Positions 1 to 64,000 of a DNA stretch of 64,000 nt are shown in pieces (position 1 is the first letter of the stretch; every line of letters begins with the position of its first letter). A program made the position numbers and the translations under genes. The notes under the pieces are model-generated. The model did not search any database. It was not told the origin of the DNA and saw only the letters and a list, made by a program, of their open reading frames with translations. The stretch is from Skermanella mucosa (GTDB lineage: Bacteria; Pseudomonadota; Alphaproteobacteria; Azospirillales; Azospirillaceae). The stretch spans positions 5,478,501 to 5,542,500 of the forward strand of contig NZ_CP086106.1 in assembly GCF_016765655.2 (NCBI RefSeq), written 5' to 3'.

Positions 1-25
1 TTGAACTCCATGCTGGCATTCGCCT

Positions 26-50
26 TTATATTATGTTTCTCTTATATAAT
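26..50. promoter_or_regulatory. AT-rich dyad operator/promoter before the soxS-like gene
   Basis: TTATAT and ATATAA form a perfect 6-bp inverted repeat with a 12-bp spacer, inside the longer pattern TTATAT-N11-TATATAAT. The right arm contains a consensus -10 hexamer (TATAAT, 45-50), about 40 bp before the start codon at 90. The same pattern with the same spacing recurs at 7513-7537 before soxE. Sox clusters are commonly controlled by ArsR-type SoxR repressors that bind AT-rich dyads, so an operator overlapping the promoter is inferred; no soxR gene is in the window. Confidence 0.55.
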
Positions 51-89
51 CCAGCATCAATGACCGGCCACAAGGAATAGGGAGCCGCC

Positions 90-440
90 ATGATCGCCCG
101 CGTCCTGAGCCTCCTCGCCTTCCTCTCGCTCCCCTTCGGCCCGTCGCTCGCCGCCGAGCTGGTGATGTTCGAAGCGGAAGGCTGTGCCTGGTGCGCGGCC
201 TGGGACCGGCAGATCGGCCCCGTCTACCCGCTGACCGACGAGGGCCGGCGGGCGCCGCTGCGCCGCGTCGACCTTCATGGTCCGCGGCCGGACGACCTCG
301 GGCGGATCACGGGGGTCGTCCATACGCCGACCTTCGTCCTGACCGAGGACGGGCGCGAGATCGGCCGCATCCGGGGCTACCCGGGCGAGGATTTCTTCTG
401 GGCCATGCTGGGCGACCTGATCCGCAAGCTGGATCCCTGA
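90..440 (+). CDS. periplasmic thioredoxin-like protein, SoxS/SoxW type
   Basis: A 116-residue secreted thiol-disulfide protein. Residues 1-22 form a hydrophobic Sec signal ending in an Ala-rich cleavage site. The mature part opens with a beta strand and a CAWC redox motif (C32, C35), followed by a HTPTF segment with the cis-proline expected of a thioredoxin fold and a glycine-rich C-terminal strand (GRIRGYPG). In sox clusters such proteins keep Sox carriers reduced in the periplasm, so that role is inferred from context. A GGGAGCC ribosome site precedes the ATG. It is the first gene of a plus-strand pair that converges on the minus-strand soxEF-CD operon. Which sox thioredoxin (S or W) it corresponds to is not certain. 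Confidence 0.75.
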   Translation: MIARVLSLLAFLSLPFGPSLAAELVMFEAEGCAWCAAWDRQIGPVYPLTDEGRRAPLRRVDLHGPRPDDLGRITGVVHTPTFVLTEDGREIGRIRGYPGEDFFWAMLGDLIRKLDP

Positions 441-494
441 TCCGGCACCAACCGGGCCGGACAGGCCCACCGATCCCACAAGGAAGGAAACACC

Positions 495-1001
495 ATGAAG
501 AAGCGCATCACTCTTGCCGCGGCCCTGCTGTTCGGCATCGCCGTTTCCCCCGCGCAGCCCCGGGCCGAGGGCGAGGCCCTCGTCACGTTCCGCAGCCTCA
601 GCCCCGCGGCGGCGCTCGATCTCGCGCGGGCGGTCCTGGACAGCTGCCACCACAAGGGATTCCAGGTGGCCGTGGCGGTCGTCGACCGGTTCGGGACGCC
701 GCAGGTCATGCTGCGCGACCAGTTCGCCGGTCCGCACACGCCGGACACCGCGACGGCCAAGGCCTGGACGGCGATCAGCTTCCGCTCTGACACCCTGAAG
801 CTGGCGGCGTCCACCGCGGGCGACCAGGCCCAGTCGGGCGCCCGCTTCATCGCCGGCGCGGTCATGCTGGGCGGCGGGCTCCCGGTCGAAGCCGGCGGAT
901 CGATCGTCGGCGGCGTCGGCGTGTCCGGCGGCCCGTCGGGCGAGGCGGACGACGCCTGCGCGCGCACCGGGATCGCCGCGATCGAGGACAAGCTGTTCTG
1001 A
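495..1001 (+). CDS. secreted GlcG/HbpS-family haem-binding protein
   Basis: A 168-residue protein with a signal peptide (about residues 1-25, KKR start, hydrophobic core, cleavage near AEG). The rest matches the GlcG/HbpS (DUF336) fold: an N-terminal helix with LDLARAVLDSC, a VAVAVVDRFG strand, a TATAKAWTAISF helix and the glycine-rich tail GGSIVGGVGVSGG typical of the family. Relatives bind haem or small ligands in the periplasm. AAGGAAGG lies just before the ATG. It follows the thioredoxin gene by 54 bp, so the two are probably co-transcribed. Its place beside c-type cytochrome genes suggests haem handling or sensing, but that is inference. Confidence 0.75.
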   Translation: MKKRITLAAALLFGIAVSPAQPRAEGEALVTFRSLSPAAALDLARAVLDSCHHKGFQVAVAVVDRFGTPQVMLRDQFAGPHTPDTATAKAWTAISFRSDTLKLAASTAGDQAQSGARFIAGAVMLGGGLPVEAGGSIVGGVGVSGGPSGEADDACARTGIAAIEDKLF

Positions 1002-1033
1002 CCGCGGCAGCGGGACCGCACCCCCGGGGCGCC

Positions 1034-1504
1034 TCATGGCCGGACATAGACCCAGCCGGCCAGCTGGCGCTCCACGATCTCGGCCACGCCGGCGGTCACC
1101 ACCTCGACCCCGGGGATCAGGTCGGCGGGGGTGCGGTTCTGGGTCTTCATGGTGTTGGCGCAGCCGATGAAGGCGACGCCGTACCGCATCAGGCTGCGGA
1201 CCCGTTCCGCCACCGGCGAGACGTCGGCGTAGAGCGCCTGCATGCCGGCGCCGAAGGCGACGATCACCACCTCGGCATTGTCCTGGCCGTAGAAGTCCTG
1301 GACGTTCACCGCATTGTAGAAAAGGTTATTGATATCCTTCTCGTCCGAGCTGGTGAGTTGCAGCAGCAGCCGGCGGGGAGCCTCCGGGCTCGGCTCCGGG
1401 CTGGCCAGCACGGTGTCGGCCGACGCCGGGGAATGCCCCGCGCCGCCGAAAGCCGCCCCGGCCAGGACCAGGGCTGCCGCCAGGCGCCTGACCGCCGGAC
1501 CCAT
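1034..1504 (-). CDS. periplasmic DsrE-family protein
   Basis: A 156-residue protein with an N-terminal signal sequence (RRLAAALVLAGAAFGGAG). The core reads LLLQLTSSDEKDINNLFYNA, then EVVIVAFGAGMQALY and a conserved cysteine in FIGCANT, which is the DsrE/DsrF-like alpha/beta fold used in sulfur-relay and sulfur-oxidation proteins. The start at 1504 overlaps the soxD stop as TGATG, arguing for translational coupling and for this start over longer ones. It is the last gene of the minus-strand sox operon. Likely a persulfide-handling accessory of the Sox pathway; the exact job is unknown. Confidence 0.75.
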   Translation of the reverse strand: MGPAVRRLAAALVLAGAAFGGAGHSPASADTVLASPEPSPEAPRRLLLQLTSSDEKDINNLFYNAVNVQDFYGQDNAEVVIVAFGAGMQALYADVSPVAERVRSLMRYGVAFIGCANTMKTQNRTPADLIPGVEVVTAGVAEIVERQLAGWVYVRP

Positions 1505-2172
1505 CACTTGCCCGCCGGCGCGATGTCGGGCGTGATGTTGGCGTCCACCGCGCGGGCGGTGATCCTGACCGGCTCGCCCTTGCGGCAGTCCTTCATGCAC
1601 GGCTCACCGGCGGGGACGTCCGGACGGGGGTCCTCTTCCAGGAAGCCGTCCCGGTTGGGCATCCTGATCGACACCAGCTTGGCGGCGTCCAGCGTCTCGT
1701 CCTGGCCCAGCAGGTCGTTCAAGTAGAGGATGTAGGCGACGATGCCGTAGGTCTCGTCCGCGGTCAGGCTGTGGGCCTGGCCGAACGGCATCGAGGTGTA
1801 GATGTAGCTGAAGACGCCCGGCGCGTAGGGCCAGAAGCTGCCCACCGTGCGCACCGGGTCGGCCGTGGCCAGCGTGTCGAAGCCCCCGGCCAGCGGCAGG
1901 TAGCGGGTGCCCTCGCCGAAGTCGCCGTGGCAGACGGCGCATTTTTCCGAGAAAACCTCCTCGCCGTCGGTGGCGTTGCCGCTTCCGGCGGGCAGGCCCA
2001 GCCCGTCCTCCGCCCGGACGGTCCGGTTCCAGCCGGCGACCTCCTCCGGGGTGACCGGGCGGCCGAAGCCGTAGCGCTCGCCGGCCGAGGCGGCGCCGGA
2101 CAGCAGGGTCGCGGCGAGCAGGCCGCCCAGCAGGACGGAGCGACTTTTCGCTTTCTCAGGAAATCTGGACAT
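1504..2172 (-). CDS. soxD: SoxD, cytochrome c subunit of sulfane dehydrogenase
   Basis: A 222-residue periplasmic cytochrome c, partner of the molybdoenzyme SoxC in the Sox(CD)2 complex, which removes six electrons from the SoxY-bound sulfane sulfur. It has a signal peptide (residues about 1-30, SVLLGGLLAATLLSGAASAG), one haem site CAVCH followed by GDFGEGTRYLPLAGG, and a probable axial Met in SMPFGQAHS. Some SoxD proteins are larger and di-haem; this one has only one CxxCH (the later CMKDC is not a haem site). The start overlaps the soxC stop by 17 bp and has a GAGGTCGAGA leader. Confidence 0.88.
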   Translation of the reverse strand: MSRFPEKAKSRSVLLGGLLAATLLSGAASAGERYGFGRPVTPEEVAGWNRTVRAEDGLGLPAGSGNATDGEEVFSEKCAVCHGDFGEGTRYLPLAGGFDTLATADPVRTVGSFWPYAPGVFSYIYTSMPFGQAHSLTADETYGIVAYILYLNDLLGQDETLDAAKLVSIRMPNRDGFLEEDPRPDVPAGEPCMKDCRKGEPVRITARAVDANITPDIAPAGK

Positions 2173-3493
2173 TCTCGACCTCGCCGCCGGGCAGGACATG
2201 CCACGTGTAGATGCTGTTCTTGTGGTAGATGCTGTTGGTGCCCCGGACCGCGCGGAGCTGCGGCAGCGAGGGCTGGACATACCCGGTCTCGTCGATCGCC
2301 CGGCATTGCAGGAAGGCGTCCTTGCCGTCCCAGGTCCACGGGATCTCGAACCGGGTCAGGCACTTGGACAGCACCGGCTCGTTCAGCCGGGCGGGCGTCC
2401 AGGTGTTGCCGCCGTCGGCCGAGAAGTCCACCCGGCGGATCTTGCCCCGGCCGCTCCAGGCCAGGCCCGACACGTGGTACAGGCCCGGCCCCTGGCGTAT
2501 CGGCTTTTCAGGGCAGGGGAAGGTGATGACCGAGTTGGCCTCCTGCATGAAGGTGAACTTGCGCGCCTTGCCGTCCGCCATCAGGTCGGTGTAGCGCGAC
2601 GTCTCCTCCCGGCTGTGCCAGGGCTTGTCGCCGACCTCCAGCCGGCGCAGCCACTTGACGCTCATGTTCCCCTCGTAGCCGGGCAGGAACAGGCGGATCG
2701 GATAGCCCTGCTCGCGCCGCAGCCGCTCGCCGTTCTGGCCCCAGGCGACCAGCGCGTCGTCCAGCGCCTTGTCCATCGGGATCGAGCGGTGGTTGCCGGC
2801 GGCGTCGGCGCCCTCGGCCAGGATCCACTTGGCCCCGGGCTTCACGCCGCACTCGTCGAGCAGGACCGAGAGCGGCACGCCGGTCCATTCGCAGCAATGG
2901 ATCATGCCGTGGGTGTATTGCAGGCGCGTCATCTGCGCGCCCTTCCACTCCATCCCGCCGTTGGCCGGGCACTCCAGGAAATGGATGCGGCTGACCGAGG
3001 GGAAGCGGGTGATGTCGTCCATGGTGAAGATCATCGGCCGGTCGACCATGCCGTGGATCATCAGCCGGTGCTCGTCCGGGTTGATGTCGGCGCAACCGCC
3101 GTGGTGGCGCTCGAAGCATACGCCGTTGGGCGTGATGATGCCGGACAGGTCGGCCAGCGGCGTGAAGCTGATCGAGGCGATGCGGTCCGCCGTCAGCCAG
3201 TCGACGTTGCGCCGGACCACGTTCGCCTCGTAGGGCGACGGCATGCCATAGGGGTATTCGACCACCCCGTAGCCGGCCGTGGTCGTCCAGGGCGGATTGT
3301 TGGGCGGCAGGTTCGCCGGATCGGCCGGGCCGGCCAGCGCCGGGCGGGAGGTTCCCGACAGCAGCGCCGGCGCCGCCGCGAGGCCGGCGGTCCCGCCCGC
3401 GACCTTGCGCAGGAAGGAGCGGCGCGACGGGCTCTCCCCGGGCCGGACGGCCGTCGGGGTGCGCGGAGGGGCAGTTTCGTCTTGGTCGTTCAT
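2156..3493 (-). CDS. soxC: SoxC, molybdopterin subunit of sulfane dehydrogenase
   Basis: A 445-residue periplasmic molybdenum enzyme of the sulfite oxidase family. A twin-arginine signal (SRRSFLRKVAGG) exports it folded with its cofactor. The Mo-binding domain carries the cysteine ligand in HFLECPANGGMEW, and residues such as HHGGCADINPDEH and LPGYEGNMSVKWLRRLEV match SoxC. The C-terminal half is the dimerisation domain (FSADGGNTWTPARL). The chosen ATG has an AGGGAG site 6-7 bases upstream; an in-frame ATG at 3526, overlapping the previous stop as ATGA, is an alternative and would only lengthen the export signal. Followed directly by soxD. Confidence 0.93.
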   Translation of the reverse strand: MNDQDETAPPRTPTAVRPGESPSRRSFLRKVAGGTAGLAAAPALLSGTSRPALAGPADPANLPPNNPPWTTTAGYGVVEYPYGMPSPYEANVVRRNVDWLTADRIASISFTPLADLSGIITPNGVCFERHHGGCADINPDEHRLMIHGMVDRPMIFTMDDITRFPSVSRIHFLECPANGGMEWKGAQMTRLQYTHGMIHCCEWTGVPLSVLLDECGVKPGAKWILAEGADAAGNHRSIPMDKALDDALVAWGQNGERLRREQGYPIRLFLPGYEGNMSVKWLRRLEVGDKPWHSREETSRYTDLMADGKARKFTFMQEANSVITFPCPEKPIRQGPGLYHVSGLAWSGRGKIRRVDFSADGGNTWTPARLNEPVLSKCLTRFEIPWTWDGKDAFLQCRAIDETGYVQPSLPQLRAVRGTNSIYHKNSIYTWHVLPGGEVENVQIS

Positions 3494-3522
3494 GGTGCGC
3501 TCCCTGGAGTCGTTCCGCGGGT

Positions 3523-4827
3523 TCATTTCTTGGCGGGCAGGGTCTGGGCGTAGGCCAGGATGCTGCCGATGGTTTCCGCCGGCATCGCGCGGAGCGGCGG
3601 CATGGTGTCTCCGGGATGGCCGTTGTAGACGCTGTGCAGCGATCGCCACGGGTCCGACGCGACCATCCGGCCGAGCGGCGGCATGGTCCGGACGGCGCGG
3701 CCGTCCTTGCCGTGGCAGGTGGCGCAGATGGTTTGGAAGAAGGGTTCGCCGGCGGCGGCGTCGCCCTTGAACCGACGCTCCGCACCGTCGATGAAGGCCG
3801 CCATGTCCACCTGCCCCTGCGTCACGAAGCGCGCCAGGTCGGTGAGGTCGCGGACCGACAGCAGGCCGCCGAACTGGTGGACCTGGTCCGACAGCGCCGC
3901 CGCCACGGCGGCCGGGTCTGTCCCCTCCAGGTTCCGCAGCCCGGCGATGCCGTCGCGCCCGCGATAGTCCCAGCCGTGGCACTCGACGCAGCGCCAGGTG
4001 GATTGCGGGCGAAGTCCCTCGTCCTTGGCCGCCCGGGCGGCCGGGAACGAGGGGTGCAGCCCCGCCGGCGGCGTCCGGCCGTTCTCCTTGAACCAGTTGT
4101 CGTAGAGCCGGCCGCCGCGGACCAGCGAGGCGGTCGGGTCGCGCTGGGGAAGGGTCTGGAGATAGGCCAGCGTGTCGGTCAGGACGGCCCGGTCCAGCGC
4201 CCGAAGCGCCGACATGCTGCCGTTGGGATGGCCGTTCATCATGCTGTGCAGGGCGTGCCAGGGCTGGTCGCGGCCAAGCTCGCCCAGCGGCGGCATGCTT
4301 TCGACCTGGAGCCCGTCGGCACCATGGCAGTTGGCGCAGATCGTCTGGAAATAGACGGCGCCCCGGGCCGGCTCGCCCCGGGCCCTGAGGGTCGCAGGAT
4401 CGATGTGGTCCGTCATGGCGACCTGGCCGCCGGTAACGAAATTGGCGAGGTCCTGGATGTCCTCCGCGTCGAGCAGCGCGCCGTAGCCATGGGACGGGTG
4501 GCGCAGCAGCGCCGCGACCGCCGCCGGGTCGCCGCCCTGGAAGGCGCCGAGGCCCCTGGCGGTCCCGCCCGAGGCGCCGTCGGCGCCGCGGTAATCCCAG
4601 CCGTGGCAGTCCACGCAGCGCCCGGAACCGGTCCCGGCGGCGCCCTCGGCCCGCTCCTTGCCGAGATGGGAGATCCGGCGCTCGTGCTCGCCGGTCTCCA
4701 CGTGCCAGTTGTCGTAGAGCCGGCCGCCCCGCGCGATCGAGGACAGGACCTCCTCCGCGCCGGCCGGGAGGGCCGCGAGAAGCGCCGCCAGGATCAGGAC
4801 GGCCGGAGCGATGATGCGGACGGGCAT
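3523..4827 (-). CDS. tetra-haem c-type cytochrome made of two duplicated di-haem modules
   Basis: A 434-residue secreted cytochrome. After a signal peptide (about 1-24) the protein contains two copies of one module of roughly 200 residues. Each copy starts with GGRLYDNW, then a first haem site (CVDCHGWDYRG; CVECHGWDYRG), GxDPAAVAA, a second site (FQTICANCHG; FQTICATCHG), MPPLG, PW..LHS..NGHP and ends near LAYLQTLP / LAYAQTLP. That makes four CxxCH haems. The order of genes (NapC-type cytochrome upstream, soxC downstream) suggests it carries electrons between the membrane tetra-haem protein and Sox enzymes; this is inference. I do not recognise a named family for the whole protein. Its stop overlaps an upstream in-frame ATG of soxC. 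Confidence 0.85.
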   Translation of the reverse strand: MPVRIIAPAVLILAALLAALPAGAEEVLSSIARGGRLYDNWHVETGEHERRISHLGKERAEGAAGTGSGRCVDCHGWDYRGADGASGGTARGLGAFQGGDPAAVAALLRHPSHGYGALLDAEDIQDLANFVTGGQVAMTDHIDPATLRARGEPARGAVYFQTICANCHGADGLQVESMPPLGELGRDQPWHALHSMMNGHPNGSMSALRALDRAVLTDTLAYLQTLPQRDPTASLVRGGRLYDNWFKENGRTPPAGLHPSFPAARAAKDEGLRPQSTWRCVECHGWDYRGRDGIAGLRNLEGTDPAAVAAALSDQVHQFGGLLSVRDLTDLARFVTQGQVDMAAFIDGAERRFKGDAAAGEPFFQTICATCHGKDGRAVRTMPPLGRMVASDPWRSLHSVYNGHPGDTMPPLRAMPAETIGSILAYAQTLPAKK

Positions 4828-4850
4828 GCTTGCCTCCAGTCGTGCCGGAC

Positions 4851-5423
4851 TCACTTGGGGTCGTATCCGGCGGGCAGCTCGTGGACGATGCCCTTGTGGC
4901 AGTCGATGCAATGCTTGCCTTCCTGCATCGCCACGGGGTGCCGGACCTTGGCCCGCCGCCCCTGCTCGCCCAGGTTCATGGCGTCGAAGGCGTGGCAGTT
5001 CCGGCACTCGCGCGACTGGGTGCTTTCCATGCGCGCCCAGACGCGGGTCGCCATCTCCAGCCGGTGGGCCTCGAACTTCTCGGGCGTGTCGATGGTGCCC
5101 AGCAGGTGATGCCAGACATCCTTGACGGCCACGACCTTGGCGACCAGCTTGGGGCCGAACTCCTTGGGGACGTGGCAGTCCTCGCACTCCGCCCGGACGC
5201 CGGTGCGGTTGGTGAAATGGATGCTCTTGCGGTACTCGGCATAGGTCCCGGTCTCCATCTCGTGGCACGAGATGCAGAACTCCATGCGGTTGGTGTATTC
5301 GGCGAAGACGGTGAACCCGCCGAGGAACACGACCGCGGCGGCCACGCCCGAGAAGATCAGGACCATCCCGCCGCCGAAGACGGGCCACGGGCGCGCAAGC
5401 CGATTCCAGAGACGGCCGAACAT
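4851..5423 (-). CDS. NapC/NirT-family membrane-anchored tetra-haem cytochrome
   Basis: A 190-residue protein with one N-terminal membrane anchor (about residues 15-40, GGGMVLIFSGVAAAVVFLGG) and four CxxCH haem sites: CISCHEM, CEDCHVP, CRNCHAF and CIDCHKG. The layout, the NRMEFCISCHEM start and the HPVAMQEGKHCIDCHKGIVH end are those of NapC/NirT quinol dehydrogenases, which pass electrons between the quinone pool and periplasmic carriers. It sits between soxF and the duplicated di-haem cytochrome gene in the same operon, so it may connect Sox reactions to the quinone pool. That direction of electron flow is not shown by the sequence. Confidence 0.88.
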   Translation of the reverse strand: MFGRLWNRLARPWPVFGGGMVLIFSGVAAAVVFLGGFTVFAEYTNRMEFCISCHEMETGTYAEYRKSIHFTNRTGVRAECEDCHVPKEFGPKLVAKVVAVKDVWHHLLGTIDTPEKFEAHRLEMATRVWARMESTQSRECRNCHAFDAMNLGEQGRRAKVRHPVAMQEGKHCIDCHKGIVHELPAGYDPK

Positions 5424-5494
5424 GGGGAATTCTCCGGTTCAGGGGAGTGCCCGCCGATCCCTTCGGCGCGAAGCTTCCGGGCGGCGGGACGGGC

Positions 5495-6799
5495 TCAGCC
5501 CCAGGCGTCGTGGCGGATATTGTCGAACCAGCTGTAGGCGTACATCAGCTCCCGCCGGCGGTCCTCGGCCGACGCGCCGAGCGGCGAGATGCCGCCGGCA
5601 TCCGGCAGTTCGACGATCTTGTTGTCGGCCGCGCTGTAGCCGTAGACCCCCGCGATCGAGAAGCAGTGGTCCGTGCCGGCCACGGAATAGCAGGTGTTGA
5701 TGTAGGACGGCTTCGGCGGCTCCTGCCCCTTCAGCGCGGAGACCACCGCCGCGGCGGCGACCTTGGCCTGGGAATTGGCGCCGTAGGCCGACTTGGGCAT
5801 GGTCGCCGCGTCGGCGGCGTCGCCCATGACGTAGACCCCGGGGAGCTTCTTCGCCTCGAAGGTCCCCTTGTTGACCGGAACCCAAGCTCCCTCGGTCAGG
5901 CCGGCATCGACCGCGATCCGGCCAGCGCCCTGCGGCGGGATCACGTTGACCACGTCGCCCTTGAAGGTCCCCGCTTCAGCCGTCACCGTCATGGTGCCCG
6001 GATCGACCTTCAGCACCTTGCCGCCCTCCTTGAGGGGGACCCAGGTGATCATGCTGTCGGCCGTGCCGAAGCCGTAGAACTTCTCCCAGGCCTCCTTGAA
6101 CAGCGGCTGCTTGGAGAAGGCGTCCTTGGCGTCGAGGATGATGACCTTCGACTTGGGCTTGTGGTGCTTGAAATAGTTGGCGATCAGGCTGGCGCGCTCG
6201 TACGGGCCGGGCGGGCAGCGGAACGGGTTGGCCGGGGCGACCATGACGAAGGTGCCGCCGTCGGGCATGGCTTCGAGCTGGCGGCGCAGCAGCGCGGTCT
6301 GCGCCCCTGCCTTCCAGGCGTGCGGCATCTTCTCCGCCGCCTCGACGCCGTAGCCTTCGAGGCCGGCATAGTTCAGCTCGATCCCCGGCGCCACGACGCA
6401 GCGGTCGAAGCCGAAGGTCTGGCCGCCCTTGGTGGTCACGGTCCTGGCCGTGCCGTCGACGCCGGTCACCAGGTCGTGGACCACGGCGATGCCGTGCTTC
6501 TTCAGCCCGTCATAGCCGATCGCCAGGCTCTCCAGCTTGCGCTCGCCGCCGATCACCTCGTTGCTCATGAAGCAGGTGTGGTACTGGGGGTTGGCCTCGA
6601 TCAGCGTGACCTCGACCGAGGGGTCGAAATGCTTCAGGTATTTGGCGGCGGTGGCTCCGGCCGGCCCGCCGCCGACCACGACCACCTTGGGTCCGGCGGC
6701 GCGGGCGATGCGGGGCATCGCGACCACGCCGGCCGCGGCGGCTCCCGCGAGGTTAAGGGCCGCGAGCTTCAGGAAGGTCCGGCGTCCGGTGTTCTGCAT
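5495..6799 (-). CDS. soxF: SoxF / FccB, flavoprotein of flavocytochrome c sulfide dehydrogenase
   Basis: A 434-residue periplasmic FAD protein. A twin-arginine-like signal ([12 protein letters not shown]) precedes the FAD-binding motif [17 protein letters not shown]. Cysteines that form the redox disulfide in this family are seen in [10 protein letters not shown] and [15 protein letters not shown] second dinucleotide region ends in [19 protein letters not shown], the FAD-ribityl contact. The C-terminal flavocytochrome c domain begins near [21 protein letters not shown]. It oxidises sulfide (or polysulfide) and passes electrons to the di-haem SoxE encoded just upstream (11-bp gap). Start chosen before the Tat motif; a longer reading frame has no support. 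Confidence 0.9.
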
Positions 6800-6810
6800 G
6801 GCGGCGGCCC

Positions 6811-7413
6811 TCACTTCACGCTGGCATAGTAATGGAGGATCGCGTCGAACGCGTCCCGGCCCTGGTCGGCGAGCAATGCGTCGAACTTCTGCTTCTGGCG
6901 CTTTTCCATCGCGCGCCGGCCGGACAGGAAGTCGGTCACCGAGAACTGCATGTAGGGCAGCCGCTGCCCGGCGAGCACGCCGACGCCCTCGCCGACCTTG
7001 CCCTCCTCCTCGTGGCAGGATTCGCAGTATTTCTTCGCCAGCCCCTTGCCGGCATCGACCTTGGCCTGATCGACGGCCTGTCCGGGCCGGTCGAACGGCT
7101 TGCCCTCGAAATACTCGGCCAGCTTGTCGATCTGGGCGTCGCTGTAGCCCTTGGCGATCCGCCCCATGACGGTGGAGGGCCGCGTCTCGGTCTTGTAGGC
7201 GATCATGCTGTCGACGAAGTATTCCGGCGACAGGCTGGCGATCGTGGGAGTCGCGATACCGATGCTGCTGCCGTCGGTTCCGTGGCACGCCGCGCAGGAC
7301 ACGGCGAGCAGTTCGGTCTCCAGATCCGCCAGCGCCGGCGCCGACCACAGGATCGCGCCGAGCAGGAGGGCGGACCCCAGGCGGCGGCTTGGGATTGATG
7401 GCCTCACGAGCAT
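6811..7413 (-). CDS. soxE: SoxE / FccA-like di-haem cytochrome c
   Basis: A 200-residue secreted cytochrome, first gene of the minus-strand sox operon. After a signal peptide (about residues 1-29, ending APALA) there are two haem domains with CAACHGTDG and CESCHEEEG. The protein has the spacing and motifs of the FccA/SoxE subunit ([23 protein letters not shown] in domain one; [16 protein letters not shown] in domain two), which accepts electrons from the flavin of SoxF. It is preceded by the AT-rich dyad around 7513-7537, about 100 bp upstream of the start codon. Confidence 0.87.
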
Positions 7414-7512
7414 GTCCTGGGAACCTCCCCGTTCCGTTTCGTTGGTCCGGACGGATGCTCCGCTGGCCGTGAAGCTGTCGCCTTCGCCTGAACGGCCGCC
7501 CGAATGGACGCC

Positions 7513-7537
7513 TTATATCAGGCTCTGCGTATATAAT
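7513..7537. promoter_or_regulatory. AT-rich dyad operator/promoter before soxE
   Basis: TTATAT and ATATAA form a perfect 6-bp inverted repeat separated by 12 bp, the same as at 26-50, including the CGCCT run on the left side and the full right arm TATATAAT. Read on the minus strand, the left arm gives TATAAG as a possible -10 for the soxE operon. Identical spacing before both sox transcription units points to a shared regulator. The rest of the 7414-7638 spacer shows no gene. Confidence 0.55.
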
Positions 7538-7638
7538 GGATTCAGAATGTAAGGAAGCGCACGGATGCGGCGTAAAAATGATCCAGATCAATTCCGTTGG
7601 GAAATTGGAGACCCTCCACTCCGCAACCGGAGCGGGCG

Positions 7639-8886
7639 CTACAGCCTGACCCCGTAGAACTCCAGCTGCCAGGTCATCTCGACCGGGGTCAACGGATAGT
7701 CCACGCCGTTGCGGGCGTTCAGCAGCATGCGCGGCGGAATATTGGCGGCGCGCGATTGGAGCTGCATGGCGCAGCGCATGCTGAGGCCGGCCCGCCAAGC
7801 CAGCGCGGTGACGCCCTTGGGGCTCTGCGCCGCGATGATCTCCTCGACCAGGGACGGCGCGATGCCGGCCATCAGCGCCAGGCCCAGCTTGACGAACACC
7901 ATGTCGTTCCACGACAGCGCGTCGCTGATGGCGCTCTCGTCGAGCTGGCCGACCGCGAAGAGCCGCCGGACGCGGTGCTCCGGGGACTCGCCGTCGGACC
8001 GCTGGTCCAGATAGTCGATCCTACGGCGGGCGACGCTGACCACCTCGGCCGCGGTCTCGCCGTCCAGGTCGCGGCGCTGGCGCAGGATGGTCAGCACGTG
8101 CTGGTCGACGAACTCGGCGAGCCGGACCGCAAGCCGGCCGGGCAGCCTGGGGCGCTTCGCCAGAGGCTCCTGCCACGACGGGCGGGCTGTCGACTGCTCG
8201 ACCATGCCGGACAGGGTATGCTCGGGAATCAGGGCGCCGTGATTGTCGAGCAGCGCGGTCGACGCGGGGATGTCGCCCGTCTCGTACAGGGCCGCCGCGA
8301 CCGGACCGGAGACGCCGTCGCGCTGGGCGATGGCGCTGAGCACCCAGGATTTCGGCTGATTGGCGATGATGCTCAGCAGATCCTGGTCGGTCAGCGTGGC
8401 GCAGTAATGCAGGATCGGCTCGGCAACCCCCCGCTCGACGTCGCGGGCCAGATGCGCGCAAAGGTCGGGCGGCGCACAGGCGACGTCCTTGAGGCTGGAC
8501 GCCAGCGCCTGCCGGACGCCGACCGCCTGGTCGCGCGCCAACTGCTCCAGCGTCCGCACCGTCAGCTGGAAAAGTTGGCCCTGGGCCTCGCGCGAGAGGT
8601 CGGGCAGCAGTCGGGCCAGCTTGTCCGCCAGCAGGCGGCGCACGCTCTCGTCGCTGTCGCGGGCCAGCACCGCGCTGGCCTGCGCCGGTGCCGACCGGTT
8701 GGCCGCCACTTCGCGGCGCACTTCGACCGCGGGATCGATCGCGAGGTAATAGAGCAGTTCCGGCCTGACATCCTCGCGCCCGGCGACCTGGGCGCGGACG
8801 GCGGTGTCCTCGCTCTGGGCCATGCGCTTCGAGGTCTCGTAATCGAGCTGGCCGTCGGGTGGCGGTTTCTGCTCTCTGCTGGGCAC
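7639..8886 (-). CDS. DUF2336 protein (HEAT-like repeats)
   Basis: A 415-residue cytoplasmic protein built of short alpha-helical repeats: [55 protein letters not shown] and [17 protein letters not shown] recur with HEAT-like spacing in the first 170 residues. This is the pattern of the DUF2336 family, common in alphaproteobacteria and of unknown function, in which some members are linked to two-component or stress signalling. No signal peptide or membrane segment is visible. A second DUF2336 gene lies 1.4 kb away at 10300-11472 on the opposite strand. Monocistronic as far as can be seen. Confidence 0.8.
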
Positions 8887-9000
8887 GATATATCCTGGTC
8901 TGCCGGCTTGGTCTGCCGGGCGCGGCGACTGCCAGCCGCGCCGATCCCGATCCTTTATCGGCGATCGGAGTTTCCAGAAGATGAACTTGGGGGATCGCCC

Positions 9001-9552
9001 CTACAGGCCCGTGGGCGGCGGCGGTTCGGGTTCCGGGTTGGTCGCCGGGCTGAACTCGTGCTCGCGGCGCCGGCTGTCGAACTCGTCCAGGGCCCAGCGC
9101 ACGGTCGGGAAGGCGATCTGGTCCCAGGGGATCTCGTCCCACCTGAAGAGCCCCACCTCTAGGCTCTCCGGTCCCGCCGCCACGTCCGGCGACCGGAGCC
9201 GCGCGCGGTAGATGAGCTGGACCTGGCTGATGCGCGGGATCTCGTACACGGCGAGCAGGCAATCGATCTCGATCCTGGCCCTCGCCTCCTCCCAGGCTTC
9301 GCGGGTCGCCCCCTCGGCGGTGGTCTCGTTCAGCTCCATATAGCCGGCCGGCAGGGTCCACAGCCCCTTGCTAGGCTCGATCGCCCGGCGGCACAGCAGG
9401 ATGCGGTCCTCCCACGCGGCCACCGAACCCACCACGATCTTCGGGTTCTCGTAATTGATGAAGCCGCAATCGGGGCATACGAGGCGGTGACGGTCGTCGC
9501 CCTCGGGGATGATGCGGACTGTCGGCCCGCTCGGCTTTGGATCGGAAGTCAT
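9001..9552 (-). CDS. Nudix hydrolase with N-terminal zinc-ribbon remnant
   Basis: A 183-residue protein with a clear Nudix box: [20 protein letters not shown] followed by AR, which supplies the metal-binding glutamates. Such enzymes cleave nucleoside diphosphates linked to another group. The N-terminus has [17 protein letters not shown], the second half of the zinc ribbon seen in NADH-pyrophosphatase-like Nudix proteins; the first CxxC pair is missing (the protein starts with MTSDPKPSG). The tail is rich in Pro and Glu. Substrate cannot be told from sequence. Confidence 0.85.
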
Positions 9553-9619
9553 ACCCGTAATGTGGCGCAGCCCGTGGGGGTGGGCAAGCGGAACGCGCCG
9601 ACGCCCTCGGACCTGGACT

Positions 9620-9823
9620 TCAGACCGTGATGTTCACGTTCCGGCCGCGGGTGGCGAAGGGATCCGTGACCGGCCGGTTCTCCGGAGTGCCACCCTGAGG
9701 CCCGCCGGCAGCCTGGCTGCCGCCCGAGCCGCCCTGCTGTTCTTCCTGGGGACGGGTCGCGGCGGATTGAAGCGGGCTGGAGTAGCCCGATGCGGGACCG
9801 ACTCCCGATGCTTGGACTTGCAT
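9620..9823 (-). CDS. small Gly/Gln/Pro-rich hypothetical protein
   Basis: A 67-residue low-complexity protein ([16 protein letters not shown] at the start, a Gln/Gly/Ser-rich centre and a more ordered end [14 protein letters not shown]). It is supported by a good ribosome site (AGGAGA six bases before ATG) in a spacer with no competing gene. No signal peptide or known domain. I do not recognise it; a structural or secreted-by-other-means role cannot be excluded. An opposing frame over the same bases has no comparable ribosome site. Confidence 0.5.
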
Positions 9824-10299
9824 GGCAATCTCCTGGATGCGCTGCGGAAGCCGGACGTCACACGGACCCGGGCCATTCCTAAGAGGGGTTACACCATCGT
9901 GAGTATAACCCGCACGGGAGGGATAAAGCCATACCCATCAGGCTGCGGCACCATCGCCTTTCAGCGCCCTGAAAAACGTTCGGCGCCCTATTCTCCAGCG
10001 TTCGGCGGGTTCGAGGCAAATCGTTTAAAATGCTGACAATTCCGGAATCGAGACACGGGTGGGGTGATCGCGGACCGCCGGATTAACATTTTACTAAGGA
10101 AGATTCCGCATGCTCGTCACGCTGCGAAGTCAGCGGGAACACGGTTCCGATCCAATGACCGGCCGACCAGAAGGGTCGCGAAGATGAAGTGTTTGGTTTT
10201 GGTTTCCCAGGCAATGCCGGCCGAGCGGAGGGTCCTTCCCGTGCCGCACCGCGAGGGCGGCCGGAGAATCTTCCGGGGCCGTCCCGGCGGAGGACGCCG
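9824..10299. other. intergenic region, divergent promoters
   Basis: A 476-bp spacer between the small minus-strand gene and the plus-strand DUF2336 gene. It contains an inverted repeat GGGTTA (9886-9891) / TAACCC (9906-9911) upstream of the small gene, and an AT-rich stretch at 10081-10106 (GATTAACATTTTACTAAGG) that could hold the promoter of the DUF2336 gene. Reading frames crossing it have atypical composition and no ribosome sites; no gene is called. Confidence 0.5.
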
Positions 10300-11472
10300 A
10301 TGAACGGCGGCACGGTGGAACCGGGATCGGAAACGGGAACAGGCGGCGGTACAATGGCGCATCTGGCCGATCTGTTCGAGATGGCACGGGACAGGAGCCA
10401 GACCGGACGGCGGGCTCTGGCCGACAAGGTCGGCGATTTCTATTTCGCGGGGCACAGCCTTTCCGACCGCGAGCGCGCCCTGGTGATCGATATCCTCCGC
10501 CAGGTTCTGCGCGACGCGGAGATGGACGTCCGGCGGTCGCTCGCCGAACGGCTGGCGCCCCACGCCGAGGCACCCCGGGACCTGATCGTGACCCTGGCGA
10601 ACGACCAGATCGAGATAGCCCGGCCGATCCTGATGCGCAGCGAGGTGCTCGAGGACGAGGACCTGATCGCCGTCGTACGCGCCCACGCGGAGGCCCACCA
10701 GCTCGCCGTCGCCGGCCGGCCCAGGATCAGCGCGGCGGTCAGCGACGTCCTGATCGAAACCGGCAACACGCGCGTCGCCGAGACGCTGCTGGGCAACTTG
10801 GGCGCCAGCCTGTCCGGACAGGCGATGATCCGCCTGACCAATGTCGCCCGCCGGGTGCCGCCCCTGCGGTCGCCGCTGCTGGGCAGACCCGAGCTGACGC
10901 CGGAACTGGCGACGAAGATCTACTGGCTCGTCTCCCAGGAGCTGCGGCGGACTATCCTCGACCGATTTCCGATCCCGAGGGCGCAGCTCGACGCGGCGCT
11001 CCAGGCGACGCTCCAGGATCTGATCGACGGGACCCGCGGGCGGACCAGCCTGACCGCCGACCAGCTGGAAACGGTCGAACGGATGGCCGAAGCCGGCGCC
11101 ATCACGCCGCAGGTCCTGATCCAGACGCTGCGGCTCGGCCAGATCGACCTGTTCAAGGCGCTGTTCGGCCGGATCGCCGGCCTGGGTCCGGAGGCCATGC
11201 ACCAGCTGATCGCCGAGACCGGCGGCGAAGCCATGACCCTGGCCTGCCGGGCGCTGAGGATCGACAAGGGATTCTTCGCCTCGATCTTCCTGCTGAGCCG
11301 CGCGGCCCGGCCGGGCGAGCAGATCGTCGATCCGCGCGAGCTGTCGCGGGTGCTGGCGCTCTACGACCGCCTGACGCCGGAAACGGCGCTGCCGATCCTC
11401 CAGGGCTGGCGCCAGAATCCGGCCGCCATCAACCTGGTCCCGCTGCGCCGCCGCGAGCGCCCGGACGCCTGA
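10300..11472 (+). CDS. DUF2336 protein, second copy
   Basis: A 390-residue helical protein. The repeats FYFAGHSLSDRERALVIDIL, DVRRSLAERLAPHAEAPRDL and IARPILMRSEVLEDEDLIAV, followed by IAVAGRP-like LAVAGRPRISAAVSDVLIETGN, are the classical DUF2336 core. The chosen ATG has GGAGG seven bases upstream; a longer frame beginning at 10189 lacks a site and has a basic non-family leader. It is only distantly similar to the DUF2336 gene at 7639-8886, so the two look like old paralogues. Function unknown. Confidence 0.82.
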   Translation: MNGGTVEPGSETGTGGGTMAHLADLFEMARDRSQTGRRALADKVGDFYFAGHSLSDRERALVIDILRQVLRDAEMDVRRSLAERLAPHAEAPRDLIVTLANDQIEIARPILMRSEVLEDEDLIAVVRAHAEAHQLAVAGRPRISAAVSDVLIETGNTRVAETLLGNLGASLSGQAMIRLTNVARRVPPLRSPLLGRPELTPELATKIYWLVSQELRRTILDRFPIPRAQLDAALQATLQDLIDGTRGRTSLTADQLETVERMAEAGAITPQVLIQTLRLGQIDLFKALFGRIAGLGPEAMHQLIAETGGEAMTLACRALRIDKGFFASIFLLSRAARPGEQIVDPRELSRVLALYDRLTPETALPILQGWRQNPAAINLVPLRRRERPDA

Positions 11473-11494
11473 CCGGTCCCCCGCCGGACCATCC

Positions 11495-11923
11495 TCAGGA
11501 GTTGGTCGTCGGGATCCAGGGAATGCGCTCGACGGTGATGCCTTCCTCCTTCAGCTCCGACGATTCGGCTTCCGTCGCCTCGCCGTAGATCCCGCGGCTC
11601 TCGACCTCGCCATAATGGATGCGCCGGGCCTCCTCGGCGAAGCGGTCTCCGACATAGTCGCAGTTCTCCTCGACCTTGCGGCGCAGGTCCTTCAGCTCGC
11701 GCAGGATCTCCGCCTTCCGCCGGCTCGCCTCGTCGGCGTCCTTGGCGGAGGCGTCGCGCGACTTGGCGATGCGCGGCGCCATCGGCGCCTTGGCGATCCG
11801 GACGTCCCCGCAGATCGGGCAGGAGATCTCCTGCGCGGACGCCTGCGCCTCGTAGGCGCCGCCGTTCCTGAACCAGGCCTCGAAGACGTGGCCGGCTTGG
11901 CACTTGAGATCGAAGAGGATCAT
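11495..11923 (-). CDS. DUF1178 zinc-ribbon protein
   Basis: A 142-residue protein matching DUF1178: MILFDLKCQAGHVFEAWFRN start, a CPICG pair which with C8 may bind metal, a charged helical middle (KAEILRELKDLRRKVEENCDYVG) and the end RIPWIPTTNS. Function is unknown. In many alphaproteobacteria this gene follows comF-grxC-nitrilase; here those genes lie about 3 kb upstream on the same strand, separated by three plus-strand genes (methyltransferase, kinase, receiver). Confidence 0.87.
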   Translation of the reverse strand: MILFDLKCQAGHVFEAWFRNGGAYEAQASAQEISCPICGDVRIAKAPMAPRIAKSRDASAKDADEASRRKAEILRELKDLRRKVEENCDYVGDRFAEEARRIHYGEVESRGIYGEATEAESSELKEEGITVERIPWIPTTNS

Positions 11924-12042
11924 CGACCGTTACTCGTTCCGCTCCCGGCGGCGGCGGCGCCGCATGTTCACTGATCAGCCTGATCTGTCATATATGTACG
12001 AATTGGTTAGGCCAAGATGAAAGCACAAGCGGGTACCGGACC

Positions 12043-12624
12043 ATGGACCACCCTTCCCCTCCGCCGCCTTCCCCTCCGCCGCCCTCCCGGTGGGTGATCC
12101 GCTTCGCGCCGCTGGTCCGGCAGGGCGGGCCGGTGCTCGACCTGGCCTGCGGGTCCGGCCGGCACACGCGCCTGTTCTCCGGGCGAGGGCACCCGGTCAC
12201 TGCGGTCGACCGGACCCTGGCGGGCGTCGCCGACCTGGCCGGCCAGCCGTCCGGGCCGGAACTGATCGAGGCCGACCTGGAGGACGGCGGCCCCTGGCCC
12301 CTGCCGGCGCACCGGCGCTTCGCCGCTGTGGTCGTCACCAACTACCTTCACCGCCCCCTGTTTCCCAGGCTGCTGGGCTCGCTGGAGCCCGGCGGAGTGC
12401 TGATCTACGAGACGTTCATGCGGGGCAACGAGCGGTTCGGAAAGCCCTCCTCGCCGGACTTCCTGCTGGCCTCCGGCGAACTCCTCGACCGCATCGGCCT
12501 CCAACTCCAGGTCGTAGCCTTCGAACAGGGCCTGACCGATTTCCCGAGGCGGGCGGTCGTCCAGCGCCTCTGCGCCGTCGCCGATCCCGCTCCCCGGCCG
12601 CTGCCGCCGCACGCCATGGGATAG
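12043..12624 (+). CDS. class I SAM-dependent methyltransferase
   Basis: A 193-residue protein with the SAM-binding motif VLDLACGSGRHTRLFSGRGH, acidic loop VTAVDRT and the DLEDGGPWPL segment. The later FETFMRGNERFGKPSSPDFLL-like part (IYETFMRGNERFGKPS) resembles the TehB-like / small alphaproteobacterial methyltransferases. The N-terminus is a Pro-rich stretch (PSPPPPSPPPP) with no obvious role. Substrate not predictable. A short GC hairpin (12650-12663) follows the stop and may end transcription before the kinase gene. Confidence 0.8.
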   Translation: MDHPSPPPPSPPPPSRWVIRFAPLVRQGGPVLDLACGSGRHTRLFSGRGHPVTAVDRTLAGVADLAGQPSGPELIEADLEDGGPWPLPAHRRFAAVVVTNYLHRPLFPRLLGSLEPGGVLIYETFMRGNERFGKPSSPDFLLASGELLDRIGLQLQVVAFEQGLTDFPRRAVVQRLCAVADPAPRPLPPHAMG

Positions 12625-12766
12625 CCCCTACCGTTCAATAGGACGAGACAAGGCCCCGGCCTTTGGCTTACAATTATTAACCTTGTTTGCGTTTCTCGAC
12701 CGGGCGGGAGGCCGGCTTCCGGTAACCGCGGCGCCCTGAATACTGCGATATCGAACCGGAAACTGG

Positions 12767-14500
12767 ATGGAACCCTTCTTTCGCGCCCTCGGCGAGCCCG
12801 ACGACTTTCTGCCCCATGGCCTTTGCTTGACTTGGCGACCGGAGCTGATCTGGACCCATCTGCTGTCCGACCTGCTGATCGGCCTCGCCTACTTCTCCAT
12901 TCCGGTCGGATTGCTCTACTTCGTCTGGCGGCGCCAGGACCTCGCCTACAAGTGGATCTTCCTGATGTTCTGCGGCTTCATCCTGGCCTGCGGGATAACC
13001 CATTTCTTCGGCGCCTGGACGTTGTGGAACCCGGATTACGTCGCCCAGGGCGCGGTCAAGGCGTTCACCGCCGCGATCTCGGTCGTGACCGCGGTCGTTC
13101 TCTGGCCCCTGATCCCCCACGCGCTCGCCCTGCCCAGCCCGGCCCAGCTCCGCGACGCCAATTTCCGGCTCGAGCAGCAGATCCGGGAGCGGCAGCGCGC
13201 GGAAGCTGAAGTCCGCCATGTTAACGGGGAGCTGGAGCGCCGGGTCGCCGAGCGCACCGCCGAGCTGGAGGCGGCCAACGCGGCGCTGCAGCGGGCCAAC
13301 GAGACGCTGGAGATCCGGGTCGCCGAGCGCACCGCCGAGCTGTCCGACGCCAACCGCCGGCTGCGCGCCAGCGAACTGCATTATTCCAGCATCTTCCACC
13401 ATCTGGCGGAGGGGCTCTTCGTCGTCCGGGTGGAGGGACCCGGCGAATTCCGGTACGAAGCGCTAAATCCCAGCCACGAGCGCCAGACCGGCCTGCTCTC
13501 GACGCAGGTGGCCGGCCGCACGCCGCACGACCTTTTCCCGCCCGCCCTCGCCGATCATCTGGTCGAACGCTATCGCGCCTGCTGCGAGGCCCGGCAGCCG
13601 ATCCAGTACGAAGAGACGCTGGATCTTCCGGAGGGCACCCGCATCTGGCAGACCAACCTAGCTCCCGTGCTCGACGCCGAGGGCCGTCCGACCAAGTTGC
13701 TGGGCACGTCGCGCGACATGACCGAGTACCGCACCCTCCAGGAGGAACTGGCCCAGACCTCCAAGCTGGCCACCCTGGGCACCCTGGCGGCCGGCATCGC
13801 CCATGAGATGAGCCAGCCGCTGAACATCATCAGGATCACCGCCGACGACAACCGCCTCCTGATGGAGGAGGACGGAATGGAGGCCGACGCGGCCTATCTC
13901 CGCCAGGGGATGGAACTGATCTCGACCCAGGCGGCCCGCATGGGCGAGATCGTCGACCAGATGCGCTCGTTCAGCCGCCGAGACGGACCGGAGGTCGTGC
14001 CGTTCGACCCCGTCCAGCCGGTCAGGCGCGCCGTCGCCCTGCTCGATCGCCACTTCGCGACCGAGGGCACGGTCCTGGCCCTGTCGACGCCGCCGACCGC
14101 GTCCGCCGTGGCCGGCCGGCCCGGCCGCCTGGAGCAGGTCGTGATCAACCTGTTGAGCAACGCCCACGACGCCATCGTCGCCCGCCGGGGCATCGATCCG
14201 GGCTTCGAGGGCGGACTCATCGAGGTCGGCCTGTCCGAGGAGCAGGGGCCGCACCAGATCCGCATCACCATCAGCGACGACGGAACCGGCCTGCCGCCGG
14301 GAATGGCCGACCGGATCTTCGACCCGTTCGTCACCACCAAGGAGGCGACCAAGGGGGTCGGTCTCGGCCTGTCGATCTGCGCCAGCCTGATCGGCGCGAT
14401 GGGCGGGCGGATATCCGCCGAGAACCTGGCCCAGGGAGCCCGCTTCACCATATTGCTGCCGGTCCGCAGCAGACCACCGCATGAGAACCCGAATGCCTGA
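12767..14500 (+). CDS. sensor histidine kinase with plant-type ethylene-binding membrane domain
   Basis: A 577-residue membrane kinase. Residues about 28-120 form three helices that align with plant ETR1: D35, Y42, I45, P46 in helix one and C75, H79 in the motif LACGITHF of helix two correspond to ETR1 D25, Y32, I35, P36, C65 and H69, each offset by ten. In ETR1 the Cys and His hold the copper that binds ethylene. A long coiled coil (about 145-205, with VAERTAEL twice), a PAS domain (about 205-325), a HisKA domain with H346 in IAHEMSQPLN and an ATP-binding domain (INLLSNAHDAI, DDGTGLPPG, GVGLGLSIC) follow. There is no GAF domain. Ethylene sensing is predicted, not shown. The receiver gene overlaps its 3' end. 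Confidence 0.88.
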   Translation: MEPFFRALGEPDDFLPHGLCLTWRPELIWTHLLSDLLIGLAYFSIPVGLLYFVWRRQDLAYKWIFLMFCGFILACGITHFFGAWTLWNPDYVAQGAVKAFTAAISVVTAVVLWPLIPHALALPSPAQLRDANFRLEQQIRERQRAEAEVRHVNGELERRVAERTAELEAANAALQRANETLEIRVAERTAELSDANRRLRASELHYSSIFHHLAEGLFVVRVEGPGEFRYEALNPSHERQTGLLSTQVAGRTPHDLFPPALADHLVERYRACCEARQPIQYEETLDLPEGTRIWQTNLAPVLDAEGRPTKLLGTSRDMTEYRTLQEELAQTSKLATLGTLAAGIAHEMSQPLNIIRITADDNRLLMEEDGMEADAAYLRQGMELISTQAARMGEIVDQMRSFSRRDGPEVVPFDPVQPVRRAVALLDRHFATEGTVLALSTPPTASAVAGRPGRLEQVVINLLSNAHDAIVARRGIDPGFEGGLIEVGLSEEQGPHQIRITISDDGTGLPPGMADRIFDPFVTTKEATKGVGLGLSICASLIGAMGGRISAENLAQGARFTILLPVRSRPPHENPNA

Positions 14501-14885
14501 CACCGATGCCGTGACGCAAGAACAGCCCAGGAGCCATGTCCTGGTCGCGGACGACGAGGTGATCGCCGCGATGGCGCTCGAACGGTTCCTGACCCGCAAG
14601 GGCTATCGCGTCACCACCGCCTGCGACGGCAGGGAAGCCCTGGCGATTCACCGGCAGGATCCGGCCGACATCGTGGTGACCGACATGCGGATGCCCCGCG
14701 GCGGCGGGCACGAGCTGATCGGCCATCTTCGCTCCACCGACGGCGACCTTCCGATCGTCGTGATGACCGGCTACATGTCGCCGAACGAGGAGGAGACCAT
14801 CCCCGTCGGCGACAGGCTGGTGGTGTTGCAGAAGCCGATCGAGGTCGAACGGCTCCTGCGGATCATCCGGAGCTTCACGGGCTGA
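14481..14885 (+). CDS. single-domain response regulator (CheY-like), partner of the ethylene-type kinase
   Basis: A 134-residue receiver domain: HVLVADDEVIAAMALERFL with the acidic pair, phosphorylation Asp in DIVVTDMRMPRGGG, Thr in VVMTGYMS and Lys in VVLQKPIEV. There is no output domain. It overlaps the kinase gene by 20 bp (or 8 bp from the alternative start at 14493), indicating co-expression and a dedicated phosphotransfer pair. Its 3' end overlaps the convergent nitrilase gene by 11 bp. How the signal leaves the receiver is not evident from the window. Confidence 0.87.
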   Translation: MRTRMPDTDAVTQEQPRSHVLVADDEVIAAMALERFLTRKGYRVTTACDGREALAIHRQDPADIVVTDMRMPRGGGHELIGHLRSTDGDLPIVVMTGYMSPNEEETIPVGDRLVVLQKPIEVERLLRIIRSFTG

Positions 14886-15756
14886 CGCTCAAGGCACCGC
14901 GTCGGGGGGGGTCGATCTCGCGGTCGTGCTTCAGTGACGGCACCTGGGCGCGGGCCTTGGCGACCTCCCCCAGGTCCAGACGGGCGGTGACGACGCCGGG
15001 CTCCTCGCCGCCGTCGGCCAGGATCTCGCCCCAGGGGCTGACGATCAGGGAATGGCCGTAGGTCGTGCGGCCGCCGTCATGGGTGCCGCACTGGGCCGGA
15101 GCCACCACGAAGCAGCCGGTCTCGATCGCCCGGGCGCGCAGCAGCACGTGCCAATGCGCCCGGCCGGTCGGCACCGTGAAGGCGGACGGAACGGTCAGGA
15201 TCGACGCGCCGGCATGGGCCAGCATGCGGTACAGGTAGGCGAAGCGCAGGTCGTAGCACACCGTCATGCCGACCCCGCCCCAGGGCGTCGCGGCCAGGAC
15301 CGCCCGGTCGCCGGGCCGGAACGTCGCCGACTCGCGGTAGCTCTCTCCCCGCGCCAGGTCGACGTCGAACATGTGGATCTTGTCGTAGCGCCCCGCGATC
15401 TCGCCCTCGGGCGAGAACAGCAGGCTGCGGTTGGCGACCCGCTCCTCGTCTAGCTTGACGGCGAGGGAACCGGCCAGCAGCCAGGCCCCGGTCCGCCTGG
15501 CCATGTCGCGGAAGAAGGGAACCGCCGGATGGTCGCTTTCCGGCTGGGCCCGCCGCAGGACGCGGCTGCGGCCCAGCACCATCATGCTGACATTCTCCGG
15601 CGTCGTGATGAAGTCGGCCCCGGCCTCCCGCGCGCGCAGGATCAGGTCCCCGACCGCGTTCAGGTTGGGTTCGATGTCCGGCCCGGCGTTGACCTGGACG
15701 CAGGCGACGGTGAGCGAGGCGGCGGGCGGCGGGTCAGCGAGGGCGGAGCCGGTCAT
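14875..15756 (-). CDS. carbon-nitrogen hydrolase (nitrilase superfamily, Nit type)
   Basis: A 293-residue cytoplasmic amidase with the Glu-Lys-Cys triad: E54 in ITTPENV, K126 in RYDKIHMFD and C167 in VCYDLRF. The FVVAPAQCGTH and HSLIVSPWGEIL segments match Nit1/Nit2 enzymes, which include deaminated-glutathione and omega-amidases. The ATG used overlaps the grxC stop as TGATG; a GTG one codon earlier gives a GTGA overlap and is possible. Part of a comF-grxC-nitrilase operon. Confidence 0.88.
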   Translation of the reverse strand: MTGSALADPPPAASLTVACVQVNAGPDIEPNLNAVGDLILRAREAGADFITTPENVSMMVLGRSRVLRRAQPESDHPAVPFFRDMARRTGAWLLAGSLAVKLDEERVANRSLLFSPEGEIAGRYDKIHMFDVDLARGESYRESATFRPGDRAVLAATPWGGVGMTVCYDLRFAYLYRMLAHAGASILTVPSAFTVPTGRAHWHVLLRARAIETGCFVVAPAQCGTHDGGRTTYGHSLIVSPWGEILADGGEEPGVVTARLDLGEVAKARAQVPSLKHDREIDPPRRGALSVSP

Positions 15757-16016
15757 CACGCGCGGCCCAGCATGGGGTCGAGCTTGCCGGCCCGGTCGAG
15801 CGCGTAGAGGTCGTCACAGCCTCCGATCGGCTTGGCGTCGATGAAGATCTGCGGCACCGAGGTCCGTCCTTCGGCCAGCTGGGTCATCTCCACCCGCTTG
15901 CGCGGCTGCATCATCACGTCGATCTCCTCGAACTGGACGCCCTTCTCGGTCAGCAGCTTCTTGGCCCGCGTGCAATAGGGGCACCAGGGACTGGTATAGA
16001 TGATGACTTCGGCCAT
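15756..16016 (-). CDS. grxC: glutaredoxin 3
   Basis: An 86-residue di-thiol glutaredoxin: VIIYTSPWCPYCTRAKKLL with the CPYC site, TSVPQIFID with the cis-proline and GGCDDLYAL glutathione-binding loop. It reduces protein and mixed disulfides using glutathione. The start with MAEVIIYT was preferred over an upstream ATG because the family begins there. It lies between comF and the nitrilase gene and overlaps the latter. Confidence 0.92.
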   Translation of the reverse strand: MAEVIIYTSPWCPYCTRAKKLLTEKGVQFEEIDVMMQPRKRVEMTQLAEGRTSVPQIFIDAKPIGGCDDLYALDRAGKLDPMLGRA

Positions 16017-16075
16017 GGACTCCGGCTCCACTGTGGATTGACTATCCCGTTATATGATCGGTACCGCCGATTTCG

Positions 16076-16873
16076 CTAGACGCCGGACCGTATGACGCGC
16101 GCGAGCGTGAGCACGTCGACCCTGGCCGCCCCGGCGCGCAGCAGGACCCGGGCGCACTCGGAGACGGTGGCCCCCGTCGTCAGCACGTCGTCGACCAGCA
16201 CCACCGGGCGCCCGTGGATGCGTTCCGCCAGCCCGGTCCTTACCCGGAAGGCGCCGCGGACGTTCCGCTGCCGGCCGGTCCGGGAATGGCCGCCCTGCGG
16301 CGTGGTCCGGCGCTGGCGCACCAGCAGGCCGGGCAGCACGGCGACGCCGGAGCGGCGGCCCACGTCCCCGGCGAGCAGGGCCGCCTGGTTGTAGCGCCGG
16401 GCGAACAGTTTCCAGCGGTGAAGCGGCACCGGCGCCAGGACGGCGTCCGGCGTCAGCAGTTCGGCCCCGGACCGGGCGAGCCAGCCGCCGAAGGCGACGG
16501 CGGCATAGGTCTGGTCGGCATGCTTGAAGCCCAGGATCATGCCCCGGCTGCCGTCGTCGTAGCGGAGCGCCGACCGGGCGCGGCCGAACGGCGGCGGGCT
16601 CCCGACGCAGCGGGCGCACAGCAGCGACTCGGCCTGTCGCGTCTCGTCCTGTCGCATCTCGGGCGGGCCGGGATCGACGACGCCCTCGAACGGCTCGCCG
16701 CAGCAGGAGCACCAGGGCGGCGCCAGGAAGGTCAGGGCGCCCCAGCAGCGCATGCACAGCGTCCCCTGCCGGTCGACCGACTCGGCGCAGGACAGGCAGC
16801 GCGGCGGCAGCACCGCGTCGAGCGCCGCGCGCGCGAAGTTCGTCAGGGAGGCGGCGAGCGGCCACGAAGTCAT
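16076..16873 (-). CDS. comF: ComF-family phosphoribosyltransferase-like protein
   Basis: A 265-residue protein. The N-terminal zinc-finger region has the pairs CLSC, CMRC, CSCC and CARC; the C-terminal part is a type I PRTase domain with VVLVDDVLTTGATV, the PRPP-binding loop. In other bacteria ComF homologues act in DNA uptake, but many alphaproteobacteria carry it as the first gene of a comF-grxC-nitrilase operon with no competence system. The start is the ATG giving MTSWPLAASL; earlier frame is basic and unsupported. Confidence 0.87.
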   Translation of the reverse strand: MTSWPLAASLTNFARAALDAVLPPRCLSCAESVDRQGTLCMRCWGALTFLAPPWCSCCGEPFEGVVDPGPPEMRQDETRQAESLLCARCVGSPPPFGRARSALRYDDGSRGMILGFKHADQTYAAVAFGGWLARSGAELLTPDAVLAPVPLHRWKLFARRYNQAALLAGDVGRRSGVAVLPGLLVRQRRTTPQGGHSRTGRQRNVRGAFRVRTGLAERIHGRPVVLVDDVLTTGATVSECARVLLRAGAARVDVLTLARVIRSGV

Positions 16874-16968
16874 GGTGGAGGATCGCACCGTCCCGCGCCG
16901 GCGGCAACGGATCGGATGCCGCACCCGGCGTGTGTTGTGCGGCGCGGCGGAGTCTCCATATAGGGGGA

Positions 16969-17880
16969 ATGGACGACAGCGACATCATGAACGTGTTCGA
17001 CCGCGCGATGGTCCGCCGCCACCGCGACCGCGCGGCCGCCGGCTTCGCCGGTTACGGCTTCCTGTTCGAGGAGATCGCGGAACGGCTGGCCGACCGGCTG
17101 GACGACGTGGTCCGCGACTTCCCCACGGCGCTGGACCTGGGCTGCCACACCGGCGAGGTCGGCCGCGCGCTACGCGGGCGGAAGGGGATCGAGCGGCTGG
17201 TCCAGTGCGACCTGTCGCCCGCCATGGCCGCCGCCGCCGGGGGCCTGTCGGTCGCTGGCGACGAGGAGCTGCTGCCGTTCGCCGACGCCAGCTTCGACTT
17301 GGCAATCAGTAACCTCAGCCTGCACTGGGTGAACGACCTGCCGGGAGCACTGCTCCAGCTCCGCCGCGCGCTGAAGCCGGACGGCCTGTTCATCGGCGCC
17401 ATGCTGGGCGGCGACACCCTGTTCGAGCTGCGGCGCTGCCTGATGGAGGCCGAGCTGGACCTGACCGGCGGGGTCAGCGCCCGCATCTCCCCCTTCGCGG
17501 AAGTGCGGGACGCCGGCGGCCTGCTCCAGCGCGCCGGTTTCAGCCTGCCGGTGGTGGACAGCGACACGCTGACCGTGACCTACGAGAGCGCTTTCAAGCT
17601 GATGGCCGACCTGCGCGGCATGGGCGAGACCAATGCCGGGCTGAACCGCCGTCGGCAGCCGACTCCGCGGGCCTTGCTGATCGACGCCGCACGGCGCTAT
17701 GGCGAGCTGTTCTCCGAACCCGACGGACGGGTGACCGCGACTTTCCAGGTGCTCTATCTCGCCGGCTGGTCGCCGCACGAGAGCCAGCAGAAGCCGATGC
17801 GGCCGGGCAGCGCCCAGGCGAGGCTGGCCGACGCCCTGAAGACGGAGGAACGGCCGGCGGGCGACAAGGCGGAACCCTGA
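16969..17880 (+). CDS. BioC/NDUFAF5-like SAM methyltransferase
   Basis: A 303-residue protein starting with MDDSDIMNVFDRAMVRRHRDRA, the conserved opening of alphaproteobacterial BioC-like/NDUFAF5-like proteins. SAM motif ALDLGCHTGEVGRAL, acidic motif CDLSPAMA and ISNLSLHWVNDLP are clear, as is the APGGFFxA-like DGLFIGAMLGGDTL. Family members act in complex I assembly (hydroxylation of NDUFS7) or in biotin synthesis; which applies here cannot be told. The start has a G-rich run directly before it, so the downstream ATG at 16987 is also possible. Divergent from comF. Confidence 0.82.
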   Translation: MDDSDIMNVFDRAMVRRHRDRAAAGFAGYGFLFEEIAERLADRLDDVVRDFPTALDLGCHTGEVGRALRGRKGIERLVQCDLSPAMAAAAGGLSVAGDEELLPFADASFDLAISNLSLHWVNDLPGALLQLRRALKPDGLFIGAMLGGDTLFELRRCLMEAELDLTGGVSARISPFAEVRDAGGLLQRAGFSLPVVDSDTLTVTYESAFKLMADLRGMGETNAGLNRRRQPTPRALLIDAARRYGELFSEPDGRVTATFQVLYLAGWSPHESQQKPMRPGSAQARLADALKTEERPAGDKAEP

Positions 17881-17893
17881 CGGCCGGAAGAGG

Positions 17894-18631
17894 TCAGACG
17901 CCTTCGGCCATGTCGTAGATGCCGTCCATGTCGGCGATCTGGATCCGGTTGCCCTCCTGGAGAGAGATCGCCTGGGAGGTCTTGAGCTGGGTGAAGGTCC
18001 GGCTGACGGTCTCGGTCGTGAGGCCCAGATAGTCGGCGATGTCGGCCCGGCTCATCGGGACGTAGACCGGGTTCTCCTTGTGGCCGCGGCGCGACTGCCG
18101 CTGCGACAGCATCAGCAGGAACGAACAGATCTTCTCCCGCGCGGTCTTGCGTCCGAGCAGCAGCATCTGGTCCTGCGCCGCCGCCAGCTCATTCGACGCC
18201 ATCGAGAAAAGGCGCCGCTGCATCTTCGGGAACTCGTCCAGCAGCGCTTCCATCTTGCGGCGGGGGAACCTGCAGAGCGAGGTGGGCGTCACCGTCTCCG
18301 CCGAATAGGCGTAGCTCTCGTTCATGGCGAGACCGAGGAAATCGCCCGTGACCAGGAACCCCGTGATCTGCCGGCGCCCGTCGGGCAGCAGCTTATAGAG
18401 CTTGACCGTGCCGGAGGTGACGTTGAACAGGGCGTCGGCCTGGTCGCCCTCGGCGAAGATCGTCTGGTTGCCTTCCAGGCGCTGCATCTGGACGATATCG
18501 GCGAGCCGGCGCACCTCGTCCACCTCCAGCGCCGCACAGACCGTCAGCGTCCGAACCGGACACGCGCCGCAGGGCGTCGTCTCCGCCGCGGCACCCTTGT
18601 CGCGCACCCTGCCCATGTCGAATGGAGGCAT
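17894..18631 (-). CDS. FNR-type oxygen-sensing transcription regulator
   Basis: A 245-residue Crp/Fnr regulator. C21, C24, C32 (motif CGACPVRTLTVC) and central C120 (SLCRFPRR) are the four cysteines that hold an oxygen-labile 4Fe-4S cluster in FnrL/FnrN-type proteins. A cyclic-nucleotide-like beta roll (about 45-130) is followed by the dimer helix and a HTH with MSRADIADYLGLTTETVSRTF; the E..SR recognition helix predicts TTGAT-type boxes. It lies downstream of ccoGHIS on the same strand, as in many alphaproteobacteria, where FNR/FixK proteins switch on cbb3 oxidase when oxygen is low. Confidence 0.9.
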   Translation of the reverse strand: MPPFDMGRVRDKGAAAETTPCGACPVRTLTVCAALEVDEVRRLADIVQMQRLEGNQTIFAEGDQADALFNVTSGTVKLYKLLPDGRRQITGFLVTGDFLGLAMNESYAYSAETVTPTSLCRFPRRKMEALLDEFPKMQRRLFSMASNELAAAQDQMLLLGRKTAREKICSFLLMLSQRQSRRGHKENPVYVPMSRADIADYLGLTTETVSRTFTQLKTSQAISLQEGNRIQIADMDGIYDMAEGV

Positions 18632-18669
18632 CGCAGTTCCCCCCGCCCTTCTGCTTCCCTATTCCATTC

Positions 18670-18736
18670 TGGTTATAAATTGGATTTTTCGCAAGATTGC
18701 AACACGCCTGAATATAACCATTCTCATAGTGGTTAT
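18670..18736. repeat. three TGGTTAT / ATAACCA elements between ccoS and fnr
   Basis: TGGTTATA (18670-18677) and TATAACCA (18713-18720) are a perfect inverted repeat; a further TGGTTAT at 18730-18736 makes a second dyad ATAACCA-N9-TGGTTAT centred near 18725. The second dyad includes the ccoS stop codon. Possible operator sites for fnr or a weak transcript-end structure. Confidence 0.4.
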
Positions 18737-18814
18737 TTTTGGTCGTTTCGCGGCTGCGGTGTTGCACGCTCGTCATCGTCGAACAGGATGCGGTTGGCGG
18801 CTCCGTCGAGATCG

Positions 18815-21361
<2,547 letters not shown>

Positions 21362-21371
21362 GCCCGGGTCT

Positions 21372-21902
21372 TCACCCCTTGACCACGACTCGGCGGACTT
21401 CCTGGTAGTCTCCCTGGGGATGGTCGGCGACGACCCGGATGTCCCACTGGCCGGGCAGCGGCATCGCGAACTCGGCGCCGTAGCGGCCCTGGCCCTGGTA
21501 GGTCAGGTCGACCGTGAAGTCGTGCCCCTCGCTGGTCGGGCGGACGACCAGGGCGGTCACGCTGGCCCCGCCGAGGGCGTTGCCGTGGCGGTCCTTCAGG
21601 TCGACCGTCAGCCGGGCCTGCCGCGCCGCCGGGGCCTGGAAGTCGATGCCGACCTGCCAGCCGCGCTCCTGCTGGCGGCGGGCGCCCTCGATCGCGGCGT
21701 TATAGGTGGTGCCGCGCTGCCAGTAATGCTGGGTTTCCAGCCCGGTCCAGGTGTTCATCGCGAAGTACACCATCGTCGCGTTGACCGCGACGGTGACGAA
21801 GAAGAAGGCGACGAAGATCCACGGATACCACCACCCCGGTGATCTTCCGCCGGGGCGGGACTGCTGCTGGTCGATGTTCATGGCGCTGCTCATGGGGTCC
21901 AT
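21372..21902 (-). CDS. ccoH: CcoH / FixH, cbb3 oxidase assembly protein
   Basis: A 176-residue FixH protein: one membrane helix (about residues 25-48, WYPWIFVAFFFVTVAVNATM) and a periplasmic domain with NTWTGLETQHYWQRGTTYN and PLPGQWDIRVVADHP. FixH is needed for stable assembly of the cbb3 complex together with CcoG and CcoI. It sits 7 bp after ccoG and 10 bp before ccoI. A second in-frame ATG three codons in (21893) is an equally possible start. Confidence 0.9.
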   Translation of the reverse strand: MDPMSSAMNIDQQQSRPGGRSPGWWYPWIFVAFFFVTVAVNATMVYFAMNTWTGLETQHYWQRGTTYNAAIEGARRQQERGWQVGIDFQAPAARQARLTVDLKDRHGNALGGASVTALVVRPTSEGHDFTVDLTYQGQGRYGAEFAMPLPGQWDIRVVADHPQGDYQEVRRVVVKG

Positions 21903-21909
21903 CCGGGCG

Positions 21910-23361
21910 TCACTTGTCGGGACCGATGAAGACCGAGTCGTAGTCCGCCGAGTCGGAGGTCTGCTTGTCGGTCAGGGTGAAGGTCACGGGTGTCGAGGTC
22001 GCCTTCAGGGCGGCGGGCGGGGTCCGCACGTAGATCCGGTAGGTCGCGACGGTGTCCGGCTTGGCGGAGAGTTCGATCCGGTCCAGCTTCTCGTCCTGAC
22101 CGATCACCGACAGGGTGGCGTCGGGCACGCCGGCGAGCCGGAGGCTGTATTCCTTCTGGTACCGCGTCATGTTGGAGATCTTGAAGGTGTAGCCGTTACG
22201 GATGTCGCCGTCGGACAGGGTGACGAACAGCGGCGCGCGGTCGCGCAGCACGCTGATGTCGAGCTGCGGCCGGAAGATCAGGCCGGCGACCATCAGGCCG
22301 ACCAGCACGACCAGGATCAGCCCGTAGATGATGGTGCGCGGCCGCAGCAGCTTGACGCTGGTCTTCTCGCCGCAAGACCGGGCGACCTGGTTGTTGTGGG
22401 TGTCGAAGGTGACCAGGTTCAGAGGCCGGCCGATCTTCCTCATGATGTCGTTGCAGGCGTCGACGCACAGGCCGCAGCCGATGCATTCCATCTGGAGCCC
22501 GTCGCGGATGTCGATGCCGGTCGGGCAGACATGGACGCAGGCCTTGCAGTCGATGCAGTCGCCCCGCCCTTCCCACGACTGGTCCTTGCGCTTGGCCCCG
22601 CGCGGCTCGCCCCGCCAGCCCTCGTAGGTGACGATCAGGCTGTCCTCGTCGATCATGGCGCTCTGGAAGCGCGGCCAGGGGCACATGTAGGTGCAGACCT
22701 GCTCGCGCGCCCAGCCGCCCAGCAGATAGGTGGTGAAGGTCAGCAGGGAGATGAAGAAGATCGACTGGCTGTCGAGCTGGAAGTGGAACAGGTTGTAGAC
22801 CAGCGTCGGCGCGTCGGTGAAGTACATCGCCCAGGCGCCGCCGGTCAGGAAGGCGATGACCAGCCAGGACGAATGCTTGGCGATCTTCTTCAGCATCTTG
22901 GAGCCGGTCCACGGCCCCTTGTCCAGCCGGATGCGTTCCGACCGGTCGCCCTCGATCTTGCGCTCGACCCACATGTAGAGGTCGGTCCACACGGTCTGCG
23001 GACAGGCGTAGCCGCACCAGATGCGCCCGGCCAGCGAGGTGGCGAGGAACAGCCCGACGGCGGCCATGATCAGCAGGCCGGTGAGGTAATAGATCTCCTG
23101 CGGCCAGATCTCGATGAAGAAGAAGTACAGGCGCGGCCCCGTCATGTCGACCAGCACCGCCTGGTCCGGCGCGGTCGGCCCGCGGTCCCAGCGGATCCAG
23201 GGAACGAGGTAGTAGATGCCGAGCAGGACGACGACGGCGGCCCATTTGAGCTTGCGGAACTTGCCCGCGACCGAGCGCGGGTAGACTTTCTCCCGGTTCT
23301 TGAAAAGCGACTTGGGAGCCTGTTCCTCCGCCGCGCCGTGGGTCTGGGTAGTCGTCGTCAT
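21910..23361 (-). CDS. ccoG: CcoG / FixG, polyferredoxin of cbb3 oxidase assembly
   Basis: A 483-residue membrane protein with five predicted membrane segments, a conserved WIRWDRG start region and two 4Fe-4S ferredoxin motifs (CIDCKACVHVCPTGIDIRDG and CIGCGLCVDACNDIM). The C-terminal periplasmic domain is immunoglobulin-like. CcoG is thought to reduce copper for delivery to the oxidase. First gene of ccoGHIS; ccoNOQP, usually just upstream, are not present in the window. A possible FNR box lies about 93 bp before the start. Confidence 0.93.
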   Translation of the reverse strand: MTTTTQTHGAAEEQAPKSLFKNREKVYPRSVAGKFRKLKWAAVVVLLGIYYLVPWIRWDRGPTAPDQAVLVDMTGPRLYFFFIEIWPQEIYYLTGLLIMAAVGLFLATSLAGRIWCGYACPQTVWTDLYMWVERKIEGDRSERIRLDKGPWTGSKMLKKIAKHSSWLVIAFLTGGAWAMYFTDAPTLVYNLFHFQLDSQSIFFISLLTFTTYLLGGWAREQVCTYMCPWPRFQSAMIDEDSLIVTYEGWRGEPRGAKRKDQSWEGRGDCIDCKACVHVCPTGIDIRDGLQMECIGCGLCVDACNDIMRKIGRPLNLVTFDTHNNQVARSCGEKTSVKLLRPRTIIYGLILVVLVGLMVAGLIFRPQLDISVLRDRAPLFVTLSDGDIRNGYTFKISNMTRYQKEYSLRLAGVPDATLSVIGQDEKLDRIELSAKPDTVATYRIYVRTPPAALKATSTPVTFTLTDKQTSDSADYDSVFIGPDK

Positions 23362-23453
23362 TCCGTCCGCCTCGGGTCTACGTCACCGTCTCCGCCGGCG
23401 AGCACGCGGCGGATCACGGAACGCAGTGTGAACCGGACAGGTCAGTCCCGGCA

Positions 23454-23467
23454 TTGCGATACATCAA
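23454..23467 (-). promoter_or_regulatory. possible FNR/FixK box before ccoG
   Basis: Read on the minus strand the site is TTGAT-GTAT-CGCAA, one half exact and the other with two changes from the TTGAT-N4-ATCAA anaerobox. It lies about 93 bp upstream of the ccoG start, a usual distance for activation, and the window encodes an FNR-type regulator just downstream of this operon. Confidence 0.45.
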
Positions 23468-23564
23468 AGCCCGACGGCGATATTCGGCGCTTTCGGGGGA
23501 CACTCCGCATTTCAGCGCCCGCGGCCCTCCAGCTATCACCGCACCGTGATTCTGATTGGCTCGC

Positions 23565-23662
23565 CGTAGGTCGGCCTCGGCCGAAGGCCGACGCCGACAG
23601 CATGGCCGAGGCGTCGATGCAGGGTGTCGGCGTTCGCCCTGACGGGCGAACGCCGGCCTACG
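23565..23662. repeat. REP/BIME-like paired hairpin element
   Basis: Two hairpins bounded by CGTAGG on one side and CCTACG on the other. The first pairs 23571-23582 with 23586-23597 around a GAA loop (12 bp, one mismatch); the second pairs 23628-23639 with 23644-23655 around TGAC (12 bp, perfect). The inverted arrangement and shared ends are those of REP/BIME elements, which are often dispersed in a genome. It follows the enoyl-CoA hydratase gene by 31 bp and may also stop its transcript. The surrounding 23362-23693 spacer has no gene. Confidence 0.7.
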
Positions 23663-23693
23663 GCAAACCCAACGTGATCACAGCACGGAACCG

Positions 23694-24509
23694 CTACCGG
23701 CCTTCCCACACCGGCGGGCGCTTGGCGAGGAAGGCGTCGATCCCCTCCTCCGCGTCGCGGGCCAGCATGTTCCTGGTCATGACGTCGCTGGCATAGGCGT
23801 AGGCGTCGTCCAGGCCCATGTCGAGCTGGCGGTAGAAGGCTTCCTTGCCGATCGCCAGGGTCAGCGGCGACTTGGACGCGATCCGGGCGGCGAGGTCCTG
23901 GACGGTCGCGTCCAGCTCGGCTTCGGGCACCGCCTGGTTGATCAGGCCGAACATCACGGCGTCGCCGGCGCCGATCATGTCGCCGGTCAGCAGCATCTCC
24001 ATCGCGTGCTTGCGGCCGACCGCGCGGGACAGCGCCACCATGGGGGTGGAGCAGAACAGGCCGATATTGACGCCCGGCGTCGCGAAGCGGGTCGTGTCCG
24101 CCGCGATGGCGAGGTCGCAGGTCGCGACCAGCTGGCAGCCGGCCGCCGTGGCGATGCCGTGGACGCGGGCGATCACCGGCTGGCGCAGGCGGGTGATCGT
24201 CAGCATCAGGCGGGAGCACTGGCGGAACAGCGCCTCGTAGGTCTCCCGCCCGGGGTTGGCCCGGATCTCCTTCAGGTCGTGGCCGGCGCAGAAGGCCGGG
24301 CCGGCCCCGGCCAGCACCACCACCGCGATCCCGGCGTCGTCGCGGATATCCTCCAGCTCCTCGGTCAACAGGGTCATCAGCTCCATGGAGAGCGCGTTGC
24401 GGGCGGCGGGCCGGTTCAGCGTCAGCGTCGCCACGCCGTCGCGGACCTCGCGCAGGAGGATCGGTTCCGCGGGGCGGGCGGCGGCCGGGGCCGAGCCTGT
24501 GGCTGTCAT
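23694..24509 (-). CDS. enoyl-CoA hydratase/isomerase family protein
   Basis: A 271-residue crotonase-fold enzyme. The oxyanion-hole segments AFCAGHDLKEI and HGIATAAGCQLVATCDLAIA are clear, as is the substrate-pocket segment ATPGVNIGLFCSTPMVAL. This arrangement is like mammalian ECHDC3-type proteins and not the canonical short-chain hydratase: the second catalytic Glu position reads CSTP. A role in fatty-acyl or amino-acid CoA metabolism is likely but substrate unknown. Start at MTATGSAP; the longer frame is not family-like. Divergent from the thioesterase gene. Confidence 0.82.
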   Translation of the reverse strand: MTATGSAPAAARPAEPILLREVRDGVATLTLNRPAARNALSMELMTLLTEELEDIRDDAGIAVVVLAGAGPAFCAGHDLKEIRANPGRETYEALFRQCSRLMLTITRLRQPVIARVHGIATAAGCQLVATCDLAIAADTTRFATPGVNIGLFCSTPMVALSRAVGRKHAMEMLLTGDMIGAGDAVMFGLINQAVPEAELDATVQDLAARIASKSPLTLAIGKEAFYRQLDMGLDDAYAYASDVMTRNMLARDAEEGIDAFLAKRPPVWEGR

Positions 24510-24603
24510 GGTGGCGTTCTCCCGTTCATTTCGGCTGTGTGTTGGTGCGCTTGGATGGTGACGCGCATGGGAAACCATGCGACGAAGGGATTCAAGAGAC
24601 GAG

Positions 24604-25068
24604 ATGACGGGGGCCTGGGAAATGGGTGAGTCGGCGATCGCGGCGGCGGAACTGGAAACGCTGATCCGGGAGGGCGTGCCGCTGGTCGGCAGCTATGGCG
24701 TCGCAGTGGAGAGCGTGGGCGCCGGGACGATCCGGCTGCGCATGCCCTACCGCCAGGATTTCGTGCGGCCGGGCGGCACCGTGACGGGGCCGGCCCTGTT
24801 CGGCCTGGCCGACGTGGCGCTCTACGGCGCCGTGCTCAGCCTGATCGGCCGGGTCGAGCTGGCGGTCACCACCAGCATGACCATCAATTTCCTGCGCAGG
24901 CCCGGCCAGCGGGCGGTGATCGCAGAGGCGCGCGTGCTGAAGCTGGGCAAGCGGCTGGCCTATGGCGACATCCTGCTCTATTCCGACGGCGAGGACGACC
25001 CGGTCGCCCACGTCACCGGCACCTACAGCATCCCGCCCGACCGCCCTCCCGTCACCATGCTGGCGTGA
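24604..25068 (+). CDS. PaaI-type hotdog-fold thioesterase
   Basis: A 154-residue hotdog-fold protein: the long central helix lies at TVTGPALFGLADVALYGAVLSLIG and the beta strands include AVTTSMTINFLRRPGQ and AYGDILLYSDGE. The HGG dyad of classical PaaI is replaced by GGTVTGPA, with Asp in LADVAL as likely catalytic residue. It probably hydrolyses acyl-CoA thioesters. ATG at 24622 (MGESAIAA) is an alternative start; neither has a strong ribosome site. Adjacent divergent to the enoyl-CoA hydratase gene. Confidence 0.78.
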   Translation: MTGAWEMGESAIAAAELETLIREGVPLVGSYGVAVESVGAGTIRLRMPYRQDFVRPGGTVTGPALFGLADVALYGAVLSLIGRVELAVTTSMTINFLRRPGQRAVIAEARVLKLGKRLAYGDILLYSDGEDDPVAHVTGTYSIPPDRPPVTMLA

Positions 25069-25073
25069 GGCGA

Positions 25074-25159
25074 GTGCGGTATCTGCATACCGCATGGTGA
25101 AACCAATCGGAAAAAGCCTTTTCCAACAAGGGCATAAGAGGTGCGGTATCGTGATACCG
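25074..25159. repeat. two copies of a GTGCGGTATC palindrome upstream of rplM
   Basis: GTGCGGTATC occurs at 25074-25083 and 25141-25150, each as the left arm of a palindrome: GCGGTAT-N4-ATACCGC (25076-25093) and CGGTATC-GT-GATACCG (25144-25159). They are 67 bp apart, between the thioesterase stop and the rplM promoter. The first could end the thioesterase transcript; the pair could instead be operator sites. Confidence 0.5.
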
Positions 25160-25195
25160 TGAGCCTAAATCCCTGCCATGGCGGCACTTTTCCGG

Positions 25196-25225
25196 TTGAC
25201 TCACACCCTGCCGGCGCCCTAGAAC
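25196..25225 (+). promoter_or_regulatory. sigma-70 type promoter of rplM-rpsI
   Basis: TTGACT (25196-25201), 18-bp spacer, TAGAAC (25220-25225), about 65 bp before the rplM start. The -35 box is close to consensus and the position is right for a ribosomal protein operon. The -10 box is weak. Confidence 0.45.
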
Positions 25226-25291
25226 AGCGCCCAACTTCGGCAGGGGAGTCCCGCTCTCGTGCCGTTACCGGTATTTCTTGAGAGAGTGGCA

Positions 25292-25756
25292 ATGAAGACC
25301 CTGTCCCTGAAGCCGTCCGAAGTCGAAAAGAAGTGGTTCGTAATCGACGCGGAAGGCCTCGTCCTCGGACGTATGGCGAGCATCATCGCCAACATCCTGC
25401 GCGGCAAGCACAAGCCGTTCTATACCCCGCACGTCGACTGCGGTGACAACATCATCGTCATCAATGCCGAGAAGGTCCGCCTGACCGGCAACAAGCGCAA
25501 CGACGACATCTTCTACTGGCACACCGGCTACCCCGGCGGCATCAAGGGCCGTTCCAAGGGGCAGATTCTGGATGGCAAGTATCCCGAGCGCGTGATCATC
25601 AAGGCGGTCGAGCGCATGGTTCCGCGCGGTCCGCTGGGCCGCAAGCAGATGGGCAACCTGAAGGTATACGGCGGCACCGCCCATCCGCACGAAGCCCAGC
25701 AGCCGGAGGTGCTGGACATCGGCGCCCGGAACCCGAAGAACAAGAGGATCGCATAA
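25292..25756 (+). CDS. rplM: 50S ribosomal protein L13
   Basis: 154 residues, full length for L13. It starts [19 protein letters not shown] and has the conserved [41 protein letters not shown] and [21 protein letters not shown] segments. The ATG with GAGAGAGTGGCA upstream is preferred to an earlier in-frame ATG because L13 begins MKT. It is followed two bases later by rpsI, the usual pair. Confidence 0.98.
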
Positions 25757-25758
25757 TC

Positions 25759-26259
25759 ATGGCGCAGGTCACCACCACCCTTGCCGATCTGAAGAACCTG
25801 ACCGGCGGCGCCTCCTCCTCGGTCACCGCCGTCGACGCCGTCGCCGCGGCGCCCGAGCCGAAGATCGACGCCCAGGGCCGCGCCTATGCCACCGGCAAGC
25901 GGAAGAACGCGGTCGCCCGCGTCTGGATCAAGCCCGGCTCCGGCAAGGTCACCGTCAACGGCCGCGACATCGGCGTGTATTTCGCCCGTCCGGTGCTGCG
26001 CATGCTGCTGAACCAGCCGTTCGAGATCGTCGCCCGCATCGACCAGTACGACGTGACCTGCACGGTCGCCGGCGGCGGCCTGTCGGGCCAGGCCGGCGCC
26101 GTTCGCCACGGCATCTCGAAGGCGCTGACCTACTACGAGCCGGGCCTGCGCTCGCCGCTGAAGGCCGCCGGCTTCCTGACCCGCGACGCCCGCGTCGTCG
26201 AGCGTAAGAAGTACGGCCGCGCCAAGGCCCGCCGCAGCTTCCAGTTCTCGAAGCGCTAA
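25759..26259 (+). CDS. rpsI: 30S ribosomal protein S9
   Basis: 166 residues. The C-terminal S9 domain is complete ([18 protein letters not shown] to the invariant end [17 protein letters not shown]). An N-terminal Ala/Val-rich extension of about 35 residues is common in alphaproteobacterial S9. It sits two bases after rplM and is followed by a strong hairpin terminator. Confidence 0.98.
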
Positions 26260-26303
26260 CGGGTACCCAGGGCACCAAGCCCCGCATTTCTGTTATACTG
26301 CGG

Positions 26304-26329
26304 CAGGGCGTCCCGATCGGGGCGCCCTG
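26304..26329 (+). terminator. terminator after rpsI
   Basis: A hairpin with arms CAGGGCG and CGCCCTG around a self-complementary CCCGATCGGG core, followed by TTCGTTTTCG. It ends the rplM-rpsI transcript before argC. Confidence 0.7.
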
Positions 26330-26398
26330 TTCGTTTTCGTACTTGCCGCCACTATCCCCGTTCTTCTGTCCCGCTCTTCGCCTTTGGGAGTTCGTTCC

Positions 26399-27451
26399 AT
26401 GCCCGAAACGGTCGACCGGATCCGGATCGCCATCCTGGGAGCCAGCGGTTATACCGGTGCCGAACTGGTCCGCATGCTGGCCCGCCACCCCGCCGCCGAC
26501 ATCCGAGTCCTGACGGCCGAGCGTCAGGCCGGCAAGCCGCTGTCGGACGTCTTTCCCCACTTGGCCTATTTGAAGATGCCGGACCTGGTGAAGGTCGAGC
26601 AGGTCGACTGGTCGGAGATCGACTTCGTCTTCTGCGGCCTGCCCCACGGCACCACCCAGGAGATCATCCGCGCGCTGCCGAGCACGCTGCGGGTCGTCGA
26701 CCTGTCGGCCGACTTCCGGCTGTCGGACGCCGCGACCTACGCCGAGTGGTACGGCCACGAGCACCAGGCGGTGGAGCTCCAGGCCGAGGCGGTCTACGGG
26801 CTGACCGAGTTCAACCGGCAGGGCGTGCGCAACGCGCGGCTGGTCGCCAACCCCGGCTGCTACCCGACCGCCACCCTGATCCCGCTGCTGCCGCTGGTGC
26901 TGGACGGGCTGATCGAGACCGACGACATCATCGTGGACGCCAAGTCCGGGGTCAGCGGCGCCGGCCGCGACGCCAAGCAGCAGAACCTGTTTTGCGAGGT
27001 CAGCGAGGGCATGCACGCCTACGGCGTCGGCCGCCATCGCCACATGCCGGAGATGGAGCAGGAACTGAGCCTCGCCGCCGGCAAACCGGTGACCATGGCC
27101 TTCACCCCGCACCTGATCCCGATGAACCGGGGCGAGTTCGTCACGACCTATGTCAGGCTGGCCGGCGCCAACACGCCGGACGACCTGCGCGCGGCGCTGG
27201 CGGCGCGGTTCGAGGCGGAGCCGTTCGTCCAGGTGCTGCCGGCCGGCGTGGTGCCGCACACCAAGCATGTCCGCGGGTCGAACCAGATCCACATTTCCGT
27301 GTTCCCGGACCGGATCAAGGGCCGCGCGATCGTGCTGTCGGTGATCGACAACTTGGTCAAGGGCGCCTCGGGCCAGGCTATCCAGAACATGAACGTGATG
27401 GCCGGCCTGATCGAGACCATGGGCCTGGAGCAGGCGCCGCTGTTCCCGTAG
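26399..27451 (+). CDS. argC: N-acetyl-gamma-glutamyl-phosphate reductase
   Basis: A 350-residue enzyme of arginine synthesis that reduces N-acetylglutamyl phosphate with NADPH. It has the NADP motif IAILGASGYTGAELVRML, the catalytic cysteine in NPGCYPTATLIPL, the SGVSGAGR loop and HRHMPEMEQEL. A GGGAG site lies eleven bases before the ATG. It follows the rpsI terminator, so it has its own promoter. Confidence 0.96.
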   Translation: MPETVDRIRIAILGASGYTGAELVRMLARHPAADIRVLTAERQAGKPLSDVFPHLAYLKMPDLVKVEQVDWSEIDFVFCGLPHGTTQEIIRALPSTLRVVDLSADFRLSDAATYAEWYGHEHQAVELQAEAVYGLTEFNRQGVRNARLVANPGCYPTATLIPLLPLVLDGLIETDDIIVDAKSGVSGAGRDAKQQNLFCEVSEGMHAYGVGRHRHMPEMEQELSLAAGKPVTMAFTPHLIPMNRGEFVTTYVRLAGANTPDDLRAALAARFEAEPFVQVLPAGVVPHTKHVRGSNQIHISVFPDRIKGRAIVLSVIDNLVKGASGQAIQNMNVMAGLIETMGLEQAPLFP

Positions 27452-27467
27452 GAGCAAGAGGGGTTTT

Positions 27468-27536
27468 GCCACAGATGAACGGCGATGGAGGGAGATACTG
27501 TCCGGATCATCTCCGTTGATCGCCGTTATCTGTGGC
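27468..27536. repeat. long imperfect palindrome after argC
   Basis: GCCACAGAT-G-AACGGCGAT at the left pairs with ATCGCCGTT-ATCTGTGGC at the right, with further pairing inward (GGAGGGAGAT with ATCATCTCC). Stem of about 28 bp with a few bulges. It lies in the 148-bp gap between the convergent argC and thiL genes. It could be a bidirectional terminator, but its length and the GCCACAGATGAAC end look like a dispersed palindromic repeat seen in various bacterial genomes. Confidence 0.65.
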
Positions 27537-27599
27537 CGAACCTTCTCCCTTTTGGCTTATCAACTAAAACGTGTATAACCGTAGGTCGTCGTCAGATAA

Positions 27600-28565
27600 T
27601 CAGAAGTGCGTCCAGCCCCGGGACGGAAGCGGCAGGGGCTGGCCGGCGGCGTTCAGGACGGTGACGCTTCCCGGCTCGCCGCCGGGGACCAGCCGGCCGA
27701 TCTCGGTCACGTCGGCGCCGGTGGCGAGCAGCGCGTCGCGATCCTGCGGCTTCACCGTGAAGACGATTTCGTAGTCGTCGCCGCCGGTCAGCGCCGTCGC
27801 CAGCAGGCTCGCGTCGGCGGCCACGACGGCACGGGTCGAAGCGGACAGGGGGACGCGGTCGGCGTGGATGACGGCGGCGCGGCCCGAGACCTCGCACAGA
27901 TGCCCCAGGTCGGCGACCAGGCCGTCGGACACGTCGAGGCCGGCGGTGGCGAAGCGCCGCAGCACGGGCACCAGGGACAGGCGCGGCTGAGGGCGGCGGT
28001 AGCGGTCGATCAGCGGCTGCGGGTCGGCGGCTGTCAGGTTCCCCTGGAGCACGCCCAGGCCGAGCACGGCGTCGCCGATGGTGCCGCTGACGAAGACCAG
28101 GTCGCCTGGGTCCGCCCCGCCCCGGCGCAGCGCCTTGCCTGCGGGCACCAGGCCGAAGGCGGTCACCGACAGGGTGACGGGGCCGGGCGTGGACACGCTG
28201 TCTCCGCCCATCAGGTGAATGCCGTATTCTCGCTGGTCCTCCGCCAACTGGGCGGCGAAGTCGGCCAGCCACGCGTCGCCCAGGCCTGCGGGCAGGCTGG
28301 TGACCAGGGAATAGGCCAAGGGCTCGGCGGCCATGGCGGCAAGGTCGGACAGGTTGACCCGCAGCATCTTGGCGGCGATGTCGGCCGGCGGGTCGTCGGC
28401 CAGGAAATGCACATCGGCGACCAGCGCGTCGGTGGTCACCACCAGCTCGTGCCCGGCGGGAATGCCAAAGACCGCCGCGTCGTCGTTCAGGCCGAGCGCG
28501 CCGGGAAAGCCCGCCGCCAGCGGCTTCAGGTATCGTTCGATCCGGCCGAATTCACCGAGCGGCAC
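27600..28565 (-). CDS. thiL: thiamine-monophosphate kinase
   Basis: A 321-residue kinase that makes thiamine diphosphate. Start region PLGEFGRIERYLKPL, ATP site motif LGLNDDAAVF, TTDALVADVHFL, NLSDLAAMAAEPL, IGGDSVSTPGP-like MGGDSVSTPGP and GLDVSDGLVADLGHL are all typical of ThiL. The most likely start is a GTG that overlaps nusB by 14 bp; upstream in-frame codons are non-family sequence from the nusB end. Last gene of the rib-nusB-thiL operon. Confidence 0.93.
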   Translation of the reverse strand: MPLGEFGRIERYLKPLAAGFPGALGLNDDAAVFGIPAGHELVVTTDALVADVHFLADDPPADIAAKMLRVNLSDLAAMAAEPLAYSLVTSLPAGLGDAWLADFAAQLAEDQREYGIHLMGGDSVSTPGPVTLSVTAFGLVPAGKALRRGGADPGDLVFVSGTIGDAVLGLGVLQGNLTAADPQPLIDRYRRPQPRLSLVPVLRRFATAGLDVSDGLVADLGHLCEVSGRAAVIHADRVPLSASTRAVVAADASLLATALTGGDDYEIVFTVKPQDRDALLATGADVTEIGRLVPGGEPGSVTVLNAAGQPLPLPSRGWTHF

Positions 28566-29115
28566 GGGAAGGATCCGGCGTCGCCAAGTCCTCGGCCCGG
28601 ATCGCGCGGGCCAGCTTGTCCAGCACGCCGTTGACCATGGCCGGCTCGCGCCCGGCGAAGAAGGCGTGCGACACGTCCACATACTCGCTGATCACGATGC
28701 GGGGATGGGTGTCCACATGGACCAGGAGCTCGAAGGCGCCGGCCCGCAGGATCGCGCGCATCAGCAGTTCCAGCCGGTCGATCGGCCATTGGGCGTCCAG
28801 GCAGGTGCCCAGCATCTCGTCCAGTTCGGCCCGGCGGGCGCTGGCGCCGCGCAGGATGTCGGAAAACAGCTGGGGGTCGGCCGCGACATAGGTGTCGCCG
28901 TCCACCTCGTGCCCCAGCCGGTGCTTGATGAATTCGCCCAGGACCGACTCCGCGTTGGTGCCGGTCAGGTCGATCTGGTAAAGCGCCTGCACGGCCGCCA
29001 GCCGGGCCGCCTTGCGGCGCGCCTTCGCGGAACCCCCGCCGCTGCGGCGTGACCCCGAACCGGAAGTGCCGCGCTTGGGCGGGGCGCCGTCGCGCGCATC
29101 GTCGGACTGTGCCAT
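28552..29115 (-). CDS. nusB: transcription antitermination factor NusB
   Basis: A 187-residue NusB. The core reads RRKAARLAAVQALYQIDLTG, DRLELLMRAILRAGAFELL and ISEYVDVSHAFFAGREPAMVNGVLDKLAR, the helical RNA-binding fold that works with NusA/NusG/S10 at boxA. An N-terminal extension of about 35 Gly/Ser/Arg-rich residues is unusual but seen in some alphaproteobacteria. It follows ribH and precedes thiL, as in most of this class. Confidence 0.95.
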   Translation of the reverse strand: MAQSDDARDGAPPKRGTSGSGSRRSGGGSAKARRKAARLAAVQALYQIDLTGTNAESVLGEFIKHRLGHEVDGDTYVAADPQLFSDILRGASARRAELDEMLGTCLDAQWPIDRLELLMRAILRAGAFELLVHVDTHPRIVISEYVDVSHAFFAGREPAMVNGVLDKLARAIRAEDLATPDPSRAAR

Positions 29116-29160
29116 GGTGGAGCTTTTCAACCGCGTCTATGTCTGATTCGAACGTCCCGG

Positions 29161-29682
29161 TCAGGACGTGAGGCCGAAGTGGCGCTTCAACCGGATCATG
29201 TCAAGACACGCGTTGGCGACCGCCCCGCCCTTGTTCTTCTGATCCACCTTGGCGCGCGCCCAGGCCTGGTCGTCGTTCTCGACCGTCAGGATGCCGTAGC
29301 CGATCGCGGCGTTGTGGCGCAAGGCGAGATCCTGCAACCCTCTGGCGCTCTCCACGCAGACATAATCGTAGTGTGTCGTCTCGCCCCGGATCACGCAGCC
29401 GAGCGCCACGTAGCCGTCGTAGCGCGGCGGCGCCCCGGCCTCGTCGTTCGCATGGGCGGGGGCATGGGTGGCGTCGCCGCCGGCCAGGATCGCGAAATTG
29501 ATCGCGGCCGGAATCTCGAAGGCGCCGGGCACCGCGATCCGGTCATAGGTCGCTCCCGCCGCCTCCAGCGCCAGGATGGCGCCGCGCACCAGTTCGTCGG
29601 CGATGTCCTCGTAGAAGCGGGCTTCGACGATCAGGACGTGGGGACCCATGATCTGGGTTACTGAGTCGGAAACGGCGGACAT
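29161..29682 (-). CDS. ribH: 6,7-dimethyl-8-ribityllumazine synthase
   Basis: A 173-residue lumazine synthase: HVLIVEARFYEDIADELVRGA, AVPGAFEIPAAINFAI, the loop ALGCVIRGETTHYDYVC and the end GGAVANACLDMIRLKRHFGL. It makes the riboflavin precursor from the pyrimidine and dihydroxybutanone phosphate. The stretch GDATHAPAHANDEAGAPPRYDG after the second strand is a small insertion compared with enterobacterial RibH. It follows ribBX by three bases. Confidence 0.95.
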   Translation of the reverse strand: MSAVSDSVTQIMGPHVLIVEARFYEDIADELVRGAILALEAAGATYDRIAVPGAFEIPAAINFAILAGGDATHAPAHANDEAGAPPRYDGYVALGCVIRGETTHYDYVCVESARGLQDLALRHNAAIGYGILTVENDDQAWARAKVDQKNKGGAVANACLDMIRLKRHFGLTS

Positions 29683-29685
29683 GCC

Positions 29686-30873
29686 TCAGTCGGCTCCGGA
29701 AGTGGTTGCGTCAGGACTGGTGAGCGGGATGGGCTGCTGGCCGACCACGGTCAGGCCGTAGCCATCGAGCCCGATGATCGTCTTCTTGTGGTTGGACAGG
29801 AGGATCATCTCCCTGACGCCCAGGTCGAACAGGATCTGGGCGCCGATGCCGTAGTCGCGCAGCTCGCCCGCCGGGTTGGGCATGCCTTCGAGCTGGGCCT
29901 TGACGCGGCTGGACAGGCTGGTCGCCTGCGGCTCGCGCAGCAGCACGACGATGCCGCGGCCGGCCTCGCCGATCGCCCGCATCGCCGCCTGGAGCTCCCC
30001 GCCCCGGCCGCAGGACCGGTCATGCAGCACGTCGTCGAGAACGTTCAGCGCGTGCATGCGGACCAGCACCGGGCCGGGCGCCGTGATGTCGCCCTTCACC
30101 AGCGCGATGTGCTCGGCGTACTGCACCTTGTTGACATAGACCATCATGCGGAACTGGCCGCCGTAGCGGCTGTCCAGCACCGTCTCCAGCGTGCGGTCGA
30201 TGATCGTCTCGGTCCGACGGCGGTGCGCGATCAGGTCGGCGATGGTGCCGATCTTCAGCCCGTGGAACTGGGCGAACTTCACCAGGTCCGGCAGGCGGGC
30301 CATGGTGCCGTCGTCGTTCATGATCTCGCAGATCACGCCGGACGGGTTCAGGCCGACCATGCGGGCGACGTCGACCGCGGCCTCCGTGTGGCCGGCGCGG
30401 ACCAGCACGCCGCCGTCGCGCGCCATCAGCGGGAACACGTGGCCGGGAGTCGCGATGTCGTCGGCGCCCATCTCCGGGTCGATCGCGACCTGGACGGTGC
30501 GCGCCCGGTCGGCCGCCGAGATGCCGGTGGTGACGCCCTCCCGCGCCTCGATCGAGACGGTGAAGGCGGTCTGGTGGCGCGAGGCGTTCTGCTTGGCCAT
30601 CAGGGGCAGGCGCAGCTTCTCGATCCGCTCGCCGGTCATGGCGAGGCAGATCAGCCCGCGGCCGAACTTCGCCATGAAGTTGATCGCCTCCGCCGTCGCC
30701 ATCTGGGCGGGGATGACGAGGTCGCCCTCGTTCTCCCGGTCCTCGTCGTCGACCAGGATGAACATCCGGCCCTGCCGGGCCTCCTCCAGGATTTCCTCGG
30801 TGGTCGAGAGATATTCCGTGTCGTGGGGGCTGCGCAGGCCCGCGACGAGGTCGGTCTTGTTGACGGTCCGCAT
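29686..30873 (-). CDS. ribB: 3,4-dihydroxy-2-butanone-4-phosphate synthase with degenerate GTP cyclohydrolase II domain (RibBX type)
   Basis: A 395-residue protein. Residues about 20-215 are an intact RibB domain (VDDEDRENEGDLVIPA, ASRHQTAFTVSIEA, TPGHVFPLMARDGGVLVRAGHTEAAVD). The C-terminal half is a GTP cyclohydrolase II-like domain that has lost its zinc-binding cysteines: the segment that should read like ECLTGD and LRCDCGF reads HALNVLDD and HDRSCGRGGE. It therefore should not make the pyrimidine precursor; this matches the RibBX variant known in proteobacteria. A separate ribA must then exist elsewhere in the genome. It lies between ribE and ribH. Confidence 0.92.
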   Translation of the reverse strand: MRTVNKTDLVAGLRSPHDTEYLSTTEEILEEARQGRMFILVDDEDRENEGDLVIPAQMATAEAINFMAKFGRGLICLAMTGERIEKLRLPLMAKQNASRHQTAFTVSIEAREGVTTGISAADRARTVQVAIDPEMGADDIATPGHVFPLMARDGGVLVRAGHTEAAVDVARMVGLNPSGVICEIMNDDGTMARLPDLVKFAQFHGLKIGTIADLIAHRRRTETIIDRTLETVLDSRYGGQFRMMVYVNKVQYAEHIALVKGDITAPGPVLVRMHALNVLDDVLHDRSCGRGGELQAAMRAIGEAGRGIVVLLREPQATSLSSRVKAQLEGMPNPAGELRDYGIGAQILFDLGVREMILLSNHKKTIIGLDGYGLTVVGQQPIPLTSPDATTSGAD

Positions 30874-30876
30874 GAT

Positions 30877-31464
30877 CTAAAGGCTCTCCGCCAGGCGCGC
30901 GACGTAGCGGGCCAGCATGTCCACTTCCATGTTCACCCTGCTGCCGGGACCCAGCGTCCGGAAGGTGGTGTGGGTCCGGGTATGCGGGATGATGTTGACG
31001 CCGAAGCGGCGCCCCTCGACCTCGTTGACGGTCAGCGACACGCCGTCCAGCGCCACCGAGCCCTTGGGCGCCACGAAGCGGGCCAGGTCGGCCGGCACCT
31101 CGAACAGGTAGCGCCAGCTGTCGCCCTCCTGCGCCGCGGAGACCACGTCGGCGACGCCGTCCACGTGGCCGGAGACGATGTGCCCGCCCATCTCGTCGCC
31201 GAGCCGAAGCGCCCGCTCCAGGTTGATCTCCGTCCCCTGCTCCCAGGTGCCGAGCGTCGTCTTGGACAGGGTCTCGCCGGAAGCCGAGATGGTGAACCGG
31301 CCGGGCGCCTTGTCGATCACCGTCAGGCAGCAGCCGCTGCACGCGATCGAGGCGCCCATGTCGACGGTGCCCATGTCGAAGGCTGTCTCGATGGTGAAAA
31401 GGGTATCGCCCCGCCGCTCCACGGCGGCGACGCGACCCACGTCTGTGATGATTCCGGTGAACAT
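30877..31464 (-). CDS. ribE: riboflavin synthase alpha subunit
   Basis: A 195-residue enzyme with two tandem lumazine-binding barrels: MFTGIITDVGRV and SIACSGCCLTVID in the first, GHIVSGHVDGVADVV and LDGVSLTVNEVEGRRFGVNIIPHT in the second. It converts two lumazine molecules to riboflavin. The ATG giving MFTGIITD is the family start. It leads the ribE-ribBX-ribH-nusB-thiL stretch; ribD is on the far side of the inserted acyltransferase gene. Confidence 0.95.
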   Translation of the reverse strand: MFTGIITDVGRVAAVERRGDTLFTIETAFDMGTVDMGASIACSGCCLTVIDKAPGRFTISASGETLSKTTLGTWEQGTEINLERALRLGDEMGGHIVSGHVDGVADVVSAAQEGDSWRYLFEVPADLARFVAPKGSVALDGVSLTVNEVEGRRFGVNIIPHTRTHTTFRTLGPGSRVNMEVDMLARYVARLAESL

Positions 31465-31810
31465 GGGCACAAGCCTAGCAGCTTCGACGGATGCCGGCCA
31501 CGTAACGGTAAGCCGCAGGGGTCATGACATGGCATCCGCCACAGCGCCAGTCAACCGCGGATGGGGCGGCCGGCGGCGGCCTTGCCGCGGGGATTTCGGG
31601 CGGCGGATTCGGAAGGCTTAGGGCAATGCCCATCCCAAGCGCAGCTTTTCGAGTAAATTTTCATGACTGTCCCGAACAGATCGGGGCGCCATGGTACCGG
31701 CGCCTCCGGTCTATTCCGCGGGTCCATGATATCCTGGAAGTCCCATGGGGAACATTACGCCGGACACACCCTTCCATTTCCTGTGGATTGTGTACTGGAA
31801 GATATTCGCC
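31465..31810. other. intergenic region between ribE and the acyltransferase gene
   Basis: A 346-bp spacer holding divergent promoters. The part from about 31640 to 31810 is more AT-rich than the surroundings (for example GAGTAAATTTTCATGAC). I looked for the conserved blocks of an FMN riboswitch on the ribE side and did not find them. No gene is called; an upstream extension of the acyltransferase frame to 31745 lacks a ribosome site. Confidence 0.45.
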
Positions 31811-32806
31811 ATGCGCGATAAATTCAATATTGATGAGTTGCGGGGATTCGCCTGCCTTTTGCTGGTATCGCTGCATGTGATCGGGCACGATCCGTCCGTG
31901 GCGATGCGGGTCCCGGACGACAGCTGGTACCGGTACGCCGTGGACAGCTGGCTGTTCGTGCGCATGCCGCTGTTCACCTTCCTCTCCGGCCTGGTGTACG
32001 CGCTCCGCCCGGTGCGGCGGGAGCATCTGGCGGGTTTCTACGGCAAGAAGCTGCGCCGGCTCGGCATCCCGCTGCTGATCGTCGCACCCGCCTTCTTTCT
32101 GCTTCAGGCGGTCACGCCGGGGACGACAGCGTCGCCGGACTGGTACGAGTTCCTGACCATCCCGGTGCTGCCCTACCAGCATTTCTGGTACCTGCAGGCG
32201 CTGCTGCTGATCTTCCTGCTGGTCGGGTTCCTGGACGCGCACGGCGCGCTGTTCCGGCCCCGGCCGTTCCTGGCGCTGTCGGCGGCCGCGGCGGTGCTGA
32301 ACCTGACCTTCGGCGGCACCTTGTACAAGACGGTGGACCTGTTCTCGGTCAGCCAGGCGGCGTACCTGCTGCCCTATTTCCTGCTCGGCGTCGCCTTCAC
32401 GCGGTTCCACGGCGCCCTGTCCACTCCGCCCGCCAGGATCGGGGCCGTGGCGGTTCTTGCGGCCGGCGCGCTGATCCACCAGGCTTCCCTGTGGCATCTG
32501 ATCCCGGTGGAATTCGGCCGGACCAGCCTGCTGGCCCTGGTCACCGGATCGGCGGCGGCGCTGGTCCTGGTCCGGGCCATGCCGGCGGTGCCGCTGCTGC
32601 GCACCCTCGGCCGGCACTCCTACGCGATCTTCCTGCACCACATGTTCTTCCAGGCCGCGGTGCGCATCCTGCTGATGCGGCTGGGAGCGGAGGACTGGCA
32701 GATCTTCCTGCTGGCGACGGCGGGCGGCTGCGTCGGGCCGATGGTCCTGCAGCGCCTGGCCTCGGTGAACCCCTGGACGCGGACGGCGTTGCTGGGAGCG
32801 GCCTGA
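31811..32806 (+). CDS. acyltransferase 3 (OafA/OPT-like) membrane protein
   Basis: A 331-residue integral membrane protein of the acyltransferase-3 family, with about ten hydrophobic segments. It begins FNIDELRGFACLLLVSLHVIGHD with the family R-G and His, has FTFLSGLVYA, and ends with FLHHMFFQAAVRILL. Members transfer acyl groups to sugars of surface polysaccharides or lipids. It is the only plus-strand gene in the conserved ribD-ribE stretch and looks inserted. The start chosen gives the family N-terminus. Confidence 0.85.
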   Translation: MRDKFNIDELRGFACLLLVSLHVIGHDPSVAMRVPDDSWYRYAVDSWLFVRMPLFTFLSGLVYALRPVRREHLAGFYGKKLRRLGIPLLIVAPAFFLLQAVTPGTTASPDWYEFLTIPVLPYQHFWYLQALLLIFLLVGFLDAHGALFRPRPFLALSAAAAVLNLTFGGTLYKTVDLFSVSQAAYLLPYFLLGVAFTRFHGALSTPPARIGAVAVLAAGALIHQASLWHLIPVEFGRTSLLALVTGSAAALVLVRAMPAVPLLRTLGRHSYAIFLHHMFFQAAVRILLMRLGAEDWQIFLLATAGGCVGPMVLQRLASVNPWTRTALLGAA

Positions 32807-32815
32807 GCGCCGCCC

Positions 32816-33940
32816 TCAACGCCGATAACTCTCCATCACGTCGTCGCCGGCCCGGCGGACGCCGACGCGGATGAAGTCGGCGGTGTCCTCCAGCAGGTCC
32901 ACGCCGAAGCCGACGACGGCGGGCAGCCCGTCGCCGCCGATCATGCGCGGTGCCCGGAACCATTCCAGCCGGTCGACCAGCCGCTGCTGCATCAGCGAGG
33001 CGCTGAGCCGGGCGCCGCCCTCGACCAGCAGGCGGGTGGTGCCCCGGGCCGCCAGCGACTTCAGGGTCCCGGCCACGTCCAGCACGCCCGACGCGTCGGG
33101 CACCAGGGACACCACCTCCACCCCGCAGTCGGTGAAGGCGCGGGCGCGCTTGGGATCGACACCCTGAAGGGTGAACACCAACGTCGGCGTCGTGCTGGCG
33201 CCGCGCACCAGCTTGGAGGTCAGCGGCAGGCGCAGCCGGCTGTCCACCACGACCCGCAGCGGCGAGCGATGGCCCAGGCCGGGAAGCCGGCAGGTCAGCT
33301 CCGGGTCGTCGGCGAGCGCCGTGTTCAGCCCGATCATGATGGCGTCGTAGCGGGCGCGCAGCCCGTGTCCCCAGGCCCGCGCGGTCGGGCCGGTGATCCA
33401 CTGGCTTTCGCCGGTGCGGAGCGCGATGCGGCCGTCCAGCGACGTCGCCAGCTTCAGGGTCACCAGCGGGCGGCCGTCCCGGATGCGGCGGAAGAAGCCC
33501 TCGTTCAGCTCCGCCGCCTCGTCGGCGCAGAGGCCGACATCCACCTGGACGCCGCCGTCCCGCAGCCGGCGGATGCCGGAGCCGGAGACGCGGGGGTCGG
33601 GGTCCTCGCACGCGACGACCACCCGGCCGACGCCGGCTTCCAGCAGCGCCTCGGTGCAGGGCGGGGTCTTGCCCCAGTGGTTGCAGGGCTCCAGCGAGAC
33701 ATAGACGGTGGCGCCCCGCGCGGCCGCGCCGGCGCGCCTCAGCGCCTCGGTCTCGCCATGGGGCCGGCCGCCCGGCTGGGTCCAGCCGCGGCCGACCACC
33801 ACGCCGTCGCGCACGATGACGCAGCCGACCGACGGGTTGGGAGCCACCGTGCCCAGGCCGCGCCGCGCCAGGGCTATGGCCGACCGCATGAAGCCGGCGT
33901 CGGCTGGCGCGTACGGTACGGGCGGGGGCGGAACTGGCAT
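32816..33940 (-). CDS. ribD: bifunctional riboflavin biosynthesis deaminase/reductase RibD
   Basis: A 374-residue enzyme. The N-terminal zinc deaminase has HGE in GRPHGETEALRRAG and PCNHWGKTPPCTEAL as metal ligands; the C-terminal reductase domain has TLKLATSLDGRIAL, GLNTALADDPELTCRLPG and LLVEGGARLSASLMQQRLVD. It catalyses two steps of riboflavin synthesis. It follows nrdR, the usual order, but the downstream ribE is separated from it by the acyltransferase gene on the other strand. Confidence 0.95.
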   Translation of the reverse strand: MPVPPPPVPYAPADAGFMRSAIALARRGLGTVAPNPSVGCVIVRDGVVVGRGWTQPGGRPHGETEALRRAGAAARGATVYVSLEPCNHWGKTPPCTEALLEAGVGRVVVACEDPDPRVSGSGIRRLRDGGVQVDVGLCADEAAELNEGFFRRIRDGRPLVTLKLATSLDGRIALRTGESQWITGPTARAWGHGLRARYDAIMIGLNTALADDPELTCRLPGLGHRSPLRVVVDSRLRLPLTSKLVRGASTTPTLVFTLQGVDPKRARAFTDCGVEVVSLVPDASGVLDVAGTLKSLAARGTTRLLVEGGARLSASLMQQRLVDRLEWFRAPRMIGGDGLPAVVGFGVDLLEDTADFIRVGVRRAGDDVMESYRR

Positions 33941-33980
33941 CGGTCGCTGATCCTGGTCGGAAACCCGGATTGCCGGATCG

Positions 33981-34439
33981 TCAGGAGACTTCCGGCTTCA
34001 GGGTTCCGACGAATTCGTTGAAATCGGACGCCTCGCGGAAATCCTTGTACACCGAGGCATAGCGGACATAGGCGACCTGGTCCAGGTTGAACAGGGCGTT
34101 CATCACCATCTCGCCGATCTGCTTGGACGGGATCTCGCTCTCGCCCGACGATTCGAGCTGGCGGACCAGGCTGTTGACCAACCGGTCGATGCGGTCGGCA
34201 TCGACCGGCCTCTTGCGCAAGGCGATGCGCATGGAGCGCAGCAGCTTGTCGCGGTCGAAGGGTTCGCGCTGCCCCATGCTCTTGATCACCGTCAGCTCCC
34301 GCAGCTGGACCCGCTCGAAGGTGGTGAAGCGGGCCCCGCAGCCGGGACAGAAGCGGCGCCGGCGGATCGCCGAGTTGTCCTCGGTCGGCCGGCTGTCCTT
34401 AACCTGGGTGTCGTCGTGTCCGCAGAACGGGCAGCGCAT
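33981..34439 (-). CDS. nrdR: transcriptional repressor NrdR
   Basis: A 152-residue NrdR: zinc ribbon [20 protein letters not shown] with [20 protein letters not shown], then an ATP-cone domain. It represses ribonucleotide reductase genes when dATP is high. The gene sits 13 bases downstream of glyA and before ribD, a conserved alphaproteobacterial arrangement. Confidence 0.97.
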
Positions 34440-34452
34440 TTAGGTCATCGCC

Positions 34453-35781
34453 TCACAGGGTTGGTCTTGGAGCGGGGCGGCCCTGGTAGATCGGGAACCG
34501 CCGGCACAGCGCGCGGACGCGCTCGCGCACCTGGGCCTCGATCGCCGCGTTGTCGCCCGAGTTGCTGGCCGCCAGGCCGTCGAGCACTTCCGAGATCATC
34601 TCGCCGACCTGGGTGAACTCCGCGACGCCGAAGCCGCGGGTGGTCGCCGCCGGGGTGCCGAGCCGGACGCCCGAGGTGACCATCGGCTTCTGCGGGTCGA
34701 ACGGCACGCCGTTCTTGTTGCAGGTCATGCCGGCATGCTCCAGCGCCGCCTCCGCCGCCTTGCCGGTCAGGTTCTTCGGCCGCAGGTCGACCAGGACCAC
34801 GTGGCTGTCGGTGCCGCCCGACACGATGTCGACGCCGCCCTCGATCAGCCGGGCCGCCAGCGCGCGGGCGTTCTCCACCACCGAGCGGGCATAGTCCTTG
34901 AACTCCGGCCGCAGCGCCTCGCCGAAGGCCGCCGCCTTGCCGGCGATGACATGCATCAGCGGGCCGCCCTGCAATCCCGGGAAGACCGCGGAGTTGATCT
35001 TCTTGCCCAGGTCCGGGTCGTTGGACAGGATCATGCCGCCGCGCGGGCCGCGCAGCGTCTTGTGCGTGGTCGTGGTCACCACATGGGCGTGAGGCAGCGG
35101 CGACGGATAGGCGCCGCCGGCGACCAGGCCTGCGAAGTGGGCCATGTCCACCATGAAGATGGCGCCGACCTCGTCCGCGATCCGGCGGAAGCGGGCGAAG
35201 TCGATCTGGCGGGGATAGGCCGAGCCGCCCGCGATGATCAGCTTCGGCTTGTGCTCGCGCGCCAGCGCCTCGACCTGCTCGAAGTCGATCCGGGCGTCGT
35301 CGCGGCGCACGCCGTACTGGATCGCCTTGAACCACTTGCCCGACTGGTTGGCGGCGGCGCCGTGGGTCAGGTGCCCGCCGGCGTCCAGGGACATGCCGAG
35401 GATGGTGTCGCCCGGCTGGAGCAGCGCCATGAAGACCGCCTGGTTCGCCTGCGCGCCCGAGTGGGGCTGCACGTTGACGAAGGCGCAGTCGAACAGGGCC
35501 TTGGCCCGGTCGATGGCGAGCTGCTCCGCGACGTCGACGAACTCGCAGCCGCCGTAGTAGCGGCGGCCGGGATAGCCTTCCGCGTACTTGTTGGTCAGGA
35601 CGGAGCCCTGGGCCTCCAGCACGGCGGCCGAGACGATGTTCTCCGACGCGATCAGCTCGATCTGGTCCTGCTGGCGCGACAATTCGCGCGCGATCGCCGA
35701 GGCCAGCTCGGGATCGCTCTCGGCCAGGGCGGCGCCGAAGAAGCCGGAAGAGGGTGAATAGGATTGGGGAAGGGAGGACAT
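34453..35781 (-). CDS. glyA: serine hydroxymethyltransferase
   Basis: A 442-residue PLP enzyme that interconverts serine and glycine with tetrahydrofolate. The internal-aldimine lysine is in [16 protein letters not shown], and [31 protein letters not shown] and [15 protein letters not shown] are invariant. Length is normal. It leads the glyA-nrdR-ribD group; rpiB lies upstream by 75 bp on the same strand. Confidence 0.97.
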
Positions 35782-35856
35782 GGAAGAATTCCTTAGGATC
35801 TGCCGCTTCGGGATCTGCCGCTTCGGGGCGCCTGGACTGCGGTAAGGAAGGGCCGT

Positions 35857-36291
35857 TCAGCCCATCTTGTCAACGCGGCGGCTGTGGCGGCCGCCTTCGA
35901 ACGGTGTGGCGAGGAAGGTCGCGACGCAGTCCTTCGCGACTTCGATCCCGGTCACCCGGGCGCCCATCACGAGGACATTGGCATCGTTGTGCTGCCGGGA
36001 AAGCCTGGCGCCCGTCGTATCGTGGCACAGCGCCGCGCGGATGCCGGCATGCCGGTTCGCGGCGATGCTGATGCCGATGCCGGTCCCGCAGATCAGGATG
36101 CCGCGCTCGGCGGTCCCGTCCCTGATGGCGGCGGCAAGGGCCGCGGCGATGTCGGGATAGTCCACTGAATCGGTGCTGTGGGCGCCGAGGTCGACCATCT
36201 CGTAGCCTTGGCCGGCGAGCGAGTCCTTCAATGAAGCCTTGAAGTCGAAGCCGGCGTGATCGGACGCAATGACGAGTTTCTGTTTAGACAT
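35857..36291 (-). CDS. rpiB: ribose-5-phosphate isomerase B
   Basis: A 144-residue isomerase of the RpiB/LacAB fold: VIASDHAGFDFKASL, HSTDSVDYPDIA, the catalytic cysteine in GILICGTGIGISIAANRHAGIRAALCHD and the RQHNDANVLVMGARV helix. It interconverts ribose-5-phosphate and ribulose-5-phosphate; also useful to the Calvin cycle. Upstream of glyA on the same strand, as often seen. The longer frame to 36597 is not family-like. Confidence 0.95.
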   Translation of the reverse strand: MSKQKLVIASDHAGFDFKASLKDSLAGQGYEMVDLGAHSTDSVDYPDIAAALAAAIRDGTAERGILICGTGIGISIAANRHAGIRAALCHDTTGARLSRQHNDANVLVMGARVTGIEVAKDCVATFLATPFEGGRHSRRVDKMG

Positions 36292-36816
36292 CGAAGCAAA
36301 CCCATTTCCGGAGACCCTGCGGAACCCTCGTGGCCCGGCGGGTGGCCTGAACCTCCCGCCATCCCCTCCGAAAGCTGGCCATAGGGGCATCGTGTGCGCG
36401 ACACTACCAGATATCGGCGCGGCACGCCAGAATCGCACCGGGCGCCGCTGCCGGGCAGATCTGCGCGGGGCGCACGCCGGAGTTGAGCCATGCGCCCGGC
36501 GCGTGGCGGCCATGCATCCCGACAAACTATGCTTCTGAAGCAAAAGCGCTGTTCTCGCTTCTGGCCTCGAATTCGTGGGCAAGTGCCGGGGCGACAACGG
36601 AGCTCAAATGCCATTCCGGCACCACTAAAATATCTTTAATGCTGTTCGCTGCTCAATTCGGCCGGCGAACTAGCGGTTTCCAATCTTGCCGTGTGGATGA
36701 AAACCTCGGCCGAGTCAAAATAACCTTTGAACCACTTGCGGAAATTTTATTGACACCCAAATCCCCATGTGCGACTTGAAGAGCATCGAACACAATGAAT
36801 AATCAGGATACTGGGC
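36292..36816. other. intergenic region between rpiB and mucR
   Basis: A 525-bp spacer between divergent genes. The half nearest mucR (36600-36816) is AT-rich; TTGACA at 36750-36755 could be a -35 box for mucR, though no good -10 follows at 17 bp. MucR/Ros proteins often bind AT-rich sequence before their own gene. No reading frame here has both a ribosome site and a family resemblance. A small RNA cannot be excluded. Confidence 0.4.
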
Positions 36817-37260
36817 ATGAGTGACCAGCTTGAACACGACGCGCCGGACGGTGCCATTCTGAGGATGACGGCGGACATAGTATCCGCCTACGTCAGCAAG
36901 AATGTGCTTCCGGCGACCCAAATCCCGGAAGTCATCAATACGGTTTTCTCCTCGCTGACCGGTCTGAACGGCCAGCCGCGGGAGGTTCAGGCCGAACCGC
37001 AGAAGCCCGCGGTGCCAATCCGCAAGTCGGTGACGCCCGAATACATCGTTTGCCTGGAAGATGGCAAGAAGCTGAAGATGTTGAAGCGGCATCTCCGGTC
37101 TACATACGGCATGACTCCGGATGAGTACCGCGCGAAGTGGAACCTGCCGCCGGACTATCCGATGGTGGCGCCGAATTACGCTGCCCAGCGGTCCGAATTC
37201 GCGAAGAAGATCGGCCTCGGCCGTTCTTCCGGTCGCCAGACGAGGCGCAAGGCTTCCTGA
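36817..37260 (+). CDS. MucR/Ros-family zinc-finger transcription regulator
   Basis: A 147-residue Ros/MucR-like regulator. The N-terminal part (DGAILRMTADIVSAYVSKNVL) mediates self-association; the C-terminal zinc finger reads PEYIVCLEDGKKLKMLKRHL and STYGMTPDEYRAKWNLPPDYP. The first zinc pair is C-x2-D, the single-cysteine variant common in MucR. Such proteins silence AT-rich promoters and control exopolysaccharide, motility and symbiosis genes. It is followed by a terminator 128 bp downstream. Confidence 0.92.
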   Translation: MSDQLEHDAPDGAILRMTADIVSAYVSKNVLPATQIPEVINTVFSSLTGLNGQPREVQAEPQKPAVPIRKSVTPEYIVCLEDGKKLKMLKRHLRSTYGMTPDEYRAKWNLPPDYPMVAPNYAAQRSEFAKKIGLGRSSGRQTRRKAS

Positions 37261-37387
37261 TCCACGCCGCTTCCCGGCATCGCCACCGCCCGTCCCGACG
37301 GGAAGGGAGAGCGGCCGTGCCGGGGAGCCGGACGAAATCGGAAGCCTGCCCGGCGTTCTGACAAGTCGACAGGTATGCATTGACTGG

Positions 37388-37437
37388 CGGACAGGTGGAG
37401 CGGATGAGACGTCCGATTGCCTGTCCGTTTTTATTTT
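37388..37437 (+). terminator. rho-independent terminator after mucR
   Basis: CGGACAGG (37388-37395) pairs with CCTGTCCG (37420-37427), with an inner CGGA/TCCG pair, followed by TTTTTATTTT. It is the clearest terminator in the window and implies a 128-nt untranslated tail for mucR. Confidence 0.85.
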
Positions 37438-37516
37438 ACGACCTCTTGATGTACGCCCCGTGTCGTCGTGACGCAGGCCGGGAAGCGCTCAGCGTGGCAG
37501 GCTCAATGTGGCGGGC

Positions 37517-37720
37517 TCAGCGGGGCGGATTGCCGGCCTTCTTCGCCAGCACATATTCCAGCTTGGCCACGGCGGTGCGGCGAAGCATTTCCTGGCTGTG
37601 GTTCAGCGGACCGAGCACGGTCACTTCCGTCAGCGTTTCAGGGTCCATCGCGATCGCCTTCATGTACATGCCGACGCGCTGGAACTCCAACAGGACCTCG
37701 CGCTCTGGCGGCTTGGCCAT
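37517..37720 (-). CDS. small conserved alphaproteobacterial protein (possibly DUF6898)
   Basis: A 67-residue protein: EVLLEFQRVGMYMKAIAMDP, TEVTVLGPLNHSQEMLRRTAVAKLEYVL, ending KKAGNPPR. I recognise this as a short conserved alphaproteobacterial family (I believe DUF6898) of unknown function. A GGGAGACTGTG site precedes the ATG. The gene is divergent from gcdH with 134 bp between. Name is from memory and should be checked. Confidence 0.68.
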   Translation of the reverse strand: MAKPPEREVLLEFQRVGMYMKAIAMDPETLTEVTVLGPLNHSQEMLRRTAVAKLEYVLAKKAGNPPR

Positions 37721-37854
37721 CACAGTCTCCCTTTTAAGCAATCGAGCGCATCGATCCAGGTGGATAGTGCCGCCGGCGTTTCGATTCGGTAAATTCCCCC
37801 CAGTGCCGGGCACCCCTTTCCCGGGTACCCGGAGTTCGACTCGGAGAATCAAGA

Positions 37855-39093
37855 ATGACCGCAAACCCGATCGTCGCAGCAACCGATGCGGCAAAAGGCG
37901 ACGAAACCGCGAAGCCGGCGCAGGCCGCCCGTTTCCAGTGGGAAGACCCCTTGCTGCTGGAGGAGGAGCTTTCCGAGGAAGAGCGGATGGTCCGCGACAG
38001 CGCGCGGAGCTATTGCCAGGACAGGCTGATGACGCGCGTGCTGGAAGCGAACCGGCACGAGCATTTCCATCGCGAGATCATGACCGAGATGGGCGAGCTG
38101 GGCCTGCTCGGGCCGACCATCGAGGGCTATGGCTGCGCCGGCGTCGGCTATGTCAGCTACGGCCTGATCGCCCGCGAGGTCGAGCGGGTGGACTCGGGCT
38201 ACCGCTCCGCCATGTCGGTCCAGTCCTCTCTCGTCATGCACCCGATCCACGCCTACGGCACCGAGGAGCAGCGGCAGAAGTACCTGCCGAAGCTCGCCAG
38301 CGGCGAGTGGGTGGGCTGCTTCGGCCTGACCGAGCCGGACGCCGGCTCCGACCCCGGCTCCATGAAGACCCGGGCGCGCAAGGTCGACGGCGGCTATTCG
38401 GTCAGCGGCTCCAAGCAGTGGATCACCAACTCGCCGATCGCCGACGTGTTCGTGGTGTGGGCCAAGGACGATGCCGGCGACATCCGCGGCTTCGTGCTGG
38501 AGAAGGGCATGAAGGGGCTGAGCGCCCCGAAGATCGAGGGCAAGTTCAGCCTGCGCGCCTCGATCACCGGCGGCATCGCGATGGACGAGGTGTTCGTTCC
38601 GGACGATAACCTGCTGCCCAACGTCAAGGGTCTGAAGGGACCGTTCGGCTGCCTGAACAACGCGCGCTACGGCATCTCCTGGGGCGCCATGGGAGCGGCG
38701 GAGTTCTGCTGGCACCAGGCGCGCGACTACGTGCTGGAGCGCAAGATGTTCGGCCGGCCGCTGGCGGCCAACCAGCTGATCCAGAAGAAGCTGGCCGACA
38801 TGCAGACGGAGATCACGCTGGGCCTGCACGCCGCGCTGCGGCTGGGCCGGCTGAAGGACGAGCACCGCGCCCCGCCGGAGGCGATCAGCCTGATGAAGCG
38901 CAACAACTGCGGCAAGGCGCTCGACATCGCCCGGGTCGCCCGCGACATGCTGGGCGGCAACGGCATCTCGGACGAGTACCACGTGATCCGCCACGTCATG
39001 AACCTGGAGGCGGTCAACACCTACGAGGGCACCCACGACATCCACGCCCTCATCCTGGGCCGCGCCCAGACCGGCATCCAGGCCTTCGGCTGA
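37855..39093 (+). CDS. gcdH: glutaryl-CoA dehydrogenase
   Basis: A 412-residue acyl-CoA dehydrogenase of the GcdH type, which oxidises and decarboxylates glutaryl-CoA to crotonyl-CoA in lysine and tryptophan breakdown. It has the catalytic Glu in [17 protein letters not shown], the FAD segment [14 protein letters not shown], the [12 protein letters not shown] segment and [23 protein letters not shown]-terminal extension of about 25 residues. A GC-rich hairpin 68 bp after the stop ends both this gene and the convergent ldtR. Confidence 0.93.
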
Positions 39094-39160
39094 AAGGCAT
39101 GACGGGACCGCGGATCATTGGCGAAGAAATGACGCGGGCGGAGAAATGACACGCGAACGT

Positions 39161-39187
39161 GCCGGGCCGCCCATCGGGCGGCCCGGC
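39161..39187. terminator. bidirectional terminator between gcdH and ldtR
   Basis: GCCGGGCCGCCC (39161-39172) and GGGCGGCCCGGC (39176-39187) form a perfect 12-bp stem with a 3-nt loop, midway between two convergent genes. Confidence 0.75.
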
Positions 39188-39215
39188 CGACGACGTGCGA
39201 ACCGGGCCGTCCGGG

Positions 39216-39701
39216 TCAGGCGGCCGACGTGACCGGATAGCCGCTGTAATCCAGCGACGAGGACCAGAAACGCTCCAGCTTGCGCATGGTCTCGTTCGCC
39301 TTGATCAACTCCTCGTCGTTGAGGCCGGCCTTGTCCAGCGCCTTGATCTGGCGTTCGAACATGTTGCTGATCTTGTCGCGAAGATCGAGCCCCTTGTCGG
39401 ACAGGCGGACCCGGACCGACCGGCGGTCGTGGGGCGAGCGCTCCTGGCCCAGATAGCCGTTCTCGACCATCTTCTTCACGTTGTATGACACGTTCGAGCC
39501 AAGATAGTAGCCGCGCGCGGTCAGTTCGCCGACGGTCAGCTCGTCGTCACCGATGTTATAGAGAATCAGGCTCTGGACGTTGTTGATGTCCTGGATTCCC
39601 AAACGGTCCAGTTCGGTCTTCAGCACTTCCAGAAAGTGTCGATGCAGACGCTCGATCAGGAGGATGCTGTCATAGTAGGGCTGTCGCACGGCGTTCTCCA
39701 T
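39216..39701 (-). CDS. ldtR: MarR-family regulator LdtR
   Basis: A 161-residue winged-helix protein matching the LdtR group: QPYYDSILLIERLHRHFLEVLKTELDRLGIQDINNVQSLILYNIG-like opening in short, then GYYLGSNVSYNVKKMVENGYL as recognition helix and the wing RSPHDRRSVRVRLSDKG. In rhizobia and Liberibacter, LdtR controls an L,D-transpeptidase gene and osmotic/stress tolerance. The start with MENAVRQPYYD is the family one. It is convergent with gcdH and divergent from nothing nearby; mmsB is upstream on the same strand. Confidence 0.85.
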   Translation of the reverse strand: MENAVRQPYYDSILLIERLHRHFLEVLKTELDRLGIQDINNVQSLILYNIGDDELTVGELTARGYYLGSNVSYNVKKMVENGYLGQERSPHDRRSVRVRLSDKGLDLRDKISNMFERQIKALDKAGLNDEELIKANETMRKLERFWSSSLDYSGYPVTSAA

Positions 39702-39763
39702 TCTCCCGGTTCCGGAATTCCTTGAGGCCAAGGACTCCGTAGCCTTTCAAGTAATACGTTAGC

Positions 39764-40654
39764 TCAACAAGCTCCGCGAAGCATCTTGATAATCGCGGAA
39801 AAATCCAGTTTGCCGTTGCCGTTATTGGCGAACACCGTATAGAGCGCCGCCGCTTCGGCCCCCAAAGGCGTCGCCGCTCCGGAATTATTGGCAGCCTGCT
39901 GCGCAAGCTTGAGATCCTTCAGCATCATCTCCGCCGTGAAACCGGGTTGATAGTCCCGATTGGCCGGCGAGGTGGGTACGGGTCCGGGCACCGGGCAGTA
40001 CGTGGTCAGGGACCAGCACTGTCCGGATGATTTGGAACTGATATCAAACAATTTTTGGTGGTCCAAGCCAAGCTTTTCGGCGAGCACGAAAGCTTCGCCC
40101 ACGGCGATCATCGAGATCCCCAGGACCATGTTGTTGCAGATCTTGGCGGCCTGCCCCGTCCCGGGGCCGCCGGCGTGGATCACCGCCTTGCCCATTTGCG
40201 ACAGCAGCGGCTCGGCCCTGGCGAAGGCGTCGTCCGTTCCGCCGACCATGAAGGTCAGGGTACCGGCCGCGGCCCCGCCCACGCCGCCCGACACCGGCGC
40301 GTCGACCATGGCGAACCCCGCCCCGGTCGCGGCATCGGCGACCGCCCGCGCGCTGTCCACGTCGATCGTCGAGCAGTCGATCAGCAACGCCCCCGGCTTG
40401 GCCGAGGCGATCACCCCGCCCTCGCCCGTATAGACCTGCCGGACATGCTGGCCCGCGGGCAGCATGGTGACGACGGCGTCGGCCCCGGCGGCCGCCTCGC
40501 CGGCACTGGCCGCCGCTTTGCCGCCGGCCCCCGTCAGGCCCTCCAGGTTGGACGCGGACACATCGAACCCGACCACCTCGTGCCCTGCCTTCACGAGATT
40601 GAGGGCCATCGGCAATCCCATGTTGCCCAGGCCGATGAACGCTACCGTCGCCAT
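39764..40654 (-). CDS. mmsB: 3-hydroxyisobutyrate dehydrogenase
   Basis: A 296-residue beta-hydroxyacid dehydrogenase: NAD motif VAFIGLGNMGLPMALNLVKAGH, substrate motif DAPVSGGVGGAAAGTLTFMVGG, catalytic Lys in GTGQAAKICNNM and YQPGFTAEMMLKDLKLAQ. It oxidises 3-hydroxyisobutyrate to methylmalonate semialdehyde in valine breakdown. It is downstream of the HIBYL-CoA hydrolase and an acyl-CoA dehydrogenase on the same strand; mmsA is not in the window. Confidence 0.95.
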   Translation of the reverse strand: MATVAFIGLGNMGLPMALNLVKAGHEVVGFDVSASNLEGLTGAGGKAAASAGEAAAGADAVVTMLPAGQHVRQVYTGEGGVIASAKPGALLIDCSTIDVDSARAVADAATGAGFAMVDAPVSGGVGGAAAGTLTFMVGGTDDAFARAEPLLSQMGKAVIHAGGPGTGQAAKICNNMVLGISMIAVGEAFVLAEKLGLDHQKLFDISSKSSGQCWSLTTYCPVPGPVPTSPANRDYQPGFTAEMMLKDLKLAQQAANNSGAATPLGAEAAALYTVFANNGNGKLDFSAIIKMLRGAC

Positions 40655-40713
40655 TTCAGATGCCTCCCCCGTCTTGTCATGCCCGTCGTATCGTATGATC
40701 CAGGCGATTCATG

Positions 40714-41853
40714 TCATTCAGCGAAGCTGAGGTCGCTGTCGCCGAGCGGCGCGAAGTGACGTTCCACGTCGGCGGCGCCGACCTCGCCCAGGCTGGCCGG
40801 GCGCCACTTGGGCGAACGGTCCTTGTCGACCAGCAGGGCGCGGATGCCTTCGTAGAAATCATCCCCCCGAATGAACGCCTGACTCATCCTGTACTCCATG
40901 ATCATCGCATCATCGAAAGACAGGTTCTTCCCGAGCCTGACCTGCCGCAAGGTGACCTTGAGGCTTGTCGGAGACATCTGGCTCAAATTTTTCAACGTGG
41001 ACACCGCCCAATCTGTTCCGTCCTTTTCCAGGGCGGCCCAAATCTCCTCAACCGAATCAAAGCGGAAGCAGCGGTCGATGGCCTCGCGATGGGCCGCCAG
41101 CGGCGGCTCTCCGGCCGACCCGGCGGCGACGGAAGCCAGGGCGCCGTCCACCACGGCCCGGCCGTCGCCCGACCAGTCGGCGGCGGCCATCGCGTCGATC
41201 AGGTCGCCCAGCGCGGCACTCGGCACGTAATGGGTGGCAAGGCCGACATAGAGCGTGTCGGCGGCGTGCAGCCGGGCGCCGGTCAGCGCCAGGTAGGTCC
41301 CGATCTCGCCCGGGCAGCGCGGCAGGTACCAGCTTCCGCCGACGTCGGGAAACAGGCCGATGCCGGTCTCCGGCATGGCGAACAGGGTCTTCTCGGTCAC
41401 CACCCGGTGCGATCCCGGCACGGAGATCCCGACGCCCCCGCCCATGGTGATGCCGTCGAGCAGCGCCACGTAGGGCTTGGGCAGGGTGTGGATCCGACGG
41501 TTGAGGACATATTCTTCCCGGAAGAAATCGCGGGCGAGATCGCCGCCCTCGCGTCCCTCCTTGAGCGCCCGGCCGGCATCCGCCACGGCGCGGACGTCCC
41601 CGCCGGCGCAGAAGGCGCGGTCGCCGGCACCCCGGACCACGACCGCCTTGACGGCGGGGTCCTCGGCCCAGGCGGCGAGACGGGGATCGAATTGGCGGAT
41701 CATGCCCAGGGTCAGCGCGTTCAGCGCCTTGGGCCTGTCGAGCGTCACGACGGCGACGGCCCCCCGCCGCTCGAAGGAGATCCCTTGCCGGGAGTCCGGT
41801 CCGTTCTCCGGAACGCTCCCGGTTCCGGATGGGGAATTCGCTGTATCGGTCAT
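40714..41853 (-). CDS. 3-hydroxyisobutyryl-CoA hydrolase
   Basis: A 379-residue crotonase-fold thioesterase of the HIBCH type. It has RAFCAGGDVRAVAD, GITMGGGVGISVPGSHRVV, EKTLFAMPETGIGLFPDVGGS with the catalytic Glu/Asp, and the long C-terminal helical part SPTSLKVTLRQVRLG and EYRMSQAF. It hydrolyses 3-hydroxyisobutyryl-CoA in valine degradation, supplying the substrate of MmsB encoded 60 bp downstream. Confidence 0.92.
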   Translation of the reverse strand: MTDTANSPSGTGSVPENGPDSRQGISFERRGAVAVVTLDRPKALNALTLGMIRQFDPRLAAWAEDPAVKAVVVRGAGDRAFCAGGDVRAVADAGRALKEGREGGDLARDFFREEYVLNRRIHTLPKPYVALLDGITMGGGVGISVPGSHRVVTEKTLFAMPETGIGLFPDVGGSWYLPRCPGEIGTYLALTGARLHAADTLYVGLATHYVPSAALGDLIDAMAAADWSGDGRAVVDGALASVAAGSAGEPPLAAHREAIDRCFRFDSVEEIWAALEKDGTDWAVSTLKNLSQMSPTSLKVTLRQVRLGKNLSFDDAMIMEYRMSQAFIRGDDFYEGIRALLVDKDRSPKWRPASLGEVGAADVERHFAPLGDSDLSFAE

Positions 41854-41929
41854 GGCGTCCGTTCTTGGTCGTTGGCAGGCGTCTGATCGGATGGGCGGGA
41901 AAGCCGAAAGTCGATCAGGATAGGGGAGT

Positions 41930-43069
41930 TCAGGCCGAGAGCAGGCGGCGGGCGATGATCAGGCGCATGATTTCGTTGGTGCCTTCCAGGATCTGATGCA
42001 CGCGGACGTCGCGCATGTAGCGCTCCACCGGATACTCCTTGATGTAGCCGTAGCCGCCGTGAAGCTGCAAGGCTTCGTTGCAAATCCTGAAGCCGGCATC
42101 GGTGGCGAAGCGTTTCGCCATCGCACAATATAGCGTGGCTTCGGAGTCGCCGTCATCCAACTTCGCGGCGCCGCGATGGACCATCAGCCGCGCGGCCTCC
42201 AGGTCGGTCGCCATGTCGGCCAGCCGGAACTGGAGCGCCTGGAACTCGGCCAGCTTGCGGCCGAACTGGGCGCGGACGTTCATGTGGTCGCGCGCCAGCT
42301 CCAGACAGGCGCGGGCTCCCCCCAGCGAGCAGGCGGAGATGTTGAGCCGGCCGCCGTCCAGCCCCTTCATGGCGATCCTGAAGCCTTCGCCCTCCGCCCC
42401 CAGCCGGTTGGCGACCGGAACGCGGCAGTCCTCGAAGATCACCGCCGCGGTGGGCTGGCTGTTCCAGCCCAGCTTCTTCTCCTTCTTGCCGAACGAGAGC
42501 CCCGGCGTCCCCTTCTCGACCACGATGCAGGAGATCCCCCTGGGGCCGGGCTCGCCGGTACGGACCATGGCGACATAGATGTCGGACACGCCGCCGCCGG
42601 AGATGAAGGCCTTCGTCCCGTTCAGCACGTAGTGGTCGCCGTCGCGCTCGGCCCGCGTCTTGAGCGACCCGGCGTCGGACCCGGCGCCGGGCTCGGTCAG
42701 GCAGTAGCTGGCGAAATGCTCCATGGATGTCAGCTTGGGAAGCCAGCGGGCGCGCTGGGCATCGTCGCCGAAGCTGTCGATCATCCAGGAGGCCATGTTG
42801 TGGATCGAGATATAGGCCGAGGTCGAGACGCAGCCGGCCGCCAGCTCCTCGAAGATCACGGCGGCATCCAGCCGCGACAGTCCCGACCCGCCGAACTCCT
42901 CGCGGCAATAGATCCCGGCGAAGCCCAGTTCGGCGGCTTGGCGCAATGTTTCCGTCGGGAAGACCTGGTGCTCGTCCCACTCGGCCGCATGGGGCGCCAT
43001 GTGCTCGGCGGCGAAGGCGCGGGCGGTTTCCTGGAATGCGCGCTGGTCCTCGGTCAGGTCGAAATTCAT
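41930..43069 (-). CDS. acyl-CoA dehydrogenase, probably isobutyryl-CoA dehydrogenase
   Basis: A 379-residue FAD enzyme of normal length. [53 protein letters not shown] and catalytic Glu in [20 protein letters not shown] match the short/branched-chain group. The operon position before HIBYL-CoA hydrolase and mmsB argues for isobutyryl-CoA in valine catabolism, which converts it to methacrylyl-CoA. The substrate cannot be fixed from sequence alone. Confidence 0.9.
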
Positions 43070-43305
43070 GGCGGCCCTGCTTCCTCCCGTTTATCCGGTT
43101 AACCCGTTTGTTCGGGCCGGATGATAAAGCCGGCGGGGTGGCTGTCAATCGAGGCGCACTCCGCCGACGCGCGGGGCGGGAATGCGCGGAGAGCCGGGCC
43201 TTCTGGAACACCGGCCATCTGGAACACCGGACCTGCACCCGTGTTGAACCCCAGGTGCGTGGATGATTTCCCTTTTTCAAGCCGTTCCGAAGTGGAACCT
43301 GTCAC

Positions 43306-44292
43306 ATGAAAGTCACCGTCGTCCTCAATGGCGCCGCCGGATCCCTGGTGGGCCAGCCGATCGAAGACTCGGTCAGCGAGGTGAAGCGTCTGTTCGAGGA
43401 GGCCGGACACACCGCCACGGTCACGGCGGCGTCCGGACCGGAGATCGTCGCGGCGATCGACCGGGCCGTGGCGTCGGACGCCGAGGTGGTCGTGGTCGGC
43501 GGCGGCGACGGCACCGTGGCCACCGCGGCCGGCAAGCTGATGGGCACCGACAAGGCTCTGGGCATCCTGCCGCTCGGCACGCTCAACCTCTACGCCAAGG
43601 ACCTGGGCATTCCGCTCGACATCGCCGAGGCGGTGCCGCTGCTGGCCCACGGCCGGATCAAGCCGATGGATATCGGCGACGTCAACGGCACCGTCTTCCT
43701 CAACCATTCCGTCCTCGGCCTCTATCCGATGATGGTGCAGGAGCGCGAGGAGGTTCGGGAGGAGCGCGGCCTCAGCAAATGGCCGGCCATGGCGATCGCC
43801 ATGTGCAAGGCGCTGAAGCGCTACCCGCTGCTGCGCGTCCGGCTGGAGACCGACAAGGGCACCCGGCGGATCACCACCCCGATCCTGGCGGTCGCCAACA
43901 ACCCCTATGACGAGGGCTTCGGCTCCTTCCTCAAGCGTTCCCGCCTGGATACCGGCGAATTGGCGCTCTACGTCGCCAAGCATCGCCAGCCGCTGCGGAT
44001 GGCGCGGATGATGGTGGCGCTGGTGCTCGGCACCTGGCAGCGCGACGCCGAGCTGGAAGTGATGCACATGACCGAGTTCACCGTGAAGAGTCGCCGGCGG
44101 ACCCTGAAGGTCGCCAACGACGGGGAGGTCCACCGCATGGAGGCGCCCCTGCACTATCGGATGCTGGCCGGCGGGCTGAGGATGCTGGTCCCGGCGGAAG
44201 AGGCCGATGTCCATGGGGCATCCCCCGGGGAGCGTCTGGCCGAGGAAGCCGAAATAGCGCGGGCCGAGAACGCGCGGAAGGAGAGCGCCTGA
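43306..44292 (+). CDS. diacylglycerol-kinase-family lipid kinase
   Basis: A 328-residue DAGK catalytic-domain protein: VTVVLNGAAGSL start, the ATP motif VVVVGGGDGTVATAAGKLMG, GILPLGTLNLYAKDLG and DGEVHRMEAPLHYRML. It probably phosphorylates a lipid such as diacylglycerol or a sphingoid base. The C-terminal tail is Glu/Ala-rich (EEADVHGASPGERLAEEAEI). It is followed 20 bp later by a phosphoesterase gene, probably co-transcribed. Upstream is a 236-bp spacer without a gene. Confidence 0.87.
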   Translation: MKVTVVLNGAAGSLVGQPIEDSVSEVKRLFEEAGHTATVTAASGPEIVAAIDRAVASDAEVVVVGGGDGTVATAAGKLMGTDKALGILPLGTLNLYAKDLGIPLDIAEAVPLLAHGRIKPMDIGDVNGTVFLNHSVLGLYPMMVQEREEVREERGLSKWPAMAIAMCKALKRYPLLRVRLETDKGTRRITTPILAVANNPYDEGFGSFLKRSRLDTGELALYVAKHRQPLRMARMMVALVLGTWQRDAELEVMHMTEFTVKSRRRTLKVANDGEVHRMEAPLHYRMLAGGLRMLVPAEEADVHGASPGERLAEEAEIARAENARKESA

Positions 44293-44312
44293 GCCAGGGC
44301 AAGAACTCCACC

Positions 44313-45164
44313 ATGCGCACCGTCGCCCACATCTCCGACCTGCATTTCGGCCGCATCGACCCCACGGTGGTCGAAGCCCTGGCCGAAGACCTGGCCGAGC
44401 AGAAGCCGTCGCTGGCGATCATCAGCGGCGACCTGACCCAGCGGGCGCGGAGCAGCCAGTTCCGCGAGGCGCGCGCCTTCCTGGACCGACTGCCGATGCC
44501 CTACATGGTGATTCCGGGCAACCACGACATACCGAACTTCAACATCCTCGGCCGTTTCACCGACCCTTACCGCAACTACAAACGCTACATCAGCGAGGAC
44601 CTGTGCCCGATCCACCAGGACGACGAGCTGGTGGTGGTCGGCATCAACACGGTCCGGTCATGGATCCTGGATTTCGCCGAAGGCCGGATCAACCGCGCCC
44701 AGATGAAGCGCATGCAGGAGGTGCTCCACGCCGCTGGTCCGGAGCGGTTCAAGATCTTCTTCACCCACCACCCGTTCCTGCCGCCGCCCGACGCGCCGGA
44801 AACCAGGCTGGTCGGCCGCGCCCGCGAGGCCCTGCGCCGGCTGGAGGAGGTAGGCGTCGATCTGATGCTGGCCGGGCACCTGCACCGGGCGTACAGCGGC
44901 GACATCATGAGCCACCACACCAAGATCGCGCGCTCGATCCTGGTGGCCCAGGCCTCTACCGCGACGTCGACCCGGCTGCGGAACGAGCCGAACGCCTATA
45001 ACTTCATCACCATCGAGGGAACCGGCGAGAACGCCAGGGTCACTTTCCTGGTGCGATCCTGGGAGGGTGCCCGTTTCACGCCGGGGCTGAAGAGCCAATA
45101 TGTGAAGCGGGGGAACCGCTGGGAACTCCAGGCGCAAGATCCGGGATTGAGCCCGGTATCCTGA
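44313..45164 (+). CDS. calcineurin-like metallophosphoesterase
   Basis: A 283-residue enzyme with the metal-binding signature HISDLHFG, AIISGDLTQRA, VIPGNHDIPNF, FFTHHPFLPP and LAGHLHRAYS. CpdA-type proteins of this family cut cyclic nucleotides or phospholipid headgroups; the substrate is unknown. The gene follows the lipid kinase closely, so a shared role in phospholipid turnover is possible. Confidence 0.88.
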   Translation: MRTVAHISDLHFGRIDPTVVEALAEDLAEQKPSLAIISGDLTQRARSSQFREARAFLDRLPMPYMVIPGNHDIPNFNILGRFTDPYRNYKRYISEDLCPIHQDDELVVVGINTVRSWILDFAEGRINRAQMKRMQEVLHAAGPERFKIFFTHHPFLPPPDAPETRLVGRAREALRRLEEVGVDLMLAGHLHRAYSGDIMSHHTKIARSILVAQASTATSTRLRNEPNAYNFITIEGTGENARVTFLVRSWEGARFTPGLKSQYVKRGNRWELQAQDPGLSPVS

Positions 45165-46340
<1,176 letters not shown>

Positions 46341-46361
46341 AGAACCGCTCGCGCGCGCCGG

Positions 46362-46847
46362 TCACCCGACCGGCACGCCCTCCGGGTCCTCGCTGCCGCT
46401 GCGGTAGCGGTAGGTGCCCTCGCCCATGGCGATCAGGTTGCCCTCGGCGTCGAAGACCTCGCAGCTTGCCATGAAGATCTTGCGGCCGCCACCGCGCCGG
46501 CGGCCGACCGCGCGGAGCGTGCCGCTGCTGGCCTGGCCCAGGAAGCTGGTGGTCAGCGACAGGGTGACAGTGCCGCGCTTGTTGCCCGGCACGGTGCAGA
46601 AGGTCCCGGCGAAGCCGCCGACGGTGTCGATCAGGGTGGCGAGCACGCCGCCATGAACGACGCCGCCGCGGTTCAGGTGGCGCGGCAGCAGGTCCAGCAC
46701 CAGCACCGCCTCGTCGGGCTTCCACTCCGCCAGCCGGTAGCGGATCGTCCGCTGGAAGGCGGAAGGCTGTTCCGGCGCGAGCAGGGGATCGGCGAAGGGT
46801 TCCAGGTCGTTCGGCTCGTCGTCGTGAGGGCTCGGCGGCATCGTCAT
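46362..46847 (-). CDS. PaaI-family thioesterase
   Basis: A 161-residue hotdog-fold protein: NRGGVVHGGVLATLIDTVGGFAG has the HGG and catalytic Asp, VTLSLTTSFLGQA and AEGNLIAMGEGTYRYR finish the fold. It probably cleaves acyl-CoA thioesters. The first ATG of MTMPPSPHDD is chosen because the longer frame is not family-like. It is convergent with hemB and divergent from a GST gene. Confidence 0.83.
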   Translation of the reverse strand: MTMPPSPHDDEPNDLEPFADPLLAPEQPSAFQRTIRYRLAEWKPDEAVLVLDLLPRHLNRGGVVHGGVLATLIDTVGGFAGTFCTVPGNKRGTVTLSLTTSFLGQASSGTLRAVGRRRGGGRKIFMASCEVFDAEGNLIAMGEGTYRYRSGSEDPEGVPVG

Positions 46848-47033
46848 GGGCAGGGTACCTGTCAGCGGTGCGTGGAAGGTCGAAACCACAGGGTAACGCG
46901 CCGCACCCCCGTCCCGACAGCATGCGCTCGCGGCATACTGGAAATTCGCGGCCATCGGTTATCATCCGCCGGCAATCATCTGACGGCAATCATGGGCGGC
47001 CATGTTCGACCGCCTGCGGCATCCGGAGGCACC

Positions 47034-47648
47034 ATGCGGCTTTATGACGATCCCTGTTCGGGCAACGGGTACAAGGTCAGGCTGATGCTGGCCCTTCTCG
47101 GGCAGGAGTACGAATACGTCCCGCTCGACATCGACAAGGCCGAGACCCGCACGCCGGAGTTCCTGGCGAAGAACCCGAACGGCCGCATCCCCTTGCTGGA
47201 ACTGGACGACGGCCGGCTGCTGCCGGAATCGAACGCCATCCTGCACTATCTGGCCGACGGCACGCCATACCTTCCGGCCGACCGGTTCGCCCACGCCCAG
47301 GTGCTGCAATGGATGTTCTTCGAGCAGTACAGCCACGAGCCGAACATCGCGACCGTTCGCTTCTGGCTGACCCACGGCGTCGAGATGACGCCCTGGCGCG
47401 AGGAATCCGTGGTCCAGAAGCGGATCGCCGGTTATGCGGCGCTCGACGTGATGGAAGCCCACCTGGCGCTGAACCGGTTCTTCGCCGCCGATACCTACAC
47501 CGTCGCCGACATCGCGCTCTATGCCTATACCCATGTCGCCCACGAGGGCGGCTTCGACCTGAAGCCCTATCCGTCGGTGCTGGCCTGGCTGAGCCGCGTG
47601 GCTGCGCATCCCGGACACGTGGCGATCACCGAGATTCCGGGGCGCTGA
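47034..47648 (+). CDS. glutathione S-transferase family protein
   Basis: A 204-residue GST: thioredoxin-fold N-domain (YDDPCSGNGYKVRLMLALLG, NPNGRIPLLELDDGRLLPESNAILHYLA) with Ser at the GSH site and an all-helical C-domain (DTYTVADIALYAYTH). A GGAGG site six bases before the ATG supports this start. Substrate unknown; one of three GST genes within 7 kb. Confidence 0.85.
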   Translation: MRLYDDPCSGNGYKVRLMLALLGQEYEYVPLDIDKAETRTPEFLAKNPNGRIPLLELDDGRLLPESNAILHYLADGTPYLPADRFAHAQVLQWMFFEQYSHEPNIATVRFWLTHGVEMTPWREESVVQKRIAGYAALDVMEAHLALNRFFAADTYTVADIALYAYTHVAHEGGFDLKPYPSVLAWLSRVAAHPGHVAITEIPGR

Positions 47649-47664
47649 TCCTGGACACGGCCGG

Positions 47665-48429
47665 TCAGCCGGGCAGCCAGACCTCGATCGTGCGCTCGCG
47701 CGGCTTCGGATCGTAATGGGTGAAGTCGACGACCCGGAAATCCTGGCCACCGAACCTTTCGCCATAGAGGCCGCCGAGCCGCTCGGCGAGGCTGGCCGCC
47801 GCGTCCCGGTCCTCGGGAAAGAAATAGCGTACGTTGCCGGAGGAGATGCTGCCCTGGACGGTGCGCGTATCGATGACGGTCAGCCCGTCGGACCGCAGGG
47901 CCCCGACCACGTCGGCGGCGACCGCCGCGAGCGACGGAACGGCGTAGTGATGCACGAACAGGCGCGCACCGCTCAACGGCGTCGGCGCCGCCGGCTCGGG
48001 CGGCGGAGCTTCCTCGGCCGGCGGCGGCTCCGGCTGCGGTTCCGATTCCGGCTGCGGCGCGGCTGCATCCTCCCCTCCCAGGGGAAGCGGGGCGCCCAGC
48101 ATTTCCGGTTCGATCACCACTGCGGTCGGCGACGCCGGACGGGCGGGACCCAGCACGTCGACGATCAGCACATAGGCCGCGATCCCCAGGCCGATGCCCG
48201 CCAGCAGGAAGCCCGCCAGGAAGCCCAGCAGGAAGCGTCCTCTCCGGCGTGGCGGCGGGGGCGATGGCAAGGGCGGGGGCGGGGATCTTCGCACCGGAGG
48301 GGCCGGATCCGGATCTGGAGCCGGTTCCGAGGGCCGTGCGGCGGCGCCCACGGGCCGCTTGAAACGGGGGAACTCCTCGTCGGACCAGTCCGCTGCGTCG
48401 GGAGGCGATAGCGGTCTGCGCGAAGTCAT
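47665..48429 (-). CDS. hypothetical membrane protein with Pro-rich linker and LytR_C-like end
   Basis: A 254-residue protein with no clear name. The first 65 residues are Pro/Arg-rich and cytoplasmic, then comes one membrane helix (about 66-90, FLLGFLAGFLLAGIGLGIAAYVL), a Pro/Glu-rich periplasmic linker and a C-terminal domain of about 105 residues (LFVHHYAVPSLAAVAADVV to THYDPKPRERTIEVWLPG) that resembles a LytR C-terminal or SPOR-like fold only weakly. The start overlaps nothing; RBS is weak. It is convergent with the GST gene. Confidence 0.6.
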   Translation of the reverse strand: MTSRRPLSPPDAADWSDEEFPRFKRPVGAAARPSEPAPDPDPAPPVRRSPPPPLPSPPPPRRRGRFLLGFLAGFLLAGIGLGIAAYVLIVDVLGPARPASPTAVVIEPEMLGAPLPLGGEDAAAPQPESEPQPEPPPAEEAPPPEPAAPTPLSGARLFVHHYAVPSLAAVAADVVGALRSDGLTVIDTRTVQGSISSGNVRYFFPEDRDAAASLAERLGGLYGERFGGQDFRVVDFTHYDPKPRERTIEVWLPG

Positions 48430-48502
48430 GTCGAGAACCCGATCTGGCTGGCGGTCCCTCTACAACTCCGGATCGGGTCCAAGGTTCATGCGAGAGGGGA
48501 TA

Positions 48503-48553
48503 TCTCCGCCGATCACGGCCTTATGGATGATAGGCATGGGTGATCGGCGGAGA
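48503..48553. terminator. long inverted repeat after ettA
   Basis: TCTCCGCCGATCAC (48503-48516) and GTGATCGGCGGAGA (48540-48553) are a perfect 14-bp inverted repeat with a 23-nt loop, starting 10 bp past the ettA stop. No T-tract follows, so it may be a processing or protective hairpin as well as a terminator. Confidence 0.55.
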
Positions 48554-48563
48554 CGCGTCCCGG

Positions 48564-50246
<1,683 letters not shown>

Positions 50247-50373
50247 GCGTCTCTCCGACCATATTCACGTGGATCAGGGTGCGACGGGACGCCACCGCAA
50301 CGGCCTCCCGTCGATGTTGCGCCTTATGTAGCGCAAGGAGCGTGGATTGGCGAGGTTTGACTGGCCGGCCCGC

Positions 50374-51591
50374 TCAGTCGTTGGCCTGGATGATCATGCG
50401 CAGCATGGGATAGACCTGCCCCGACCAGCGCCGCCCGTTGAATACGCCGTAGTGGCCGGCCCCGGCCTGGAAGTGGTGGTGCTTCAGGTGCGGGCGCAGG
50501 CCGGTGCACAGGTCCTGGGCCGCCAGGGTCTGGCCGACGGAACAGATGTCGTCGTTCTCGCCCTCGACGGTGAACAGGGCGGTGCGGCGGATCGCGGCCG
50601 GCTCGACGCGTTGGCCGTGCCATTCCAGCGTGCCCAGCGGCAGCGCGTGCTCCTGGAAGATCAGCCGGACGGTCTGGATGAAGAACTCGGCCGGCAAGTC
50701 CATCACGGCCAGGTACTCGTCGTAGAAGGTGCGGATCGCGTGGGCCTTCTCGTCCTCCCCGGCGACCAGATGCTCGTACAGGTCGCGGAACGCCTTGACG
50801 TGCCGCTCCAGGTTCATCTGCATGAAGGCGGCGAGCTGCACGAACCCGGGATAGACCCGCCGCATGGCGCCGGGATGGCGCAGCGGAACGGTGGAGATCA
50901 TCTTCTCCTCGAACCACTCGATCGGCTTGCTCATGGCCAGCTCGTTGACCTTGGTCGGGCTGACCCGGGTATCGATCGGGCCGGCCATCAGGGTCATGCT
51001 GCGCGGCTGGGAATGGTTGTCCGACTGGGCCATCACCGCGACCGCCGCCAGCACCGCGACCGAAGGCTGGCAGACCGCCACCACGTGGCAGTCGCGCCCC
51101 AGGAACTCGAAGAACCCGATCAGGTAGTCGACATAGGAGTCGAAGTCGAACCGGCCTTCCGACAGCGGCACGTCGCGGGCATTGTGCCAGTCGGTGATGT
51201 AAACGTCGTGCTCGGCCAGCATGGTCTGACAGGTGCCGCGCAGCAGGGTCGCGAAATGCCCCGACATGGGGGCGACCACCAGCACCCGCGGCTCCTGGAC
51301 CGGCAGGTCCTTGCGGAAGCGGACCAGCGAGCAGAACGGGGTGCGGTGGACCACCTCCTCGGTCACCCCGACCTCGCGGTGGCCCACGGTCACGGAGCGG
51401 ATGCCGAAATCGGGGCGGGTGTGGGTGGTGCCCATGCAGGACAGGACCTCCAGCGCCGCCGACAGCCGGCGAGCCATCCCGCCCGTCCCGATCCCCGGCC
51501 AGGGCTGGCCGAAGACGGCGCTGGAACTCCGCGCCATCCAGCGGAGCGGATCGAGGATGTCGGACTGGTGCTGGTACATCTGGTAAATCAT
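50374..51591 (-). CDS. phaZ: intracellular polyhydroxyalkanoate depolymerase
   Basis: A 405-residue PhaZ of the intracellular type. The cysteine nucleophile is in VVAVCQPSVAVLAA, replacing the usual serine, and Asp/His lie near DEYLAVMDL and GAGHYGVFNGRRWSGQVYPM. The start IYQMYQHQSDILDPLRWMA is the signature of this family. It degrades stored PHA granules to monomers. Divergent from a GST gene with a 248-bp spacer. Confidence 0.94.
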   Translation of the reverse strand: MIYQMYQHQSDILDPLRWMARSSSAVFGQPWPGIGTGGMARRLSAALEVLSCMGTTHTRPDFGIRSVTVGHREVGVTEEVVHRTPFCSLVRFRKDLPVQEPRVLVVAPMSGHFATLLRGTCQTMLAEHDVYITDWHNARDVPLSEGRFDFDSYVDYLIGFFEFLGRDCHVVAVCQPSVAVLAAVAVMAQSDNHSQPRSMTLMAGPIDTRVSPTKVNELAMSKPIEWFEEKMISTVPLRHPGAMRRVYPGFVQLAAFMQMNLERHVKAFRDLYEHLVAGEDEKAHAIRTFYDEYLAVMDLPAEFFIQTVRLIFQEHALPLGTLEWHGQRVEPAAIRRTALFTVEGENDDICSVGQTLAAQDLCTGLRPHLKHHHFQAGAGHYGVFNGRRWSGQVYPMLRMIIQAND

Positions 51592-51839
51592 ACGCGCTCA
51601 CCCGATCCGCTGAGGGGAATGCTTGATTTCAAAACGAACGAATGATCCGCCGAAAACCCGGCTGCACAAGAAATCGGCAACTCGCCGAAGAAATAAACGT
51701 CGTGAAACCCACTTCCCCGCCTATACGAAATGATAGGCAAAACCTCCGCCAAGCAACAGCGTTTCTTCTGGACTTGCAAGCGCCCCGCACGCAATCCTTG
51801 GGGCATCGAACGGCACCCCGCCCGGAAGGGATCCCAGCC

Positions 51840-52499
51840 ATGGCCGACGCCACCCTCGTCATCAGCAGCAAGAACTATTCCTCGTGGTCGCTTCGGGGCT
51901 GGCTCCTGGCGCGGATGTCGGGGCTGAAGTTCGAGGAGCGGATCATCTCCCTCGACGACTCCTCGGCCAAGGCGGAGATCCTGCTGCTGTCCCCGTCGAT
52001 CCTGGTGCCGTGCCTGATCCATGGCGGCAACTCGGTCTGGGACACGCTGGCGATCGGCGAGTACCTCAACGAGGTCAGGCCGGCCGGCAAGGGCCTGCTG
52101 CCCGAGGATGCGGGCGCGCGCGCCCATTGCCGATCGATCTGCGGGGAAATGCATTCGGGCTTCGCCGGGCTTCGCTCGGCCCTGCCGATGAACCTGAAGC
52201 GGCGCTATCCCGGCTTCAAGGTATGGGCGGGGGCGCTCGCCGACATCGAGCGGATCGCCGACATCTGGCGCGACTGCCTGGGAAAATACGGCGGCCCCTA
52301 CCTGTTCGGCACGACGCCGACCATGGCCGACGCGATGTACGCGCCGGTGACCACCCGCTTCCAGACCTACGACGTCAAGCTGGACAAGGTCTGCGCGGGT
52401 TATTGCGCCAATATCCTGTCCCTGCCCGACATGGCCGAATGGTTCGAGGCCGCGAGGATGGAACCCGACGAACTGCCTGAGCTGGACGCGGAGTTCTGA
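51840..52499 (+). CDS. glutathione S-transferase family protein
   Basis: A 219-residue GST-like protein. N-terminal thioredoxin fold (VISSKNYSSWSLRGWLLARMSG) with Ser at the active site and a conserved SPSILVPCLIHGGNSVWDTLAIGEYL; helical C-domain with PYLFGTTPTMADAMYAPVTTRF. Family of bacterial GSTs of unknown substrate. The ATG at the edge of a GGGATCCCAGCC leader is chosen; a longer frame upstream is rich in rare codons. The minus-strand neighbours are a VOC protein and another GST. Confidence 0.84.
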   Translation: MADATLVISSKNYSSWSLRGWLLARMSGLKFEERIISLDDSSAKAEILLLSPSILVPCLIHGGNSVWDTLAIGEYLNEVRPAGKGLLPEDAGARAHCRSICGEMHSGFAGLRSALPMNLKRRYPGFKVWAGALADIERIADIWRDCLGKYGGPYLFGTTPTMADAMYAPVTTRFQTYDVKLDKVCAGYCANILSLPDMAEWFEAARMEPDELPELDAEF

Positions 52500-52518
52500 G
52501 AACCCCGCGCCGCGGGCG

Positions 52519-52965
52519 TCACTCCGCCCAGGGATCGTAACTCCCGAAGGTCCAGACATGGCCCTCGGGGTCGCGGCAGGTATAGTCCCTGCCGCCATAA
52601 TCCTGGTCCCTGATGTCGATGGCGATCCGCGCGCCGGCCGCCCTGGCACGGGCGTAATGCGCGTCGACATCCTCCACCACCACATAGATGCCCTGGGTAT
52701 TCGCCCCGCCCAGCTCGTCCGGCTGGCGCATCAAGGCCCCATAGTCGCTCTCGACCGCGGAACCGAGCATGACCATACCCCGACCGCCGGTCCGACCCGT
52801 GGAAATCTCGGCATGGGCGATGGTGCCGTCCCCGTTCGGGTAGACCGCATGCCGCTCGAAGCCGAAGGCATCGCACAGCCAGTCGATCGCGGCGGGCGCA
52901 TCGCGATAGCGCAGGCAGGGAACCGCGCTGCCGGTCCCGGTCCCGGTCCTGGAAGAGCCGGCCAT
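52519..52965 (-). CDS. VOC-family (glyoxalase/bleomycin-resistance-like) protein
   Basis: A 148-residue VOC protein: AVPCLRYRDAPAAIDWLCDAFGFERHAVYPNGDGTIAHAEI and the second half GIYVVVEDVDAHYARARAAGARIAIDIRDQDYGGRDYTCRDPEGHVWTFGSY in short form show both beta-alpha-beta motifs and the metal-binding DPEGH. Members bind metal and act in detoxification or ring cleavage. Its start overlaps the stop of the GST gene upstream as TGATG. Confidence 0.83.
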   Translation of the reverse strand: MAGSSRTGTGTGSAVPCLRYRDAPAAIDWLCDAFGFERHAVYPNGDGTIAHAEISTGRTGGRGMVMLGSAVESDYGALMRQPDELGGANTQGIYVVVEDVDAHYARARAAGARIAIDIRDQDYGGRDYTCRDPEGHVWTFGSYDPWAE

Positions 52966-53585
52966 CACGCGCCCGCCGCGTCGATCGCCAGCGCCCGCTG
53001 GAAGGCCGGGCGGTCCAGGCAGCGCCTGACATACTCCTCGAACGCGGGGCGGCGCGGCACGACGCCGATGATGTCCATGCCGTAATGCAGGTCGATGCCG
53101 AGCAGCACGTCGGCGGCGGAGAAGCGTTCGCCGAGGATCCAGCCGCCCCGATTCCCGGCATCGGCCAGCGCCTCCTCCAGGACCGCGAAGACCCGGTCGA
53201 AACTGCCCCATCCCGTGGCGGCGCTATCGGTCGTCCAGCCGTTCATCCGCTCGGAAAAGGCGGGGTCCACGCAACCGGCGGAGAAGAACAGCCATTGGAG
53301 ATAGCGGCCGCGCGCCGGATCGCCGACCGGGGGCGCCAGGCCCGCTTCGGGAAAGCGGTCGGCCACGTAGGCGCAGATCGCCCCCGACTCGGCGACGACG
53401 GCCTCCCCGTCCACCAGCGCCGGGACCTTGGCCATGGGATTGACGCGGCGGTACTCCGGCGTGGACTGGGCCCCGGTGGAAAGATCGACCAAGACCCTTT
53501 CATACGGGCATCCCGCCTCCTCCAGCAGCCAGAGCGCCCGCATGGACCGGGTCCGCGGCATCCAGTACAGCCTCATCACAGTCAT
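52965..53585 (-). CDS. glutathione S-transferase family protein
   Basis: A 206-residue GST: MRLYWMPRTRSMRALWLLEE, NPMAKVPALVDGEAVVAESGAICAYVA with the GSH-binding Glu-Ser pair, and SAADVLLGIDLHYGMDIIG in the helical domain. The active-site residue looks like Ser in RTRS. Overlaps the VOC gene by one base, so they are co-expressed. Substrate unknown. Confidence 0.85.
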   Translation of the reverse strand: MTVMRLYWMPRTRSMRALWLLEEAGCPYERVLVDLSTGAQSTPEYRRVNPMAKVPALVDGEAVVAESGAICAYVADRFPEAGLAPPVGDPARGRYLQWLFFSAGCVDPAFSERMNGWTTDSAATGWGSFDRVFAVLEEALADAGNRGGWILGERFSAADVLLGIDLHYGMDIIGVVPRRPAFEEYVRRCLDRPAFQRALAIDAAGA

Positions 53586-53739
53586 GGCCCTCGCCTCCCA
53601 TCAGGTTCGAAAGACATTCAACGACCAGAACAATACGTGAACATCCATACCCTGTCCAGCCACGCCGGATGGACCTGTACGACCGAGTGTATATGACGAT
53701 AGGATCGTCCGGATCACCGCCTGAAATCGGGAGGAGGCC

Positions 53740-54516
53740 ATGACGGCTTCGCCGAAGGACCGGAGAATCCAGGGTTCCTGGCACGACAATGCCGGGCGGT
53801 GGACCGCCGCGGTGCGGTCGGGAGCGATCACCAGCCGCCGGGCGGGAACCGACTCGGCCATCCTCGGGGCCATCGTCGAGGCCGTCGCCCGCCTGCGTCC
53901 CGCCTGTATCCTGGGCCATGTCCTGGATCTCGGCTGCGGCGAGGGCTGGCTCACACGCCGCCTGCGCGCCGAAGCGGGTTGCCGGGTCACCGGTGCCGAC
54001 GGCAGCGCCGAACTGGTCCGGCTGGCCCGCGAGGCCGATCCGGACGGCCGCTATCTTCATGCCGATTACGCCGCGATCGCCGCCGACCCCGGTTGCCTCG
54101 GCGGACCGTTCGACGCCGTCGCGGCCAATTTCGCGCTTCTGGACGAGGATCTGTCGGGCCTGCTCCGGGCCCTGGCGATCTGCGCGCCGGCAGGGTCGCT
54201 GGTGATCCAGACCGTGCATCCCTGGACCGCGTGCGGCGACGGCCCCTATGCCGACGGCTGGCGCGAGGAGAGCTTCGCCGGGTTCGGCGGCCCCGGCGGC
54301 GAGGCCTGGAGCCCGATGCCCTGGTATTTCCGGACGCTCGAAACCTGGATCGGGGACCTGCGGGACGGCGGCTGGCGGGTGGCCGACCTGCGGGAGCCGG
54401 CCGACCCGCAGACCGGCCGGCCGCTCTCGCTGGTGCTGACCTGCGCGGCGATCACGCCGGAACGCCGGGGCCGGGTTACGGCATCACCGCGCGAAGCACC
54501 TGCCAGCGCTCCCTGA
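53740..54516 (+). CDS. class I SAM-dependent methyltransferase
   Basis: A 258-residue protein with VLDLGCGEGWLTRRLRAEAG, the acidic motif TGADGSAEL and the NFALLDEDLSGLLRAL segment. The tail contains SPMPWYFRTLETWIGDLRDGGW, seen in some carotenoid or ubiquinone-type methyltransferases. Substrate unknown. Its 3' end overlaps the convergent glycosyltransferase gene by 41 bp. Confidence 0.83.
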   Translation: MTASPKDRRIQGSWHDNAGRWTAAVRSGAITSRRAGTDSAILGAIVEAVARLRPACILGHVLDLGCGEGWLTRRLRAEAGCRVTGADGSAELVRLAREADPDGRYLHADYAAIAADPGCLGGPFDAVAANFALLDEDLSGLLRALAICAPAGSLVIQTVHPWTACGDGPYADGWREESFAGFGGPGGEAWSPMPWYFRTLETWIGDLRDGGWRVADLREPADPQTGRPLSLVLTCAAITPERRGRVTASPREAPASAP

Positions 54517-55966
54517 ACAACGCGCCGCCGACCACGGCCAGCCCCAGGATCGTCGTGCCGAGCAGGGGCGAGTACCAGCCCTCGTGTAGCACCATGGTGA
54601 AGAACAGGCAGGCCCCCAGCATGATCTCCGGAATGCCGGTCGGGCCGGCGCGGCGGACCGCCGCCGCGGGGATCGCGGGCCGCGCCGGGCCGCCGCCCAT
54701 CTTGGGCGTGCGCACGAAGGGCGACTGCCTGCCCACGGCGGCCTCGTACACCGCGCGGGAGTTGGACAGGATCAGGCCCGAGGTCAGCGTCATCGCGGCC
54801 AGCACGCTCAGCGGGACGGCTCGCAGCGGCCGGCGGCCCAGCGCCACCTGGCCCAGGGTGACGAAGGTGGTCGCCGAGAAGACGCCCATGGCGGTCGCGA
54901 CCAGACCCAGGACCGACAGCGCCAGCGGCTGCTGGCCGGCCTCCATCCAGAGCAGCGACAGCGAGGTGGTCAGGCACAGGGCCGCCAGCGGGCAGAACAG
55001 CGACTGCCCGACCTCCAGCGTCAGCGCCAGCTTGGACAAGGCCGGCAGACGGGAGCGCCAGACCGCCGGCAGCAGCTTGCGGGCGACCTGGGCGAAGCCC
55101 TTGTTCCAGCGGTGCTGCTGGGTCCGCCAGGCGGCCAGCGTCGTCGGCAGCTCGCCGGGCGCCGCCACGTCGGGCGCGTAGGCGGCGCGCCAGCCGGCGA
55201 GATGGGCGCGCACCGAGAGGTCCAGGTCCTCGGTCAGCGTGTCGGCGGTCCAGCCGCCCGCGTCGTCGATCGCCTCGCGCCTCCAGACGCCGCAGGTCCC
55301 GTTGAACGGCAGCACCAGCCCGGTCGCCGAGCGGACCGACTGCTCGACCCCGAAATGGGCGTCCAGCATCACGGCCTGGGCGCGGGTCAGCAGGTTCTGG
55401 CCGGCGTTCAGGTGCTCCCACCGGGCCTGCACGAAGGCGAGGCCGCGGTCCGCCGCCAGGATCGGGACGGTGCGCTTCAGGAAATCGGCCGGCGGGACGA
55501 AATCGGCGTCGAAGATCGCGACGAAGGGGCTGTCGTCGCGGTCCAGCCCGTTGGCCAGCGCGCCCGCCTTGAAACCGGTGCGGTCGCGCCGGTGGATCAC
55601 CGTGATGTCCAGCCCGGTGCGGCGCAGTTCGTCGGCGAACCGCCTCGAGATCTCCTCGGAACCGTCGGTGCTGTCGTCCAGCACCTGGATGGCGAGCCGG
55701 TCGCGCGGCCAGTCCAGGGCGGCGGCGCGGATCGCCCGCTCGATCAGCATGCCCTCGTTGAAGGCGGGCAGTTGAACCAGGACTTTCGGATGATCTTCGG
55801 GAGCCGTGACGACCAGGCGCTCGGGCCCAGTGCGCAGGGCTCCCCGGCGGGAGCGCAGGAAGGCCACGGAAAGGCCGAGCAGGTTGCAGCTGAGGGCGAA
55901 CAACATGACGAGGGAGAGGGAGAGAAGGAGGTACAAGAGCCACTGAACGACGGTCACGACAGGCAT
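54476..55966 (-). CDS. family 2 glycosyltransferase, cellulose-synthase-like
   Basis: A 496-residue membrane enzyme. An N-terminal membrane helix (WLLYLLLSLSLVMLFAL), then the GT-A domain with VLVQLPAFNEGMLI, VLDDSTDGSEEI, IFDADFVPPADFL, the acceptor motif TEDLDLSVRAH and the QxxRW motif in AWRTQQHRWNKG, then four to five membrane helices. It is a processive beta-glycan synthase of the CslA/Bcs-like type, acting on an exported polysaccharide. The start at MPVVTVVQ is chosen; upstream is non-family. Confidence 0.9.
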   Translation of the reverse strand: MPVVTVVQWLLYLLLSLSLVMLFALSCNLLGLSVAFLRSRRGALRTGPERLVVTAPEDHPKVLVQLPAFNEGMLIERAIRAAALDWPRDRLAIQVLDDSTDGSEEISRRFADELRRTGLDITVIHRRDRTGFKAGALANGLDRDDSPFVAIFDADFVPPADFLKRTVPILAADRGLAFVQARWEHLNAGQNLLTRAQAVMLDAHFGVEQSVRSATGLVLPFNGTCGVWRREAIDDAGGWTADTLTEDLDLSVRAHLAGWRAAYAPDVAAPGELPTTLAAWRTQQHRWNKGFAQVARKLLPAVWRSRLPALSKLALTLEVGQSLFCPLAALCLTTSLSLLWMEAGQQPLALSVLGLVATAMGVFSATTFVTLGQVALGRRPLRAVPLSVLAAMTLTSGLILSNSRAVYEAAVGRQSPFVRTPKMGGGPARPAIPAAAVRRAGPTGIPEIMLGACLFFTMVLHEGWYSPLLGTTILGLAVVGGALFRERWQVLRAVMP

Positions 55967-56353
55967 TCCCCGATCACCCTCTATGGTTTCCACGAACGGC
56001 CGGCCAACCGATGAACATACGGCGATGAACATCCGGCTGCCGGCGCTTAGTCCCGGTACAGGCATCGAACTACATCTCCGGATATGCAGTCACGCTGTGC
56101 CAAGGCGGTGATATCGGCGTCGCAAGGATGTCCCCGCGATAGCGCCCCGCCCGAGGATTGAAGTGCCGCCCCGGCACCCCCAAGTAGTTTGATATCGGGG
56201 GTCCGGGCCCCTCTGGCGGCAGCTCCAGCAAGCGCCGCGATGTCGGACCTCTCCACCTGCACGCCGTGCATCTGGAGGGTTCGGACCATGGTTCCTTCTC
56301 AGAAACCGCAGGCTGCAGGTTACCGTCAGCCCTTTCTCCCGAGGAGACCGCCG
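55967..56353. other. intergenic region with one doubtful small reading frame
   Basis: A 387-bp spacer between divergent genes. A minus-strand frame at 56047-56289 (80 residues, MVRTLQMHGVQVERSD start) has an AAGGAACC ribosome site, but its codon use drops in quality toward the end and it has no family I recognise, so it is not called. The plus strand has a GAGGAGACC site leading into the zeta-like gene. Confidence 0.4.
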
Positions 56354-56680
56354 ATGCCCGCTTCCCATCATAAGCATACCGTCCCGGAGCTTGACGCTCC
56401 CTGCCCGTTCGACGCGACCGACGGCTATGTTACCGCCCGCCGCAACCTGCTGCTCGGCCTGTGGGCCGGCCGCAGGCTGTCCCTCACCGGCACCGACCTG
56501 GAGACCTATGCGCGCTCCGTCGTCAAGGCCGACCGCGACGAGCCGGGGCACGAGGACGTACTGCGCAAGGTGCGCGCCGATCTGGAGCGGGCCGGCTGCC
56601 CGGTGCCGGAAGCCGAGTTGACCAGCCGGCTGGTCGCCTGCCATGCGGAGGCGAGCCGCCAGTGCGCCGCGACGGACTGA
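56354..56680 (+). CDS. ATPase inhibitor zeta-subunit-like protein (DUF1476), divergent copy
   Basis: A 108-residue paralogue of the F1F0-ATPase zeta subunit of alphaproteobacteria. The helical core ARRNLLLGLWAGRRLSLTGT, YARSVVKADRDEPGHEDVLRKVRADLERAG is conserved, but the N-terminal inhibitory segment that in true zeta reads like FDDREKAFEAKFAHDEE is replaced by SHHKHTVPELDAPCPFDATDGY. It may therefore have another partner. The ATG has GAGGAGACC just before it. The 3' end overlaps the amidoligase gene by 19 bp. Confidence 0.78.
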   Translation: MPASHHKHTVPELDAPCPFDATDGYVTARRNLLLGLWAGRRLSLTGTDLETYARSVVKADRDEPGHEDVLRKVRADLERAGCPVPEAELTSRLVACHAEASRQCAATD

Positions 56681-57987
56681 CGCCGGATCCGGCTTTCGGA
56701 CCCCGCTTCGAACCCTTGCCGGCCGCCCGCACCGCAGGCGGCACGGCACGGCGGGTGGGCGTCGAGATCGAGTTCATGGGCATCGGCGTCGCCGAGGCGG
56801 CGCGGGCCCTGGCCATAGGCCTGGGCGGGCTGCCGCTGGAGGAGGACCCCCATGCCTTCACCGTCCGCGGCACCGGGATCGGCGATCTCGCGGTCGAGCT
56901 GGACCTCCGGCACACCCATCCCCAGCGCCATGCCGGCGCCCTGCGGCTCCGGCCGGGTCCCGCCGGCGCCGCCTGGCTGGGCAGGATCGCCGGCGGCATC
57001 GTCCCGCGCGAGCTGATCACGGCACCGCTGCCGCCGGACCGCCTGCCCGAGGTGGACGAGGTCGTGGCGGTGCTGCGGGACGCCGGGGCGACCGGGAACG
57101 GCGCCATCCGGTTCGGCTCGCCGGGCTTCGGATCGCCCCAGTTCGGTTCGCTCGGCCTGCACTTCAACATCGACGTGCCCGGGCTGGAGGTCGGATGCCT
57201 GCTGGCCCATCTGCGCGCCTTCATGCTGCTCGACCGCTGGCTGCGCACGCCGCAGCCGGGACCGCGCGGGGTCTTGTCCGGAACGCGGGCGGCCACGCCG
57301 CCCCCGTATCCGGAGGAGTATGTCCTGAGGGTCCTGCATCCGGACTACGCGCCGGATCTCGACGGCTTCATCGACGACTATCTCGCGGCCAACCCGACCC
57401 GCGACCGCGGGCTGGACCTGCTGCCGCTGCTGCTGCACATCGATCCCGACCGGGTCCGGCAGCGGTTGCCGCGGGAGAAGATCGGCGCGCGCGCCGTCTT
57501 CCATTACCGCGTGCCGCAGGCCCATGTGGGCGTGCCGGGCTGGAGCCTCGCGCCGGAATGGAACCGCTGGGTGGCGGTCGAACGGCTCGCCGGCGATCCG
57601 CTCCGGGTCGACCGGCTCAGCCGGGCCTGGCTGCTGTTCCGGGGACTTCCGGTCGGGGGGGACGCCGAGGATGGCGACGATCGCGGGGACGGCCGCGGGG
57701 AGGGCGGCGGCCGGGATCAGGCGGTCAGCCGGTCGTCCATCAGGCGCGCGGGCGGTAGTCCGACCCTGACCGTCGTGCCCCAGCCGAGCGAGCTTTCGAT
57801 GACGAGCCGCCCGCCATGGGCATTCACCAGATGGGCGGTCAGCGGCAGCCCCAGCCCGGTGCCGCTGTGGCGCCGGCTCAGGGCGCTCTCGATCTGGCCG
57901 AAAGGCTCCAGCGCCTTGGCGACGCCTTCCGGGGACATGCCGATGCCGTTGTCCTCGACGCGGATCTCGGCGCCGCCGTCGGCCTGA
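56662..57987 (+). CDS. putative amidoligase
   Basis: A glutamine-synthetase-like amidoligase (about 310 family-like residues): RRVGVEIEFMGIGVAEAA is the first strand with the metal-binding glutamates, followed by ELDLRHTHPQRHAG, RELITAPLPPDRLPEVDE, GLHFNIDVPG and EEYVLRVLHPDYAPDLDGFIDDYL. Such enzymes make amide or peptide bonds, but the substrate is unknown. The GTG start has GGAGG ten bases before it. The last 90 codons run over the opposite-strand kinase gene and look non-biological after a G7 tract at 57655-57661; the true end is probably earlier. Confidence 0.78.
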   Translation: MRRDGLTPDPAFGPRFEPLPAARTAGGTARRVGVEIEFMGIGVAEAARALAIGLGGLPLEEDPHAFTVRGTGIGDLAVELDLRHTHPQRHAGALRLRPGPAGAAWLGRIAGGIVPRELITAPLPPDRLPEVDEVVAVLRDAGATGNGAIRFGSPGFGSPQFGSLGLHFNIDVPGLEVGCLLAHLRAFMLLDRWLRTPQPGPRGVLSGTRAATPPPYPEEYVLRVLHPDYAPDLDGFIDDYLAANPTRDRGLDLLPLLLHIDPDRVRQRLPREKIGARAVFHYRVPQAHVGVPGWSLAPEWNRWVAVERLAGDPLRVDRLSRAWLLFRGLPVGGDAEDGDDRGDGRGEGGGRDQAVSRSSIRRAGGSPTLTVVPQPSELSMTSRPPWAFTRWAVSGSPSPVPLWRRLRALSIWPKGSSALATPSGDMPMPLSSTRISAPPSA

Positions 57988-59513
57988 CGGCCGACCCGGA
58001 TCCGGACCTCGCCGCCGGGGGCGGTGAACTTGATCGCATTGGTCAGCAGGTTGAGGATGATCTGGCGCAACCGGAGCTCGTCGGCCCAGACCAGCCGGAC
58101 CGACCGGTCGGCGAACTGGACGGCGATGTCGATGTTGCCGTCGCGGGCCATGGGTTCGACCAGGTGCCGGCAGGTCGCGACGGCCCGGGGCAGGTCGACC
58201 GCCTCCTCGTGCAGTTCGATCCGCTCCGCCTCGGCCTTGGAGAAGTCCAGGATGTCGTTGATCAGGGCCAGCAGATGCTGGCCGCTGCGGTGGATGTCCT
58301 CGGCGTAGTCCTGGTACCGGGCGCTGCTGGCGCCGAACATCGCGTCCCGGATGATCTCGGAGAAGCCGATGATCGCGTTCAGCGGGGTGCGCAACTCGTG
58401 GCTCATGGACGCCAGGAACTGGGTCTTGGTCCGGCTCGCCTGCTCCGCCGACCGGCGCGCCGTCTCGCTCTCCTGGATCAGGCTTTCCACCTGGCGCAGC
58501 AGGGCGTCGAACTCCCGGGCGAGCGCGCCGATCTCGTCCCCGCGGTCCACCAGGCCCGGCCGGGCGAGATCGCCGGTGGTGCGGATCGACAGGATATGGC
58601 CGGTCAGGGCCAGCACCGGCGCCAGGATCAGGCGGTTGAGCATCAGCCAGAGGATCACCAGGGCGCCGCCGCAGGCGACCACCAGCAGAGCCATGGCCAA
58701 ATGCACCGTTCGCCCCGCCGCCAGGGCGGCGTCGCGCGGCATGGTCATCCGGGCCAGCATCGCGTGATGGCCGTGCATGTCGTCGATCATTCCGGTGACG
58801 ACCAGCACGTCGTCCCGGCGATCCAGCACCAGCGGGTGATCGTGCCCGCCATGCTCCGGGAAGGCGGCGCCGGTCGCCGGATCCTTGAACAGGAACTCCA
58901 CGTCGATCTGGACCCGCCGGCGGACGGCGGCCACCGTTTCCCGGTCGATGACGCGCCCGAACACCAGCGTGCCCAGGGCGGGGCCGCTCCGGTCGGTCGG
59001 CTGGATCGCGCGGGCCGCCATGATGATCGGCCCGCGGTCGCTCAGGACGATCCCGTCGATGGAACCCGGAGTACCGTCGGGAGCATCGTCGGCAGGCGCC
59101 AGGGGAAGGATCTCGCGGGACAGCCCTGCCGGCACGCCTTCGCTCAGCCGGTCGCCGTCGAGCGAGGTGCCGTAGAGCAGGCTGCCGTCGGTCGCCACCA
59201 CGAGCAGGACATCGACACCCATGTCCCGAAGCACCGCCGCCGAGATGTTGCGCTCCGGAAACTCGGGCAGCGCTCCGGTCACGAAGGCCGCGGTCTCGTC
59301 CCACTTCGCCCAGTCGTTCGCGTTCCGGCCGAACGCCTCGTTCTCCGCCGCCAGCGCCTGCTCTACCCGAAGCAGGTTGCGCCGGGCTTCCTCCGCCTCG
59401 AGCATCTCGAATCCGGGAACCACGAGGGATTGCAGCAGGATCCAGCTCACGGCGATCATCAGCGCGGCGATCAGTGCCATCACCGAGAGAATTTTCAGGC
59501 GCAGCGACATCAA
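57717..59513 (-). CDS. CHASE4-domain sensor histidine kinase
   Basis: A 598-residue membrane kinase. Two membrane helices (about 8-30 and 285-307) flank a periplasmic CHASE4 domain with the signature NANDWAKWDETAAFV; a HAMP linker, HisKA domain with His in SMSHELRTPLNAIIGFSEII, and ATPase domain (LLTNAIKFTAPGG, VEDNGIGMSPE, GTGLGLPLT) follow. CHASE4 ligands are unknown. There is no response regulator next to it. Its 3' end overlaps the amidoligase reading frame. Upstream at 59580-59640 is an AT-rich stretch, presumably its promoter. Confidence 0.9.
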   Translation of the reverse strand: MMSLRLKILSVMALIAALMIAVSWILLQSLVVPGFEMLEAEEARRNLLRVEQALAAENEAFGRNANDWAKWDETAAFVTGALPEFPERNISAAVLRDMGVDVLLVVATDGSLLYGTSLDGDRLSEGVPAGLSREILPLAPADDAPDGTPGSIDGIVLSDRGPIIMAARAIQPTDRSGPALGTLVFGRVIDRETVAAVRRRVQIDVEFLFKDPATGAAFPEHGGHDHPLVLDRRDDVLVVTGMIDDMHGHHAMLARMTMPRDAALAAGRTVHLAMALLVVACGGALVILWLMLNRLILAPVLALTGHILSIRTTGDLARPGLVDRGDEIGALAREFDALLRQVESLIQESETARRSAEQASRTKTQFLASMSHELRTPLNAIIGFSEIIRDAMFGASSARYQDYAEDIHRSGQHLLALINDILDFSKAEAERIELHEEAVDLPRAVATCRHLVEPMARDGNIDIAVQFADRSVRLVWADELRLRQIILNLLTNAIKFTAPGGEVRIRVGRQADGGAEIRVEDNGIGMSPEGVAKALEPFGQIESALSRRHSGTGLGLPLTAHLVNAHGGRLVIESSLGWGTTVRVGLPPARLMDDRLTA

Positions 59514-59697
59514 CGAACTCCGGGGCGGCGGTCCCCAGGTGAGGAACTCTCGAAACCGGTACCTATCCTAGCCCAGCTCTTCCTTTTTTTGTAGTGATAG
59601 GCTACCTATTTAGATAGTATTATGTAAATATTCGGAGAGGATCAGAAAATTGCCGCGACCCGGCAAGCTATCGTCCGGCCAAGCTCTTTCCTGCACC

Positions 59698-60636
59698 TCA
59701 TTCGGCGGTCCGATAGGTGCTCTCGATCCCGGCGATCAAGGACTTCCCCTCGGCCAGCAGGAAGCGGCGAAGCTGGGTATGGACCGGCAGCAGGGGCATA
59801 TGACGCCGCCAGGCCACGAACCAGTTCCGCATCAGCGGCAGGCCCTGCACCGGCAGGACGGTCAGCAGGCCCATGCGCAGTTCCAGCACGATGGTATGGC
59901 GGGAGATCAGGGCCACGCCCATCCCGGCCATGACCGCCTGCTTGATCGTCTCGTTGCTGCTCGACGTCAGGGCGATATGGGGCGTGAAGCCGGCTCCCCG
60001 GAAGAAATTCTCCATCAGCGCGCGGGTGCCGGAGCCTTCCTCGCGGACTATGAAGCGCTCCTCCGCCAGCCCGTCCAGCGGGATGTCCGCCTGCCCCGCC
60101 AGCCGGTGCCCCGGCGGGGCGATCAGGACGGACGGATGCGGCGCGAAGGGATCGGCCGCCACGTCGGCGTCGTCGGGCGGCTTGCCCATGACCGCGATGT
60201 CCACCTCCCCCGACAGCAGGGCCGCGATGATGTCGCGCCGGTTGCCCTCGTGCAGGTGGATGGCGATCCTCGGATACTCGGCCTGGAAGCGCGACAGCAT
60301 CCGGGGCATGATGTATTTGGCGGTGCTGACCAGCCCGATCCGGGCATGGCCGCCGCTCAGCCCCTTCAGCTCCCGCATCCGCTCGTCGGCGTCCGACAGG
60401 GCCTTCAGCACGACCGAGGCGTATTCCAGCAGGGCCGCCCCGGCCTCCGTCAGGACCACCCGGCGGCCGACCCGCTCGAACAGGGCGAAGCCGCACAGCC
60501 CCTCGATCTGCTTGATCTGGAACGATACCGCCGCCGGGGTAAGCCCGAGCCGCTCGGCCACGCGGGCGAAGGACAGCGTGTGCGCCGCCTCCACGAAGAC
60601 CTGGAGCTGACGGATCGTGGAATGCCGCAGGGTCAT
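59698..60636 (-). CDS. cbbR: CbbR, LysR-type regulator of the cbb operon
   Basis: A 312-residue LysR protein: RQLQVFVEAAHTLSFARVAERLGLTPAAVSFQIKQIE is the HTH, then a substrate-binding domain with GHARIGLVSTAKYIMPRMLSRF and LIAPPGHRLAGQ. It is divergent from cbbL, the standard place for CbbR, which activates the Calvin-cycle operon in response to metabolites such as ribulose bisphosphate or NADPH. The start at MTLRHSTIRQL is the family one. Confidence 0.93.
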   Translation of the reverse strand: MTLRHSTIRQLQVFVEAAHTLSFARVAERLGLTPAAVSFQIKQIEGLCGFALFERVGRRVVLTEAGAALLEYASVVLKALSDADERMRELKGLSGGHARIGLVSTAKYIMPRMLSRFQAEYPRIAIHLHEGNRRDIIAALLSGEVDIAVMGKPPDDADVAADPFAPHPSVLIAPPGHRLAGQADIPLDGLAEERFIVREEGSGTRALMENFFRGAGFTPHIALTSSSNETIKQAVMAGMGVALISRHTIVLELRMGLLTVLPVQGLPLMRNWFVAWRRHMPLLPVHTQLRRFLLAEGKSLIAGIESTYRTAE

Positions 60637-62235
<1,599 letters not shown>

Positions 62236-62252
62236 GCTCCGTTCCAAGAGAC

Positions 62253-62346
62253 GCCTTCCCCCGTCCCCCTTCCGCTCCCCCCGGAAGGCCGAAGGTCCCC
62301 GGTCGTTCCTCCCCTGTCCTCCAGGGGACCCGGGACGGGGGAAGGC
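62253..62346 (+). promoter_or_regulatory. folded cbbL-cbbS spacer (three-way junction)
   Basis: GCCTTCCCCCGTCCC (62253-62267) pairs perfectly with GGGACGGGGGAAGGC (62332-62346), 15 bp. Inside lie two more hairpins: CCTTCCG/CGGAAGG (62268-62274 with 62282-62288) and CCCCTG/CAGGGG (62311-62316 with 62322-62327). The cbbS ribosome site lies just outside. It may stabilise or partly terminate the mRNA and so set the L:S ratio. Confidence 0.65.
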
Positions 62347-62387
62347 TTCCCCGCCTGTTCGCCGCGAACCCAAGAAGGACCATTCCC

Positions 62388-62804
62388 ATGCGCCTGACCC
62401 AGGGTCAGTTCTCGTTCCTTCCCGACCTGACGGACGACGAGATCAAGCAGCAGATCACCTACGCGCTCAGTCAGGGCTGGGCCGTCGCGATCGAATCGAC
62501 CGACGATCCCCACCCCCGCAACACCTATTGGGACATGTGGGGCACCCCGATGTTCGACATCGCCGATGCCGCCGGCGTGATGATGGAGGTAAAGGCCTGC
62601 CGCAAGGCGAACAAGGGCAAGTACATCAAGGTGCTGGCCTTCGACGCCGGCAAGGGCTTCGAAAGCATCCGCATGTCCTTCATCATCGACCGCCCGGACG
62701 AGGAGAAGGGCTTCGAGCTGGTCCGCGCCGAGGGACCCGGCCGCCAGGTCAACTACACCGTCCGAAGCTACGCGACCGAGAAGCCCACGGGCGCACGGTA
62801 CTGA
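62388..62804 (+). CDS. cbbS: RuBisCO small subunit
   Basis: A 138-residue small subunit of the red type, with the conserved start [33 protein letters not shown] and the long C-terminal beta-hairpin extension ([18 protein letters not shown]) that fills the L8S8 central channel in form IC/ID enzymes. AAGAAGGACCATTCCC precedes the ATG. Confidence 0.97.
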
Positions 62805-62816
62805 GGGAGCGGCACC

Positions 62817-63527
62817 ATGAGCAGCGGCGGCTTCCGGATCGCCCCCAGCATCCTGTCGGCCGACTTCGCCCGGCTGGGCGAAGAGGTCGAGAACGTCATC
62901 GCGGCGGGAGCGGACATCGTCCATTTCGACGTGATGGACAACCACTACGTTCCCAACCTGACCATCGGGCCGCTCGTCTGCGAAGCGATCCGGCCCCGCA
63001 CCCGCGCTCCGATCGACGTCCACCTCATGGTCAAGCCGGTGGACGCGCTGGTGCCGATGTTCGCCAAGGCGGGCGCCGACATCATCTCGTTCCACCCGGA
63101 AGCGTCGGAGCATGTGGACCGTACCCTGGCGCTGATCCGGGACCATGGCTGCAAGGCGGGGCTGGCCTTGAACCCGGCCACCCCGCTCCAGCACCTGGAC
63201 CACGTGATGGATCGGCTCGACCTGATCCTGGTCATGTCGGTCAACCCGGGCTTCGGCGGCCAGGGCTTCATCCCCGAGGCCCTGGCCAAGATCGCCCTGA
63301 TCCGCCGCCGGATCGACTGCCACGCGGCGGAAAGCGGGCGGGAGATCTGGCTGGAGGTGGACGGCGGCATCAAGGCCGGCAACATCCGCGCCGTCGCGGA
63401 AGCCGGGGCCGACACCTTCGTCGCCGGCTCCGCGATCTTCGGCGCCCGCGGAACGGACGGCTCCTACCGGGAGGTGCTGGCCGACTTGCGCAACGCCCTG
63501 GAACCGGCAGCGCGGAGGGCGGCATGA
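62817..63527 (+). CDS. rpe: ribulose-phosphate 3-epimerase
   Basis: A 236-residue TIM-barrel epimerase: [35 protein letters not shown] with metal-binding His/Asp, [21 protein letters not shown] and [32 protein letters not shown]. It links the pentose-phosphate and Calvin cycles. Its position in the cbb operon makes it the CbbE copy. The stop overlaps the cbbX start as ATGA. Confidence 0.97.
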
Positions 63528-64000
63528 CCGCGCTGGCAACGGACACCCGGACATCCGTCGATCTCGACGCGCTGTACGCCGCGTCGAACATCGGCGAGAT
63601 CCTGGACCAGCTCGACCGCGAACTGGTCGGCCTCGTCCCCGTCAAGGCCCGCATCCGCGAGATCGCGGCCCTGCTGCTGATCGACCAGGCGCGCCGGCAA
63701 CTCGGCCTCGCGACCGACCCGCCGTCGCTGCACATGAGCTTCACCGGCAATCCCGGCACGGGCAAGACGACGGTCGCCCGGCGCATGGCCGGCATCCTGC
63801 ACCGCCTGGGCTATATCCGCCGCGACCATGTGGTCTCGGTGACCCGCGACGACCTGGTCGGCCAGTATATCGGCCACACCGCGCCGAAGACCAAGGAAGC
63901 CCTGAAGAAGGCCATGGGCGGCGTGCTGTTCATCGACGAGGCCTATTATCTCTACCGGCCCGAGAACGAGCGCGACTACGGGCAGGAGGCGATCGAGATC
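63524..64000 (+). CDS. cbbX: CbbX, red-type RuBisCO activase (partial)
   Basis: The first 159 residues of an AAA+ protein. Walker A is in [18 protein letters not shown] and Walker B in [15 protein letters not shown], with the CbbX-specific [21 protein letters not shown] pore-side segment. CbbX uses ATP to release inhibitory sugar phosphates from red-type RuBisCO, matching the form IC cbbL here. The gene continues beyond the window. Confidence 0.95.

Follow-up and report, generated by a model that had tools for sequence, protein, structure and literature searches.

The window analysed here is a stretch of 64,000 nucleotides from Skermanella mucosa (contig NZ_CP086106.1, positions 5,478,501 to 5,542,500). 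Near its start, seven co-directional genes follow one another on the minus strand in the order SoxE(FccA)-SoxF(FccB)-NapC-Cyt4h-SoxC-SoxD-DsrE-like. The gaps are 11 bases between SoxE and SoxF, 71 between SoxF and NapC, 23 between NapC and Cyt4h and 29 between Cyt4h and SoxC, while SoxC and SoxD overlap by 17 bases and SoxD and the DsrE-like gene by 1 base. A search of the minus strand over positions 1-8000 turned up no terminator-like site, and the seven genes from fccA to the DsrE-like gene apparently form one operon. One codon-position GC pattern is common to all operon genes, and the third-position GC of the NapC-like and Cyt4h genes (0.93 and 0.92, respectively) is as in their neighbours. 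The initial annotation had placed a tetra-haem NapC/NirT protein and a secreted four-haem protein between soxEF and soxCD. This placement holds, with positions 3523-5423 containing exactly these two genes.

Downstream of the pair, soxC (2156..3493, minus strand) encodes the molybdenum subunit of sulfane dehydrogenase (NCBIfam equivalog TIGR04555, 651 bits against a cut-off of 420). Its cytochrome subunit, with one CXXCH, is encoded by soxD (1504..2172, minus strand), which was assigned from its cytochrome c domain and its place after soxC, an order that recurs in loci L018, L041, L047 and L124. The operon ends with a secreted DsrE-like protein (1034..1504, minus strand; PF02635, E 1.9e-6), whose relatives adjoin other sox clusters (L018, L041 and L047). 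The genes soxY, soxZ, soxB and ccdA lie just past the window start on the same strand; neither soxA nor soxX was found in the window cluster. Between the soxYZB and fccAB/soxCD blocks, small thioredoxin-like and GlcG-like secreted proteins are encoded on the opposite strand (90-1001, plus strand), and relatives of both are found next to the L135 sox cluster. Two further proteins, each ~420 aa long (7639-8886, minus strand, and 10189-11472, plus strand), look by eye like mutual paralogues and contain repeats of short helical segments.

Gene products of the cassette

The gene fccA (6811..7413, minus strand; labelled soxE earlier) encodes the 200-aa dihaem cytochrome subunit of a flavocytochrome c sulfide dehydrogenase (FCSD). 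This protein (P0004) has CXXCH motifs at residues 40 and 130, and phmmer matched its residues 33-198 to 3vrd_A (E 9e-42) and 1fcd_C (E 9e-41). The FAD subunit, of 434 aa, is encoded by fccB (5495..6799, minus strand; labelled soxF earlier) and matches 1fcd_A over residues 35-434 (E 7.5e-152) as well as the Pfam families FCSD_central and FCSD-flav_bind. In the alignment, Cys76, Cys195 and Cys370 of FccB correspond to the FCSD cysteines of the YTC, FRCPPGP and NTCYS segments of 1fcd_A. The features by which an FCSD is recognized are present, namely a full-length FccB homologue with the predicted covalent-FAD and redox cysteines and a haem c subunit alongside. Judged by its sequence, the SoxEF of the window is really FccAB, of the dihaem Allochromatium type.

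The napC-like gene (4851..5423, minus strand) encodes a membrane-anchored tetrahaem NapC/NirT protein of 190 aa, a predicted quinone oxidoreductase, with four CXXCH motifs at residues 50, 80, 140 and 172 and a strong match to Pfam Cytochrom_NNT (NapC/NirT, PF03264; E 7.6e-70). Its score falls below the curated cut-off of NCBIfam TIGR02161 napC_nirT (242.5 vs 310.6 bits), and thus it is a member of the family but not the canonical NapC of nitrate or nitrite reductase. That it might be the NapC of the nap operon is ruled out by the fact that nap has its own NapC at another locus. In an alignment with 17 relatives, which takes in this nap-operon NapC of the window genome, Met56 (CXXCHxM, haem 1) and Lys96 occur in 17/17, and position 102 is likewise acidic in all 17, being Asp in the 8 FCSD-linked NapCs and Glu in all others but one. 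Lys96 aligns with the quinol-site lysine of NrfH. The NapC-like protein keeps the family's pattern of haem-1 and quinone-site residues. A third NapC-type protein of the genome, of 388 aa, is encoded at L015 (G000:C1, ~5.617 Mb); its long C-terminal part contains one additional haem motif, and it adjoins a 333-aa secreted protein that by eye has the look of a dihaem peroxidase.

The last gene of the set, cyt4h (3523..4827, minus strand), encodes a secreted tetrahaem c-type cytochrome of 434 aa, with an N-terminus that by eye resembles a signal peptide and with CXXCH motifs at residues 71, 164, 280 and 368. The description of this protein as a duplicated di-haem cytochrome proved accurate, as its two dihaem halves align over 204 columns with 49% identity (E 2e-63) and reflect a tandem duplication of a dihaem unit. 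Together, the two proteins encode the eight additional haem sites that had been claimed for the pair. Across 38 homologues of Cyt4h there is no variation in the four CXXCH motifs, in His113 and His317 (38 and 33 residues past haem motifs 1 and 3, respectively) or in Met205 and Met409 (37 residues past haem motifs 2 and 4). Haems 1 and 3 are therefore predicted to be bis-His and haems 2 and 4 His/Met coordinated. The protein was modelled by AF2 with confidence (pLDDT 90.9), and in the model the domains of haem 2 and haem 4 are similar to widespread cytochrome c folds (Z 8 to 9.6). The fold search returned generic cytochrome c domains only, at residues 150-228 and 354-432, and barely covered the haem-1 and haem-3 domains. 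A search of a plasmid collection for Cyt4h gave no match. In an Azospirillum genome, a lone half-length dihaem relative of Cyt4h (L019, G033:C63, 7075-7719) may represent an ancestor-like single unit.

Conservation of the cassette and its relation to sox

The Cyt4h alignment was scanned against one genome per species (84,980 species), and the best 80 loci of a longer list were examined. Among these, fccA-fccB-napC-cyt4h occurs in the same order and on the same strand in at least 16 further alphaproteobacterial genomes (L020, L022-L027, L035, L038-L044 and L047), and thus in at least 17 with the window. The carriers include Azospirillum, Rhodospira, Roseospira, Magnetovibrio, Terasakiella, a MAG labelled Methylocystaceae and other alphaproteobacteria; contigs of A. 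halopraeferens and Azospirillum sp. TSO22-1, which belong to the same family as the window genome, were among the loci of the scan. Gene order in the high-GC loci L022, L023 and L025 rests on tblastn, ORF calls being mis-framed there, and the FccB of L027, missed by the neighbourhood tally of Cyt4h loci, is present by tblastn. No FccB was met near Cyt4h without NapC among the Cyt4h loci listed.

Each protein of the cassette forms a coherent group. The cassette FccBs are one clade (16 vs 32 others, support 99/95), as are the cassette NapCs (17 of 39 in the tree, SH-aLRT 100), and all cassette Cyt4h proteins fall inside one set of 19 rows (SH-aLRT 99), of which two rows were not scored as cassettes; one of these two is L021, whose contig ends inside napC just upstream. 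SoxF was found in 12 of 82 genomes of an order-level sample, at 15 places, and a full-length Cyt4h accompanies exactly those three places where the identity reaches 66% or higher. In a class sample of 289 genomes, SoxF is present in 58, and a full-length match to Cyt4h in the window genome only, while five others match Cyt4h over about half its length or in pieces. Based on the trees and the order and class samples, the cassette is a rare but coherent FCSD variant and not a chance insertion.

The type of FccA follows the same division. FccA occurs in one-haem and two-haem forms (PMC12010331), and it is dihaem in the window and in all 15 readable cassettes. The cytochrome encoded upstream of SoxF has one haem at 28 of 30 sampled alphaproteobacterial loci that lack the pair, the exceptions being L139 with a two-haem cytochrome and L143, where no cytochrome was found. 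Both kinds of FCSD are present in the window genome, which encodes the dihaem FccAB of the window and a one-haem SoxEF at L108. Sox genes lie at three separate places in this genome (7.84 Mb): a complete soxXYZABCD (L018, G000:C1, ~4.05 Mb), the cluster soxE-soxF-soxX-soxY-soxZ-soxA with the one-haem SoxE (L108, G000:C1, ~4.94 Mb), and the window cluster together with L013, comprising soxYZB, fccAB, napC, cyt4h and soxCD but no soxAX.

The cassette is seldom linked to soxCD. Within the best 80 loci, soxCD adjoins it in 3 of the 17 genomes only (the window, L041 and L047), and soxZ, with or without soxY, lies near it in L025, L026 and L027. The pair is thus found regularly outside sox clusters as far as soxCD is concerned (14/17 genomes, best 80 loci), but not without soxEF. 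It is not a regular part of sox clusters; clusters without it occur in L018, L124, L126, L135 and L139. In L124, from another family, soxYZB is accompanied by soxE-soxF-soxC-soxD with a one-haem SoxE and no gene between soxF and soxC; the window shares this arrangement, except that the cassette fills the space between these two genes. In a genus sample of five genomes, the SoxC copy of the window is in the window genome only. The cassettes of the window and of L041/L047 belong to different FccB subclades, and the union of the cassette with sox may therefore have arisen twice. As a core Sox component the pair is ruled out, its linkage being to fccAB and not to soxCD; on this linkage, it belongs with the FCSD, not with SoxCD and not with the entire Sox system. 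Five loci of the Magnetovibrio type have the cassette near Calvin-cycle genes, the neighbours in M. blakemorei being phosphoribulokinase, a LysR regulator, fructose bisphosphatase, transketolase and aldolase. Such surroundings would fit an electron-donor role in autotrophy.

The unnamed tetrahaem Cyt4h family ranges from Alphaproteobacteria to Chloroflexi. At 26 of 74 four-haem Cyt4h loci, a NapC is encoded within 1 kb on the same strand, and at 46 of the 74 there is a quinone-interacting module nearby, counted as NapC, NrfD, cytochrome b/Rieske or a nine-haem protein with a weak match to formate-dehydrogenase gamma (cytochrome b). The remaining 28, a point against the quinone route proposed below, have no recognized quinone module nearby, in a tally limited by contig ends and crude gene calling. 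Three genes, for a short dihaem relative, NapC and Cyt4h, stand together as a set without FCSD in beta- and gammaproteobacteria and one Hyphomicrobiales MAG (L046, L048, L050, L056, L070, L072, L075 and L091). In the Betaproteobacteria L057 and L058, homologues of NapC and Cyt4h lie near genes for an MtrB/PioB porin and DmsE-type decahaem cytochromes, a setting typical of extracellular electron transfer. Overall, Cyt4h seems to pair broadly with membrane modules that interact with quinones. Among the Chloroflexi, at L078, L085, L092 and L093 and at L081, L088, L094 and L099, the neighbours of the Cyt4h homologues are either cytochrome b/Rieske genes or those of a molybdenum enzyme that has FeS and NrfD subunits.

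Direction of electron flow

Sequence comparison establishes the parts, their order, their co-inheritance as a unit, the dihaem FccA and the conserved quinone-site residues, and suggests that this FCSD may feed the membrane quinone pool and not soluble cytochrome c alone. Because the NapC-like protein keeps the quinone-site residues and the pair is conserved in an apparent operon, a link to the quinone pool is the natural reading. The initial annotation had proposed such a link for the Sox pathway; the part that stands is the connection to SoxEF (FccAB), with the quinone-site residues kept, and not one to the Sox system in general. We consider it reasonably probable that the four genes from 7413 to 3523 on the minus strand, which lie within a sox cluster, encode an FCSD-based electron chain that leads from sulfide to quinone. 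FccB would oxidize sulfide, or bound sulfane or polysulfide, at its FAD and cysteine centre and pass the electrons to dihaem FccA, from which they would reach the soluble tetrahaem Cyt4h and then the membrane-anchored NapC-like protein, both through presumed contacts. The NapC-like protein, working in the presumed direction, would reduce ubiquinone. Electrons would then enter above the bc1 complex, instead of at cytochrome c only, and so could be used for proton pumping and for reverse electron flow to NAD+. In the window genome, Cyt4h may also be shared with SoxCD. A broader proposal, which we put forward more tentatively and hold to be somewhat short of probable, is that FccAB-Cyt4h-NapC is a complete second sulfide-to-quinone coupling besides SQR, in which a tetrahaem cytochrome with two putative bis-His and two putative His/Met haems bridges FCSD and NapC, and that members of the same family connect further periplasmic enzymes with NapC, NrfD or cytochrome b modules.

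The main rival is flow in the outward direction, in which NapC would oxidize ubiquinol and reduce a periplasmic acceptor through Cyt4h, with FccAB acting as a sulfur or polysulfide reductase, or merely sharing Cyt4h as a relay to an oxidase or nitrite reductase. It ranks as the chief alternative because the NapC/NirT proteins studied so far, ImoA included, oxidize quinol, which is the established direction for them (PMC9600427). ImoA of an iron oxidizer was proposed to be a quinone reductase, yet it oxidized quinol in vivo, where it took the place of CymA (PMC9600427). In addition, some Cyt4h relatives lie near a PhsA/ArrA-like molybdenum enzyme with NrfD, which could be reductases. Nevertheless, the surroundings of the cassette are those of sulfur oxidation or carbon fixation, FCSD is known as an oxidase, and no terminal reductase gene common to the cassette loci was found, all of which make outward flow rather unlikely.

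That the pair serves as the quinone outlet of the whole Sox multienzyme system, fed by SoxCD as well as SoxEF, would agree with its place in the same apparent operon as soxCD in the window, with the cassettes of L041 and L047 lying directly upstream of soxXYZABCD, and with a union with sox that may have occurred twice in different subclades. We regard this as improbable, because soxCD is so seldom linked to the cassette; moreover, complete sox clusters exist without the pair, including L018 in the same genome and L124 with its soxE-soxF-soxC-soxD. Cyt4h could also be a sulfur enzyme itself, for example a thiosulfate dehydrogenase like TsdBA, with NapC merely as its electron partner. TsdBA is indeed the top Foldseek match of the Cyt4h model (E 1e-5), but the two superpose poorly (TM 0.14, rmsd 20), the two segments found in the fold search resemble ordinary cytochrome c, and all eight cysteines of Cyt4h (P0002) sit in CXXCH motifs, so that the Cys haem ligand of TsdA is absent. 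A TsdA-like Cyt4h is ruled out by this cysteine count, which permits no axial Cys ligand, and any role of Cyt4h as a sulfur enzyme is very improbable.

Comparison with known systems

The electrons of FCSD enter at cytochrome c, which is the usual reason given for its energetic disadvantage. For sulfide-oxidizing chemolithotrophs, FCSD is regarded as energetically inferior to SQR (PMC10305379). If the proposed route from sulfide to quinone is true, this restriction would be removed by a relay devoted to a quinone reductase of the NapC type, and the retention of a dihaem FccAB next to sox or carbon-fixation genes in some bacteria would be accounted for. The route would also provide a clean case of a NapC/NirT protein working towards quinone reduction, a question raised for iron oxidizers (PMC9600427). 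In the open-access literature, most subscription journals lying outside the search, no description was found of FccAB encoded together with NapC and a tetrahaem cytochrome.

The FccAB proteins of A. vinosum (1FCD) and Thermochromatium tepidum (3VRD) share with that of the window both subunits over their length, the dihaem cytochrome and the same three FccB cysteines. The known FccAB is described as a soluble heterodimer, whereas in the window the FccAB genes form a fixed set with those for NapC and a tetrahaem cytochrome. Monohaem SoxEF (e.g., L108, L109 and L124; structure 5n1t) has a homologous flavoprotein (~50% identity) and adjoining sox genes, but its cytochrome subunit has one haem, NapC and Cyt4h do not accompany it, and it occupies a separate part of the FccB tree. 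With the quinol dehydrogenases NapC, NirT, NrfH, CymA and ImoA, the cassette NapC shares one transmembrane anchor, four haems and the conserved quinone-site lysine and acid, but it forms its own clade, and the sulfide oxidase encoded alongside it implies that electrons move towards quinone, against the direction tested in the family (PMC9600427). The Mto/Pio iron-oxidation conduits have the same proposed logic, from a periplasmic cytochrome through NapC to quinone, and MtrB/PioB and decahaem genes like theirs adjoin some Cyt4h homologues (L057 and L058); their donor is extracellular iron, whereas that of the cassette would be periplasmic sulfide. SQR (sulfide:quinone oxidoreductase) carries out the same overall reaction as the proposed model, sulfide in and quinol out. 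When one distant SQR profile was run against the window genome, it matched the two FCSDs first and then an NDH-2-like protein, which hints at the absence of SQR. SQR is a single membrane flavoprotein, while the cassette divides the task between a separate FCSD, a relay and NapC. The parts are thus known in kind, and what is new is their fixed combination, coherent as a clade.
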